47,302 nt of DNA from Bacillus sp. (in: firmicutes) (GTDB lineage: Bacteria > Bacillota > Clostridia > Lachnospirales > Lachnospiraceae), in contig JAMPCN010000009.1 in the NCBI GenBank assembly GCA_023666125.1, positions 1 through 47,302 of the forward strand. Direction: 5' to 3'. How positions within the stretch are numbered: position 1 is the stretch's first letter; each line of letters opens with the position of its first letter. Positions 1 to 47,302 of the stretch are shown here, one piece after another. The notes beneath the pieces were generated by a model, which had not been told where the DNA came from, did no database searches, and saw only the letters and a list, made by a program, of their open reading frames with translations. The translations under genes and the position numbers were made by a program.

Positions 1-2
1 AT

Positions 3-71
3 GAAAAAGCATGTGGACAGTATGGCCGCGTTGACGACGCTGTTAAGATTATCGACCCCAGATGCGAATAA
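3..71 (+). CDS. C-terminal end of an upstream protein, possibly NifU-like Fe-S scaffold (partial)
   Basis: Only the last 22 codons are inside the window (frame starting at base 3, ending at the TAA at 69-71; tail ...VDDAVKIIDPRCE). This frame was preferred over the 44-codon frame that opens with ATG at base 1 because its third positions look like the neighbouring genes. GGGtGRT genes are commonly found next to a NifU-like iron-sulfur scaffold gene in Clostridia, so that is the best guess from context. The fragment is too short to prove identity. Confidence 0.35.
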   Translation, partial: EKACGQYGRVDDAVKIIDPRCE

Positions 72-78
72 AAAAGTA

Positions 79-127
79 AATTCCCTGACGGGAATTAACT
101 TTGCGAGTTTATTTTATAAACTCGTAA
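79..127 (+). promoter_or_regulatory. Two tandem intercistronic hairpins before the GGGtGRT gene
   Basis: Hairpin 1 pairs AATTCCC (79-85) with GGGAATT (90-96) around a TGAC tetraloop. Hairpin 2 pairs 101-112 with 116-127, 12 bp with one G-U pair and a 3-nt loop (core CGAGTTTA/TAAACTCG). Neither is followed by a U-tract, so a classical terminator is unlikely; mRNA processing, differential stability or attenuation between the two genes is more plausible. The pairing is seen directly; the role is inferred. Confidence 0.6.
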
Positions 128-170
128 GGTGCTGAGAAATCTCTAAATATAACGAGGAGGATAAGATAAG

Positions 171-1181
171 ATGGCTTTATTTGAATCATATGAAAGAAGA
201 ATTGACAAAATCAATTCTGTATTAAACAGCTATGGTATTTCTTCTATTGAAGACGCTGAGAAAATTACAAAAGACGCAGGCCTTGACGTGTACGAGCAGG
301 TCAAGAAAATCCAGCCTATCTGTTTTGAAAATGCCTGCTGGGCATATACGGTAGGCGCGGCGATTGCGATTAAGAAAGGCTGCAAGAAAGCTGCCGACGC
401 TGCCGCAGCAATCGGCGAGGGCTTACAGGCATTCTGTATTCCCGGTTCCGTTGCTGATACCCGTAAGGTAGGTCTTGGACACGGCAATTTAGGTAAGATG
501 TTATTGGAGGAGGAGACGGACTGTTTTGCATTCCTTGCAGGACATGAATCCTTTGCCGCTGCCGAGGGCGCAATCGGTATCGCTGAAAAAGCAAACAAAG
601 TCCGCCAGAAACCGCTTCGCGTTATCTTAAACGGTCTTGGAAAAGACGCTGCAAAGATTATTTCCAGAATCAACGGCTTTACCTTTGTAGAGACAGAATA
701 CGACCCTTATACCAATGAGGTAAAAGAAGTAGACAGAATCGCATACTCCGACGGACTCCGCTCCAAAGTAAATTGCTACGGCGCAAACTCCGTACCGGAA
801 GGCGTTGCGATTATGTGGAAAGAAAACGTAGACGTTTCCATCACAGGTAACTCCACTAACCCGACCAGATTCCAGCATCCGGTAGCAGGTACATATAAGA
901 AAGAAAGAACGGAAGCTAACAAGAAATACTTCTCTGTTGCTTCAGGCGGCGGTACAGGACGTACCCTTCACCCGGATAACATGGCTGCGGGTCCCGCTTC
1001 CTATGGTTTCACGGATACATTAGGACGTATGCACTCCGACGCACAGTTTGCAGGTTCTTCATCCGTACCGGCACACGTTGAAATGATGGGTCTTATCGGT
1101 ATGGGCAACAACCCGATGGTAGGCGCTACGGTAGCCGTTGCGGTTAGCATCGAGGAAGCGGCGAAGGCAGGCAAGTTCTAA
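171..1181 (+). CDS. GGGtGRT family protein
   Basis: 336 residues. The family-defining motif SGGGTGRTLHP is at about residues 258-268, followed by the conserved Gly/Met-rich stretches GFTDTLGRMHSD and GLIGMGNNPMVGA. This family has no established biochemical function; it is soluble, with no signal peptide or membrane segment here, and is usually adjacent to a NifU-like Fe-S scaffold gene, suggesting a link to iron-sulfur or metal chemistry. The start is supported by the GAGGAGGA-type site about 10 bases upstream. It probably belongs to the same transcript as the partial gene to its left, separated by two hairpins, and a hairpin follows the stop codon. Family assignment is confident; any function is inference. 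Confidence 0.9.
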   Translation: MALFESYERRIDKINSVLNSYGISSIEDAEKITKDAGLDVYEQVKKIQPICFENACWAYTVGAAIAIKKGCKKAADAAAAIGEGLQAFCIPGSVADTRKVGLGHGNLGKMLLEEETDCFAFLAGHESFAAAEGAIGIAEKANKVRQKPLRVILNGLGKDAAKIISRINGFTFVETEYDPYTNEVKEVDRIAYSDGLRSKVNCYGANSVPEGVAIMWKENVDVSITGNSTNPTRFQHPVAGTYKKERTEANKKYFSVASGGGTGRTLHPDNMAAGPASYGFTDTLGRMHSDAQFAGSSSVPAHVEMMGLIGMGNNPMVGATVAVAVSIEEAAKAGKF

Positions 1182-1228
1182 AGAAGTTGCCGAAAATTCT
1201 AATACAGGCTTAAAAAATGGCGTAATTT

Positions 1229-1271
1229 GGGAGCTTTTCAAGTCGTAGTACGGTTTGGAAAGCTCCTATTT
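1229..1271 (+). terminator. Hairpin downstream of the GGGtGRT gene
   Basis: GGAGCTTTTCAA (1230-1241) pairs with TTGGAAAGCTCC (1255-1266) with one G-U pair, followed by a short T-rich run (TATTTG). Probably an intrinsic terminator, although the U-tract is weak. Confidence 0.6.
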
Positions 1272-1383
1272 GTGCATTATTTGTGAATTTTCATTTGCAC
1301 CTCTTTATTTTCTTGCTAAATTGTGTTACATTAAGGCAGATGGCTTTTGGACGAATGAAAGATAAGAGAGAAGGAAATGTAAA

Positions 1384-2547
1384 ATGGAAAAGAGAAAAAC
1401 AAATAAAGAAAATGAGAATGCAAACATGAGTAAGAGCAAGGCAAAACGCGAAGAACGCAGAAGAGAGATTGAAGCGGAAAAGCGTAGAAAACGGCTTGCC
1501 CGTACCTGCGGCATTGTGGCAATAGCGGTTATTGTTTTGATAATTGCGGCAGCGGTAAGCAGACCGATTTATTTAGCGGCAATACGAACAACTTCAAGTT
1601 TTGACGCTAACGCAGGGCTGACGGCTGACGGAAAGATTTCCGGCGTTGATGTATCATCGCTTGTGACGCTTGCTGATTATAAGAATATTTCCGTACCCGC
1701 AGATGAAGTGGCTGCCACAGAAGAAGAGGTTGATAATGCGATTAACGCGACTTTGAATTCTCATAGGGAACTTCGTACGGATGCTGACCTTGCGATTGTA
1801 GATGGCGATACGGTAAATATTGATTATGTGGGTACGGTTGACGGCGTCGAGTTTGAGGGCGGCAACAGCGGAGGCGCAGGATACGAGGTAACGATTGGTT
1901 CCGGAAGCATGGTGGATAATTTTGAAGAACAGCTTATTGGACATAAACCGGGAGAGGAAGTAACGGTAAATGTGACCTTCCCGGAAAATTATAATGACGA
2001 ATTGGGCGGTAAGGAAGCCAGTTTTGCCGTTACCGTGAACGGTATCATGGTGACGCCGGAACTTACGGACGAGTTTGTTGCAGAAAATCTTGCAGAAGAA
2101 AGTGGCGTTTCCACAGCAGCGGAATATCGCGGCAAGGTGGAAAGTGATTATTATGAAGAACATCTTGGAGAATACCTTACCAATTATATTGTTGAAAATG
2201 CTGCGGTAAGTTCTTATCCGAAAGATTATCTGAATGCGGTAAAATCTTATCTTAAATATGATGATGAGTATACAATGGATTATTATAATCAGATGTATGC
2301 CAGCTTTGGTATGGAGGGCTATACCAATGTATGGGAGACGAGAGGAGAGGAAATCACAGATGAACTTTCTTATGAGCGGGAATTGAAGATGCGGGCGCAG
2401 GAAACTGTAAAATCTGCATTGGTATATCAGGCGATTTTTGAAAAGGAAGGACTGAATCTTGATGTGGACGGCAGTGCTTCGGCATATCTGGCGCAGGAAG
2501 CAATAGCGGAGGCAGTCAGGGAATATCTGGTTGGATTATATAAATAG
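1384..2547 (+). CDS. Membrane-anchored FKBP-type peptidyl-prolyl isomerase, trigger-factor-like
   Basis: 387 residues. A very basic, charged N-terminus (residues 1-40, Lys/Arg/Glu rich) is followed by one transmembrane segment at about 44-65 and an extracytoplasmic part. An FKBP-like domain lies at about 133-218, recognisable by GDTVNIDYVGTVDG, the GSGSMVDNFEEQLIGHKPGE stretch and the closing strand with TFPENY. The C-terminal helical region (about 220-387) resembles the trigger-factor C-terminal chaperone fold. Such proteins are thought to help fold exported proteins at the outer face of the membrane. It is shorter than trigger factor (about 430) and lacks the ribosome-binding N-terminal domain, which the membrane anchor replaces. 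Start chosen by the AAGGAA site 6-10 bases upstream; an internal ATG at 1426 is less likely. A strong terminator follows. Confidence 0.82.
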   Translation: MEKRKTNKENENANMSKSKAKREERRREIEAEKRRKRLARTCGIVAIAVIVLIIAAAVSRPIYLAAIRTTSSFDANAGLTADGKISGVDVSSLVTLADYKNISVPADEVAATEEEVDNAINATLNSHRELRTDADLAIVDGDTVNIDYVGTVDGVEFEGGNSGGAGYEVTIGSGSMVDNFEEQLIGHKPGEEVTVNVTFPENYNDELGGKEASFAVTVNGIMVTPELTDEFVAENLAEESGVSTAAEYRGKVESDYYEEHLGEYLTNYIVENAAVSSYPKDYLNAVKSYLKYDDEYTMDYYNQMYASFGMEGYTNVWETRGEEITDELSYERELKMRAQETVKSALVYQAIFEKEGLNLDVDGSASAYLAQEAIAEAVREYLVGLYK

Positions 2548-2588
2548 GATATTTATAGTTCCTATACAAAGTTAATGTTATAACAAAT

Positions 2589-2627
2589 ACCGCCGCAAGA
2601 GGACTATTCGTTCGTGCGGCGGTTTTG
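2589..2627 (+). terminator. Rho-independent terminator after the FKBP-like gene
   Basis: CCGCCGCA (2590-2597) pairs perfectly with TGCGGCGG (2615-2622), and the outer A-T pair opens directly onto TTTTGTTATG. GC-rich stem plus T-tract is a typical intrinsic terminator. Confidence 0.85.
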
Positions 2628-2736
2628 TTATGTTTATTTTTGCATATTGAATTTTGGGAAAATTCACGAAAAGGACATTATATTGAATATGGAACTGTCC
2701 TTCGTTATACTGAAAAACATAAGAAAAAAGACCGCA

Positions 2737-3111
2737 CTATGCCGTATGCACTGACCTGTCAGATTTGTGTCTGTCCAAGATAGTATGTACCCGTTCCACT
2801 TCATCAAGAATCAGAACATCATCACGGTGTAAGCGTTTTAAATCTGCTTTAACTTCTACCATATCCTTTTCAAGACGGGTTACTTTTTTGTCGAGACTTA
2901 TTACCTTTTTGTCAAGAGTGGTAACTTTTTTGTCAAGAGTGGTAACTTTTTTGTCAAGACGGGTTACCTTTTTGTCAAGTCCGGTTACTTTTTGGTCAAG
3001 ACTGGTAAATTTCTGGTCAAGTTCGGCTACTTTCTGGTCAAGACCGATTGAATGTTGGTCAAGTCCCGCTACTTTTTCCAGCAGTAAATCAAGTTTTTCG
3101 CTATCTGTCAT
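2737..3111 (-). CDS. Small heptad-repeat coiled-coil protein
   Basis: 124 residues, almost entirely coiled coil. Residues about 17-85 are ten consecutive 7-residue units of the type L-D-K/Q-K-V-x-x, with Leu and Val in the a/d core positions and charged residues outside. It has no signal peptide, membrane segment or catalytic motif. A flanking amphipathic region (KLDLLLEKV at the start, DDVLILDEVERVHTIL near the end) continues the helix. Start fixed by an excellent AAAGGAGGTG site 7 bases upstream of the ATG and a matching promoter. It stands alone on the minus strand between plus-strand genes. The fold is clear; the function is unknown, and a phage-tail-fibre, cytoskeletal or scaffold role cannot be distinguished. 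Confidence 0.75.
   Translation of the reverse strand: MTDSEKLDLLLEKVAGLDQHSIGLDQKVAELDQKFTSLDQKVTGLDKKVTRLDKKVTTLDKKVTTLDKKVISLDKKVTRLEKDMVEVKADLKRLHRDDVLILDEVERVHTILDRHKSDRSVHTA
2869..3072. repeat. 21-bp tandem repeat encoding the coiled-coil heptads
   Basis: The hexamer GTCAAG recurs at exact 21-bp spacing (2911, 2932, 2953, 2974, 2995, 3016, 3037, 3058), and two neighbouring units around 2906-2947 are identical. Each unit encodes one heptad on the minus strand, so copy changes keep the reading frame. Confidence 0.9.
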
Positions 3112-3150
3112 AATACACCTCCTTTTTACGATTATTAAATAACTAATTAT

Positions 3151-3179
3151 AGTATATTATACCTGGTGTACAAAGTCAA
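3151..3179 (-). promoter_or_regulatory. Sigma-A-type promoter for the coiled-coil gene
   Basis: On the minus strand, TTGACT (3174-3179) and TATACT (3151-3156) are separated by 17 bp, with a second TATAAT-like stretch just downstream. It lies about 40 bp upstream of the strong ribosome binding site. Confidence 0.6.
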
Positions 3180-3292
3180 TTATCAGAATATATTTTATAA
3201 ATATTTTTGCATAAGAATTCCATAGTAGTAAGAAGAAAGAAGTTTATTCTTTTCATTGATTTAAATTATTACCGATAAACAATAAAAATTTA

Positions 3293-3321
3293 TTGATATT
3301 CAAAAGCATATATGTTATATT
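3293..3321 (+). promoter_or_regulatory. Sigma-A-type promoter for the first DUF4153-like gene
   Basis: TTGATA (3293-3298), 17-bp spacer, TATATT (3316-3321). The -10 box abuts the in-frame ATG at 3322, so that ATG would lie at or before the transcript start; this supports initiation at 3364. Confidence 0.6.
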
Positions 3322-3363
3322 ATGGAAAAGAGCAGAAGAAAGTATATAGGAGAAAATAACATT

Positions 3364-5133
3364 ATGAAGATAACCGTATCAAAGAGCATACAGGAATTTA
3401 TCAGGAAAATCAAATCCGTTTTTGAAAGTAATAAGATAACTTTTATCCTTATCATTTTATTTACCATATGGGAAGCGGTTTATACAGCGATTCCTTATAA
3501 ATATTATAAAGAACTGTCCGATGCGTATTTTATGATTGGAGACACACTGTCCTGTCTTATTATTCCGTCTTTGTTTATAGAGACATATTTTGCGGAAAAT
3601 AAAGTCAAATCTATATGTGGGTATATCATTGCGCTTCTTTTATCAGGAACGGCTGCCGTATGCTTAAAGATTCCAGAAAAGATAGAGCAGGCTGTCGGAT
3701 TGAGCAGCGGACTTGTCTGGGAATATGCCATGCTGTTTGTAGTAAGTATATTGTTGATATTGCTGATAGCGATAGTTTATAAAAGTTTTCAAAAGTCAAA
3801 CTTAAGTTTTGCAGAGTATGAGATAAAAGTCTTTTATAATGTTGCAAAAGCCATGTTTATTTGGTTTGTCTTGTCCTTTGGCAGCCTATTTATCTACATG
3901 ATTATAGAGGAACTCTTTGTAGAGCATTATAGTATTTTCGAGGCTCTGTTTTTTGCAGAAGAGATTCTTGTCATGGGAATTTATCTGGCGCCTAAGATGA
4001 TTTTAGCGCTTAGGGATATGGATATGGACGAGGAACCGGATAAAGTCATACATACCATCGTGAAATATATTCTGCCGGTATTTACCATCTGCGCTATGGC
4101 GATTGTATATCTTTATATGTTCAAGATATTGTTTTTGTGGGAAATGCCCTCTAACGAGGTCTTCACTATCATATCCGCTCTGTTTGGCATCTGGCTTCCT
4201 GTCTGGATTATGACGCAGTATTATACGGATAACACAAAATACATGAAGATAATTTCCATACAGCCGTATCTGTTTATTCCTTTGATCTTATTACAGGGAT
4301 ATTCTATGGGTATCCGGATATATGAATATGGCATGACGTCGGGGCGGTATATGGGCGTGATGTTAATTATTTTTGAAATCGGAACGATTATTATCCGGCG
4401 TATTTGGAAAGAACAGTATGAAAAACTTTTACCGTTTTTAGGCGTTCTGATTGTGATTGCCGTTTTTGTGCCGGGCGTCAATATGAATAGAGTATCCGAT
4501 GTATGGCAGTTATCCTTGTTGAAAAAATATTATCAGGCTGTTGAAAACGGGGAAATGATTTCAAAAGATGAATATTGGCGTCTGACAGGCGCTTATCATT
4601 ATTTAAAAGATAGACCGGAAATGCAGAAAGCGGTAGAAACATATGATATTTTTGAGAAAAGTTTTGCCGCAAAACTGGATGCGCAGAAGATGGAGGAAGT
4701 CGATTTAACCGATATAACGGAGTATGAAACCTATCATATTCATTGCTGCCAGATGGTGGGGGATATAGAACTTGACGGATATGCCGAAATGTCCATGTTA
4801 AATCAAAACGACTGTTATGATGATGTCGGAGCGGATGGGACGGACGTGGATTTTTCCGCATTTCAGTTCGTAAGGCGTGAAACAGGGGAAGTCATTACGG
4901 TAGATATCAGTGAATTTGCCAAAAAATGTATGGAATATATAGAAGCGGAACAGGATAGCACGAAAGAGCAGGCGAGCGCGGCGATGAGAGAATATAACCG
5001 CATAGAAGTGGATGAAGATACCGTATTCTATGTCAATCACTTTGAAGTCAAATATAATGATGGAATAAAAGGCGCAGAGCCTTATTTTGAGTGGAGAAGC
5101 GTCAATATCAGCGGCATGCTGTTACAGAAATAA
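3364..5133 (+). CDS. DUF4153-like multi-pass membrane protein
   Basis: 589 residues from the ATG at 3364, chosen over the ATG at 3322 because AGGAG lies 11 bases upstream and a promoter covers the upstream ATG. The N-terminal two thirds hold about ten to twelve hydrophobic segments; from about residue 380 (NMNRVSDVWQLSLLKKYY) to the end it is a hydrophilic, acidic domain probably facing outward. The layout and motifs such as FTIWEAVYTAIPYKYYKEL and AMAIVYLYMFKI match DUF4153 proteins, which have no known function. A tandem, damaged paralog follows 24 bases downstream. No enzymatic residues were recognised. Family assignment is from memory of the pattern and is moderately sure. Confidence 0.7.
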   Translation: MKITVSKSIQEFIRKIKSVFESNKITFILIILFTIWEAVYTAIPYKYYKELSDAYFMIGDTLSCLIIPSLFIETYFAENKVKSICGYIIALLLSGTAAVCLKIPEKIEQAVGLSSGLVWEYAMLFVVSILLILLIAIVYKSFQKSNLSFAEYEIKVFYNVAKAMFIWFVLSFGSLFIYMIIEELFVEHYSIFEALFFAEEILVMGIYLAPKMILALRDMDMDEEPDKVIHTIVKYILPVFTICAMAIVYLYMFKILFLWEMPSNEVFTIISALFGIWLPVWIMTQYYTDNTKYMKIISIQPYLFIPLILLQGYSMGIRIYEYGMTSGRYMGVMLIIFEIGTIIIRRIWKEQYEKLLPFLGVLIVIAVFVPGVNMNRVSDVWQLSLLKKYYQAVENGEMISKDEYWRLTGAYHYLKDRPEMQKAVETYDIFEKSFAAKLDAQKMEEVDLTDITEYETYHIHCCQMVGDIELDGYAEMSMLNQNDCYDDVGADGTDVDFSAFQFVRRETGEVITVDISEFAKKCMEYIEAEQDSTKEQASAAMREYNRIEVDEDTVFYVNHFEVKYNDGIKGAEPYFEWRSVNISGMLLQK

Positions 5134-5157
5134 GCATAATACAGCAGAGGAAATGAT

Positions 5158-6778
5158 ATGATGGATGATATGACTATATCAGAAAATATACGGGAACATC
5201 TTGGAAAAGTGAAAACTGTTTTGCAAAGTAATACGATTACATGTGTTATGATTATATTGTACGTTCTATTGCAAACGGTTCATACTGCGATTCCATATAA
5301 ATACTTGAAAGAATGGGGTGTTGATAAAACTATCCATATAGTTCCCACTGCATTGTTTTATTATTCTTTCTTTATTGATAGATACATATAAAATTTTAAA
5401 AAGTACAAGGCAGTGTATAGATGATTATATGATAAATGTTTTTCTTAATGTTGGAATAACTATGCTCATTTTAATTATCCTATGGATTTTTTGTACCGCT
5501 GTTGATTCGCTTATGGCGAAAAAACTTTTTTATCGCTATTATATTGACGTGATGTTTGAAGAACAGGTCGCCGGGAGGGTTCTTGTCCTGGATACGTTTT
5601 ATCTTGGACCTGTGGGCGTTTTTGTGATAGGGCTTTATATTGGTTATAAAATGATTTTGACGCTTCAGGGTATAGGCGAAAAACCGGGGAAATTTCTGCA
5701 TAACCTTATCAGGGATATCCTGCATACCATGATACTTTGTACGATTGGTTATGCGTATTTTTATATGCTGGTGATGCTGCTTGCAGAGGATGTGTATGTA
5801 TCCGCCGTTATATCCGGTCTGTTTGCCATCTGGCTGTCCGTTGTGATTTTGACAGGAGATAATGCGGATAAAATCAAGTATCGAAAGATAATTTCCATCA
5901 TAACCGGACTGATGATTCTGCTAGTTTTTCTGCAAGGATGTGACATGGATGTCAGAATATACCGCTATGGGATGAGACCGGAACGGTATGTGGGAATGGT
6001 CTTATTTTTGTTTGAAATATGCGCTATGCTGGTTCATTATTATGGGAAAGGAAAGTATGGAAAACTTCTGCCGCTTTTTGGAATGCTTGTCGTGATTACG
6101 TTTTATGTGCCGTGTATCAATATGAACAGCGTATCTAACAGGTGGCAGATGTCGCTTCTTAAAAAATATTATCAGGCAGTCTGTGACAAAGAAGTGATAT
6201 CACGGTCTGCCTATGAGCGTTTAAAAGATTCTTATGATTATTTAAGCTGGTGGGCGTGGGCTAAGATGGATGATAAGATGGATAAAGAGATAGAAGATTA
6301 TGATATTTATGAGAAAAATTTTGTTGTAAAATTGAAGCAGCAGTATCCCGAAGCCGATTTAACACAATCGGACTATCATATTATACTTTGTTCCCATATG
6401 GCGGAAGAAGTAGAGGATAGCGGGTATTCTTATACATCATGGTTAAAACAAAACAGTTGCTATGTTAAAGAGGAGGATGGCGGAATTGCTGTGGATTTTT
6501 CCGCATTTCAGTTCATAAGGGGTGAAACAGGGGAAATTATTACGGCGGATATCAGCGAATTGATAGAAAATGCGATAGAATATGAAAAAGAATATCCATA
6601 TGTATCAGGCGAGCAATGCAGTGAAGCAATGAAAAAGTACAGCTGTATCGAATTGGATGATGACACGGTCTTATATATTAATGAATGCGAGGTTGTGTAT
6701 GATGATGGGGTGAAAAACGCTGAACCCTACTTTAAGTGGTGTATCATCGACATCAGTGCTAAATTGTGTCAGTATTGA
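5158..6778 (+). pseudogene. Second DUF4153-like paralog, disrupted by deletion and frameshift
   Basis: The ATG at 5158 (AGAGG about 7 bases upstream) opens a frame that follows the first paralog closely (TAIPYKYLKEW against TAIPYKYYKEL) but stops at 5391. Similarity resumes in another frame from about 5377 (YKILKSTRQ, then DYMINVFLNV against EYEIKVFYNV) and runs to the stop at 6778, including NMNSVSNRWQMSLLKKYYQA and the acidic C-terminal domain. Compared with the upstream copy, about 70 residues covering two or three membrane segments are missing at the junction near 5377-5390. The 3' part alone could be read from a TTG at 5375 but has no convincing ribosome site. Most likely a recently inactivated tandem duplicate; an assembly error at the junction is the alternative. 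Confidence 0.75.
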
Positions 6779-6788
6779 GCAGGGGGCG

Positions 6789-6962
6789 TTATGTTTTGGC
6801 GGTGGAAGCCAGAAGCTTTATGGAATCATGGTCTTGGAGTAGCCGTTTCAGCAGAAAACAAAGGCCACGGCAAAATAGTCATAACTGCATGTACGGAAAA
6901 ACGGAATACCGGCTTCTATGATTTGCGGGTCGTCGGCAAATATTTTTATCATGGTCTGCAGG
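6789..6962 (-). pseudogene. Decayed C-terminal fragment of a MATE transporter gene
   Basis: Bases 6829-6962 closely match the minus-strand MATE gene at about 10547-10690 (shared blocks such as TTGGAGTAGCCGTTT and ATAACTGCATGTACGG), and 6793-6826 match its very 3' end at about 10363-10397. On the minus strand the tail reads SIKLLASTAKT then TAA, against SIRLLTSKPQTRPA in the intact gene. About 150 bp between the two blocks and a 12-bp segment are missing. It is a remnant of a second MATE gene. The 77-codon plus-strand frame across it (6791-7024) is spurious. Confidence 0.7.
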
Positions 6963-7294
6963 GTATGGGAGTTGGAAATTCAGGAGGAACTACAATGATA
7001 AAAGTTTTATTTTTAGACAAATAGGACAGCATCAGGTAAAGACTGACGCAACTACAGGTTTGACCATTGAGGACATAGAAAAAGCAGAAAAAATCCTGTT
7101 AGGGGAGAACAAAGAATCAGTATGGCACAAGCTTTTTGTACATAAAAATACAACTTCTATTTTTATACTCTGTGATGTATAATAAATTTATTATGGAAAT
7201 AATGCAAAAATAGAATGATATAATGAAACAAATGCATCATTGATTGATGTATTGGACAGCTAAGCTGCAGTTGTGAGAAAGGAACTATGGAAAA
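6963..7294. other. Intergenic stretch with possible gene remnants
   Basis: No intact gene. An AGGAGGAACTACA site precedes an ATG at 6994 that encodes only MIKVLFLDK before a stop. A different plus-strand frame then reads VKTDATTGLTIEDIEKAEKI and onward to a TAA just after 7175, with an amphipathic, coding-like pattern but no start. This looks like a decayed small gene of unknown family. The rest (7180-7290) is AT-rich leader before the next gene. Confidence 0.4.
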
Positions 7295-8932
7295 ATGTCG
7301 GTATTTGGTTCGGTATTGCTCAATGTATATAGAACGCGGCTGTTTCTACCGCTTTTGATAATCGGTGTGATATTCTTTGTATCGCCAAGATTTCGGGGGG
7401 GGATAGACAAGGTTATAAACCGGGCTGCCGGATTACATACCGGTACTATGGCGGCTGTACTGTTTGTGGTAACGTTTTTATTCTCTGCGCTTGTCTGTTA
7501 TGACGGAAAAAGCTGGGGCGGAGATTTTAGCCAGTATTTTGCGCAGACCAGAGCGCTGGCGAATCATTCCATAGCGGATTGGTATGAGAAGAATGTTTTT
7601 ATTATCAACACTTCTGCGGAAGGAATCGGTTCGGATGTATATCCGTGGTTCTGGTCGATTCTGCTGCTGCCTATGTATAAGCTTTTCGGATTCCATATCC
7701 CGTTGTTGAAGCTATACGAGGCATTATATTTTGCCGCTGCTATCAGTTGTCTTGTCTATATCTTAAGAAGAAGGATGCCCGGAAAACCTGCTTTTCTAAT
7801 CTGTCTTGGAATGACATGCAATCTTTCCTTTTTAATGTATGTGAATACGATTGAGTCAGATCTGCCTTGTATGTTTATGATACTGTTTACCATAAATGTC
7901 ATAGAACTTTATCATCAAGAATCTAAAAATAATGATATGCCGCGAAAGGCTTTGCTGGGGATTCTTGTGGGTATCCTGCTTTTTGCTTCCTGTGAGACCA
8001 AGACCATGAACCAGGCGCTGCTTTTGGCGCTGTTTGTTTATGATGTGCTGGTGGTCGGGATATCTGCAGTAAAGACTTTTTTGACAAAAGAGATGGTATT
8101 TCGTCCGAAAGTATGTCTGTATCAAGGGCTGGTGATGGCGCTGCCGTTTATAAGTTATATGATGGCAGCCGGGATATTTTATTCATATCTGCCCAAAAGC
8201 GGCGGCACATACTATGATTACTTTGCATTTACAATCGGCAGGTTAAAGACCAATATCGTCGGTTATTTTGAAATTCTGGGGCAGATGGTATGTGCGACTT
8301 CCCGTCCGCTAATAACCGTAATCAGTTATATCGGGGTTGCTGTCCTGTTATTTTTGGCGGCGGTTGGAATAATATGCCAATGGAAGAAAGAATTGTATTT
8401 ATCCATTTATATTGGCGGTATGATGTGTATGCTTGGCTTTTATGATTATATGGGAGCCAGGTTTATCTTTGCCCTATATGCGCTGTTCATGCTCTTTGCT
8501 TATTGGGGCTATCTGTTTTTGAAAGAAAAATGGAGCCGCCTCAGATGGGGAGAATGGGGCGAGCGGCTGATGAAAGATGGGTATTTTATGTATATGTTAT
8601 TGTTGTTGGTATCTTTCTGTGTAGTGGTTTTCTTCATTCAGACGGGGCGTTATACCTTGCGGCAGACAGACTCTGCGGAGGCAGAGGAATTTTATGCGTA
8701 CATCAATGAAAATATAAGCGATGACGCGGTCGTCTATTTTTTCAAACCAAGAGTTCTGTACTTTTACACAAATGTCTATTCCTATAATTGGTACAATGAT
8801 ATCGACCATATGGAAAACGCGGATTATCTAGCGGTCTGTGATGAGGATGGCTATGACCGCGTACATGCGTATGCAGAGGAATACGGCACACTGGTATATC
8901 AGAATGAAAAGTTCCGTTTATATGAATTGTGA
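7295..8932 (+). CDS. GT-C-type membrane glycosyltransferase-like protein
   Basis: 545 residues with about eleven to twelve membrane segments. After the second segment there is an acidic loop, GGDFSQYFAQTRALANH (about residues 75-92), in the position where GT-C/PMT-type transferases carry their catalytic Asp. The C-terminal about 90 residues (from about 455) form a small exterior domain (TDSAEAEEFYAYINENISDD) like those of dolichyl-phosphate-mannose or undecaprenyl-phosphate-sugar dependent enzymes. It probably moves a sugar from a lipid carrier onto an extracellular acceptor. AAAGGAAC lies about 13 bases before the ATG; the nearer ATG at 7287 opens a frame that soon stops. It stands alone, so acceptor and sugar cannot be inferred. 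Confidence 0.6.
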   Translation: MSVFGSVLLNVYRTRLFLPLLIIGVIFFVSPRFRGGIDKVINRAAGLHTGTMAAVLFVVTFLFSALVCYDGKSWGGDFSQYFAQTRALANHSIADWYEKNVFIINTSAEGIGSDVYPWFWSILLLPMYKLFGFHIPLLKLYEALYFAAAISCLVYILRRRMPGKPAFLICLGMTCNLSFLMYVNTIESDLPCMFMILFTINVIELYHQESKNNDMPRKALLGILVGILLFASCETKTMNQALLLALFVYDVLVVGISAVKTFLTKEMVFRPKVCLYQGLVMALPFISYMMAAGIFYSYLPKSGGTYYDYFAFTIGRLKTNIVGYFEILGQMVCATSRPLITVISYIGVAVLLFLAAVGIICQWKKELYLSIYIGGMMCMLGFYDYMGARFIFALYALFMLFAYWGYLFLKEKWSRLRWGEWGERLMKDGYFMYMLLLLVSFCVVVFFIQTGRYTLRQTDSAEAEEFYAYINENISDDAVVYFFKPRVLYFYTNVYSYNWYNDIDHMENADYLAVCDEDGYDRVHAYAEEYGTLVYQNEKFRLYEL

Positions 8933-8982
8933 ATGTCTGTATCGTATTTCCCGGAAAAAATGAATAAAAGTCAGCGGGCGGA

Positions 8983-9010
8983 TTGACAAATCGGATGAAA
9001 AGAGTATAAT
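8983..9010 (+). promoter_or_regulatory. Sigma-A promoter of the TetR/CPBP operon
   Basis: TTGACA (8983-8988), 16-bp spacer, TATAAT (9005-9010): a full-consensus housekeeping promoter 43 bp before the TetR start. Confidence 0.85.
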
Positions 9011-9013
9011 CGT

Positions 9014-9025
9014 TGTTATATAACA
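9014..9025 (+). promoter_or_regulatory. Candidate TetR operator palindrome
   Basis: TGTTATATAACA is a perfect 12-bp palindrome just downstream of the -10 box, overlapping the likely transcript start. This is a natural place for autorepression by the TetR protein encoded next. Short palindromes also occur by chance in AT-rich DNA. Confidence 0.45.
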
Positions 9026-9052
9026 TAGATTATCAATCGAAAGGAAGCAATT

Positions 9053-9637
9053 ATGCCGCCAAAAGCAAAAATCTCAAAAGAGATGGTGATAGACGCGGCT
9101 TTTGAGGTTGCAAGAGCCGAGGGTGCGGAGAATGTCAACGCGCGGACTGTTGCCCAAAAACTGGGCTGTTCCACGCAGCCTGTCATGTACCATTTTGCAA
9201 CGATTGAGGAGCTAAAAAGGGCTGCTTACGAAAAAGCGGATGCGTATCATACGGAATATCTGATGAATATACGGGAAAAACAGGAATCGGTCATGCTGGG
9301 AATCGGGATAAATTATATCCGCTTTGCGGTGGAAGAGCCTAATTTGTTCCGTTTTCTTTTTCAATCGGGCTTTGCCGCTCAGAACAGCCTGCTGGAAATG
9401 GTAAATTCAGAAGAACTCATACCTGTTCTTTCTGTCATGCAGGAAGCTATGAAGATGAACCTGGAGCAGACAAAAGAAATTTTTATAACGCTTGCGATGT
9501 TTGTGCATGGATATGCCAGTATCATTGCCAACAATTCCTTAGAGTATGATGAAAAACTGATAACAACACATTTAAAGCGCGTCTATACAGGCGCGGTATT
9601 AGCGATACAGGAAGAAAAATCTATTGAGAAGAACTGA
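9053..9637 (+). CDS. TetR/AcrR-family transcriptional regulator
   Basis: 194 residues. The N-terminal helix-turn-helix is clear: MVIDAAFEVARAEG, then ARTVAQKLGCSTQPVMYHF (about residues 29-47), the usual TetR recognition region. The C-terminal ligand domain (about 70-185) includes NYIRFAVEEPNLFRFLF, typical of the WHG-type TetR subgroup. It starts at ATG 9053 after AAAGGA, 7 bases away, and is followed after 27 bases by a CPBP protease gene in the same direction, so the two are probably cotranscribed from the consensus promoter at 8983-9010. A palindrome between -10 and start may be its own operator. The ligand is unknown. Confidence 0.9.
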   Translation: MPPKAKISKEMVIDAAFEVARAEGAENVNARTVAQKLGCSTQPVMYHFATIEELKRAAYEKADAYHTEYLMNIREKQESVMLGIGINYIRFAVEEPNLFRFLFQSGFAAQNSLLEMVNSEELIPVLSVMQEAMKMNLEQTKEIFITLAMFVHGYASIIANNSLEYDEKLITTHLKRVYTGAVLAIQEEKSIEKN

Positions 9638-9664
9638 AGCGGGATTAGAGAGGAAAATACATAT

Positions 9665-10306
9665 ATGAGAAAATTAAATAAAGCAGTATATATCTTAATT
9701 ATCATAATGACAGTTTTATCATTTACAAACATAATAAATATAAAAGTGGATGACGAAACATTAAAACTGGCAGGGTTATCGGTTATTGTCGGCATTATCG
9801 CTTTTTTTACCACCAGAAAAACGAACGAATCGAAAGATGAAGGGTTAAATATAAAAGCATTTGCCGGTTCACTGAAAGATAAAAAAGTTATCGTCTTAGT
9901 TATCATGCCGATGATAATGAACATCCTGTGCTTTTCCATTGCCAGACTCTGTTTGCCGGAGTATATAGAGCATTTAAATTCCAGGACAAGTTTTTTAGAT
10001 GTGTCGCAACTGCCTAAATTAATTTTGGAAGTGATTGTGCTTGCTTTAGGCGAAGAAATAGCGTGGAGAGCATTTTTTCAAAAGCAGGCTTCCAAGATAA
10101 TGCCGTTTATACCGTCGCTCTTTATTACGTCAATCCTATTTTCGATGGGGCATTTTAATTTTGGAAGCCCGGTTATTGTTGCGTATGACTTATTCTTTAT
10201 TTTTATTAATTCCTTATTCTATGGCGCAGTATTCAGAAAAACAGACAATGCGTGGTGCAGCGCTTTAGCGCATTGTCTGGCTAATTTACTGGGGTTGATT
10301 TTGTAA
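9665..10306 (+). CDS. CPBP-family (CAAX/Abi-like) intramembrane metalloprotease
   Basis: 213 residues with about six membrane segments. The diagnostic motifs are present: ALGEEIAWRAFFQ (EExxxR, about residues 128-140), FSMGHF (catalytic His, about 159-164) and a C-terminal HCLANLLG. These supply the glutamates and histidines of the CPBP metal site. Members act in prenyl-protein processing, bacteriocin self-immunity or signalling in the membrane. It follows the TetR gene by 27 bases with its own GAGGAAA site, and is probably coregulated with it. The substrate cannot be told from the sequence. Confidence 0.88.
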   Translation: MRKLNKAVYILIIIMTVLSFTNIINIKVDDETLKLAGLSVIVGIIAFFTTRKTNESKDEGLNIKAFAGSLKDKKVIVLVIMPMIMNILCFSIARLCLPEYIEHLNSRTSFLDVSQLPKLILEVIVLALGEEIAWRAFFQKQASKIMPFIPSLFITSILFSMGHFNFGSPVIVAYDLFFIFINSLFYGAVFRKTDNAWCSALAHCLANLLGLIL

Positions 10307-10348
10307 ATAGGATAATACGATATCAACTGTTATCAAATAATAATATTT

Positions 10349-11698
10349 TCATGCAGGTCTTGTTTGCGGCTTGGATGTCAGAAGCCTTATGGAATAGAGC
10401 ATAGTATAAAGAGCCATAATGCCGGAGACCGTCGGTGCGACGCAGCCTAACATGGCAAGAGAATCCGGAAAAATCCGCTGCACCAGATATAAAAACGGCA
10501 TTCTTAAGGCAAGCGCGCCAAAACAACTGCTGAACATGGTAAACATGGTTTTGGAGTAGCCGTTTAAAAAGCCGTTTAGGCAGAAAACAAAGGTCACCGC
10601 CAGATAATCATAACTGCATGTACGGAAAAAGGGAATACCGGCCTCTATGATTTTTGGGTCGTTTGCAAATATTTGTATCATGCTCTGCGGAGAGACTTGC
10701 GCCCAGATGAAGAAGCAGGCCGACATAAATAGCGCGATACCAAGACCGGCCGCGACGGATTTGCGGATTCTTTCCGGTTTTTGCGCACCCAGATTCTGCG
10801 CGGTAATCGCGGAGAGCGCGCTGGCGATGGAAGTGGCCGGAAGCATGGCAAAAACATCATATTTGCTGGCAACGCCGACCGCGGAAGCCGCATAGACGCC
10901 CAAAGAATTAACAACGGAAGTCAAATACAAAAAGGAAAGCCTTATCATACATTCCTGAAAAGAAATGGGAATGCTGAGTCTGGCGAGTTCATATGCTTTT
11001 TCTTTTTCAATTCTAAAATTAGACAGACGGAACGTGAAAAGAAATTGCTGCCTGTTTAAATAGAGAACGGAAAATATCATGCTGAATCCTTGTGAAAGAA
11101 TCGTCGCCAGCGCCGTACCGGCGGCATTCATTTGCAGATATTTGACAAAAATAATATCTAAAATAATATTCATCACACAGGCGATGGCAACGAATATCAT
11201 CGGTCTTACGGAATCGCCATACCCCCTTAAAATAGAACTGATAGCATTATAGCCGCAGATACAGAATATGCCTGCGCTGCAAATCAGGACATAAGTATGC
11301 GCCTGTGCAAAAGCGGCTTCAGGCGTCTGTAATAATCTTAATATTGTGCCGGAGGCAAGCATCATAATAACGGTTAAGATAATGGCAAAAGCGGCAAAGA
11401 GAGTCAGTGTCGTGCCGATTGCCTTTTTGGCTTCCTCAGGTTTTTGCATACCGATATATCTGCCAACTAAAATTGTGCCGCCAAGCGTCATACCGGTGAT
11501 GATACTGGTAATAATCTGAGTCACCTGCGTTCCGGTGGAAACGGCGGCAACGCTTTCGGCTGCGCAGTATTTGCCGATAACCAAAAGGTCTACCGCACCG
11601 TAAAGCGCCTGGATAATATTAGCAAACAGTAACGGAAGGGCAAAGCGAATCAGCGTTTTGGTAATGCTTCCCTGTGTCAGATTGTTTTTATCATTCAT
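10349..11698 (-). CDS. MATE-family efflux transporter
   Basis: 449 residues from the ATG at 11698, chosen over ATG 11737 because AAAGGA lies 11 bases upstream of it. Twelve membrane segments in two MatE halves: the first begins ITKTLIRFALPLLFANIIQA, the second about residue 225 with SIPISFQECMIRLS. Conserved features include YGAVDLLVIGKY and GMTLGGTILVGRYIG, typical of the DinF/NorM-like bacterial drug or toxin/sodium antiporters. It is convergent with the CPBP gene and divergent from the YkgJ-like gene. A decayed fragment of a close relative lies at 6789-6962. The transported compound is unknown. Confidence 0.92.
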   Translation of the reverse strand: MNDKNNLTQGSITKTLIRFALPLLFANIIQALYGAVDLLVIGKYCAAESVAAVSTGTQVTQIITSIITGMTLGGTILVGRYIGMQKPEEAKKAIGTTLTLFAAFAIILTVIMMLASGTILRLLQTPEAAFAQAHTYVLICSAGIFCICGYNAISSILRGYGDSVRPMIFVAIACVMNIILDIIFVKYLQMNAAGTALATILSQGFSMIFSVLYLNRQQFLFTFRLSNFRIEKEKAYELARLSIPISFQECMIRLSFLYLTSVVNSLGVYAASAVGVASKYDVFAMLPATSIASALSAITAQNLGAQKPERIRKSVAAGLGIALFMSACFFIWAQVSPQSMIQIFANDPKIIEAGIPFFRTCSYDYLAVTFVFCLNGFLNGYSKTMFTMFSSCFGALALRMPFLYLVQRIFPDSLAMLGCVAPTVSGIMALYTMLYSIRLLTSKPQTRPA

Positions 11699-11807
11699 GT
11701 TCTGCCCATTCCTTTCTTTTGCATATTTCCATCGCATAACATATCATAGCAGCCTATTTATTATAAACAAATTATAGGAAAGATGGCAAGTCTGTTTTAG
11801 GAAACTG

Positions 11808-11836
11808 TTGATTTATCAGCGGCAGTTTTTTATAAT
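11808..11836 (+). promoter_or_regulatory. Sigma-A promoter for the YkgJ-like gene
   Basis: TTGATT (11808-11813), 17-bp spacer, TATAAT (11831-11836), about 100 bp upstream of the chosen start at 11939. Confidence 0.65.
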
Positions 11837-11938
11837 AGTATTCGGTTGGCGGATGGCAAACAGGAAAGTAGAAGCAGAGAGAATAAAATCAGAGAAAATA
11901 GAAACGGCGAAAGTGTGCGGCGAATAAAAGGAGACTGT

Positions 11939-12628
11939 ATGGAAGACAGACTATATGACGGCAGTAAAATGGTAAAAATCGGATGTAATGACTGTGCCGG
12001 ATGCTATAGCTGCTGTCAGGGCATGGGCGAATCCATCCTGTTAGACCCATACGATATCTGGCAGATAGAGATAAATGGCAATACTACATTTGCAGACCTT
12101 ATGGCAGACAAAGCAGAACTTCATGTTGTGGACGGATTGATATTACCAAATTTGAAAATGCAGGGAGCGAAAGAGCAGTGCGGGTTTCTGGATGAAAAGG
12201 GAAGATGCGGCATCCATGCGTACCGTCCGGGGCTGTGCAGGCTGTTCCCGTTAGGGAGAAATTACGAAAACCATAAATTACAGTATTTTCTGCTGGAAGA
12301 TGCCTGCCCGCATAACAATCATACGAAAATAAAGGTTAAAAAGTGGCTCGATATCCCGGAATATGGGCGGTATGAAAAGTTTTTGCTTACATGGCACGAT
12401 TTACGAAAAGAACTGCAAAAGATGATGACGGGCGAAGCTGCCGATGCCGATTCTGCTGCCGACGGTTCGGATGTGAACAGTCCGGGCATGGACAGTTTGG
12501 ACATGGAGAGGATGAAGACGGTCAATATGCGGTTTTTACATATTTTTTATGAAAAGCAGTATGGGGCCGAAGATTTTTATGGGCAGTTTGCCGCCCGAGT
12601 GAAAATAATGGAGAAAATGATATTATAG
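11939..12628 (+). CDS. YkgJ-family cysteine-cluster protein
   Basis: 229 residues from the ATG at 11939, chosen because AAAGGAGA lies 6 bases upstream; the longer in-frame opening from 11846 has no such site and a charged, unconserved extension. The N-terminal half carries the family cysteines: CNDCAGCYSCC, then CGFLDEKGRCGIHAYRPGLC with RLFPLG and a later DACP. This pattern is predicted to bind zinc or an iron-sulfur cluster; the biochemical role is not established. The C-terminal about 90 residues contain an Asp/Ala/Ser-rich stretch and are probably less structured. Monocistronic, followed by a long imperfect hairpin. Confidence 0.85.
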   Translation: MEDRLYDGSKMVKIGCNDCAGCYSCCQGMGESILLDPYDIWQIEINGNTTFADLMADKAELHVVDGLILPNLKMQGAKEQCGFLDEKGRCGIHAYRPGLCRLFPLGRNYENHKLQYFLLEDACPHNNHTKIKVKKWLDIPEYGRYEKFLLTWHDLRKELQKMMTGEAADADSAADGSDVNSPGMDSLDMERMKTVNMRFLHIFYEKQYGAEDFYGQFAARVKIMEKMIL

Positions 12629-12657
12629 ACAGGCGGCGAACTTCATTTTAATGGTTC

Positions 12658-12735
12658 GAGTTCGGACAAAATGAACAAAACGGGGTTCAGATGCGGTGGC
12701 AATTCACCCCTTTTTTGTTCATTCCGCCCAAACTC
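12658..12735. terminator. Long imperfect inverted repeat, probable bidirectional terminator
   Basis: ATGAACAAAA (12671-12680) pairs with TTTTGTTCAT (12713-12722), inside which GGGGT (12682-12686) pairs with ACCCC (12706-12710). The stem can extend outward (GAGTT/AACTC, CGG/CCG) to about 12658-12735. It separates the YkgJ-like gene from the lipoprotein gene. Confidence 0.65.
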
Positions 12736-12792
12736 CAGTTCTGAAAATAGAGTTTCGCAATCTTTTGTAATATCAGTAGGGGGGATAATATC

Positions 12793-13728
12793 ATGAAGAG
12801 AATGAAATATATAGTTATGGCGGGTGTATCGGTATTATGCTTCTTGCTGACAGCCTGCGGCACAGGGGCAGATGGCAGCGTAGAAAATATCGTAGAAGAT
12901 ACGGCAATCGAAACGCCTGACGCGGCGGTGTTATTGGAAAATGTGGACGAACAGGAAGCGGCGTCGGAGGAAGAGGATACCGCAGAGGAGCTGGAAGAAC
13001 CGCCCTTACCGCATTATTACATGATGGAGAATCCGAGTCAGGAATATTATTTGACGAGTGCGCTGACTACGGAAGATGAGATATCTGTCACCTTGGAAAA
13101 ACTGACGGAGGAGACTAACGAAATTACCGATACGGAAGCGTGGTTTGCGGCAAACGGATTGACACAGCCGTTTGGGAATGTCATGGAAGATGATAACTAC
13201 CGTTATGAATTAGAGGGCGAGAACGGAGTTTCCATATATTTGCTCAACATATATGATAAAGAAAGCGGAAATGCCCTTTATTGCCTGGATTTTTCGGATT
13301 ATCGGTATACGGATAATATCAAGGCGGGGGATGAAGAGTTCGTAGAACAGAGAATTTGGTGGGCGCAGTCCGTAGACGACGTACTATATATAGCAATCGG
13401 GCATTATACTTATACGGAGTCATGCCCGCATACAGGTTATCTGATTGCAATCGATTTAAATGACATGAGTGTCATATGGAAGAGCGAGCCGTGTGTTACC
13501 AACGCGCAGACATTTGAAATCATTGACAATACGATTGTATGCGGCTACGGTTTTACAAGCGAACCGGATTATCTGATTCTAGTGGACAGGCTGAACGGCA
13601 GCGTGACAGAGAAAATTCCGATTCGCTCCAAGGCGGATTATATTATCCGTAAAGAGGATGTGCTGTATGTAAGGACTTACAATACAAATTATACTTTTCA
13701 GATAATGCAGGAAGTCTCGTGCCGGTAA
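12793..13728 (+). CDS. Secreted lipoprotein with a C-terminal propeller-like domain
   Basis: 311 residues. A lipoprotein signal (MKRMKYIVMAGVSV, hydrophobic core, lipobox LTAC) predicts anchoring at Cys22. An acidic linker rich in Glu and Asp follows (about 30-75). The rest, about 80-311, has repeated beta-strand patterns (YLIAIDLNDMSVIWKSE, DYLILVDRLNGSVTEKIPI) like quinoprotein/PQQ-type propeller blades, but too few for a complete propeller. Start supported by AGGGGGG. It appears monocistronic. No specific family was recognised. Confidence 0.7.
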   Translation: MKRMKYIVMAGVSVLCFLLTACGTGADGSVENIVEDTAIETPDAAVLLENVDEQEAASEEEDTAEELEEPPLPHYYMMENPSQEYYLTSALTTEDEISVTLEKLTEETNEITDTEAWFAANGLTQPFGNVMEDDNYRYELEGENGVSIYLLNIYDKESGNALYCLDFSDYRYTDNIKAGDEEFVEQRIWWAQSVDDVLYIAIGHYTYTESCPHTGYLIAIDLNDMSVIWKSEPCVTNAQTFEIIDNTIVCGYGFTSEPDYLILVDRLNGSVTEKIPIRSKADYIIRKEDVLYVRTYNTNYTFQIMQEVSCR

Positions 13729-13771
13729 GGGCAGATTGGATGATTGCGAAACGTCATAATGGAAAGTTGTG

Positions 13772-13909
13772 TATGGGCAAAATATACAATCCAACACGGG
13801 TACACTTTCGTTACAGTTCAACCGTAACGGTACATAAGATGCTAAAAAACAGCATCTAAGTACCGACGGTTTCACAGTACCCGCTTATGGTTTGTATATT
13901 TTACCCTAT
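13772..13909. repeat. 138-bp nested inverted-repeat element (MITE-like or structured RNA)
   Basis: Terminal arms TATGGGCAAAATATACAA (left, about 13772-13789) and TTGTATATTTTACCC (right, about 13891-13905) pair with one or two mismatches. Inside, CGGGTAC pairs with GTACCCG, AACCGT with ACGGTT, CGGTAC with GTACCG, and AGATGCT with AGCATCT around an A-rich loop. Nearly the whole segment therefore folds into one interrupted stem. It fills the gap between the lipoprotein and the oxidoreductase gene and has no coding sequence. A miniature inverted-repeat transposable element or a structured RNA leader are both possible. Confidence 0.6.
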
Positions 13910-13976
13910 ATCAAACATCATCAAATCCATGACATTTCACAATCGTCCGGAAAGATAATATAAGGAGGGAAATTGC

Positions 13977-14945
13977 ATGAAAATAGCGATTTTAGGTGCG
14001 GGAAATATCGCCGCAACGCTGGCGTATACGATGCAGAGGCTTGACGAAGTGGAATGCTATGCCGTTGCCGCCAGGCAGTTAAGCAGGGCGGAAGCGTTTG
14101 CCAAAAAACACGGTTTTGAGAAAGCGTACGGCTCTTATGAGGAAATGCTTGCCGATAAAGAGGTGGAGCTGGTTTATATAGCGACGCCCCATTCACATCA
14201 TTATGAACATATGAAGCTTTGTATAGAAGCCGGAAAACATGTATTATGTGAGAAAGCGTTTACGATGAATGAAAAACAGGCGCGGGAGATATTTGCGCTT
14301 GCCGAAGAAAAAGGCGTTCTTGTGACGGAAGCCATCTGGACGCGCTATATGCCGTCCAGGAAAATCATCAATGATTTACTGGCGGAGGGCGTTATCGGGG
14401 AAGTCAAAACCCTGACGGCGAATCTAAGCTATATGATTGCGGATAAAGAGCGCATTATCAGACCGGAACTTGCGGGCGGCGCGCTGTTGGATGTGGGTGT
14501 GTATACGCTAAATTTTGCTCTCATGCACTTTGGCAGTCAAATCGCAAAAAAACAGTCCGTTGTGCATTTGACGGAAACCGGTGTGGACGGGCAGAATGTT
14601 ATGACGCTTTTTTATGAGGACGGCAGGCTTGCCGTTTTGACGTCCGGTATTTATGGCCTTTCCGACAGGCAGGGCGTTTTTTACGGTTCCCAAGGATATA
14701 TGATTGTGGAAAATATCAATAATCCGTCGCAAATCAGGATTTACGATAAAGAACACAAGTTATTAAAAACGCTTCCCGTGCCGGAACAGATAAGCGGATA
14801 TGAATATGAAATACGGGAAACAATAGATTGTATCAAACAGGGGAAAAGGGAATGTCCGTCCATGCGTCATGAAGATACGCTGGAAGTGATGCGGATAATG
14901 GATGGATTCCGTAAGGAGTGGGGCGTTTGTTATCCGAACGAATAG
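13977..14945 (+). CDS. Gfo/Idh/MocA-family NAD(P)-dependent oxidoreductase
   Basis: 322 residues. N-terminal Rossmann fold with MKIAILGAGNIAATLA (nucleotide-binding glycines), the following ATPHSHHYEHMKLCIEAGKH, and the family EKA (usually EKP) motif with the conserved lysine at about 96. The C-terminal alpha/beta domain carries GGALLDVGVYTLNFA. The closest described relatives are dihydrodiol dehydrogenase/xylose dehydrogenase-like members that oxidise or reduce sugar derivatives. Start set by a strong AAGGAGGG, 7 bases upstream. An acetyltransferase gene follows 15 bases downstream, probably in the same operon. The substrate cannot be assigned. Confidence 0.9.
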   Translation: MKIAILGAGNIAATLAYTMQRLDEVECYAVAARQLSRAEAFAKKHGFEKAYGSYEEMLADKEVELVYIATPHSHHYEHMKLCIEAGKHVLCEKAFTMNEKQAREIFALAEEKGVLVTEAIWTRYMPSRKIINDLLAEGVIGEVKTLTANLSYMIADKERIIRPELAGGALLDVGVYTLNFALMHFGSQIAKKQSVVHLTETGVDGQNVMTLFYEDGRLAVLTSGIYGLSDRQGVFYGSQGYMIVENINNPSQIRIYDKEHKLLKTLPVPEQISGYEYEIRETIDCIKQGKRECPSMRHEDTLEVMRIMDGFRKEWGVCYPNE

Positions 14946-14960
14946 AGGAGATTATCCATC

Positions 14961-15482
14961 ATGGACTATTTTGAAATCCATACAAAACATTTGGTGTTGA
15001 AGCCATTAGGAAAACAGTATCTAAAATCAACCATTTCATATGCGATGGATTACGAAAATACAAAATATATGTGCCATTTGCCGGATGAAACAGTGGAAGA
15101 GGCGGAAGAATTTTTGACAAATGTTGAGGCTGAATGGAAAAAGAAAAAACCGAAATTTTTAGAATTTGCAATTATTTATCATGATATCCATATTGGCGCT
15201 GTCAGTGTGTATTTTGAAAATGATACGGGAGAACTTGGCTGGATTATCAATAAGAATTATTGGGGAAATGGATTTGCTTATGAAGCGGCGAAGGCGCTTA
15301 TTGATTATGTAAAGACAGAAATAAAAGTAAACCGTTTTCTAGCGCATTGTGATACTGAGAATGCGGCTTCCTATAAAGTTATGGAAAAACTTGGTATGAG
15401 CCGGACCGGTGAGTGGGGTGGACGAAGAAACAGGTCTGCCACGGAAGATAGTTTAGAATATCAATATGAATTGTGCTTATAA
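14961..15482 (+). CDS. GNAT-family N-acetyltransferase (RimJ/RimL type)
   Basis: 173 residues covering a single GNAT domain. The acetyl-CoA binding stretch is ELGWIINKNYWGNGFAYEAA (about residues 91-110), followed by the typical RFLAHCDTENAASYKVMEKLGM. RimJ/RimL-like members acetylate ribosomal protein N-termini or small amines; nothing here distinguishes them. Translation probably uses GAGGAG about 9 bases upstream. It is 15 bases after the oxidoreductase and 26 bases before the lipoprotein gene, consistent with a three-gene transcript. Confidence 0.88.
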   Translation: MDYFEIHTKHLVLKPLGKQYLKSTISYAMDYENTKYMCHLPDETVEEAEEFLTNVEAEWKKKKPKFLEFAIIYHDIHIGAVSVYFENDTGELGWIINKNYWGNGFAYEAAKALIDYVKTEIKVNRFLAHCDTENAASYKVMEKLGMSRTGEWGGRRNRSATEDSLEYQYELCL

Positions 15483-15508
15483 AGTATTAAATTTAAGGAG
15501 GATAGTTT

Positions 15509-16036
15509 ATGGCAGATAATATGATGAAAAAGAATCAAAGAATAATAAGTGTTATTTTATTATTATGTATTTTTGCCGCCATGTTTTGCAGCGCGTGCGG
15601 AAAAGCAGATGCGGATAGTGCGCAGGGAACTGTGATAGAGGGCGAACTGCCGGATATTATAACGAAAATTTATGCAGGGCTGGATAATCTGGACGCCGAA
15701 ACGAAAGAGGCGATGCAGGGCTATGTTTATGATACCTTGACGGCGGAAAATGAACAGGCGCTTTTAGGAACGGCGGATATCTCATATACGGAGGGGATTT
15801 ATTCTGTGCCGATGATATCTTCGATTCCATATCAGTGCGTACTGCTTCGGGTTGCGCCGGAAGATATCGATACGGTCAAAGAGCAGTTAAAGGCGAATGC
15901 CGACGTGAATAAGTGGGTCTGCACCAGCGCGGAGACCGTTCTGGTGGAAAACATAGGGGATTTGATATTGTTCATTATGAGCGATCAAGACGTTGCTTAT
16001 GCGGTCAGTGCTTCGTTTCAGGCATTGGCGAAATAA
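15509..16036 (+). CDS. Lipoprotein, DUF4358-like
   Basis: 175 residues. A basic start and hydrophobic stretch end in a lipobox (FCSAC) with the lipidated Cys at about 31. The remaining domain (about 45-175) resembles DUF4358 lipoproteins: ELPDIITKIYAGL, an exposed strand pair, ILLRV-like YQCVLLRVAPEDIDTVKEQL, and a final VLVENIGDLILFIMSD. The function of this domain is unknown. Start supported by AAGGAGGA 7 bases upstream. Convergent with the polyamine transport operon and separated from it by a shared hairpin. Confidence 0.7.
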   Translation: MADNMMKKNQRIISVILLLCIFAAMFCSACGKADADSAQGTVIEGELPDIITKIYAGLDNLDAETKEAMQGYVYDTLTAENEQALLGTADISYTEGIYSVPMISSIPYQCVLLRVAPEDIDTVKEQLKANADVNKWVCTSAETVLVENIGDLILFIMSDQDVAYAVSASFQALAK

Positions 16037-16040
16037 CAAG

Positions 16041-16074
16041 ACAAAAAAGTAAGTCCTGCTGTTTAGTAGGACTT
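16041..16074 (-). terminator. Terminator of the potABCD operon, overlapping the potD stop codon
   Basis: AAGTCCT (16051-16057) pairs with AGGACTT (16068-16074). On the minus strand the stem is followed by ACTTTTTTG, a U-tract. The right arm lies within the last potD codons and the stop is in the loop. It may also stop plus-strand transcripts of the lipoprotein gene, though less well. Confidence 0.8.
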
Positions 16075-17118
16075 CACTTCTTTCCAGAGTTCGTTATATA
16101 AAGTTTCTCCTTCTTCTCCAAGATAGCTGTAGCTTTCCAGATTTTCATATTGGGAAAGGTCGGGAAAAGCAATCGGTGAATGTTTGATTGCTTCATCCTC
16201 AATCAATGCCTGCGCCGCTACGTTTGGCGTGGAATAAGTAATGTACTCGAAATTTTTCAGGGCGATATCCGCACGGCACATGAAATCAATAAATTTTTCC
16301 GCATTTTCTTTATGCGGCGCATCTTTTAAGATAACCCAGGAATCAATCCAGACGTTAGTTCCCTCTTTGGGGATGACGTATTCCAAATCGGCGTTTTCGT
16401 ACTGCGTATAGATGGCTTCGCCGGAATAGATAACGCCGATGGCGGCTTCGTTTCCAATCATCTTATCGCGCACCTGATCCACGACATATGCCTGTACCAG
16501 AGGCTTTTGCGCAATCAGCGCGTCTTTGGCTTTTAGCAGCTTATCCGCATCTGTCGTATTCATGGAATAGCCGTATAATTTTTCCGCGACCATAAAAGCG
16601 TCCCTGACGGAATCCTGCATCAAAATCTCGTCTTTGTATTTTTCATCCCAAAGCTGCGCCCAGCTTGTAATCGGCTCGTCAACCATGGTCTTATTATAGA
16701 GGATGCCCACCGTTCCCCAGCAGTAGGGAACGGAATATTTATTCCCGGCGTCAAAAGTCCGTGACTGTTCCCAGTACTGCGTTCCGATATTGGCCTTGGC
16801 GTTGGGAATATGGGAGTAATCGAGTTCCTGTAATAAATCATTTTCTATCAGCTTATGAATCATATAATCGGAGGGGCAGACAACGTCATATTCGGCCGCT
16901 CCCGCCTCTACTTTGGTATACATGGTCTCGTTTGTCTCAAATTCATCATATACGACCTGAATGCCCGTTTCTTTCTCGAAAAGGGTAAGCGTTTCAGGGT
17001 CTACATATTCGCCCCAGTTATAGACGATAACGGTATCGTTTTCATTTTTCGCCGCGCCGCAGCCGCCAAGCAGCAGAGCGGTCATTGCGTACCATACGAT
17101 TACCTGTAATTTTTGCAT
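16063..17118 (-). CDS. potD: Spermidine/putrescine ABC transporter substrate-binding lipoprotein
   Basis: 351 residues. A lipoprotein signal with lipobox LLGGC anchors it to the outer face of the membrane. The mature part begins TVIVYNWGEYVDPETLTLFE, the hallmark of PotD/PotF-type binding proteins, followed by DEFETNETMYTKVEAGAAEYDVVCPSD split over the ligand cleft, and ends in a normal family C-terminus. Tyr/Trp and acidic residues for polyamine binding are in the expected neighbourhood (SDYMIHKL, PYCWGTVGILYN, IYSGEA). Last gene of the potA-B-C-D operon, 35 bases after potC. Confidence 0.93.
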   Translation of the reverse strand: MQKLQVIVWYAMTALLLGGCGAAKNENDTVIVYNWGEYVDPETLTLFEKETGIQVVYDEFETNETMYTKVEAGAAEYDVVCPSDYMIHKLIENDLLQELDYSHIPNAKANIGTQYWEQSRTFDAGNKYSVPYCWGTVGILYNKTMVDEPITSWAQLWDEKYKDEILMQDSVRDAFMVAEKLYGYSMNTTDADKLLKAKDALIAQKPLVQAYVVDQVRDKMIGNEAAIGVIYSGEAIYTQYENADLEYVIPKEGTNVWIDSWVILKDAPHKENAEKFIDFMCRADIALKNFEYITYSTPNVAAQALIEDEAIKHSPIAFPDLSQYENLESYSYLGEEGETLYNELWKEVKSY

Positions 17119-17153
17119 GCTCTCACCCCTTTTTCTATCTTATACTAATGTTT

Positions 17154-17969
17154 TTAGTGAATGTTTTGTTTTTTCATGCTTTTGTCATCAGACGGCGGTT
17201 TCTTATCAGGCGTCATATTTACCAGAAAGAGCAATACCAGTACCGTCAGAAAGATAATAGCGGACAGCGCGTACATCTCCGGCTTGATGCCTTTTTTGAC
17301 TTCCGTATATATTTTGGTGGATAACGTATCAATGCCCGCGCCCTTTGTAAAATGCGTAATAATAAAATCATCTAAGGACATTGTAAACGCCATCAAGAAG
17401 CCGGATAAGATACCCGGAGCCAAGTCCGGAAGCGTTACTTTAAAAAATGCGCTGACGGGAGATGCCCCCAAATCCAGAGCCGCTTCATAGACGCTTGGAT
17501 TTAACTGCTGCATCCTTGGCATAATACATAAAATAACATATGGAATGTTAAAAGTAATATGCGAGAGTAAAATCGTGCCGAAACCGAAGCGAAGCCCCAT
17601 ACTGATAAACAGTAACATCAGCGAGATGCCCGTTACGATATCCGCGTTTAACATGGGAATATTGGTAACAGCCATTAAAGCGGCTTTCGGCTTTCTTTTC
17701 ATGCCCGTCATGGCGATGCAGGCAATCGTGCCGATAATCACCGCCGCCAGCGAGGAAAGAAACGCAATCAGAAGCGTTGTGCCAAGCGCTTTTAAGATAG
17801 TTTCATCCTGCGCCAGTGAAATATACCATTTTAAGGTAAAGCCGCCCCATTTTGACCTTGTCTTGCTGGCATTAAAAGACAGTACGATTAAAGTGGCAAT
17901 AGGCGCGTATAGAAATAGAAAAATAAGCGTTACATAGATTTTTTTGATTGTTTTCACCGCGTCAATCAC
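17154..17969 (-). CDS. potC: Spermidine/putrescine ABC transporter permease
   Basis: 271 residues with six membrane segments. The cytoplasmic EAA loop that docks on the ATPase is clear: YEAALDLGASPVSAFFKVTL, with the conserved Gly. The family-typical region SLDDFIITHFTKGAGIDTLS follows. Eight bases overlap with potB upstream indicate translational coupling. With PotB it forms the membrane channel for polyamine uptake. Confidence 0.93.
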   Translation of the reverse strand: MIDAVKTIKKIYVTLIFLFLYAPIATLIVLSFNASKTRSKWGGFTLKWYISLAQDETILKALGTTLLIAFLSSLAAVIIGTIACIAMTGMKRKPKAALMAVTNIPMLNADIVTGISLMLLFISMGLRFGFGTILLSHITFNIPYVILCIMPRMQQLNPSVYEAALDLGASPVSAFFKVTLPDLAPGILSGFLMAFTMSLDDFIITHFTKGAGIDTLSTKIYTEVKKGIKPEMYALSAIIFLTVLVLLFLVNMTPDKKPPSDDKSMKKQNIH

Positions 17970-18774
17970 CTCCGTCTTTCTTTTCCAAAAGGGCAGTTAT
18001 CATCATATTAAGAAGAATGAAAACCATTAATACCATGGAAAGACCGCTGCCTAAGTGCCAGTTGCCCGCCTGCGTAAACTCCTGTTCAATGACGTTGCCG
18101 ATTAAAAGTATCTTGCTGCCGCCAAGCAGCGTACTGATAACAAAGGTTGTTAAAGCCGGTACAAAGACCATTGTAATCCCGCTGATAATGCCGGGAACGG
18201 AAAGCGGCAGCGTCACGCGAAAGAAAGTCTGGATGCCGTTTGCGCCCAAGTCCTTTGCCGCATTGATAACATTTTCATCAATTTTGGACAGCGCATTATA
18301 GAGCGGCAGCACCATAAAAGGCAGAAAGTTATATACCATGCCTAAAATAATGGCATAGGGGGTATTGATAATCTTTAACGCCGGAAGCCCCAAAAAGGAG
18401 AGGATATTATTAATAACGCCTGTTTTCTCAAGTAAAGTCTGCCATGAAAGCGTCCGCAGCAAAAAGTTCATCCACATGGGCAGAATAAACACTAAAATAA
18501 GAAAGCGGTATTGATTTCCTTTCATGTTCGATAGTATCATCGCTAACGGATAGGCGAGGATAAAGCATATAACCGTACTGACTATGGATAAAAACAGGGA
18601 ACGCCAGAGCGCTTTTGCGTGTCCGATGGAGGCAATGGCGGCGACGTTTTCCCAGGTGAACGCGCCGGTTTTATCCGTTAAGCCATAGTATAATATCATA
18701 CAAAGCGGGATAATGATAAACAAAGCCGACCATACGATATAGGGAGCGGCAAGAAATTTCTTTTTAAAGTTCAA
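17962..18774 (-). CDS. potB: Spermidine/putrescine ABC transporter permease
   Basis: 270 residues, six membrane segments starting [20 protein letters not shown]. The EAA-type loop is [20 protein letters not shown], followed by [19 protein letters not shown]. It overlaps potA by 11 bases and potC by 8 bases, so the three are translationally coupled. Normal family length. Confidence 0.93.
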
Positions 18775-19837
18775 TGGCTATCGCCTCCTCATCTTCGGAT
18801 TCCGGCTTATTCATGATCTGTATGTTAAAAGGGTCCACTTTGATGCCGACACGGGTTCCGACGGGCGTAAGCGTAGTGGAGTGTACAAGCCATTCAAAGC
18901 CGTTTGCCTGTACTTCCATTTCATAATGCACGCCCTTGAAAATCAGATGTGTGACAACGCCTTGTATCGTACCCTGTTCCGGGCCTACCAGTTCCACATC
19001 TTCCGGACGGATAACGACGTCCACAGCCTTATTCGTGCCAAATCCGGTATCGACGCAGGCAAATCTTGCCCCCAGAATCTCCACCAGTTTATCTTCAATC
19101 ATCATAGCGGAAATAATGTTGCTGTCACCGATAAAATCCGCGACAAAGGCGTTTTCCGGTTCGTTATAGATGGATTCCGGCGTGCCGATTTGCTGGATAT
19201 AGCCCTGATTCATGACGACAATCGTATCGGACATGGTAAGGGCTTCTTCCTGGTCGTGCGTGACATAGACGAAAGTGATGCCAAGCTCGTTTTTCATGCG
19301 GATTAGTTCATACTGCATTTCCTGGCGTAATTTTAAATCCAGCGCGCCGAGCGGCTCATCCAAAAGAAGGACTTTCGGCTCATTCACAATCGCCCTGGCA
19401 ATGGCGATACGCTGCTGTTGGCCGCCGCTTAAGGAGTCCGGCATACGGTTTTCATAACCCTCCAGATTGACTAATTTTAAAGCATACTTTATCTTTTCGT
19501 CGATATAGCTTTTGGATTTTTTCTTAATTTTTAAGCCAAAGGCGATATTGTCCGCGATTGTCATATGTGTAAAAAGGGCGTATTTCTGGAATACGGTGTT
19601 TAAAGGCCTTTTATTGGGCGGTACATTTGTAATATCTTTGCCGTCAAAAATAACGCTTCCGCCGTCAGGATTGACAAAGCCGCCCAGAATGCGCAGCGTC
19701 GTCGTTTTTCCGCAGCCGCTTGGACCAAGCAGGGTGACGAATTCGTTTTCATGGATATGTAATTCCAAATCATCCAAAACCATCTGTCCGTCAAAAGATT
19801 TTGAAATATGTTCCAGTCTAATTAATTCTTTCTGCAT
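18764..19837 (-). CDS. potA: Spermidine/putrescine ABC transporter ATP-binding protein
   Basis: 357 residues. Walker [10 protein letters not shown] (about 38-46), Q-loop in [15 protein letters not shown] signature LSGGQQQR (about 135-142), Walker [13 protein letters not shown] and the switch His in [10 protein letters not shown]. The C-terminal TOBE domain (about 240-345) has the [11 protein letters not shown] motif of PotA/MalK-type ATPases. First gene of the operon; AGGTTTTTTC precedes its ATG with GGGAGG as ribosome site. Driven by a near-consensus promoter at 19894-19921. No XRE-type regulator gene, often seen before clostridial pot operons, is adjacent. Confidence 0.94.
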
Positions 19838-19893
19838 GAAAAAACCTCCCGGATTGCTTTTCCCTATGTCAAATATCGGGATAAGTGGTATTC

Positions 19894-19921
19894 ATTATAC
19901 ATATGAAATTGGAAATGTCAA
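19894..19921 (-). promoter_or_regulatory. Sigma-A promoter of potABCD
   Basis: On the minus strand TTGACA (19916-19921), 16-bp spacer, TATAAT (19894-19899): full consensus, about 57 bp before the potA start. Confidence 0.85.
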
Positions 19922-19938
19922 TAAAATAAGAAAAAAAC

Positions 19939-19967
19939 TTAACAAGTATTAAAATTTATGGTAAAAT
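19939..19967 (+). promoter_or_regulatory. Sigma-A promoter of the lactonase-family gene
   Basis: TTAACA (19939-19944), 17-bp spacer, TAAAAT (19962-19967), about 31 bp before the start. It is back to back with the pot promoter, only 17 bp between the two -35 boxes. Confidence 0.6.
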
Positions 19968-19998
19968 CAGCTTATTAAACAAACGGAGGAAATAGACC

Positions 19999-21060
19999 AT
20001 GGGCAAGGATAAATATGTAGCGTACGTTTCTACTTATACAATCGGCAATAAGGATAAATACGGCATCAGAATTTATGATGTGGATATGGAAAACGGCCGT
20101 ATGACGGAAAAAAATCAGGTAGAAATTACAAATTCCTCCTATATCAGCATTTCGCACAATCAGAAATTTTTGTATTCCATTACGGATTTCGGGGTGGAAG
20201 CCTACCGTATTCTTTCCACGGGAGATTTGGAAAAAGTAAACGACGGCAGCATCAACGGCATGAGAGGGTGCTATCTTTCCACGGACTATGAGGATAGATT
20301 TTTGTTTGTAGGCGGCTATCATGACGGTAAGATTACGGTGTTAAGGCTGCGTGAGGATGGCGGAATCGGTGAAATTACGGAGGAAATTTATCATAAAGGG
20401 CTTGGCAGCATTGCGGAGCGTAATTTCAGGCCGCATGTAAACTGCGTGAAAATGACGAGAGACAATAAGTATTTATGCGCCGCGGATTTGGGAATGGACC
20501 ATACGAATGTCTACAGGCTCGACCATGTAAACGGCAAGTTAAGGCCGATTGATATGATTCGCAGCGAGCAGGAATCGGCGCCAAGGCATTTGAAGTTTTC
20601 CAAGGACGGCAGATATCTTTATATCGTGCATGAATTGAAAAACTGTATCGACGTTTACACCTATCAGGAGATAAACGGCAATCCGGAATTTGAAAAAATT
20701 CAGACGGTTCCTACGTTAAACGATTACCATGCGGGCGGTTCCGCAGCGAGCGCGTTAAATATTTCCGCGGATTTTAAATATCTGGTAAGCTCCAATGCGG
20801 GAGATAACAGCGCGGTCATTTATAAGATAGACGAAGAGACGGGGCTGTTAGATAAGGTGCTTTGCCTGCCTATCAGCGGGGATTACCCGAAAGATGCGAA
20901 TCTGTTCCCCGATAACAAGCATCTTGTATCGTTAAATCACGAGACAAATACGATGACTTTCTTTAATGTGGATTTAGAGAAAGGGCTGCTTATCATGAAC
21001 GGAAAAGAGATACAGGTTCCGCAGCCGAACTGTATTATTTTCCATAAGCTTTCAAAATAG
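19999..21060 (+). CDS. Lactonase-family beta-propeller protein (6-phosphogluconolactonase-like)
   Basis: 353 residues, matching the seven-bladed lactonase (YbhE/Pgl type) family from end to end: YVAYVSTYTIG, the repeated 'SxDxKxLY' type blades (ISHNQKFLYSITDFG, FSKDGRYLYIVHELKN, LFPDNKHLVSLNHE), and RPHVNCVKMTRDNKYLCAADLG with the conserved His/Asp region. Members hydrolyse 6-phosphogluconolactone, but many family members have unproven substrates. Cytoplasmic: no signal peptide. Strong GGAGG site 10 bases upstream. The XrtG operon starts 113 bases downstream with its own promoter. Confidence 0.85.
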   Translation: MGKDKYVAYVSTYTIGNKDKYGIRIYDVDMENGRMTEKNQVEITNSSYISISHNQKFLYSITDFGVEAYRILSTGDLEKVNDGSINGMRGCYLSTDYEDRFLFVGGYHDGKITVLRLREDGGIGEITEEIYHKGLGSIAERNFRPHVNCVKMTRDNKYLCAADLGMDHTNVYRLDHVNGKLRPIDMIRSEQESAPRHLKFSKDGRYLYIVHELKNCIDVYTYQEINGNPEFEKIQTVPTLNDYHAGGSAASALNISADFKYLVSSNAGDNSAVIYKIDEETGLLDKVLCLPISGDYPKDANLFPDNKHLVSLNHETNTMTFFNVDLEKGLLIMNGKEIQVPQPNCIIFHKLSK

Positions 21061-21077
21061 GAAAAACGAAAAAATAA

Positions 21078-21106
21078 TTGATTTTTGCGGCTCTTTGTGA
21101 TATTCT
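21078..21106 (+). promoter_or_regulatory. Sigma-A-type promoter of the XrtG operon
   Basis: TTGATT (21078-21083), 17-bp spacer, TATTCT (21101-21106), 67 bp before the first operon gene. Confidence 0.55.
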
Positions 21107-21173
21107 AATAGAATAAACAGAATAATGTAGTATCATGGGAAAGTATTAATACAGGGAAACCGGAGATTGATAG

Positions 21174-23570
21174 ATGCAGAAGAAAAAATCTATTCATATC
21201 ACATATTGGCTGGCTTGGTGCATAATAGCGGTTATTTTAGCTACTGCTGTTGCCTTATGTGTGGGCTTTTATCTGTATCATTCCGGAATTTACCTGTATG
21301 GCAGCGCCGTATACGGGCAGTTGTATAAGTTGGATATTATTGCGGATTCCTGGCGGGAGGGCGTTATGTTTCCCTTATACGCGCCGGACTGGTATAACGG
21401 ATATGAGGTTTTCCGCTGCACCGCGCCTGCCGCATATTTTCTGACGGCGGCGATATCCTACATATTCGGTACGGACAGCTATATCGCTATTTGTGTGTTT
21501 TACGGTATTATGACGTTTGTTTCGCAGATGGGATTTTATTTATTCGGTATCAGGCGCAAGAAGATGACGGCGGCATTCTTTACGGGACTTACTTTTTTGC
21601 TGTTGCCGGCTACTTTTTCCGCTGTGATATTGGAAGGCTCCCTTGATATGGTAATGGGGCTGGCTCTGATGCCGCTTTTACTATACTTTTTAGATGATTT
21701 TTGCAGATGGGGCCACAGACTGGCGTTACTGCCGTTTTCAGCGTTGTATTGTTTGTTTATTTTGTCCAACTATGTGCTGTCAATAGCGTTTGGCATTGTT
21801 ATGCTGGTTTACCTGATTTTGTTTATGATAGCAGTCAGAACGTGGAAATACGGGCTGGCGGCGTTGGCTAATATCGGACTGCTTTATCTTGTTATGGGTT
21901 ATTTCCTTTATCCGGCGTTATCGGGAGGGCTTTTGACGCGCGACTATACTTTACAGGGAAGTGCAGAGATGACTTTTGGCATTCCGGTATTCGCGGTTGC
22001 CGTTATCGGTCTTATCACCGCGAACAGGAGCCGGGTGGCAGGCTTTTTGCTGGCAGTCATTGCAGGCGTTTTATCACTTTCCGTGATGGAGCCGGTTATG
22101 AAGCTGATATCGTCTCCGGTGTTACAGAAAAGTTACTGGTACATCTTAATCGTAACAGTTGTTTTGTTAATTACGCTGCTTTGCTGGGAACAGTTAAAAC
22201 CGCTTTTTCTGGTGGTTGCGTTAGTCATTATGACAGGAAGCAATATCCCGACGCTTTTGACGATGGATGACGGAACGCATATACTGGAAACGGACAGGGA
22301 ATTGATTGGGGAATACCTGTTGGATGAAGCGGCGGCCTGTACGGATAACAGGGTGGCGCTTATGGATATAAAAACGCTTGGCGCATTTCCGCAGTGGTAT
22401 TTTACCTGTCAGGATGTGGACGTTATGTTTGGATGGGATTATGAAAATGCGCTGACGGTACAGAATCAAATGAGTTTAAATGAAGCGTTTCTGGACGGCT
22501 TCTATGACTATATGTTTGACAGGATTTTGCTGTATGGTAACGATACGGTTGTTATTTTAAAAGAACTGCTGGAAGAAGGAGCATATGATATGCTGCTTGC
22601 CTCGGCAAACCGTAACGGTTATGGCATACAGGCGGAAAACGACAAGGCGATTGTGCTAAAGGCATCGGCAGTTAATGGAACATATGGCGTTACAGCACAG
22701 TATGAGAATCTGGCAATCGGTGAGAATGCATTTTATATTGCCTATATCTATCCGTCTTTCGGGTATGGGGCAAGTACCTGTTTGGAGGATTATACAATAG
22801 AGGAACTGTCACAGTATCATAAGCTGTACTTATCGGGATTTACATACCGTGATAAGGAAAAAGCGGAAAATATGCTGAAAGAACTTTCTGCGAAAGGAAC
22901 GGAAGTATATATTGATATGCAGCATATACCGATAAATGCCGTAACCGGTAAAAATGAGTTTATGGATGTATATGCGCAGTTTGTACAGTTTACGGAAGAC
23001 TTCCCCGTTTTGCAAAACGATAACGGCAATCAGTTTAAACTGGATTTTAAGGCCGGTGGATATGCCGTTTGGGATACCGTATATGTCTCCGGCTGCGAAG
23101 AGGTTTTAAAAGAGACGGTTTATGAAAACAAGAGCCATTTAGTGTATTTAGGACAAAACCACGAACCCAATGTTACTTTTATGGGATTTAATCTTTTATA
23201 TTACTATCTGACAACGCATAATCAGGATTTAAAGAGATTTTTGGACGAGGCGTTACAGCTTTCTTCTGAGAATTTACCAACACCTGTTATTGTACCGGTG
23301 CAGATAGAGAGAGAAGCGGCGGAAATTGCGGTACATACGCAGGCGGACAGAGTAAACTGCAATATAGCGGGCGTGGACGCGCTGGAAGCGGACAGAATCG
23401 TTTCCATGCAGGAGAATCTTCTGGTGGTAAATCAGGGAGATACCGTATTCAAAGTTAGTTATGCAGGACAGAGAACAGGAATGTTTCTAAGCATTTTAGG
23501 TCTCGTGGCACTATGTGTTATGTGGATTGCAATCTATGTTCTGTTGGAAAATAATGAAATAAAGCAGTAA
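21174..23570 (+). CDS. Large PTPS-related/YfhO-like membrane protein of the XrtG locus
   Basis: 798 residues. Roughly ten to twelve membrane segments in residues 10-370; early on is the loop WREGVMFPLYAPDWYNGYE, characteristic of the '6-pyruvoyl-tetrahydropterin synthase related' membrane domain and of YfhO-like GT-C proteins. Residues about 380-760 form a large extracellular domain, and a final membrane segment (about 768-788) ends in a short cytoplasmic tail. GT-C membership suggests transfer of a lipid-linked sugar to an exported acceptor; the acceptor may be the secreted protein encoded next. First gene of a six-gene operon with no internal terminator. Family assignment is by pattern; function is inference. 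Confidence 0.7.
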   Translation: MQKKKSIHITYWLAWCIIAVILATAVALCVGFYLYHSGIYLYGSAVYGQLYKLDIIADSWREGVMFPLYAPDWYNGYEVFRCTAPAAYFLTAAISYIFGTDSYIAICVFYGIMTFVSQMGFYLFGIRRKKMTAAFFTGLTFLLLPATFSAVILEGSLDMVMGLALMPLLLYFLDDFCRWGHRLALLPFSALYCLFILSNYVLSIAFGIVMLVYLILFMIAVRTWKYGLAALANIGLLYLVMGYFLYPALSGGLLTRDYTLQGSAEMTFGIPVFAVAVIGLITANRSRVAGFLLAVIAGVLSLSVMEPVMKLISSPVLQKSYWYILIVTVVLLITLLCWEQLKPLFLVVALVIMTGSNIPTLLTMDDGTHILETDRELIGEYLLDEAAACTDNRVALMDIKTLGAFPQWYFTCQDVDVMFGWDYENALTVQNQMSLNEAFLDGFYDYMFDRILLYGNDTVVILKELLEEGAYDMLLASANRNGYGIQAENDKAIVLKASAVNGTYGVTAQYENLAIGENAFYIAYIYPSFGYGASTCLEDYTIEELSQYHKLYLSGFTYRDKEKAENMLKELSAKGTEVYIDMQHIPINAVTGKNEFMDVYAQFVQFTEDFPVLQNDNGNQFKLDFKAGGYAVWDTVYVSGCEEVLKETVYENKSHLVYLGQNHEPNVTFMGFNLLYYYLTTHNQDLKRFLDEALQLSSENLPTPVIVPVQIEREAAEIAVHTQADRVNCNIAGVDALEADRIVSMQENLLVVNQGDTVFKVSYAGQRTGMFLSILGLVALCVMWIAIYVLLENNEIKQ

Positions 23571-23595
23571 GAGGGTAGAAAAGGAGGAATACACC

Positions 23596-25137
23596 ATGAG
23601 AAAGCGTACAAAGAAACTGGCGCTTACCTTACTGTTGTCAGTTGCGATGCTCAGTATGAATATGAATTTCGTATATGCTGAGGAAATGGGAATCTCGGAT
23701 AGTAGCATTCCGGCAGGAGAAGCGGCATCCGCCGTAAATACTTCTGCAGACGTTACGGCGGCTGACAGCACAGACAACACGGAACAGGCAGAAAACACAG
23801 AGGGGGCTGCGGAAACGGCGGTTGACAGTGTCGTAACGGACGAAAATGCCGCACAGCAGACCGTAACAGATGGCAATACAGAAACTACCGGAGAAAGCGG
23901 CGCGGCTGGAACAGAAACGGGAACCCAGACGACGGGCGAAACAGGAACTCAGGTAACAGACGGAACCGGAACGGCAGATGGCAGCGGCGACGTTACGGAT
24001 GGCGCGGCCGGAGACGGCGAGACCACGGACGGTACAGCAGGTGACGGTATTGCGGCTGCGGATGGAGCGGAGACGGACGCTGCGGAGACACCTGAAAAAG
24101 TGTATGTGAATCAGGCGGGAGAGGAAGTTCTTCCTTCTACGTTAGTCGGTGTGGATTATACGACAATCGCGGACAGTTACGACGGCGTGGAGAATGTTAT
24201 CAAACAGTATGCGCTTTCCGATACATATGCGAAAGATACGGTTATGGATAGCTATGTGGATGAAAACGGCAACCTGATTATGATTATCTGTCAGGGTGCA
24301 GCCGGTGCGGCAGAGGCAGAGGATACAGAGAAAAAAGAAAGCGGTATTCTGGAGACCATAGCAGACGCGCTGGGCTTGGATGCGGAAATGGGAAGCAGCA
24401 GCGACGCTCCGCCGGTAGACGGTACGTTCAGCGGTTGGGATGATATTCCGTTGGTTTATGAAATGAATAATGAGGATTCCGGAAACTGCTGGGTAAACGG
24501 TTACTGGATTACCAATCAGGAAACGGGAGAGACCGAGCAGCATATATGCGAGCAGGGAACCTATGATAATGTTGTCCGTCATGCGATGCAGTTATACTGC
24601 GATGGCGATAACGTTTATTTGAAGATTACCTATGCGTCGATTTACGGCGGCATCTGGGCTTTCGATGAAGCGGAAAATGAAAAAGCGGCGCATGGCAACG
24701 GAGATGATTTTAATTTTTATATTGACGGCGTAGATACGAAATTCGAGGTTACGCAGCAGGGTAATGGCAAGCCGATTACGAACTGGACGCCGGAGCCGGG
24801 AACGTATGTGGTAGATGTAAGACATGGAAATTTTGACCCGTCCTACAGTCTCGTGGACGGCGCTGTCGCTTACTATCATGTAACGGAAACGGGCGTGAAC
24901 AATTCATTGGAATTAAAGATTCCGATGGAGGCTTTTCAGACGCAGAATGGAGCGGTAAATCTGGATAATTTCAGTATGGTTCAGTTCTATACCTCCAATC
25001 TGATGCGTGACAGGCTCACCGCGGCAGGTTCCCCGACCGGAGCAGAACCTTTTGCGGCGGCGGTATTTTTACTGGTTCCCGCAAGCTATGTATGGTTGAA
25101 GAAGAGGGACAATAAGGAGGATATGGCATTTGCATGA
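23596..25137 (+). CDS. Secreted surface protein with Firmicu-CTERM-like C-terminal sorting tail
   Basis: 513 residues. A Sec signal peptide (basic start, hydrophobic core, cleavage probably after VYA at about 29). Residues about 33-165 are low complexity, dominated by Thr, Gly, Glu, Asp and Ala, a likely disordered and possibly O-glycosylated stem. A folded domain at about 265-480 (GTFSGWDDIPLVYEMNN, then NFYIDGVDTKFEV) resembles carbohydrate-binding-like beta modules. The end has a tripartite sorting signal: GSPTGAEPF, a hydrophobic helix (AAAVFLLVPASYVWL) and basic KKR. This layout matches Firmicu-CTERM substrates of exosortase XrtG, encoded two genes downstream. Unlike most such tails, ten acidic/neutral residues follow the KKR. 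It overlaps the next gene by 4 bases (ATGA). Confidence 0.8.
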   Translation: MRKRTKKLALTLLLSVAMLSMNMNFVYAEEMGISDSSIPAGEAASAVNTSADVTAADSTDNTEQAENTEGAAETAVDSVVTDENAAQQTVTDGNTETTGESGAAGTETGTQTTGETGTQVTDGTGTADGSGDVTDGAAGDGETTDGTAGDGIAAADGAETDAAETPEKVYVNQAGEEVLPSTLVGVDYTTIADSYDGVENVIKQYALSDTYAKDTVMDSYVDENGNLIMIICQGAAGAAEAEDTEKKESGILETIADALGLDAEMGSSSDAPPVDGTFSGWDDIPLVYEMNNEDSGNCWVNGYWITNQETGETEQHICEQGTYDNVVRHAMQLYCDGDNVYLKITYASIYGGIWAFDEAENEKAAHGNGDDFNFYIDGVDTKFEVTQQGNGKPITNWTPEPGTYVVDVRHGNFDPSYSLVDGAVAYYHVTETGVNNSLELKIPMEAFQTQNGAVNLDNFSMVQFYTSNLMRDRLTAAGSPTGAEPFAAAVFLLVPASYVWLKKRDNKEDMAFA

Positions 25138-25610
25138 GCGAGAGGCATGAAGCATATTTATACCATGTAACTTTTAATGCGATGCATAATCTGGTTTTAG
25201 ATGACCCTAGAAAAATGCATGCCCACACATTTTGTGTGGGCATATATGTCATAGAGGAGCAGGAAGACCACCCTATATTCTTAAGCAGCGAGAAGATTCT
25301 GGAACGCTACTTCGCGCATTATCAGGGGATTCGTTTAAACGAACTTGCTCCTTTTATGGAACTGACGCCGACGTTGGAGAATATGGGCGAGGTTTTTTAT
25401 GGGGATTTGAAACCGATTTTTGCAAGAAACGGGATGAAACTGTTACTTCTTGAGGTGGGTGACAGTCCGATATCCACTTACTGCGTAGGGGAAAGACCGA
25501 TGATTGGCAATGTTTTCAGTCTGACGCCGGACGGTATGGTGGACGAGTATTGCGAAAGAGTACAGCGAAGATATGAGCAGACTATGCCGGGAGGAGGTAA
25601 TAATGGTTAA
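25134..25610 (+). CDS. 6-pyruvoyl-tetrahydropterin-synthase-like protein, XrtG-associated (first copy)
   Basis: 158 residues with the PTPS/QueD fold signature: YLYHVTFNAMHNL, then MHAHTFCVGIYV, supplying His17-like and His-x-His zinc ligands, and a later PTLENMGEVFYGDLKPIF and LLLLEVGDSP with the conserved Glu. The catalytic Cys that in QueD lies between the first His and the HxH is absent here, so ordinary pterin chemistry is doubtful. Such proteins are a recognised but unexplained companion of exosortase XrtG. Translationally coupled to the substrate gene (ATGA overlap) and to xrtG (8-base overlap). Confidence 0.8.
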   Translation: MSERHEAYLYHVTFNAMHNLVLDDPRKMHAHTFCVGIYVIEEQEDHPIFLSSEKILERYFAHYQGIRLNELAPFMELTPTLENMGEVFYGDLKPIFARNGMKLLLLEVGDSPISTYCVGERPMIGNVFSLTPDGMVDEYCERVQRRYEQTMPGGGNNG

Positions 25611-26211
25611 GACAGCTATTTTATTTCTTGTGTTATTCATTGTCTGGATTTATATTCTGACCGTATTCAAAAGGAGAAAATTGGAGTTTTTCTACTTTCT
25701 GGCAGGAAGTATCGGCACGTTTCTGTTTTCTTTTGCTCTGCTTAGAAATGTATTGACAGAGATATTGACTACTTTAACCTGTTTCTTAACGGGGCTTTTG
25801 GGAAATGCTTTGGGCATTTTCAAGGCATATACGTCGCATTCCATCCTTTTCGTGGAAAATGCGGACGGACCGATTTCCTTATATGTGGATTTTGAGTGCG
25901 GCGGCGTCATAGAGATTCTCGTATTTATTTCCCTGGTATGGTTTTTTGCGGTATATAATGTAAAAGAGAAGTTTGGCATATCCATAATCGGTATTATATG
26001 GATTATTGTTGCCAATATTATCAGGCTTTTTTCCATCTGTCTGATTATTAACCAATTTGGAAATGAATCCTATTATGTGGCGCATACGATTGTCGGAAGA
26101 CTGATATTTTATGCACTTTCCATTATTTTGTATTTTTATGTATTTACAAGGGCGCAGATACGAAAACAACGGGTAGGAGAGTTTGGGTATGATAACGAAG
26201 CTGGCAAATGA
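25603..26211 (+). CDS. xrtG: Exosortase XrtG
   Basis: 202 residues from ATG 25603, fixed by GGGAGGAGG 6 bases upstream; the in-frame ATG at 25573 is inside the preceding gene and has no such site. About six membrane segments. The exosortase/archaeosortase catalytic residues are in place: Cys99 in DFECGGVIE, Arg141 in ANIIRLFSI and His161 in YYVAHTIVGRLIFY. The enzyme is predicted to cut the C-terminal tail of its target protein outside the membrane and pass it to an unknown acceptor. Its presumed target is the protein at 23596-25137. It overlaps the next gene by 23 bases. Confidence 0.9.
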   Translation: MVKTAILFLVLFIVWIYILTVFKRRKLEFFYFLAGSIGTFLFSFALLRNVLTEILTTLTCFLTGLLGNALGIFKAYTSHSILFVENADGPISLYVDFECGGVIEILVFISLVWFFAVYNVKEKFGISIIGIIWIIVANIIRLFSICLIINQFGNESYYVAHTIVGRLIFYALSIILYFYVFTRAQIRKQRVGEFGYDNEAGK

Positions 26212-27595
26212 GGTGTTTTTCTGGGCGGCATGGATTATTATTCCGCTTTTGATAGAGATTGTTCCCGCGGTGGGCAATTTCTTTATTCTGCTGTTTAAAC
26301 GCGTCAGGGTAGGCAAGGAGATTAAACTGGATTATTTACCAAATATCACTTTGATGATTCCGGTCTATAATTCGGGGCAGACGCTGTACCGCTGTATTCA
26401 GTCCATCCATGAATCCACTTATCCGAACCATTTAATAGAGATTATGCTGGTCGATAACGGTTCTAAGGATGACAGTTTTTCTATCTTCCAGAGGGCGCAG
26501 ATTGACTTCCCGGAGCTTGCCATGTGGTGGATGCACTCGAAACAGGGTAAGTCAAAAGCGTTAAATAAAGCGATTTTTAACAGTAACGGTAAATATATTA
26601 TCAATATTGACAGTGACGGCGTATTGGATGAACACGCGTTAATGAATATCGTCAGACAGTTCGAGACATATCCGGACATTGACTGCATGACGGGCGTTAT
26701 TTTAATTGAACCGGCGCTGATTGAACGGACAAAGGGATTTTTCTTAAAGCAGTTCAGAAAAATGGAATTTATGGAATATGCGCAGGCTTTCCTTGCGGGC
26801 AGAAACTTTGAGTCGCAGTTTAACAGTATTTATACGCTGTCGGGAGCTTTTTCATCTTTCCGGAAATCCATCCTGATGAAGACCTTTTTATATAATACGA
26901 ACACGATATGCGAAGATACGCATTTAACGTTCCAAATCAGGGCGATTTTAAAGAAAAAGGTGCATTTGTGTAACGACGCTATCTTTATGGTAGACCCGAT
27001 TGAGAGCGTGAATAAATTTTATACGCAGCGGCAAAGATGGCAGATTGGCGAGCTGGAAGTTTCTCATATGTTTTTAAAAAATAAGCTCCACAGACCGCTG
27101 ACCGGGTATTTTAACGACTTTGTCATCCGCCTGTTGATGACCGACCATACATTTGCGTTTCCGCGGATGATTTGGTATTTTGTCCTGATTGCGCTTGGCT
27201 GCATGAACTATAATTTCCACAACGTTCTGGTAGCCTGCCTGTTGATTTACGGACTTTATGTATTCAGTTCTTTCTTATATTATCTGAATATCATATCGTT
27301 TTTAAAAGGCTATCCGTCACTGCGCAGATATTATGCAAGGAAGCTGCTCTATCTTTTTGTACTGCCGCTTTTCAACCTGTTTGCTTTCTTCGTCCGTTTT
27401 GCGGGCATTATCAACTCTATCAAGCGAAAGAGCAGTTGGAAAACGCTGACCTTTACGGAGGAACGTAAGATGGTAACAGATACGGTAAGGAAAGATTTCT
27501 TCTTTATATTCGGCATTCGGGATTTGCTGCTTAAAATATTGGAAAAACCTTCAAAACAGGAGATAAGGAATGGAAAAAGCGTACAGACAGTATAA
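26189..27595 (+). CDS. GT2-family processive glycosyltransferase, XrtG-associated
   Basis: 468 residues from ATG 26189 (AGGAG 10 bases upstream; an upstream TTG at 26183 is less likely). One membrane segment at the N-terminus, then a GT-A domain: LMIPVYNSGQTLYRCIQSI, LVDNGSKDDS, the metal-binding DSD in NIDSDGVLDE, EDTHLTFQ as base region, and QRQRWQIGE (QxxRW), the mark of processive synthases. Two or more membrane segments follow at about 315-430. It is likely to polymerise a sugar and export it, which fits a role in making a glycan for the sorted protein. It matches the glycosyltransferase subfamily known to accompany XrtG. Confidence 0.87.
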   Translation: MITKLANEVFFWAAWIIIPLLIEIVPAVGNFFILLFKRVRVGKEIKLDYLPNITLMIPVYNSGQTLYRCIQSIHESTYPNHLIEIMLVDNGSKDDSFSIFQRAQIDFPELAMWWMHSKQGKSKALNKAIFNSNGKYIINIDSDGVLDEHALMNIVRQFETYPDIDCMTGVILIEPALIERTKGFFLKQFRKMEFMEYAQAFLAGRNFESQFNSIYTLSGAFSSFRKSILMKTFLYNTNTICEDTHLTFQIRAILKKKVHLCNDAIFMVDPIESVNKFYTQRQRWQIGELEVSHMFLKNKLHRPLTGYFNDFVIRLLMTDHTFAFPRMIWYFVLIALGCMNYNFHNVLVACLLIYGLYVFSSFLYYLNIISFLKGYPSLRRYYARKLLYLFVLPLFNLFAFFVRFAGIINSIKRKSSWKTLTFTEERKMVTDTVRKDFFFIFGIRDLLLKILEKPSKQEIRNGKSVQTV

Positions 27596-28025
27596 ATTTA
27601 AATTTTATCTGAATATGAATCATTACATTATTATTGACGATAAGCCCGGAGAGGTGCATCCGCATACATGGGAAATTATCTTAAGCGTTATTTCCGCGCA
27701 GAGCGACATGACGCCGTTTGCCAATATCGAGCGGAAAATGGATGAGATTATGGAGCAGTACCAGGATAAGCTGCTAAATGAATGTAAACCGTTCGATTCG
27801 GTCGTGCCTACGGTGGAGAATGCCGCGAAGTATTTTTTCAGGCTCATTCAGGATAATATCATTCAGGAGGGCTGGATTTTGATGATGTTAGAGGTGAGCG
27901 AGACGCCGACAAGGTCATATATTATCAATGCGCTTTTCGACGAGGACGATATATGGGATGAATGGTATGATAATCTGACAAGAAAGAATATGGGGCTTTA
28001 CGGAGAAAATCGAAATATGAAATAA
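27570..28025 (+). CDS. 6-pyruvoyl-tetrahydropterin-synthase-like protein, XrtG-associated (second copy)
   Basis: 151 residues. Same fold as the protein at 25134-25610: FKFYLNMNHYIII then GEVHPHTWEIILSV gives the three zinc-type histidines; PTVENAAKYFF and MMLEVSETP align with the first copy. No Cys lies between the histidines, and the segment there is short (DDKPGE), so the QueD-type active site is not present. Acts presumably as a partner or binding protein in the XrtG pathway. It overlaps the glycosyltransferase gene by 26 bases, has AGGAGATAAGGA upstream, and ends the operon before a hairpin. Confidence 0.8.
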   Translation: MEKAYRQYKFKFYLNMNHYIIIDDKPGEVHPHTWEIILSVISAQSDMTPFANIERKMDEIMEQYQDKLLNECKPFDSVVPTVENAAKYFFRLIQDNIIQEGWILMMLEVSETPTRSYIINALFDEDDIWDEWYDNLTRKNMGLYGENRNMK

Positions 28026-28055
28026 GTCATAAACATAACCTCTTCCACATACATT
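28026..28055 (+). promoter_or_regulatory. Sigma-E-type sporulation promoter of spoIVA
   Basis: GTCATAAA (28026-28033) as -35, 14-bp spacer, CATACATT (28048-28055) as -10, matching the mother-cell sigma-E consensus (CATACAnT). The transcript would begin near 28061-28063, about 20 bases before the spoIVA start. spoIVA is sigma-E controlled in Bacillus and Clostridia. Confidence 0.75.
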
Positions 28056-28081
28056 TTAGTAAGTATGGAAGGGGTTTTTTT
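28039..28081 (+). terminator. Terminator of the XrtG operon, overlapping the spoIVA promoter and ribosome site
   Basis: Left arm 28039-28052 pairs with right arm 28063-28074 (GTATGGAAGGGG) with a two-base bulge and a 10-nt loop, followed by seven T. The right arm contains the purine-rich ribosome site of spoIVA and the T-run ends at its ATG. Confidence 0.8.
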
Positions 28082-29569
28082 ATGGACATTAATAACAGAA
28101 ATGAATATGCGGTATACAAAGACATACAGGATAGAACGGGCGGAGAGATATACATAGGCGTTGTAGGTCCTGTAAGATGCGGAAAATCCACTTTTATCAA
28201 AAGATTCATGGATTTATTGGTTCTGCCGTTTATGGAAAACGAACATGAGAAAGAGCGCGCACAGGATGAATTACCGCAGAGCGCAGGGGGAAAGACGATT
28301 ACGACGACGGAGCCGAAATTTATTCCAAAAGAGGCGGCGCGGATTCAACTGGGGCCGGATATTGACGTGAAGGTCAGGCTGATTGACTGTGTCGGCTATA
28401 TGGTGGACGGCGCGACCGGGCATATGGAAGAAGACGCCGAGAGAATGGTGAAGACGCCGTGGTCTGCAGAGGAGATTCCGTTTACGAAAGCGGCGGAGAT
28501 TGGAACGCGCAAGGTCATTAAAGACCATTCCACAATCGGCATTGTCGTAACCTGTGACGGAAGCTTCGGCGAACTGCCGCGAAGCAGCTTTTTAGAGCCG
28601 GAGGAAAAGACTATCAGGGAGTTACAGGAAATTCATAAGCCGTTTCTGGTGCTGTTAAATTCCGCCAAACCATATGCGGAGGAAACGAGGCAGATAGCGG
28701 ACGAAATACACGAGAAATACCAGGTTACGGTAATGCCTGTCAACTGCGAGCAGCTAAAGAAAGAGGATATTAACCGTATCATGGAAAATATCCTGTATGA
28801 ATTCCCGCTGACGATGATAGAGTTTTATATGCCCAAATGGGTGGAAATGCTTTCCTATGAGCATAAAATGAAACAGGATATTATCAGCCGGATTAAGACG
28901 TTAATGGGAGAACTGACGAATGTCAGGGATATCACTAAAGCCAATTTTGATTTGGAAAGCGAATATATTAAAAAGTGCAAGCTTGACGGCATCAATATGT
29001 CGGAGGGCAGCGTCAAAATTGTGTTGGATTTGGACGATACCTATTATTATGAAATGATAAGCGATTTAGTAGGGGAATCCATCACCAGTGAATATCAGAT
29101 GTTATCTACGTTAAAAGAGATGGCGAAGATGAAAAGGGAATATACGAAAGTATTACATGCGATGGAATCCGTCCGTTATAAGGGGTACGGCGTTGTCATG
29201 CCGGATAAGGAGGAAATTGTTCTGGAAAAACCGGAGGTTATCAAGCAGGGCAATAAATTCGGCGTGAAAATCAAAGCGGAGAGTCCGAGCATTCATATGA
29301 TAAAGGCAAGTATCGAAACGGAAATTTCACCGATTGTCGGTACGGAGGCGCAGGCAAAGGATTTGATCCAGTATATATCGGACACCGGCACGAGCGACGA
29401 GGGTATCTGGGAGACCAATATTTTCGGGAAAACGATAGAACAACTGGTAAATGATGGAATTTCTACCAAAATTGCGATGATAAATGAGGAAAGTCAGGTA
29501 AAATTGCAGGAAACCATGCAAAAAATTGTAAACGACAGTAATGGCGGCATGGTGTGCATTATTATTTAG
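28082..29569 (+). CDS. spoIVA: Stage IV sporulation protein A, spore coat morphogenetic ATPase
   Basis: 495 residues, near the 492 of Bacillus subtilis SpoIVA. N-terminal TRAFAC-type NTPase domain with Walker A GPVRCGKST (29-37) and switch/Walker B region VRLIDCVGYM, then GIVVTCDGSFGELPRSSFLE. The middle and C-terminal domains (from about 270) end in a hydrophobic VCIII tail, the region that in B. subtilis contacts SpoVM. It polymerises on the outer forespore membrane in the mother cell and is the basement layer for the coat. The promoter is of the sigma-E type. This gene shows the organism forms, or descends from formers of, endospores. Confidence 0.97.
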   Translation: MDINNRNEYAVYKDIQDRTGGEIYIGVVGPVRCGKSTFIKRFMDLLVLPFMENEHEKERAQDELPQSAGGKTITTTEPKFIPKEAARIQLGPDIDVKVRLIDCVGYMVDGATGHMEEDAERMVKTPWSAEEIPFTKAAEIGTRKVIKDHSTIGIVVTCDGSFGELPRSSFLEPEEKTIRELQEIHKPFLVLLNSAKPYAEETRQIADEIHEKYQVTVMPVNCEQLKKEDINRIMENILYEFPLTMIEFYMPKWVEMLSYEHKMKQDIISRIKTLMGELTNVRDITKANFDLESEYIKKCKLDGINMSEGSVKIVLDLDDTYYYEMISDLVGESITSEYQMLSTLKEMAKMKREYTKVLHAMESVRYKGYGVVMPDKEEIVLEKPEVIKQGNKFGVKIKAESPSIHMIKASIETEISPIVGTEAQAKDLIQYISDTGTSDEGIWETNIFGKTIEQLVNDGISTKIAMINEESQVKLQETMQKIVNDSNGGMVCIII

Positions 29570-29578
29570 GCGTATGAA

Positions 29579-29613
29579 AAAGAGAGATATCGCGCAAGAT
29601 ATCTCTTTTTTCT
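29579..29613 (+). terminator. Terminator after spoIVA
   Basis: AGAGATATC (29583-29591) pairs perfectly with GATATCTCT (29598-29606) around CGCAA-type loop bases, with the stem extended by A/T pairs and followed by TTTTTTC. Confidence 0.9.
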
Positions 29614-29677
29614 TATGCCAATAAATGGTATACTAGAAAGGTATTAAAAGATTTATCAAAAACAGGAGGTATTGGTT

Positions 29678-30511
29678 ATGGGTGAAGTATATGAAAAGTT
29701 ATTAAAATGTTACGAGTGTTATAAGAGCAGGATAGATTTTAAGCCGGATGTGGCGATTGTGCTTGGTTCGGGGCTTGGCAATTTCGCAAGGACGGTAGAT
29801 GTCAAAGCAGAACTTCCTTATTCGGAGATAGAGGGCTTTCCGGTTTCTACCGTACCCGGACATGCCGGTAAATTTATTTTCGGCTATATCGGGAGCGTTG
29901 CGGTCGTTTTGATGCAGGGAAGGGTGCATTATTATGAGGGATATCCGATTACGGATGTGGTACTGCCAACGCGTCTTATGAAAATGATGGGAGCTAAAAT
30001 CTTATTTTTAACGAACGCGTCGGGCGGCATCAATCCCAAGTTCCACGCGGGAAGCCTGATGTTGATTAAAGACCACATTTCCTCTTTTGCGCCGAATCCG
30101 TTAATCGGTCCTAATATTGATGAGCTGGGAACCAGATTTCCCGATATGACGCATGTATATGATGAGGATTTGCAGGAAATTATCGTAAATACTGCTAAAG
30201 AAAATGATATTGAGCTGTTTGAGGGCGTATATGCGCAAATGACAGGACCCTCTTTTGAGTCTCCGGCGGAGATTAAGATGTTACAGACGCTTGGCGTAAG
30301 CGCAGTCGGCATGAGTACGGTGGTAGAGGCGATTGCGGCGAACCATATGGGCATGAAAATCTGCGGCGTATCCTGCGTCAGCAACCTTGCGGCGGGTATG
30401 AACAGCGCACCGCTGACCCATGAGGAAGTGCAGGAGGCGGCAAACGCTGTTGCGCCTAAATTTGAGAAATTATTGACGGAATCCGTAAAAAAATTTGGAG
30501 CCTGCAAATGA
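29678..30511 (+). CDS. punA: Purine nucleoside phosphorylase, type I trimeric (inosine/guanosine)
   Basis: 277 residues from ATG 29678, 7 bases after AGGAGGT; a TTG at 29672 is in frame but redundant. Phosphate site: VLGSGLGNFA (about 29-38), the conserved VPGHAGKFIFG and QGRVHYYEGY. Nucleoside site: FLTNASGGIN, MTGPSFESPAEI and the base-contacting region GVSCVSNLAAGM. Catalyses phosphorolysis of purine (deoxy)nucleosides to base and (deoxy)ribose-1-phosphate. Overlaps the cytidine deaminase gene by 4 bases, forming a salvage operon. Confidence 0.94.
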   Translation: MGEVYEKLLKCYECYKSRIDFKPDVAIVLGSGLGNFARTVDVKAELPYSEIEGFPVSTVPGHAGKFIFGYIGSVAVVLMQGRVHYYEGYPITDVVLPTRLMKMMGAKILFLTNASGGINPKFHAGSLMLIKDHISSFAPNPLIGPNIDELGTRFPDMTHVYDEDLQEIIVNTAKENDIELFEGVYAQMTGPSFESPAEIKMLQTLGVSAVGMSTVVEAIAANHMGMKICGVSCVSNLAAGMNSAPLTHEEVQEAANAVAPKFEKLLTESVKKFGACK

Positions 30512-30933
30512 AAACAGATGTTATTGAAAAGCTGATTAATGAAGCATTTCGCGCAAGGGAATATTCCTATTCCCCGTATTCGCATTATCAGGTGGGGGCG
30601 GCGCTTCTTGCAAAGGACGGCAGTATTTATACGGGCTGTAATATAGAAAACGCGGCGTATTCGCCGACAAACTGCGCGGAGAGAACAGTGTTTTTTAAGG
30701 CGGTAAGCGAAGGAAAACGGGAATTTTGCGCGATTGCCATTGCGGGCGGCGTGGGGGGTGCGCCTATCTCGCAGTATGCCTATCCGTGCGGCGTCTGCCG
30801 TCAGGTGATGATGGAGTTTTGCGACCCGCGTTCCTTTCAAGTGATTGTGGTAAAGTCGGTCACGGAATATGCGGTAAAAACTTTAGATGCGTTACTGCCG
30901 GATGGGTTTGGCGCGGCTAATTTAACAGATTAA
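30508..30933 (+). CDS. cdd: Cytidine deaminase
   Basis: 141 residues, the usual homotetrameric size. Zinc motifs complete: CNIENAAYSPTNCAERTVFF (C-A-E with catalytic Glu) and PCGVCRQVMMEF (PCxxC). Substrate region YSPYSHYQVGAALL at the N-terminus. Deaminates cytidine and deoxycytidine to uridine forms. Coupled by an ATGA overlap to the upstream phosphorylase. Confidence 0.95.
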   Translation: MKTDVIEKLINEAFRAREYSYSPYSHYQVGAALLAKDGSIYTGCNIENAAYSPTNCAERTVFFKAVSEGKREFCAIAIAGGVGGAPISQYAYPCGVCRQVMMEFCDPRSFQVIVVKSVTEYAVKTLDALLPDGFGAANLTD

Positions 30934-31023
30934 GAGCATATGCTGCATCAAAAGAAAGCCGCAGATGCCTGATAGTATGATGCGGAGAAAATATGGCCAA
31001 GCAGAAAGGGATAGAAAGATTGT

Positions 31024-32328
31024 ATGAATATCAGATTATATAACGCCAAATTATTGACGATGAAAGACGATACCATCACGGAGGGGGAAGTCTGGGTTCA
31101 AAATGAGCGGATTTTATACGCCGGAGACGGAACGGACACGGATGAGGTTTTTAAAAACCTGCAATTACAGAGTATTGCATGGGACAGGGAAATTGACTGT
31201 GCGGGCAATGTATTGATGCCGGGATTTAAGGACGCGCACACGCACTCCGCCATGACGCTGCTGCGTTCCTATGCGGACGATATGTCGTTACAGTCATGGT
31301 TGAACGAGCAGGTGTTCCCGGTGGAAGCCAAATTGGACGGCGATATGATATACCATCTGACAAAGCTTGCCATATTGGAATATCTTACCAGCGGCATTAC
31401 CGCTATTTTCGATATGTATTTAACGCCTGAGACAATAGCTGACGCCTGTGTGGATATGGGAATGCGCTGCGTGCAGGTAGGCGCGGTGAATAATTTCAGC
31501 CAGTCGGTAGAGCTGGTAGAGGATATGTTTCAAAAACTCAATCATAAAAACCCGCTGCTCAGTTATCAGTTAGGATTTCATGCGGAATATACCTGTTCCA
31601 AAGAATTATTACAGCGGATAGCAGAGTTATCCCACCGTTATAAAGCGCCGGTCTATGCGCATATTTCGGAAACGGTTTCAGAAGTGGAGGAGTGCAAGGC
31701 ACGTTACGGCATGACGCCGCCGGTATTTTTGGACAGGCTTGGTATGTTCGACTACGGCGGGGGCGGTTATCACTGTGTCCATATGAGTAAAAAAGATATG
31801 GATATCTTTCAGCAAAAAGGACTCTATGTGGTGACAAATCCGGCTTCCAATGCCAAACTGGCAAGCGGCATTGCGCCAATTTCGGAATATTTAAAAAGAG
31901 ATATCAAAGTGGCAATCGGCACGGACGGACCCGCCAGCAATAACTGTCTGGATATGTTCAGGGAGATGTTTTTAGTGACGGGGCTTGCCAAGCTGCGGGA
32001 AGATGACGCCGCGGCAGTAGACGCCTGGGAAGTGTTAAAGATGGCGACAGTCAACGGCTCCATGGCGATGTGCCTGCCGGATACGGATATTCTGGCGGCG
32101 GGAAAACTGGCGGATATCATTATGATTGACTTGCACAAACCCAATATGCAGCCTGTCAATAATATCCCGAAAAATATTGTTTATAGCGGCAGCAAACAGA
32201 ATATTAAGATGACGATGATAAACGGCCGTATTTTGTATGAGGATGGAAAATTTGCGGACTTTATTGACGAGGACGCTATCTATGCCAAGGCAGCCGAGAT
32301 TAAAAAGCAGATAGGGGATAAAAAATAA
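31024..32328 (+). CDS. mtaD: Amidohydrolase, 5'-methylthioadenosine/S-adenosylhomocysteine deaminase-like
   Basis: 434 residues. Metal-dependent TIM-barrel: FKDAHTHSAMTLLR (HxH), GFHAEYTCS, VYAHISETVSEV, the fourth His in GYHCVHMS, and IGTDGPASNNCLDMFREM with the metal Asp. The Trp/Leu pattern of SLQSWLNEQVFPVEAKL is typical of the TrzA/MtaD group. It deaminates adenosine-type thioethers, fitting the purine salvage genes before it. Ninety bases separate it from cdd; the next gene starts one base after its stop, so they are cotranscribed. Confidence 0.88.
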   Translation: MNIRLYNAKLLTMKDDTITEGEVWVQNERILYAGDGTDTDEVFKNLQLQSIAWDREIDCAGNVLMPGFKDAHTHSAMTLLRSYADDMSLQSWLNEQVFPVEAKLDGDMIYHLTKLAILEYLTSGITAIFDMYLTPETIADACVDMGMRCVQVGAVNNFSQSVELVEDMFQKLNHKNPLLSYQLGFHAEYTCSKELLQRIAELSHRYKAPVYAHISETVSEVEECKARYGMTPPVFLDRLGMFDYGGGGYHCVHMSKKDMDIFQQKGLYVVTNPASNAKLASGIAPISEYLKRDIKVAIGTDGPASNNCLDMFREMFLVTGLAKLREDDAAAVDAWEVLKMATVNGSMAMCLPDTDILAAGKLADIIMIDLHKPNMQPVNNIPKNIVYSGSKQNIKMTMINGRILYEDGKFADFIDEDAIYAKAAEIKKQIGDKK

Positions 32329-32329
32329 C

Positions 32330-34060
32330 ATGGAATATCTTATTTTTGCAGGCGCACTGCTTCTCTTTATCCTGCTGATTATGGGGAAGGGCTATCTGGA
32401 CAGTAAGCGCAGCCGGAAAGACTTTATAAAAAAACTGCATGAGGAATACGGCGCGGCAAATGAAAGGGAATATAAGCCGGGCGAGCTGGAGGCGCATATT
32501 TCCATGTATTATAAAAAGCATGAAACCACACATCAGATAGACGATATTACATGGAACGATTTGAATCTGGACGACGTATACCGTAACATCAATTATTCCC
32601 ACAGCGCGGCGGGGGATGAATATCTCTATTACAGGCTCCGTACGCCCATGCAGCGGGCAGAAGAGGCGGAAGCGTTTGAAAAACATGTCCGCTATTTTAT
32701 GGAGCATGAAAACGAGCGGGTGGCAATGCAGGTGCAGTTTGCAAAACTTGGCAGGATGGGGAAATATTCTTTATATGAATATTTAGACTATCTGGAGACT
32801 TTGGGGGAGCGTAACAGTATCCGTTATTATCTTGCCATTATATTGATACTGATAAGTATCAGCATGATGTCTTATTCGGTACCGATAGGGTTATGCGCGG
32901 TATTGATTTTTTTGTGCAGGAATATGATATTTTATTATAAAGAACAACAGGAAATAGAGCCTTATATTACGAGCTTCCGTTATATTGCAAGGCTTTTGGA
33001 AGCCGCGGACAGCATTGCGAAAGAACCGGTAGACGAAATTGCAAACGAAAGAAAAAAGCTTTCGGGCTGTTATAAGGCAATGGATGGTTTCAGGCGCAAT
33101 TCTTTTATCGTTTTATCGGGCGGCGGCGGAATTTCCACCAGCAGTAATTTACTGGAATTGTTGTTTGACTATATCAGGATGATTTTTTATCTGGATTTGA
33201 TTAAGTTCAATCAGATGCTGCGGGCGGTGAGGTCGCATAAGGATGAAATCGACGATATGGTTACGACGATAGGGGCGTTGGAAAGTGCGGTTGTTGTCGG
33301 AGAGTACCGCGCCAGCCTGCATAACGGGTATTGCGTTCCGGAATTGACGTCGGTTTTGGATAAGGCGTGGGAAACGGAAGCGGAAAACGCGTATTTGAAG
33401 ATAGAACAGCTATATCACCCGTTATTAAATGAACCGGTAAAAAATGATATTGCGGTGGAAAAGGGCGTTCTTTTAACAGGTTCCAATGCTTCCGGAAAGT
33501 CCACATTTCTGCGGGCGGCGGCGTTAAACGTTATTCTGGCGCAGACGATACACACCTGTACGGCGCATTCTTATAAGGCTTCCATGTTTCAGGTATATTC
33601 CTCCATGTCGTTAAAGGACGATTTGGAGAGCGGTGACAGCTATTATATGGTAGAGGTAAAATCCATCCGCAGAATTTTGGAGCATGTGCGGGAGGCGGAG
33701 AAAAACAGCCAATATGTATTGTGTTTTGTGGATGAGGTGCTTAGGGGAACGAATACGGTAGAGCGAATTTCGGCCTCTACGCAGATTTTGCGCGCCTTAT
33801 CGGGAAAACACGTTATCTGTTTTGCGGCGACCCACGATTTGGAACTGACGAAACTGTTGGCGGATGTCTATGAAAATTATCATTTTGAAGAGGAAATTGC
33901 AGAAGATGATATATTCTTCCCGTACCGTATACAGAAAGGGCCAGCCGTTTCCAGAAATGCGATAGCGCTGTTAAAGATGCTCGGTTATGAAAAAGGGCTG
34001 GTAGAGGACGCCGAGAAGATGGCGCAGACATTTTTACAGACCGGGAAATGGAAAGTGTGA
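32330..34060 (+). CDS. Membrane-anchored MutS-like ATPase
   Basis: 576 residues. Only the MutS core/clamp and ATPase parts are present; the mismatch-recognition and connector domains are missing. Walker A GSNASGKST (about 384-392), the DDLESGDSYYMVEVKSIRR region, Walker B CFVDEVLRGTN and ATHDLELTKL are typical MutS domain V elements. Unusually, hydrophobic segments at about 2-20 and 165-205 look membrane-spanning. The protein therefore resembles the MutS-related membrane proteins of Clostridia whose role is not established, and is unlikely to do mismatch repair by itself. It follows the amidohydrolase by one base; its stop codon lies in a palindromic repeat. Confidence 0.82.
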   Translation: MEYLIFAGALLLFILLIMGKGYLDSKRSRKDFIKKLHEEYGAANEREYKPGELEAHISMYYKKHETTHQIDDITWNDLNLDDVYRNINYSHSAAGDEYLYYRLRTPMQRAEEAEAFEKHVRYFMEHENERVAMQVQFAKLGRMGKYSLYEYLDYLETLGERNSIRYYLAIILILISISMMSYSVPIGLCAVLIFLCRNMIFYYKEQQEIEPYITSFRYIARLLEAADSIAKEPVDEIANERKKLSGCYKAMDGFRRNSFIVLSGGGGISTSSNLLELLFDYIRMIFYLDLIKFNQMLRAVRSHKDEIDDMVTTIGALESAVVVGEYRASLHNGYCVPELTSVLDKAWETEAENAYLKIEQLYHPLLNEPVKNDIAVEKGVLLTGSNASGKSTFLRAAALNVILAQTIHTCTAHSYKASMFQVYSSMSLKDDLESGDSYYMVEVKSIRRILEHVREAEKNSQYVLCFVDEVLRGTNTVERISASTQILRALSGKHVICFAATHDLELTKLLADVYENYHFEEEIAEDDIFFPYRIQKGPAVSRNAIALLKMLGYEKGLVEDAEKMAQTFLQTGKWKV

Positions 34061-34137
34061 AGAGAAGTTCTAAAGCTCACACCAGTGGGTGTTTCGCTAA
34101 GAACTTCTATGATTTGCTATGCAAATCTTCTTCACAC
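34055..34137. repeat. Palindromic intergenic element, copy 1
   Basis: GTGTGAAGA (34055-34063) pairs with TCTTCACAC (34129-34137), GAAGTTCT (34064-34071) with AGAACTTC (34100-34107), ACACC with GGTGT inside, and GATTTGC (34111-34117) with GCAAATC (34121-34127). The first TGA of the element is the stop codon of the MutS-like gene. A related copy is at 38852-38917. Confidence 0.85.
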
Positions 34138-34138
34138 C

Positions 34139-34166
34139 GAAGAATGCCTGAAATGCGGCATTCTTC
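34139..34166. repeat. Perfect hairpin before the RNase HI gene
   Basis: GAAGAATGC (34139-34147) pairs perfectly with GCATTCTTC (34158-34166) around a 10-nt loop. It adjoins palindromic element copy 1, giving a cluster of four stems in about 110 bp. Confidence 0.75.
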
Positions 34167-34195
34167 ATTTGTGAGTGAGTAGGGAGGGGGAAATT

Positions 34196-34684
34196 ATGAT
34201 GAAAGTGACGATATATACGGACGGCGCAGCCAGGGGGAATCCGGAGGGACCGGGCGGATACGGAACCATTTTGCAGTATATAGACCCGAAAGGGGTCTTG
34301 CATGAACGGGAATATTCGGCAGGATATAAAAAAACGACCAATAACCGTATGGAGCTTATGGCGGTTATCGTCGGGCTGGAGGCTTTGACGAAGCCCTGCG
34401 AGGTAACGCTTGTTTCCGATTCCAAGTATGTGACGGATGCGTTTAATCAGCACTGGATTGAGGGATGGCTTGCAAAAAATTGGAGAACCGCGGGCAATAA
34501 GCCCGTTAAAAACGTGGATTTATGGCAGAGGCTGCTCAAAGCGAAGACGCCGCACCACGTCACTTTCCAGTGGGTGAAAGGGCATGACGGGCATCCGGAA
34601 AACGAAAGGTGCGATTTGCTGGCGACAACCGCGGCGGATGGAACGAAGTTACTTGACGATACGGTGCAAACGGTGATACAATAA
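34196..34684 (+). CDS. rnhA: Ribonuclease HI
   Basis: 162 residues from ATG 34196 (GGAGGGGG 7 bases upstream). All four catalytic carboxylates are visible: Asp in [11 protein letters not shown], Glu in [10 protein letters not shown], Asp in [11 protein letters not shown] and Asp in NERCDLLA, with the basic-protrusion region [17 protein letters not shown] and the loop His in [10 protein letters not shown]. Cuts RNA in RNA-DNA hybrids. Length matches E. coli RNase HI (155). It stands after the palindromic cluster. Confidence 0.95.
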
Positions 34685-34773
34685 TAAAAATAGTATGAAA
34701 ATTCCTGTTTCATATGAAATTACATTCAGGGGTATTGATGCCATATAAAGGGCATACCGGAAAGGACAAGCGG

Positions 34774-34959
34774 ATGAATAATATAATTTTGTTTTTGAAT
34801 TCCTTTTTTTCTTATTTGTTATTATTTGTACTGATTATCGCACTTGTTATTATTGCCTGCATCATTGGCGCAAAGTGGCGCAAGAGTAAAGACCAGAAAC
34901 TGGCCGTATCGGGCGGCGCCGAAGTAGAACAGTCGGCTTCCGGAAATGATAATGCATAA
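34774..34959 (+). CDS. Small single-pass membrane protein
   Basis: 61 residues from ATG 34774, chosen because AAAGGACA lies 8 bases upstream; in-frame ATGs at 34714 and 34738 would add an unconserved basic leader. One long hydrophobic stretch (LFLNSFFSYLLLFVLIIALV and on, about residues 5-30), then a KWRKSKDQK basic patch inside and a Ser/Gly/Glu tail. No recognised family. It lies 16 bases before the WYL regulator gene and is probably cotranscribed with it. Confidence 0.6.
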   Translation: MNNIILFLNSFFSYLLLFVLIIALVIIACIIGAKWRKSKDQKLAVSGGAEVEQSASGNDNA

Positions 34960-34974
34960 TATAGAGAGAATTTT

Positions 34975-35967
34975 ATGCCGAAATCATCAAACCAGAAATT
35001 AAAATTATTGTATATTTTGAAAATTTTATCGGAGCAGACGGACGAAGAACATTGTATGAGCGCGCAGAGGCTTATTGAGGAACTGGCGAAGTATGATGTG
35101 AAAGCGGAACGGAAGAGTATTTATGACGATATGAACCAGTTAATGGACTTTGGATATGATATTATTTTAACGAAGTCTAAGGTAAACGGGGGCTATTATC
35201 TGGCGAGCAGGGAGTTTGAACTTGCAGAGTTAAAGCTTTTGGTGGAGGTAGTGCAGTCCTCCAAATTTATTACGCTGAAAAAATCGAGAGAGCTTATCGA
35301 TAAAATTGAAAAACTGGCTTCCAAATCGGAGGCAAAGCAGCTGCAGAGGCAGGTATATGTGGCAAACCGCATTAAAACCGCCAATGAAAGCATTTATTAT
35401 ATTGTGGACGATATCCATAAAGCCATACAGAATAATGAGCAGATTTCTTTTCAATATCTGGAATGGAATCTGGAAAAACAGCTTGTTCCCCGCAAAGAGG
35501 GAAAGCTCTACCGCATAAGTCCGTGGGCGCTTACCTGTAAGGATGAGAATTATTATCTGATTGCGCATGATAAAGAGGAAGATAAAATCAAGCATTTCCG
35601 TGTGGATAAGATGGGAAATATACAGATATTGACGGGGATTAAAAGAGAGGGTGCGTCTCTGTTTGAACGGTTTGATATTGCGGATTATGCGAATAAGACG
35701 TTTGGTATGTTCGGCGGAGTAGAACAAAGCGTTACCATACAATTTAGGAATCAATTAATAGGGGTTGTTATGGATAGATTTGGCAGGGATGTTTCCATTC
35801 GCCAAAGGGATGAAGAACATTTTTCCGTCCGAGTAACGGTGGCTGTCAGCGGTCAGTTTTTCGGATGGCTTACCGGGTTGGGAGATGGGGCATGTCTGAT
35901 AGCGCCGTCGGATATTGTCGGGCAGTATCGGGATTATCTTCGGAATGTCATTCATAATTATCAATAA
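34975..35967 (+). CDS. WYL-domain transcriptional regulator (DeoR/YafY type)
   Basis: 330 residues. N-terminal winged helix: LKLLYILKILSEQTDEE, MSAQRLIEELAKYDVKAERKSI with the recognition helix RKSIYDDMNQL. The middle WYL domain (about 140-225) shows QISFQYLEWN, RKEGKLYRISPWALTCKDENYYLIAHD (the W/Y/L residues) and the HFRVDKM patch that binds nucleic acid or nucleotide ligands. The C-terminal WCX part follows to residue 325. The gene stands immediately before nrdD with a terminator between; it may act locally, but no target is shown. Confidence 0.9.
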   Translation: MPKSSNQKLKLLYILKILSEQTDEEHCMSAQRLIEELAKYDVKAERKSIYDDMNQLMDFGYDIILTKSKVNGGYYLASREFELAELKLLVEVVQSSKFITLKKSRELIDKIEKLASKSEAKQLQRQVYVANRIKTANESIYYIVDDIHKAIQNNEQISFQYLEWNLEKQLVPRKEGKLYRISPWALTCKDENYYLIAHDKEEDKIKHFRVDKMGNIQILTGIKREGASLFERFDIADYANKTFGMFGGVEQSVTIQFRNQLIGVVMDRFGRDVSIRQRDEEHFSVRVTVAVSGQFFGWLTGLGDGACLIAPSDIVGQYRDYLRNVIHNYQ

Positions 35968-35984
35968 AGAAGTGAAAACTTTTG

Positions 35985-36013
35985 GGATATGTCACAAAAC
36001 ATATCCTCTTTTT
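35985..36013 (+). terminator. Terminator after the WYL regulator gene
   Basis: GGATATGT (35985-35992) pairs with ACATATCC (35999-36006), then TCTTTTTTT. Confidence 0.9.
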
Positions 36014-36040
36014 TTGGTTAAATTTATTTTCCGATAGAGA

Positions 36041-36069
36041 TTGACACAGGATAGGTATTAGCATATACT
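36041..36069 (+). promoter_or_regulatory. Sigma-A promoter of nrdDG
   Basis: TTGACA (36041-36046), 17-bp spacer, TATACT (36064-36069), about 84 bp before the nrdD start. Confidence 0.85.
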
Positions 36070-36078
36070 ATTTCTAAA

Positions 36079-36124
36079 CCACAAAATATAGACAAGTTAT
36101 GTCAACGAGAACTATATTTTGTAG
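36079..36124 (+). promoter_or_regulatory. nrdR box: Paired NrdR-like boxes in the nrdD leader
   Basis: CAAAATATAG (36082-36091) and CTATATTTTG (36112-36121) are exact inverted copies of each other, and each differs by one base from the NrdR core CwATATATwG. They are 30 bp apart centre to centre, near the usual three-turn spacing, and lie just after the transcript start (about 36076), where bound NrdR would block RNA polymerase. Confidence 0.75.
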
Positions 36125-36152
36125 TATAGATAATAAGTGAGGGAGAAGTGGT

Positions 36153-38342
36153 ATGAGTAGTCTTTTAGAAGAGACGGGAGCAGTGGATGCGAATTATGGA
36201 GCAGAATATAGGCCGCAAAAGGATGTAAAAGTTATCAAAAAAGACGGCAGCCTGGAAAACTTCAACGTTCAGAAAGTTATCGACGCTGTCGGGAAAAGCG
36301 CTTACCGTGCCTTGACAAAGTTTACGGAAGAAGAAAAAAGGCATATCTGTCAGACAGTAGTGGACCGGGTAAACGAATTGGAGGAAGAACAGATTCCGAT
36401 TCAGATTATGCACAATGTAGTGGAAAGCGCGTTGGAAGAGGTAAAGCCCATTGTAGCGAAAAGTTACAGGGATTATCGGAATTATAAACAGGATTTTGTG
36501 CGCATGATGGATGACGTCTATAAGAAGAGCCAGTCCATTATGTATATCGGGGATAAGGAGAACGCTAATACGGACAGCGCGCTCGTTTCCACGAAAAGAA
36601 GCCTTATTTTTAATCAGTTTAATAAAGAGCTGTATCAGAAATTTTTTATGACGACGGAGGAGATTCAGGCGTGCAGAGACGGCTATCTCTATGTGCATGA
36701 TATGTCGGCGAGAAGGGATACGATGAACTGCTGTCTTTTCAATGTTGCCGAAGTGTTACAGGGCGGCTTTGAAATGGGCAATATCTGGTACAACGAGCCG
36801 AAGACGTTAGACGTTGCCTTTGACGTTATCGGGGATATTGTCTTAAGCGCGGCAAGCCAGCAGTACGGCGGTTTTACCGTGCCGGAAGTGGACAAGATTT
36901 TAGAGCCGTATGCGGAGAAAACCTATCAGAAAAGTCTGGCGAAATACGCCCGTTTCGGACTGGATAAAGAGACTGCCGAGGCGGAGGCGTTAGCGGATGT
37001 GGAACGGGAATTTGAGCAGGGTTTCCAGGGCTGGGAATATAAATTCAATACGGTAGCGAGCAGCCGCGGGGATTATCCGTTCATTACCGTAACGGCGGGC
37101 ATTGGAACGGGCAGATTTGCGAAACTCGCCACGATTATTATGTTAAATGTACGCCGAAAAGGGCAGGGTAAAAAAGAGTGTAAAAAACCGGTGCTTTTCC
37201 CGAAAATAGTCTTTCTCTATGATGAAAACCTGCACGGACCGGGTAAGGAATTAGAAGAAGTCTTTGAAGCGGGCGTGCGCTGTTCGGCAAAGACAATGTA
37301 TCCGGACTGGTTAAGCCTTACCGGCAAAGGATATATTGCGAGCATGTATAAGCAGTACGGAAAGGTAATTTCCCCTATGGGATGCCGCGCTTTTCTCTCT
37401 CCATGGTATGAAAGAGGCGGTATGCACCCTGCCGATGACGAGGATTATCCGGTTTTTGTGGGAAGATTTAATATTGGCGTCGTTTCCCTGCATTTACCGA
37501 TGATTCTGGCAAAGTCGCGTCAGGAAGGGAAAAATTTTTATGACGTGCTGGATTATTACTTGAATTTAATCCGCCAGTTACATATCAGGACCTATGCGTA
37601 TCTGGGTGAGATGCGGGCGTCTACCAATCCGCTGGCTTACTGCGAGGGCGGTTTTTATGGAGGACATTTGCAGCTTCACGATAAGATTAAACCAATTTTA
37701 AAGACCGCTACGGCAAGTTTCGGCATTACGGCGTTTAATGAATTACAGGAGTTATTTAATGGAAAGTCTCTGGTGGAGGACGGACAGTTTGCGCTGGAGG
37801 TCTTAGAGCATATCAATAATAAAATTAACGAGTATAAGGAAGAGGACGGGCATTTATACGCGATTTACGGAACGCCTGCAGAAAATCTCTGCGGTCTGCA
37901 GGTAAAGCAGTTCCGCGCAAAATACGGCATTATAGAGGGGGTTTCCGACAGGGAATATGTCTCCAACAGTTTCCACTGTCATGTGACAGAGGATATTACG
38001 CCGATAGAAAAGCAGGATAAGGAGTACCGTTTCTGGGAATTGGCAAATGGCGGAAAGATTCAGTATGTGAAATATCCGATTGATTATAATGTCGAGGCAA
38101 TCAAGACGTTAATCAGGCGTGCGATGGATATGGGATTTTATGAGGGCGTCAATCTTTCGCTTGCCTACTGCGATGACTGCGGGCATCAGGAACTGGAAAT
38201 GGATGTATGTCCGGTCTGCGGCAGCCGTAACCTGACGAAAATCGATAGAATGAATGGATATCTGGCATATTCGCGCGTGCATGGCGATACGAGGTTGAGT
38301 GACGCTAAGATGGCGGAGATTGCGGAACGAAAAAGTATGTGA
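36153..38342 (+). CDS. nrdD: Anaerobic (class III) ribonucleoside-triphosphate reductase
   Basis: 729 residues. An ATP-cone allosteric domain at about 25-115 (VIKKDGSLENFNVQKVIDAV and on), the catalytic barrel with thiyl Cys region (MNCCLFNVAEVLQGG), and a C-terminal zinc site CDDCGH...CPVCG followed by the glycyl radical loop RMNGYLAY (Gly702). It reduces NTPs to dNTPs without oxygen, needing activation by NrdG, encoded 9 bases downstream. The promoter has paired NrdR-like boxes. Start follows GAGGGAGAAG. The E. coli enzyme is 712 residues, so this is full length. Confidence 0.96.
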   Translation: MSSLLEETGAVDANYGAEYRPQKDVKVIKKDGSLENFNVQKVIDAVGKSAYRALTKFTEEEKRHICQTVVDRVNELEEEQIPIQIMHNVVESALEEVKPIVAKSYRDYRNYKQDFVRMMDDVYKKSQSIMYIGDKENANTDSALVSTKRSLIFNQFNKELYQKFFMTTEEIQACRDGYLYVHDMSARRDTMNCCLFNVAEVLQGGFEMGNIWYNEPKTLDVAFDVIGDIVLSAASQQYGGFTVPEVDKILEPYAEKTYQKSLAKYARFGLDKETAEAEALADVEREFEQGFQGWEYKFNTVASSRGDYPFITVTAGIGTGRFAKLATIIMLNVRRKGQGKKECKKPVLFPKIVFLYDENLHGPGKELEEVFEAGVRCSAKTMYPDWLSLTGKGYIASMYKQYGKVISPMGCRAFLSPWYERGGMHPADDEDYPVFVGRFNIGVVSLHLPMILAKSRQEGKNFYDVLDYYLNLIRQLHIRTYAYLGEMRASTNPLAYCEGGFYGGHLQLHDKIKPILKTATASFGITAFNELQELFNGKSLVEDGQFALEVLEHINNKINEYKEEDGHLYAIYGTPAENLCGLQVKQFRAKYGIIEGVSDREYVSNSFHCHVTEDITPIEKQDKEYRFWELANGGKIQYVKYPIDYNVEAIKTLIRRAMDMGFYEGVNLSLAYCDDCGHQELEMDVCPVCGSRNLTKIDRMNGYLAYSRVHGDTRLSDAKMAEIAERKSM

Positions 38343-38351
38343 GGGAATGGG

Positions 38352-38852
38352 ATGAGGTATCATAATATTACGAAAGATGATATGTTGAATGGAGACGGGC
38401 TGCGGGTGGTTTTGTGGGTCGCGGGCTGTTCCCATTGCTGTAAGGAATGTCAGAATCCTTTGACTTGGGATCCGGACGGCGGGCTGCTGTTTGATGATGA
38501 GGCTAAAAAGGAGATTTATGAGCAGCTCGATAAACCTTATATTTCGGGTATCACTTTTTCGGGCGGCGACCCGTTTCATTCGGCGAACAGGCCGGAGGTC
38601 AGGAATCTGATGGCGGAGATTAAGCAGAAATATCCGGCGAAAACCATCTGGATGTATACCGGGGATATGTGGGAGAATATCATGCAGGACGCCGCGATGA
38701 AGTATATAGACGTTGTGGTGGACGGCGAGTTTATTGTGGCGCAGAAAGATACGACTCTGCGTTGGAAAGGGAGCAAAAATCAGCGGGTGATTGATGTGCA
38801 GGCAACTTTAAAAAAAGAGGACGCTTCCGTTCCGGTATTATATTGTGAATAG
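38352..38852 (+). CDS. nrdG: Anaerobic ribonucleotide reductase activating protein (radical SAM)
   Basis: 166 residues. Radical-SAM cluster motif in VAGCSHCCKECQNPLTW (CxxxCxxC), then the SAM-binding FSGGDPF and the region TIWMYTGDMWENI. It makes the glycyl radical on NrdD. It ends at the TAG at 38850-38852, inside the start of palindromic element copy 2, which lies directly after the stop. Confidence 0.95.
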   Translation: MRYHNITKDDMLNGDGLRVVLWVAGCSHCCKECQNPLTWDPDGGLLFDDEAKKEIYEQLDKPYISGITFSGGDPFHSANRPEVRNLMAEIKQKYPAKTIWMYTGDMWENIMQDAAMKYIDVVVDGEFIVAQKDTTLRWKGSKNQRVIDVQATLKKEDASVPVLYCE

Positions 38853-38917
38853 TGTGAAGAGAAGTTCTAAGACTCACAGCAAAGGCTGTTTTGTCAAGAA
38901 CTTCTAAAGCTTCACAC
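38852..38917. repeat. Palindromic intergenic element, copy 2
   Basis: GTGTGAA (38852-38858) pairs with TTCACAC (38911-38917), GAAGTTCT (38861-38868) with AGAACTTC (38897-38904), and ACAGC (38876-38880) with GCTGT (38885-38889). The first 19 bases equal those of copy 1 at 34055. The inner stem differs by a compensating change from copy 1 (ACACC/GGTGT). Confidence 0.85.
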
Positions 38918-38945
38918 GCGAATTTGTGCCTTTCAGTCACAAATA

Positions 38946-38968
38946 TCGCAGGCTAAGAGAAAGGCATG
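38946..38968. repeat. Shared leader segment, copy A (before dut)
   Basis: TCGCAGGCTAAGAGAAAGGC followed by ATG; nearly the same segment stands before the response-regulator gene at 43646-43667. It provides the ribosome site (GAGAAAGG) for dut, 8 bases before its ATG. Confidence 0.6.
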
Positions 38969-38972
38969 ATAA

Positions 38973-39413
38973 ATGGACATGAAAACGATTAAGATTAAAT
39001 ATTTTACGGACAAAATAGAGAAACTGACGTATATAGACGGTAAATCGGACTGGATTGATTTACGCGCTGCAGAAGATGTTACCCTGCAAAAAGGAGAGTT
39101 TAAGCTGATTCCTCTGGGGGTGGCAATGGAACTTCCGGCAGGGTATGAGGCGCATGTTGTGCCGAGAAGTTCGACTTTTAAGAATTTCGGGATTATACAG
39201 ACCAACCATCAGGGGGTTATCGACGCCTCCTACTGCGGGGATAACGACCAGTGGTTTATGCCGGTTTTAGCGGTTCGTGACACGCAGATTCATGTCAATG
39301 ACAGAATCTGTCAGTTCCGTATCATGAAAAATCAGCCGAAGCTTGTTTTTGACGAAGTGACAAGCCTTGGCAATGCGGACAGGGGAGGGCATGGAAGTAC
39401 CGGAACACGATAA
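38973..39413 (+). CDS. dut: dUTP diphosphatase (dUTPase)
   Basis: 146 residues, one homotrimeric dUTPase unit. Motifs I-V are visible: [21 protein letters not shown], the uridine site [21 protein letters not shown], and the C-terminal arm RGGHGSTG that closes over the substrate. Hydrolyses dUTP to dUMP and pyrophosphate, keeping uracil out of DNA. Next to nrdDG it supplies dUMP for thymidylate synthesis. ATG at 38973 uses GAGAAAGG; a second ATG six bases later is possible. Confidence 0.95.
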
Positions 39414-39416
39414 TTT

Positions 39417-39445
39417 GTATAAAAAGCTTCTTCCAAGACATACTA
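39417..39445 (+). promoter_or_regulatory. Sigma-G/F-type forespore promoter of the SpoVAF/GerA gene
   Basis: GTATA (39417-39421), 17-bp spacer, CATACTA (39439-39445) fits the sigma-G consensus (GHATR, CATnHTA). It lies 31 bp before the GTG start, as expected for a germination protein made in the forespore. Confidence 0.7.
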
Positions 39446-39476
39446 AGAAAAAATGTTTTGGAAGGAGTTTTTATTT

Positions 39477-40907
39477 GTGCAAAGCGAAAATAATGAAACG
39501 AAAATGACAACATCGTTAGAAAAAAACATGAGTTATTTAAAAGAACGATTACAGCCGGATATCAGTTTCGATATTGTATACAGAGTCATAGAAGTAGGCG
39601 GTAAACAGGCGTGCATCTATTTTATAGATGGTTTTTGCAAAGACGATTTGATGATGAAAATGTTACAGTATTTTATCAGCATCAAACCGGAGGATATGCC
39701 GGAGAGCGCGTATGAAATGTCGAAAAAAGCCACGCCTTATGTGGAAATTGATTTAAAGGATAAATGGGATGACATTTTTTATAATATATTATCCGGCGTT
39801 TTCGCTCTTTTTATTGAAGGCTATGACAGATGTGTTTTAATCGATTCCAGGACCTATCCCGCAAGAGGGGTGGAGGAACCGGAGAAAGATAAGACGCTGC
39901 GGGGTTCCAAGGACGGTTTTGTGGAGACGGTTGTTTTCAATACGGCGTTAATCCGACGCAGAATCAGAAGCACTAACCTTCGGATGGAAATGATGAACGC
40001 GGGAAAAAGCTCTAAGACGGACATTGTACTGTGCTATATGGATAACCGGGTGGACCATAAGTTTTTAGATAAAATTAAGAAAAGAATCTCAGAAATCAAG
40101 GTGGATGCGCTGACAATGAATCAGGAGAGCCTTGCGGAGTGCCTTTATCAAAGAAACTGGTTTAACCCGTTCCCGAAATTCAAGTTTACGGAGCGTCCGG
40201 ATACGGCGTCCGCACAGATTTTGGAGGGGGATATCATTATTCTGGTGGACAATTCGCCCTCTGCCATGATTGTGCCGACTTCCATTTTTGATATTGTGGA
40301 GGAGGCGGATGACTATTATTTTCCGCCCATTACGGGTACGTATCTGCGCCTTTCGCGCTTTTTAATCGGTATTTTGACGTATTTGATTACACCGACATTT
40401 TTATTGTTAATGCAAAATCCCGAGTGGATACCGGAGTCGTTTCGCTTTATTATGGTAAAAGAGCCGTCCAATATACCTCTCATTGCGCAGTTTTTGTTAT
40501 TGGAACTTGCCATTGACGGACTCAAGCTGGCGGCAATTAATACGCCGAATATGTTAAGTACGCCTCTTAGTGTGATGGCGGCGCTTGTTTTGGGTGAATT
40601 TTCGGTTCAAAGCGGGTGGTTCAATTCCGAGGTTATGTTATACATGGCCTTCGTCGCCATTGCCAACTATACGCAGTCCAGTTATGAGCTTGGATACGCG
40701 TTGAAATTTATGAGGATTTTAAATCTGATTTTAACGGCAATTTTTGACGTTTACGGTTATGCGGCGGCAATTATTATTTTATTGCTTTCTATTGTCTGCA
40801 ATAAGACGTTATCTGATAAAAGCTATATTTATCCGATTCTGCCCTTAAATCCGAGGCAGCTTGCCAAGCGGTTTTTACGTCTTCGCCTGCCGGAATCCAG
40901 AGAGTGA
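39477..40907 (+). CDS. Spore germination protein, SpoVAF/GerA family
   Basis: 476 residues from GTG 39477, which is 9-10 bases after GGAAGGAG; the ATG at 39453 lies upstream of that site and is unlikely. N-terminal soluble domain (about 1-270) with DIVYRVIEVGGKQACIYFIDGF and TNLRMEMMNAGKSSKTDI, then the GerA core ILEGDIIILVDNSPSAMIVP, and about five membrane segments in a 320-460 region, including PFRFPxx-like VKEPSNIPLIAQ. Closest to SpoVAF by length; the GerKA receptor subunit is the alternative. It sits in the inner spore membrane and acts in germination. A sigma-G-type promoter precedes it. Confidence 0.88.
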   Translation: MQSENNETKMTTSLEKNMSYLKERLQPDISFDIVYRVIEVGGKQACIYFIDGFCKDDLMMKMLQYFISIKPEDMPESAYEMSKKATPYVEIDLKDKWDDIFYNILSGVFALFIEGYDRCVLIDSRTYPARGVEEPEKDKTLRGSKDGFVETVVFNTALIRRRIRSTNLRMEMMNAGKSSKTDIVLCYMDNRVDHKFLDKIKKRISEIKVDALTMNQESLAECLYQRNWFNPFPKFKFTERPDTASAQILEGDIIILVDNSPSAMIVPTSIFDIVEEADDYYFPPITGTYLRLSRFLIGILTYLITPTFLLLMQNPEWIPESFRFIMVKEPSNIPLIAQFLLLELAIDGLKLAAINTPNMLSTPLSVMAALVLGEFSVQSGWFNSEVMLYMAFVAIANYTQSSYELGYALKFMRILNLILTAIFDVYGYAAAIIILLLSIVCNKTLSDKSYIYPILPLNPRQLAKRFLRLRLPESRE

Positions 40908-40950
40908 TAAAAGAGTTTGCCCGCTGCATAAAATGAAACGTGGTTTTTGC

Positions 40951-40979
40951 TTGTCTTTTCCATAAACGGATAGTACAAT
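40951..40979 (+). promoter_or_regulatory. Sigma-A-type promoter of the GH1-ManA fusion gene
   Basis: TTGTCT (40951-40956), 17-bp spacer, TACAAT (40974-40979), 75 bp before the start at 41055. Confidence 0.55.
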
Positions 40980-41054
40980 AGATTCATATGAAAATATTTT
41001 TCTGATATAGAGTACTTTGCTATGGACAGAGGCAAAAAAGGAGATTACGGTTTT

Positions 41055-43364
41055 ATGTTCAGAGACGATTTTGTTTGGGGCGTGGCAAGCAGCGCCTATC
41101 AGATAGAGGGCAGGGATGCGGATGATGGCTATGGTAAGATGATTTGGGATACGTTTACCGAAGAGGGGCATATTTTGGACGGTCAGTCCGCGGCCACAGC
41201 CTGTGATAATATCCACCGCTATCGGGAAGATTATGCGCTGATGCGTCTTCTCGGCATAAAAGCGTACCGCTTTTCCGTCAGTTGGGCGAGATTGATGCCG
41301 GATGGCACGGGCAGGGTAAATGAGAAAGCCATTGCCCTGTACCGGGATATGATTATGGAGATGAAAAAAAACGGGATAGAGCCGTACCTGACAATGTATC
41401 ATTGGGAACTCCCGCAGGCATTGCAGGATAGAGGAGGCTGGCTGAATGAGGAAATCATTCAGTGGTTCGGGGAATATGCAAAGGTGATTGCCGAGAACTT
41501 TTCCGACCTGTGCGAATATTATTTTACGTTAAACGAGCCTCAATGTTTCGTCGGGCTGGGGCATCTTGCGGGCGTACATGCCCCCGGTAAAAAGATGACG
41601 TATGCGGAAACATTTCAGATTGCGCACAATGCGCTGCGCTCGCATGGACAGGCGGTTATCAATTTGAGAAAATATGCGAAAAGACCCGTTAAAATCGGAT
41701 ATGCGCCAACCTGCGGCATGGCTTATCCGGAAACGGAGAGCGAAGCGGATATTGAGGCGGCAAGAAAAGCGTTGTTTTCTTTTGGAAATTCCATGGATAA
41801 CTGGACATGGAATGTGGCATGGTTTTCCGACCCCGTCTTTCTGGGCAGATATCCTGAAGAGGGGCTTAAAAAATTCAAGGAATATCTTCCCGTGATTACG
41901 GACGAGGATATGAAGTTAATCGCGCAGCCTTTGGATTTTATGGGGCAGAATATTTATAACGGTTATGCGGTGCGTGCCGGGAAAGACGGCGAGCCGGAAT
42001 ATGTGGAGAGAAAGCCCGGGCATCCGAAGACAGCCGCGAACTGGCCCGTTACGCCGGAATGTTTTTACTGGGGCGTTAAGTTTTTATATGAGAGATATCA
42101 GAAACCTTTATATATTACGGAAAACGGCATGTCCTGCCACGATATTGTCTCATCCGACGGGCAGGTGCATGACCCGAACAGAATAGAGTTTTTGGATTTA
42201 TATCTATCAGCGTTACAAAGGGCGAATGATGACGGCGCAGACGTCAGGGGATATTTTTTATGGACGTTTTTGGATAATTTTGAATGGGATAAGGGGTATA
42301 CGGAGCGGTTCGGCATTGTGCATGTCGATTTTACCACGCAGAAAAGAATCGCCAAAGATTCCGCATTCTGGTATCAGGATGTTATCAGGACAAACGGGCG
42401 TTCATTAACCGTCAACAATAAAAAACATCCGTTATTATTTATTTCGCCTGTTTTTAAACAAACTATATGGGGCGGAGAGAGACTGGGCAGCGAATGGAAC
42501 TATCAGATTCCGGGCAGTCATACCGGGGAATGCTGGTCGGTCAGCGCGCATCCAAACGGCGACTGCCTGATAAAAGAGGGGGAATATGCCGGATACAGGT
42601 TATCCGAATTGTGGAAAGTAAAACCCGAACTATTTGGCAATAAAACGGCTGACGGCTTTCCGCTTCTTGTCAAGATAATAGACGCCAAAGAGGATTTGAG
42701 CGTGCAGGTGCATCCGGACGACGGCTATGCTAAGAAAGAAGAAAACGGCGCGTCGGGCAAGACCGAGTGTTGGTATGTTCTGGACTGTAAAGAGGATTCT
42801 GCGCTTATCATAGGGCATCATGCCAAGACAAAAGAAGAGTTTGGGGCGATGGCAAAAGCAGGGAAATGGAAAGAACTGCTGCGTGAAATTCCGGTGCAGA
42901 AGGGCGATTTTATCCAGAATGAGCCGGGAACTTTACATGCCGTAAAAGGCGGCATCATGCTTTTGGAAATACAGCAAAGCAGCGATATTACATACAGGGT
43001 ATACGATTATGACCGCCTGGAGAACGGCAGGGCAAGAGAGCTTCATTTTGAAAAGGGAATGGATGTTATCGCTATTCCGTCTGCTTCCGTGGAAAGCAAT
43101 ATGGTAAAGACCCAAAACCTGCCCAAGAATAAGATGAATCTTTTGATTTCATGCGATTATTATAACGTCTGGAAGTTAGATATTACGGAACGTTTTTGTA
43201 TGAAGCAGGAACAGCCGTTTCTGATTATGAACGTGATAGAGGGAGACGGATTGCTAAACGGGCAGATGATTCGCAAGGGGGATAACCTGATTTTGCCCTG
43301 CGGCTATGGAGATATTTGCTTACAGGGAGATATGCAGATAATTGTTTCTGCATGTCATTCCTGA
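41055..43364 (+). CDS. Fusion of GH1 beta-glycosidase and type I mannose-6-phosphate isomerase
   Basis: 769 residues from ATG 41055 (AAAGGAG about 11 bases upstream; ATG 41022 lies before that site). Residues 1 to about 450 are a whole GH1 enzyme: FVWGVASSAYQIEG, acid/base Glu161 in FTLNEP, nucleophile Glu356 in ITENG, and NFEWDKGYTERFGIVHVDF, the pattern of plain rather than 6-phospho-beta-glycosidases. After about 8 linker residues, about 457-769 form a whole ManA (B. subtilis ManA is about 315): TIWGG, zinc ligands in SVQVHPDD and KTECWYVLD, and PGTLHAVKGG. Both are cytoplasmic and have intact active sites. A beta-mannoside split would give mannose, which after phosphorylation is the ManA substrate; that link is inference. 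A single continuous frame with no junction anomaly. Confidence 0.88.
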   Translation: MFRDDFVWGVASSAYQIEGRDADDGYGKMIWDTFTEEGHILDGQSAATACDNIHRYREDYALMRLLGIKAYRFSVSWARLMPDGTGRVNEKAIALYRDMIMEMKKNGIEPYLTMYHWELPQALQDRGGWLNEEIIQWFGEYAKVIAENFSDLCEYYFTLNEPQCFVGLGHLAGVHAPGKKMTYAETFQIAHNALRSHGQAVINLRKYAKRPVKIGYAPTCGMAYPETESEADIEAARKALFSFGNSMDNWTWNVAWFSDPVFLGRYPEEGLKKFKEYLPVITDEDMKLIAQPLDFMGQNIYNGYAVRAGKDGEPEYVERKPGHPKTAANWPVTPECFYWGVKFLYERYQKPLYITENGMSCHDIVSSDGQVHDPNRIEFLDLYLSALQRANDDGADVRGYFLWTFLDNFEWDKGYTERFGIVHVDFTTQKRIAKDSAFWYQDVIRTNGRSLTVNNKKHPLLFISPVFKQTIWGGERLGSEWNYQIPGSHTGECWSVSAHPNGDCLIKEGEYAGYRLSELWKVKPELFGNKTADGFPLLVKIIDAKEDLSVQVHPDDGYAKKEENGASGKTECWYVLDCKEDSALIIGHHAKTKEEFGAMAKAGKWKELLREIPVQKGDFIQNEPGTLHAVKGGIMLLEIQQSSDITYRVYDYDRLENGRARELHFEKGMDVIAIPSASVESNMVKTQNLPKNKMNLLISCDYYNVWKLDITERFCMKQEQPFLIMNVIEGDGLLNGQMIRKGDNLILPCGYGDICLQGDMQIIVSACHS

Positions 43365-43382
43365 ATTTGATACTATATTGTT

Positions 43383-43488
43383 GATAACATCAGTTCTGGG
43401 AGGAGTACGGTAAAACGTATCGCCAGTGTCTCGGTTCACACATAGAATATCCCGGAGGAACACTTGGCGGCTGATGTTGTCTTTTTTT
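43383..43488 (+). ncRNA. Structured RNA element ending in a U-tract (complex terminator or small RNA)
   Basis: Outer stem GATAACATCAG (43383-43393) with CTGATGTTGTC (43471-43481), 11 bp with one G-U pair, then seven T. Inside, TACG (43406-43409) pairs with CGTA (43416-43419), and CGCCAGTGT (43421-43429) with ACACTTGGCG (43460-43469), enclosing a purine-rich GGAGGAA strand. This is a branched fold much larger than a normal terminator. It starts 19 bases after the fusion gene stop. No known riboswitch class was recognised. Confidence 0.5.
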
Positions 43489-43645
43489 GTCTCTTTATAA
43501 CATTTGGCAGCAAAAAAAGTCCGTTTTACGACATATTCTTTATCAACAGGAGAAAAATAGCCGATATTATAAAATAACGCGCGTGTGCAAATAAAGATAT
43601 GTGCAGATAAGGAACAGGGCTAAGGTTGTGCTTGGTGGCGTAAAC
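43489..43645. other. Leader region before the two-component system
   Basis: AT-rich non-coding DNA. No confident promoter boxes, open frame or palindrome was found. It leads into the shared segment at 43646-43667. Confidence 0.4.
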
Positions 43646-43667
43646 TCGCAGGCTGAGGAAAGGCATG
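43646..43667. repeat. Shared leader segment, copy B (before the response regulator)
   Basis: TCGCAGGCTGAGGAAAGGC then ATG; compare TCGCAGGCTAAGAGAAAGGC at 38946. Provides GAGGAAAGG as the ribosome site for the gene starting at 43665 or 43677. Confidence 0.6.
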
Positions 43668-44396
43668 GTTATAAAGATGAAAATAGCGGTGTGTGACGAC
43701 GAAAAGATGGTCAGGGAAGATATTGCGGGAAAGATTAAGCGTCTTTATCCTGAGGCGGAGTTGTATTTATATGAGGACGGAGAAAAGCTTTTAAAATCTG
43801 GCGAAGCATTTGACATTATCTTTCTGGATATTCAGATGGACGGCATAAACGGCATGGAGGCGGCAAAAAAGCTCCGGGAAAGCGAAAAGGGAAAAGACGC
43901 GGTTTTAATCTTTGTGACGGCGTTAGACGAGTATGTATACCAGGCGTTTGACGTGGAGGCTTTCCATTATCTTGTCAAACCGTTTCAGAAAGCGAAGTTT
44001 TATGAAGTTCTTAATGCGGCGGTGAAAAAGTGCGGGCAAAATAGGCAGAAAACATTTGCCAAGGAGGAAAAAAGCATTTCCATCAAAATTGGAAGAGTGA
44101 CATCGAAAGTCTATGTAAAGGATATTATTTATGCGGAAGTGTTTAACCGGAAGATTATTCTGCATAGTACGGACGGCGAACTGGAGTTTTACGGAAGAAT
44201 GAACGATTTGGAAAAGGAATTGGGCGAAGACTTTTTCAGGCCGCACAGAGCCTATCTTGTGCAGTTACGGTATGTGTCAAGCTATAATGCGACAAGTATT
44301 CTGTTGGAAAACGGGCAGCGCATTATTATGGCAAAGCAGAAGTATGAGGAATTTGTAAAGTGTTATTTTCAGTATGTAAGAAAAGACGATAAGTAG
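43665..44396 (+). CDS. LytTR-family response regulator (AgrA/LytR-like)
   Basis: 243 residues. Receiver domain (about 5-125): acidic pair in AVCDDEKM, phospho-Asp in IIFLDIQMDGI, switch residue T in FVTALDEY and K in LVKPFQKAK. LytTR DNA-binding domain (about 140-238): ISIKIGRVTSKVYVKDIIYAE, FFRPHRAYLVQLRYVSSYN. LytTR regulators bind direct repeats and often govern secretion, peptide or surface traits. ATG 43665 is close to the GAGGAAAGG site; ATG 43677 (MKIAVCDDE) matches the usual family start better. Followed by the kinase gene 30 bases later. Confidence 0.92.
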   Translation: MVIKMKIAVCDDEKMVREDIAGKIKRLYPEAELYLYEDGEKLLKSGEAFDIIFLDIQMDGINGMEAAKKLRESEKGKDAVLIFVTALDEYVYQAFDVEAFHYLVKPFQKAKFYEVLNAAVKKCGQNRQKTFAKEEKSISIKIGRVTSKVYVKDIIYAEVFNRKIILHSTDGELEFYGRMNDLEKELGEDFFRPHRAYLVQLRYVSSYNATSILLENGQRIIMAKQKYEEFVKCYFQYVRKDDK

Positions 44397-44426
44397 AAGA
44401 GGGTATGAAAAGGCGCGGGGATAACT

Positions 44427-45863
44427 ATGGAACCGGAAAATATAGAATTGTATTACAGTATAATAACTACTGTTATGGATAATGTGGAACAGATAGCGTG
44501 CGCAGGCTGTCTGTGTCTGCTTTGCAGGGGATTTTTCCGAAGAAAGAAGCAGATATGGGCGATTGGCATTATTTATTTAGCGCTGCTGGAAATACAGTAT
44601 TGTATTCCGGTATATATGGGGGTTATGATAGCGCATATGACTGCAAGCGGAGTATGTCTGTTTTTGATGCTTCTGGAAGAAAAAAGGATGTATGGACGCT
44701 TTTGTCTGTCAACGTTTTCCGTTAAGGTCTATCTGATTTTAGTGTTTTTTTCCATACGGGATTTATCATGCAATATTGCCATGGAATTGTATGTGCTTTG
44801 TACGGAAAAAATGTGGAGAGCATTCTCTCAAAGTGTGGACGTAGCAAATCCTGACGCATGGAAGCTATATTTTGGCGCATACGTTTTATCCACTTTCATG
44901 ATGTATGCGGTGGAGATTACGCTGATGTTTCTGGCGGTGCGCCTGATTAACAGGGCTTTTTATGATAAAAGCGCAAAATACGGGTGGAAAGAAATTATTC
45001 TTTTATTGATTCCGTCCGGAGCGGGATTCTGCGTGCATATGCTGCGCAGAAGATATGAAGCGGTATTTTTTCAGGTGACAACAAAAGAACTGATTAATTT
45101 TTATGCCGCCAATAGTTCGATTGCGCTTTTACTCAGTTTATGCTATTTGATAACGCTTGCGGCGGTTATTGTGGAACTCTATTTATTTCAGGGGCTTAGA
45201 AAAAAGCAGGAAGAAGAGAAAAATCAGGTTGTTTTGCAAAACCAGGTGCATGACATGCGTTCCCGTATTGCAGAGATAGAACGTATCTATGCCGGAGTGC
45301 GGGGCATCAGGCACGATTTGAATAACCATGTGCATGTGATTGGGCAGTTATTGGAACAAAAACAGTATGCGCAGGCCACAGACTATCTTAAGACAATGTA
45401 TCAAACCATGGAACACCTTGCTTTTCCGATAAAAACAGGAAATCCGGTAACAGATGTTATCATTAATGAAAAGGCCAGGGAAGCCGAGGCGGCAGAAATC
45501 ACGTTCCATTCGGATTTTTCCTTTTTATCGGACAGCCCTGTCGATGTTTTTGATATCAGCATTATTTTAAAAAATCTTTTGGAAAATGCCTTTGAAGCCG
45601 TTTGCAAGACAAAGTCACAGGATAGGGAAATAGCGGTTCATTCCGCCAGAAAGAAGAACGCGTATTTTATTACGGTATATAACTCCTATGATAAAATACT
45701 TTCCTTAGATGAAAACGGGCTGCCCGAAACGGATAAAACAGACGGAGATATTCACGGATTGGGATTAAAAAATGTCAAAATGGTGACGGAAAAGTATTTC
45801 GGCACGCTGGCGATAGAGCAGGACGAAAAAAGCGTAACGGTAACGGTTATGCTGATAAGCTGA
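44427..45863 (+). CDS. GHKL-domain sensor histidine kinase (AgrC-like)
   Basis: 478 residues. About six membrane segments (about 15-255, e.g. WAIGIIYLALLEIQYCIPVY) form the sensor. A coiled linker leads to the phospho-acceptor His in GIRHDLNNHVHVIGQLL (about 294-310), then the GHKL ATPase with NLLENAFEAV (N box) and DIHGLGLKNVKMV (G box). This is the AgrC/ComD-type peptide-sensing kinase layout. Paired with the LytTR regulator upstream. No AgrB or AgrD-like gene lies inside the window. A hairpin follows the stop. Confidence 0.9.
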   Translation: MEPENIELYYSIITTVMDNVEQIACAGCLCLLCRGFFRRKKQIWAIGIIYLALLEIQYCIPVYMGVMIAHMTASGVCLFLMLLEEKRMYGRFCLSTFSVKVYLILVFFSIRDLSCNIAMELYVLCTEKMWRAFSQSVDVANPDAWKLYFGAYVLSTFMMYAVEITLMFLAVRLINRAFYDKSAKYGWKEIILLLIPSGAGFCVHMLRRRYEAVFFQVTTKELINFYAANSSIALLLSLCYLITLAAVIVELYLFQGLRKKQEEEKNQVVLQNQVHDMRSRIAEIERIYAGVRGIRHDLNNHVHVIGQLLEQKQYAQATDYLKTMYQTMEHLAFPIKTGNPVTDVIINEKAREAEAAEITFHSDFSFLSDSPVDVFDISIILKNLLENAFEAVCKTKSQDREIAVHSARKKNAYFITVYNSYDKILSLDENGLPETDKTDGDIHGLGLKNVKMVTEKYFGTLAIEQDEKSVTVTVMLIS

Positions 45864-45869
45864 AATTTT

Positions 45870-45903
45870 AATGTCATTTTTGCCGCCATTGATGACATTT
45901 TTC
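45870..45903 (+). terminator. Terminator of the two-component operon
   Basis: AATGTCAT (45870-45877) pairs with ATGACATT (45892-45899), then TTTC. The T-tract follows at once. Confidence 0.7.
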
Positions 45904-45932
45904 TTCACAGGGCAAAAGTTATGTGCTATACT
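45904..45932 (+). promoter_or_regulatory. Sigma-A-type promoter of the 164-residue protein
   Basis: TTCACA (45904-45909), 17-bp spacer, TATACT (45927-45932), 26 bp before the start at 45958. Confidence 0.6.
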
Positions 45933-45957
45933 GATTGGGAAAGGTGGAGGTTTCACA

Positions 45958-46452
45958 ATGTACATTAACGATTTGGGAGCGGAAAGAACCGCCTCTCATG
46001 TTCATGAAAATACTGCGGTAAAGACAGCCGGTGCGAAGCAAAGCACAAGCAGCGCCGCTGCAACAAGCTATCCGGACGCAATGCAGAAAGCGCTGGATAA
46101 GCAGAGCGTGACGCCGCTTAATTACAGCTCGACCTGGGCGGGAAATATTATTATCCGGGAAGCGTTAGAGAAGATGAAAGAGGACCCGGAATGGGAAGAG
46201 TCGGTCATGAGTAAGATTAAAGAAGAGACGCGGACCGATTATCAGTTAGACGGGCAGTCGGGGCTGCAAAGCTACCTGATGCAGCAGCTAATAAACGGTG
46301 GAAGCAATGCAAGCCTGTTAAATTACGGATATTCCCCGTATACGGCGAGTCTGTCTGGTTACACAGGGCTGGGAATGCTGGCGTCGTCGGCTTACGGAAA
46401 TGTGATGAATAATGCCTATAATACCAGTTTACTTGGGAACTGGCTGTTATAA
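45958..46452 (+). CDS. Uncharacterised 164-residue protein
   Basis: 164 residues from ATG 45958, fixed by GGTGGAGG 9 bases upstream and a promoter just before it. An N-terminal Ser/Thr/Ala-rich segment (about 10-40), a charged helical middle (EALEKMKEDPEWEESVMSKI, about 62-82), and a C-terminal part rich in Asn, Tyr, Gly, Ser and Leu. No signal peptide, no membrane segment, no catalytic motif. Own promoter and terminator, so a monocistronic unit. No family recognised. Confidence 0.7.
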   Translation: MYINDLGAERTASHVHENTAVKTAGAKQSTSSAAATSYPDAMQKALDKQSVTPLNYSSTWAGNIIIREALEKMKEDPEWEESVMSKIKEETRTDYQLDGQSGLQSYLMQQLINGGSNASLLNYGYSPYTASLSGYTGLGMLASSAYGNVMNNAYNTSLLGNWLL

Positions 46453-46468
46453 AAAATGAGAGTAGGAA

Positions 46469-46499
46469 AGAGTCGGCTGAGCGGTTGACTCTTTTTTTG
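46469..46499 (+). terminator. Terminator after the 164-residue protein gene
   Basis: AGAGTC (46469-46474) pairs with GACTCT (46487-46492), followed by TTTTTTTG. Confidence 0.85.
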
Positions 46500-46523
46500 T
46501 TTTAAAAAAGAAAAAAATAAGTG

Positions 46524-46552
46524 TTGACAATCTCAATTAGATTGTGTACAAT
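46524..46552 (+). promoter_or_regulatory. Sigma-A promoter of the glutathione peroxidase genes
   Basis: TTGACA (46524-46529), 17-bp spacer, TACAAT (46547-46552), about 66 bp before the start. Confidence 0.8.
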
Positions 46553-46574
46553 CAAAATATAAATTGTACGCAAT
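46541..46574 (+). promoter_or_regulatory. Candidate MarR/OhrR-type operator pair
   Basis: ATTGTGTACAAT (46541-46552), a perfect 12-bp palindrome over the -10 box, and ATTGTACGCAAT (46563-46574), with the same ATTG/CAAT ends, are 22 bp apart, two helical turns. OhrR/MarR peroxide sensors use TACAATT-type sites, which fits a peroxidase gene. Confidence 0.5.
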
Positions 46575-46617
46575 TAAATTTTATTAAATTAAAATCAGAC
46601 AGAAAGGAGAAATATTT

Positions 46618-47091
46618 ATGGGTATTTATGATTATTCCGTAAAAGCGCAGGACGACAGCGACGTTGCGCTGGCGGATTATCAGGGGAAAGTGCTTTTAAT
46701 TGTCAACACGGCGACGGGGTGCGGGTTTACGCCGCAGTATGACGGCTTACAGGATTTATATGAGAAATATCAGGAGAAGGGGCTGGAGATTTTAGATTTT
46801 CCCTGCAACCAGTTCGGCAATCAGGCGCCCGGAAGCGACGAAGAGATTACGGATTTTTGCCAGTCACGCTATGGCGTAACTTTTAGGCAGTTTAAGAAAA
46901 TCAAGGTAAACGGGAAAGAGGAAGAACCGTTATATACCTTTTTAAAGTCGCAGCAAAAGGGCGTTATGGGCGATAATATCAAATGGAATTTCACAAAGTT
47001 TCTGGTGGATAGAAAAGGTAATGTAGTGGCGCGCTTTGCACCGACCGTGACGCCGGAAAAGTTAGAGGAACAAATCACAAAATTATTATAA
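46618..47091 (+). CDS. Glutathione peroxidase-family thiol peroxidase
   Basis: 157 residues. Active-site Cys in NTATGCGFTPQY (Cys35; Cys instead of selenocysteine), with the partner Gln in FPCNQFGNQAPG and Trp in IKWNFTKFLVDR. The resolving-type Cys in FPCNQFG suggests thioredoxin-dependent turnover, as in most bacterial members. Reduces peroxides in the cytoplasm. Strong AAAGGAG site 8 bases upstream. A second homolog starts 23 bases after its stop. Confidence 0.93.
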   Translation: MGIYDYSVKAQDDSDVALADYQGKVLLIVNTATGCGFTPQYDGLQDLYEKYQEKGLEILDFPCNQFGNQAPGSDEEITDFCQSRYGVTFRQFKKIKVNGKEEEPLYTFLKSQQKGVMGDNIKWNFTKFLVDRKGNVVARFAPTVTPEKLEEQITKLL

Positions 47092-47114
47092 GATAGGAAA
47101 GAGAGGACAATACC

Positions 47115-47302
47115 ATGAATATTTATGATTTTACCGTAAAAGATGCAGAGGAGAACGATATCTCTTTAAAAGACTATGCCGGAAAGGTCATTTTGCTTAT
47201 CAATTCCGCAACGCAGTGTGGATTTACGCCGCAGTATGACGCTCTGCAGGATATGTATGAAAAATATGAGGACGAAGGATTTGTGATTTTGGACTTCCCC
47301 TG
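47115..47302 (+). CDS. Second glutathione peroxidase-family protein (cut by the window end)
   Basis: The first 62 codons are present: MNIYDFTVKDAEENDISLKD, then INSATQCGFTPQYDALQDMY with the active Cys and ILDFP at the edge. It is clearly paralogous to the preceding gene but diverged (for example TQCGF against TGCGF). A GAGAGGACA site lies 6 bases upstream. The two are a tandem operon under the same promoter. Confidence 0.9.
   Translation, partial: MNIYDFTVKDAEENDISLKDYAGKVILLINSATQCGFTPQYDALQDMYEKYEDEGFVILDFP

Follow-up and report, generated by a model that had tools for sequence, protein, structure and literature searches.

The XrtG / Firmicu-CTERM system has reportedly been surveyed by Haft and co-workers (J Bacteriol 2012). 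Systems of this type are named in databases, although in the openly licensed literature we found no report of their chemistry and no role stated for the PTPS-like companions of XrtG. In Lactiplantibacillus plantarum, a Firmicu-CTERM protein, XrtG and two XrtG-associated glycosyltransferases (LP_RS09090-09075) are among the over-expressed cell-wall transcripts, according to the consulted part of one report (PMC12854382). In XrtA / PEP-CTERM, an exosortase goes together with a C-terminal tail of motif, helix and basic residues and is linked to exopolysaccharide genes (PMC1569441, consulted section), and substrates of archaeosortase A (ArtA) receive a C-terminal lipid anchor (PMC7157517, consulted section). 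Here, we describe an XrtG operon of a gut bacterium in the window, which is the whole stretch of 47,302 nucleotides that was analysed. Our best explanation, to which we give a probability of about 0.5, is that this XrtG-type exosortase operon produces and anchors a single surface protein, with a PTPS-like pair as ligand-binding regulators. It builds on the gene set, the intact motifs, the single substrate, the lost PTPS catalytic residues, the gene fusions and the clade-specific differences, as read from sequence.

An ORF check placed six genes, all on the plus strand, in one tightly packed block at 21174-28025, with intergenic distances of +25, -4, -8, -23 and -26 bp from 5' to 3' (Table 1); spoIVA lies 56 bp beyond the last gene. 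Profile searches against XrtG and the XrtG-associated families, which the preliminary description of this DNA had proposed, gave scores above the curated cut-offs for TIGR03110 (XrtG, 197.6 bits, cut-off 102.75), TIGR03111 (GT2, 619.7 bits, cut-off 363.95) and TIGR03112 (PTPS-like 1, 81.5 bits, and PTPS-like 2, 132.9 bits, cut-off 69.35). XrtG also matches its superfamily TIGR04178 (50 bits, cut-off 23), and the second-best named family for the GT2, PgaC/IcaA, reaches 124.4 bits, far below its cut-off of 422.3. The six-gene operon is a member of the already known XrtG system, with the TIGR03111 GT2 and TIGR03112 PTPS-like genes linked to xrtG. The GT2 probably starts at the ATG at 26189, and its longest frame opens at a TTG at 26183.

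Table 1 Features of the XrtG operon, in positions of the window
Feature	Position	Strand	Basis
PF10131 membrane protein, 798 aa	21174..23570	+	Pfam profile, model
Firmicu-CTERM-type substrate, 513 aa, only one in operon	23596..25137	+	tail profiles
Substrate: low-complexity Thr/Gly/Ala/Asp-rich stem, about residues 29-165	23680..24090	+	sequence, predicted disorder
Substrate: PASTA-like segment, residues 172-236	24109..24303	+	model: helix and three strands
Substrate: conserved beta-rich domain adjoining tail, residues 272-478, IDGxFxxWDxxP motif	24409..25029	+	conservation, model
Substrate: sorting tail with GSPTGAEP motif, hydrophobic helix and KKR cluster	25027..25134	+	tail profile, model
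PTPS-like protein 1	25134..25610	+	TIGR03112, alignment
XrtG exosortase	25603..26211	+	TIGR03110, Cys99/Arg141/His161
XrtG-associated GT2 glycosyltransferase, processive-type motifs	26189..27595	+	TIGR03111, motifs
PTPS-like protein 2	27570..28025	+	TIGR03112, alignment

The window was compared with 92 other distinct XrtG loci, making 93 distinct loci; L070 is the locus of Clostridium ljungdahlii. L017, L019 and L020 were removed, as their XrtG is identical to that of L036, L032 and L062, respectively, and some counts (n = 96 and 94) still contain them. Cys99, Arg141 and His161 of XrtG, which we take to be the exosortase catalytic triad (numbered from the ATG at 25603, with its strong Shine-Dalgarno sequence), are the same in every one of the 96 loci, and so are the motifs DSD, ED and QRQRW in all 94 GT2s of testable length, two truncated GT2s being excluded. 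Thus the compact six-gene XrtG operon that had been claimed, with ORFs at the same coordinates on one strand, is confirmed by its family profiles, as are its XrtG with Cys99/Arg141/His161 and its two PTPS-like copies, and its GT2 with DSD and QxxRW appears to be of processive type by these motifs. The linkage of xrtG and the GT2 gene is strict: XrtG was matched at all 80 loci fetched via the GT2 alone, these being the best 80 of 318 GT2 matches, with more distant GT2s outside this coverage.

Of 30 loci from congeners, 26 carry nothing at the site that the operon occupies here. Base composition gives no sign of recent import (operon GC 0.441, flanks 0.437 and 0.454), and comparison with L032 indicates purifying selection on all six genes (dN/dS 0.00-0.115). 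Promoter and terminator scans were close to shuffled background (20 against 16.3 and 5 against 6.3 in the shuffles, respectively), an Rfam scan gave a single sub-threshold match over the spoIVA leader and otherwise none at E<=1, and the GT2 query found no pattern match in viral contigs.

The substrate had been described as Firmicu-CTERM-like. Its C-terminal tail of motif, helix and basic residues inside an xrtG operon agrees with this, but it falls short of the TIGR04145 Firmicu_CTERM cut-off of 50 bits, with 41.8 bits in the protein scan and 45.1 bits in the genome scan. At E<=0.01, TIGR04145 matched every one of the 34 substrates in alignment A4, which contains that of the window. A tail profile made from relatives and seeded in part with the window tail recovers that tail at 1.2e-20. 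The substrate appears to be related to Firmicu-CTERM members and to work like one, while lying under the formal cut-off for membership.

The proposal that the Thr/Gly-rich stem is the modified part does not hold in general. In the predicted structure most of residues 23-159 have a pLDDT <50, and because stem-type composition over 40 residues is missing from 46 of 82 complete substrates (four truncated ones excluded), the stem is probably a spacer; 27 of the 82 are <=265 aa long. What is conserved among the aligned relatives is the folded domain adjoining the tail, not the stem. This beta-rich domain presumably resembles CBM9/DOMON domains; Pfam CBM9_1 is matched by one of the 34 aligned substrates, at an E of only 0.058. 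Pfam PASTA matches five of the 34 at E<=0.1 (best 7.5e-6) and gives no match in the window's substrate, the PASTA-like segment of which matches the PASTA-bearing relatives weakly by profile (probability 34). A sequence search for solved structural relatives of the substrate and the membrane protein found none that was convincing. That the conserved domain adjoins the tail and that some substrates have PASTA matches would fit a different reading, in which the role of XrtG is limited to cutting the substrate and giving it a lipid anchor, as ArtA does (PMC7157517, consulted section), and a separate GT2 glycan is merely bound via the beta-rich and PASTA-like domains. With the strict xrtG-GT2 linkage speaking against it, we regard this reading as possible but rather unlikely.

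XrtA / PEP-CTERM systems have many substrates per genome, unlike the XrtG system of the window, which has one. A single tail-bearing ORF, always upstream of xrtG, was found in 86 of the 93 distinct loci (one extra weak tail match in L096, E 0.061, was dropped from the count), and none of the 93 has two C-terminal tail matches at E<1e-3 on either strand. The search for other proteins with the same tail was carried out in the window genome, which is 88% complete, and no second tail was found among the matches inspected there: TIGR04145 gave 45.1 bits for the gene in the operon, and its one further match came only at E 0.53. The next two matches of the tail profile were rejected as second substrates, one because the matched helix lies inside a 541-aa membrane protein and the other because a long acidic tail follows its helix, and the fourth match came only at E 1.2. 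With at most one tail-bearing substrate per locus and a single one found in the window genome, the sequences suggest that the system is probably dedicated to a single client protein, as the preliminary description had supposed.

The membrane protein matches PF10131 (262.2 bits, cut-off 26.4) and has many N-terminal membrane helices, a large soluble C-terminal domain and a final helix at the C terminus (AlphaFold2 model, mean pLDDT 88.7, pTM 0.84). It is possibly a GT-C relative. In loop 1 the window protein has Ser44/Ala45, with Ala45 in place of the Asp and Gln in place of His49, and thus lacks the acid by which GT-C proteins are judged in the first extracytoplasmic loop. The Asp is kept in 54 of 60 proteins outside the window clade (monophyletic, support 99/98) as against 2 of 15 within it, and an acid at 44/45 in 58 of the 60 others as against 8 of the 15; second, distant PF10131 proteins (<500 bits) and three truncated rows were excluded. 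As most proteins of the window lineage have lost the loop-1 Asp that a GT-C enzyme should have, a role as glycosyl donor is doubtful there, which weakens the earlier suggestion that this GT-C-like protein joins the glycan. We therefore consider it improbable that, as first proposed, a GT2 glycan is joined to the Thr/Gly-rich stem by the membrane protein or XrtG. Although the GT2 motifs are intact, the topology may be GT-C-compatible by our reading of the model and a DPM1-like GT2 with a GtrA/DPMS-type protein could supply lipid-linked sugars in relatives, the stem-type stretch is absent from more than half of the complete substrates, the window protein and six other members of the 15 in its clade lack the loop-1 acid, and no DPM1-like or GtrA-like gene was found beside the window operon.

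PTPS-like 1 has a zinc-type His18/His29/His31 and an Asp at the ligand-anchor position, and PTPS-like 2 has His18/30/32 and the ligand-anchor Glu111; both are without the catalytic Cys. We compared 162 such domains, of which 82 lie downstream of xrtG, 57 lie upstream, 18 are fused to the membrane protein and five to a pseudo-GGDEF protein. All three metal-site His are kept in 157 of 162 (82/82 downstream, 55/57 upstream, 15/18 membrane-protein-fused and 5/5 pseudo-GGDEF-fused). The ligand-anchor residue is Glu in 82/82 downstream copies and Asp or Glu in 55/57 upstream copies. The catalytic-loop Cys, on the other hand, is found in none of the 162 domains and the His of the Asp-His stretch in seven, while a canonical QueD from a relative, used as control, has both the Cys and Asp-His in the same alignment columns. 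By these residue tests the two proteins are not PTPS or QueD enzymes, because the catalytic Cys and His are absent while the metal site and the anchor acid are kept. In PTPS-III types, a fixed Glu replaces the catalytic Cys; this replacement was considered and not seen, the Cys column of the downstream copies being mostly L, P, Q, K or M. We also rejected the idea that a QueD of the host supplies the PTPS function, as the window genome has no QueD match.

The pair could still be enzymatic, making or modifying a glycan precursor as a metal-dependent lyase, aldolase or epimerase with a catalytic residue other than the PTPS Cys. A metal site so nearly invariant is just as compatible with an enzyme, and the downstream copies keep Glu108 (82/82), Gly27 (82/82) and Arg115 (79/82), with Glu108 and Arg115 unmatched in the QueD control. 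We hold this to be the less likely option: the loop Cys and, in nearly all domains, the Asp-His pair are gone, the anchor is mostly Asp in upstream but Glu in downstream copies, and a regulatory or scaffold role better explains why such domains are covalently joined to two membrane proteins that are unrelated to each other. Such fusion to the PF10131 protein occurs naturally in 18 of the 93 loci, three of them without the metal-site His, which is a poor fit to a universal metal requirement.

A membrane pseudo-GGDEF protein is encoded in 50 of the 93 loci, at the same operon point in about half of the relatives. It occurs in 47 of 66 loci outside the window clade with at least 4.5 kb of downstream sequence, as against 0 of 18 in the clade; this link is the strongest hint of a sensor, yet it is missing from the window lineage. 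Its homology to GGDEF has a profile probability of 99.7 for eight clear members and 84.4 for 37 others, with a control of 0.03 (six PTPS-fused rows excluded). Pfam GGDEF matches three of 13 scanned members and NCBIfam names two of five scanned members as GGDEF; the homology is weak in many members. The pseudo-GGDEF profile gave strong matches starting near the N terminus in four of four tested genomes that have the protein, and GGDEF-part matches only in five window-clade genomes. One of the four strong matches is a PTPS fusion matched in its N-terminal part only. Cyclic-di-GMP binding is not indicated, because the intact signature is found in 0 of 50 operon copies and RxxD is absent by eye in all seven aligned. 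Control of cyclic-di-GMP by neighbouring enzymes was likewise rejected: separate GGDEF/EAL/HD-GYP genes are present in the loci of 15 of 92 relatives, without clear enrichment over a background of 10.4 GGDEF genes (from 293 in about 44 Mb, counting GGDEF alone and not EAL/HD-GYP).

Fusions of pseudo-GGDEF with PTPS-like domains (five) and of GT2 with pseudo-GGDEF (two) also occur among the 93 loci. Together with the PTPS-like/PF10131 fusions, they lead us to a tentative reading, one we would not yet favour, of a nucleotide- or pterin-gated glycan/sorting machine, in which a disarmed PTPS-fold pair and often a pseudo-GGDEF sensor would sit inside the synthase complex; in the window lineage the PTPS pair would be left to read the signal by itself. 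If true, the output of an exosortase would be switched by a small guanine-derived molecule.

For the operon as a whole, we propose cleavage, an acceptor, glycan attachment and ligand gating along the following lines. The substrate would be exported via its signal peptide and retained by its C-terminal helix. By analogy with the exosortase/archaeosortase family, XrtG would attack near GSPTGAEP through Cys99/Arg141/His161 and transfer the new C terminus to a membrane acceptor. The GT2 may synthesize and extrude a polysaccharide that serves as this acceptor or as a partner of the anchored protein. The PF10131 protein would complete the complex, and in the window lineage, where the loop-1 acid was probably lost, may be a scaffold or acceptor handler and not a GT-C glycosyltransferase. 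The PTPS-like pair would sit on the side facing the cytosol and serve as regulatory subunits that bind a ligand. We infer a ligand-gated, membrane-bound glycan/sorting complex because the PTPS catalytic Cys is lost and the His are kept, and because PTPS-like domains are fused to the membrane protein or pseudo-GGDEF, and pseudo-GGDEF to the GT2.

The type of XrtG system was known; what is added here is that two of its companions look like enzymes turned ligand sensors. The residue pattern, together with the natural fusions, poses a concrete question, namely whether the PTPS-like proteins bind metal and a guanine-like ligand, and a further one, whether such a ligand would switch glycan synthesis or substrate anchoring. 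The readout is simple because there is a single substrate per locus.

Compared with the XrtG / Firmicu-CTERM system (TIGR03110, TIGR03111, TIGR03112 and TIGR04145), the window has all these genes, adjacent and on one strand, but its membrane protein is without the loop-1 Asp and its substrate is below the TIGR04145 cut-off. Many XrtG relatives carry a pseudo-GGDEF protein, a DPM1-like GT2 or a GtrA-like protein, whereas the window clade has the order membrane protein, substrate, PTPS1, XrtG, GT2, PTPS2 without them. Both window copies share the metal-site His triad of QueD / PTPS (PF01242), and copy 2 its ligand-anchor Glu, but both are without the catalytic Cys and His. The L. plantarum XrtG system shares the Firmicu-CTERM protein, XrtG and glycosyltransferases with the window, and PTPS-like genes are not mentioned in the consulted part of that report (PMC12854382). 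XrtA / PEP-CTERM shares the exosortase and the motif-helix-basic tail (PMC1569441, consulted section). Archaeosortase A / PGF-CTERM belongs to the same superfamily as the window XrtG (TIGR04178) and has a tripartite tail as well; its substrates become lipid-anchored (PMC7157517, consulted section), and the window XrtG has a GT2 and PTPS-like proteins as partners.

The preliminary description of a six-gene XrtG operon in the window proved right, and the arrangement is not a chance one. The window's own proteins score above the curated cut-offs for XrtG (TIGR03110), the GT2 (TIGR03111), both PTPS-related proteins (TIGR03112) and PF10131, the substrate excepted (41.8 bits on the Firmicu_CTERM profile, under the cut-off of 50), and XrtG Cys99, Arg141 and His161 are invariant in 96/96 loci compared, as are the GT2 motifs in 94/94. 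From gene spacing only, we infer that the six genes form a single transcript; spoIVA lies 56 bp past the operon end. By profile search, XrtG occurs in 4 of 98 related genomes (4/60 within the genus, the window's included) and in 13 of 391 genomes sampled from the class. A GT2 alignment search of genome contigs gave 318 relatives; the best 80 of these, 15 further genome stretches and the window made up 96 loci skewed to close GT2 relatives, with XrtG found in all 96, and 93 distinct loci were left once three identical ones were taken out.

Coordinates of the features discussed
Feature	Position	Strand	Description
Six-ORF XrtG operon	window 21174-28025	plus	inter-ORF gaps +25, -4, -8, -23, -26 bp
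Operon site	window 21060-28082		between lactonase-like gene and spoIVA
Inverted repeat	window 25218-25244		within coding sequence of PTPS-like 1; 12 pairs, 3-base loop
spoIVA hairpin	window 28031-28082		directly before spoIVA; Shine-Dalgarno within 3' arm
GT2-PF00884 fusion	L023:10417-13317		in a compared XrtG locus

Substrates were sought with a tail profile seeded with the tails of the compared loci and the window's, taking ORFs of the XrtG strand that match near the C terminus. A single tail-bearing ORF was found in 86 of the 93 loci, always upstream of xrtG, and none of the 93 has two (both strands searched); five of the seven loci without a match have ≤561 bp upstream of xrtG, and L027 and L031 have more. 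The tail motif is variable, centred on G-[TAS]-[SP]-T-[GA]-[PAE]; GSPTGAEP is the form present in the window. In the window genome, TIGR04145 finds the substrate gene plus one further match at E 0.53, and the search for other proteins with the same tail, as earlier proposed, gave matches after the substrate at E 0.012, 0.045 and then 1.2. The first two were rejected as second substrates, neither being a C-terminal tail, and the last is weak. Because no locus has more than one tail ORF and no second tail is established in the window genome (88% complete), XrtG likely has a single client per system, in line with the earlier suggestion that it may serve one protein only.

Conservation in the substrate falls on a folded domain that adjoins the tail and carries an IDGxFxxWDxxP motif; in the window it has a high-confidence structure model and is preceded by a PASTA-like segment. 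The Thr/Gly-rich stem had been proposed as the modified part. We read it instead as a spacer, given that 27 of 82 complete substrates are ≤265 aa and 46 of 82 lack any 40-residue stretch of stem-type composition.

PTPS-like domains number 162 and are spread over 89 of the 93 loci, with two copies in 73 and none in L026, L027, L100 and L105. The three metal-site His are kept in 82/82 downstream and 55/57 upstream copies (relative to xrtG), and in domains fused to the membrane protein (15/18) or to a pseudo-GGDEF protein (5/5). The catalytic Cys is in the expected loop in 0/162 and a His remains within the Asp-His stretch in 7/162; a canonical QueD control shows the Cys and Asp-His in matching alignment columns. 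In the downstream copies the anchor Glu is invariant, as are an extra Glu108 and Gly27. QueD had no match in the window genome. By the tests made, the PTPS-like proteins are not PTPS enzymes; the pocket is nonetheless strongly constrained.

The protein described as GT-C-like does belong to PF10131, but GT-C should be taken as a putative label. Its loop 1 reads G-x-D-x-x-G-H, or nearly so, in most relatives. Of the proteins outside the window clade (18 loci, monophyletic in the GT2 tree with support 99/98), 54/60 have Asp45, versus 2/15 inside; 7/15 clade members, including the window, lack an acid at 44 or 45, and position 49 is Gln in 15/15 members and His in 56/60 others. Since the loop-1 Asp is mostly lost there, a classical GT-C reaction is doubtful in the window lineage. 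The gene is not decaying, as its dN/dS is 0.097 against the compared locus L032 (all six genes 0.00-0.115; more distant pairs are saturated). Its product gave a structure model of good quality (pLDDT 88.7). In L046, L047, L048, L049, L050 and L053 an additional, distant PF10131-type membrane protein is encoded on the opposite strand, just past PTPS-like 2.

A pseudo-GGDEF membrane protein of about 350-400 aa is encoded in 50/93 loci, downstream of the GT2 or fused to it; the alignment reads as a pair of helices, an intervening part and a coiled coil, together with a degenerate GGDEF domain. The profile probability of GGDEF homology is 99.7 for eight clear members and 84.4 for 37 others (unrelated control, 0.03); 2/5 members scanned pass the NCBIfam GGDEF cut-off, 3/13 scanned match Pfam GGDEF, and none of the 50 operon copies has an intact GGDEF signature. 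The gene is in none of the 18 window-clade operons. Its profile gave strong matches starting near the N terminus in four gene-bearing genomes tested, one of them (a PTPS fusion) over the N-terminal part only, and matches confined to the GGDEF part in five window-clade genomes. Single polypeptides join the PTPS-like and membrane proteins (18 loci), pseudo-GGDEF and PTPS-like (5 loci) and GT2 and pseudo-GGDEF (2 loci, branching near the window-clade base on long branches, in weakly supported order, 87/42). These natural fusions suggest that the locus products form one membrane complex. In two loci, L023 and L091, the GT2 is fused to a sulfatase-type domain (PF00884, Pfam check made on one; read as LtaS-like), which hints at phosphoglycerol-type decoration of the glycan. 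Two XrtG contigs assigned to other phyla, L097 (Alistipes MAG) and L083 (Anaerolineaceae MAG), fall amid Bacillota in the GT2 tree, through binning error or transfer.

The site was compared across 30 loci fetched from the genus, one of which ended early; the upstream gene is present in 65/70 genomes. In 26/30 the lactonase-like gene is directly followed by spoIVA (gap 53-170 bp in the 13 operon-free loci with a gap recorded), and the operon stands between them in the window and the congeners G006 and G491. In another congener, G016, the site is empty and the operon is on another contig. From this comparison, gain or loss has affected the operon as a whole; it has no GC shift against its flanks. 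The spoIVA hairpin stays with spoIVA in the same 13 operon-free loci, its stem, by eye, kept with different letters in two groups. Rfam gives a sub-threshold match only, and translational control of spoIVA is possible.

Our best reading, extending from sequence facts only, is that the substrate would be exported, cleaved by XrtG near GSPTGAEP and transferred to a membrane acceptor, with the GT2 glycan either being this acceptor or partnering the anchored protein, and the PTPS-like proteins acting as ligand-binding control subunits. We found no papers in the openly licensed literature tying XrtG to PTPS-type sensors or pseudo-GGDEF proteins; the window operon itself belongs to the already known XrtG kind.
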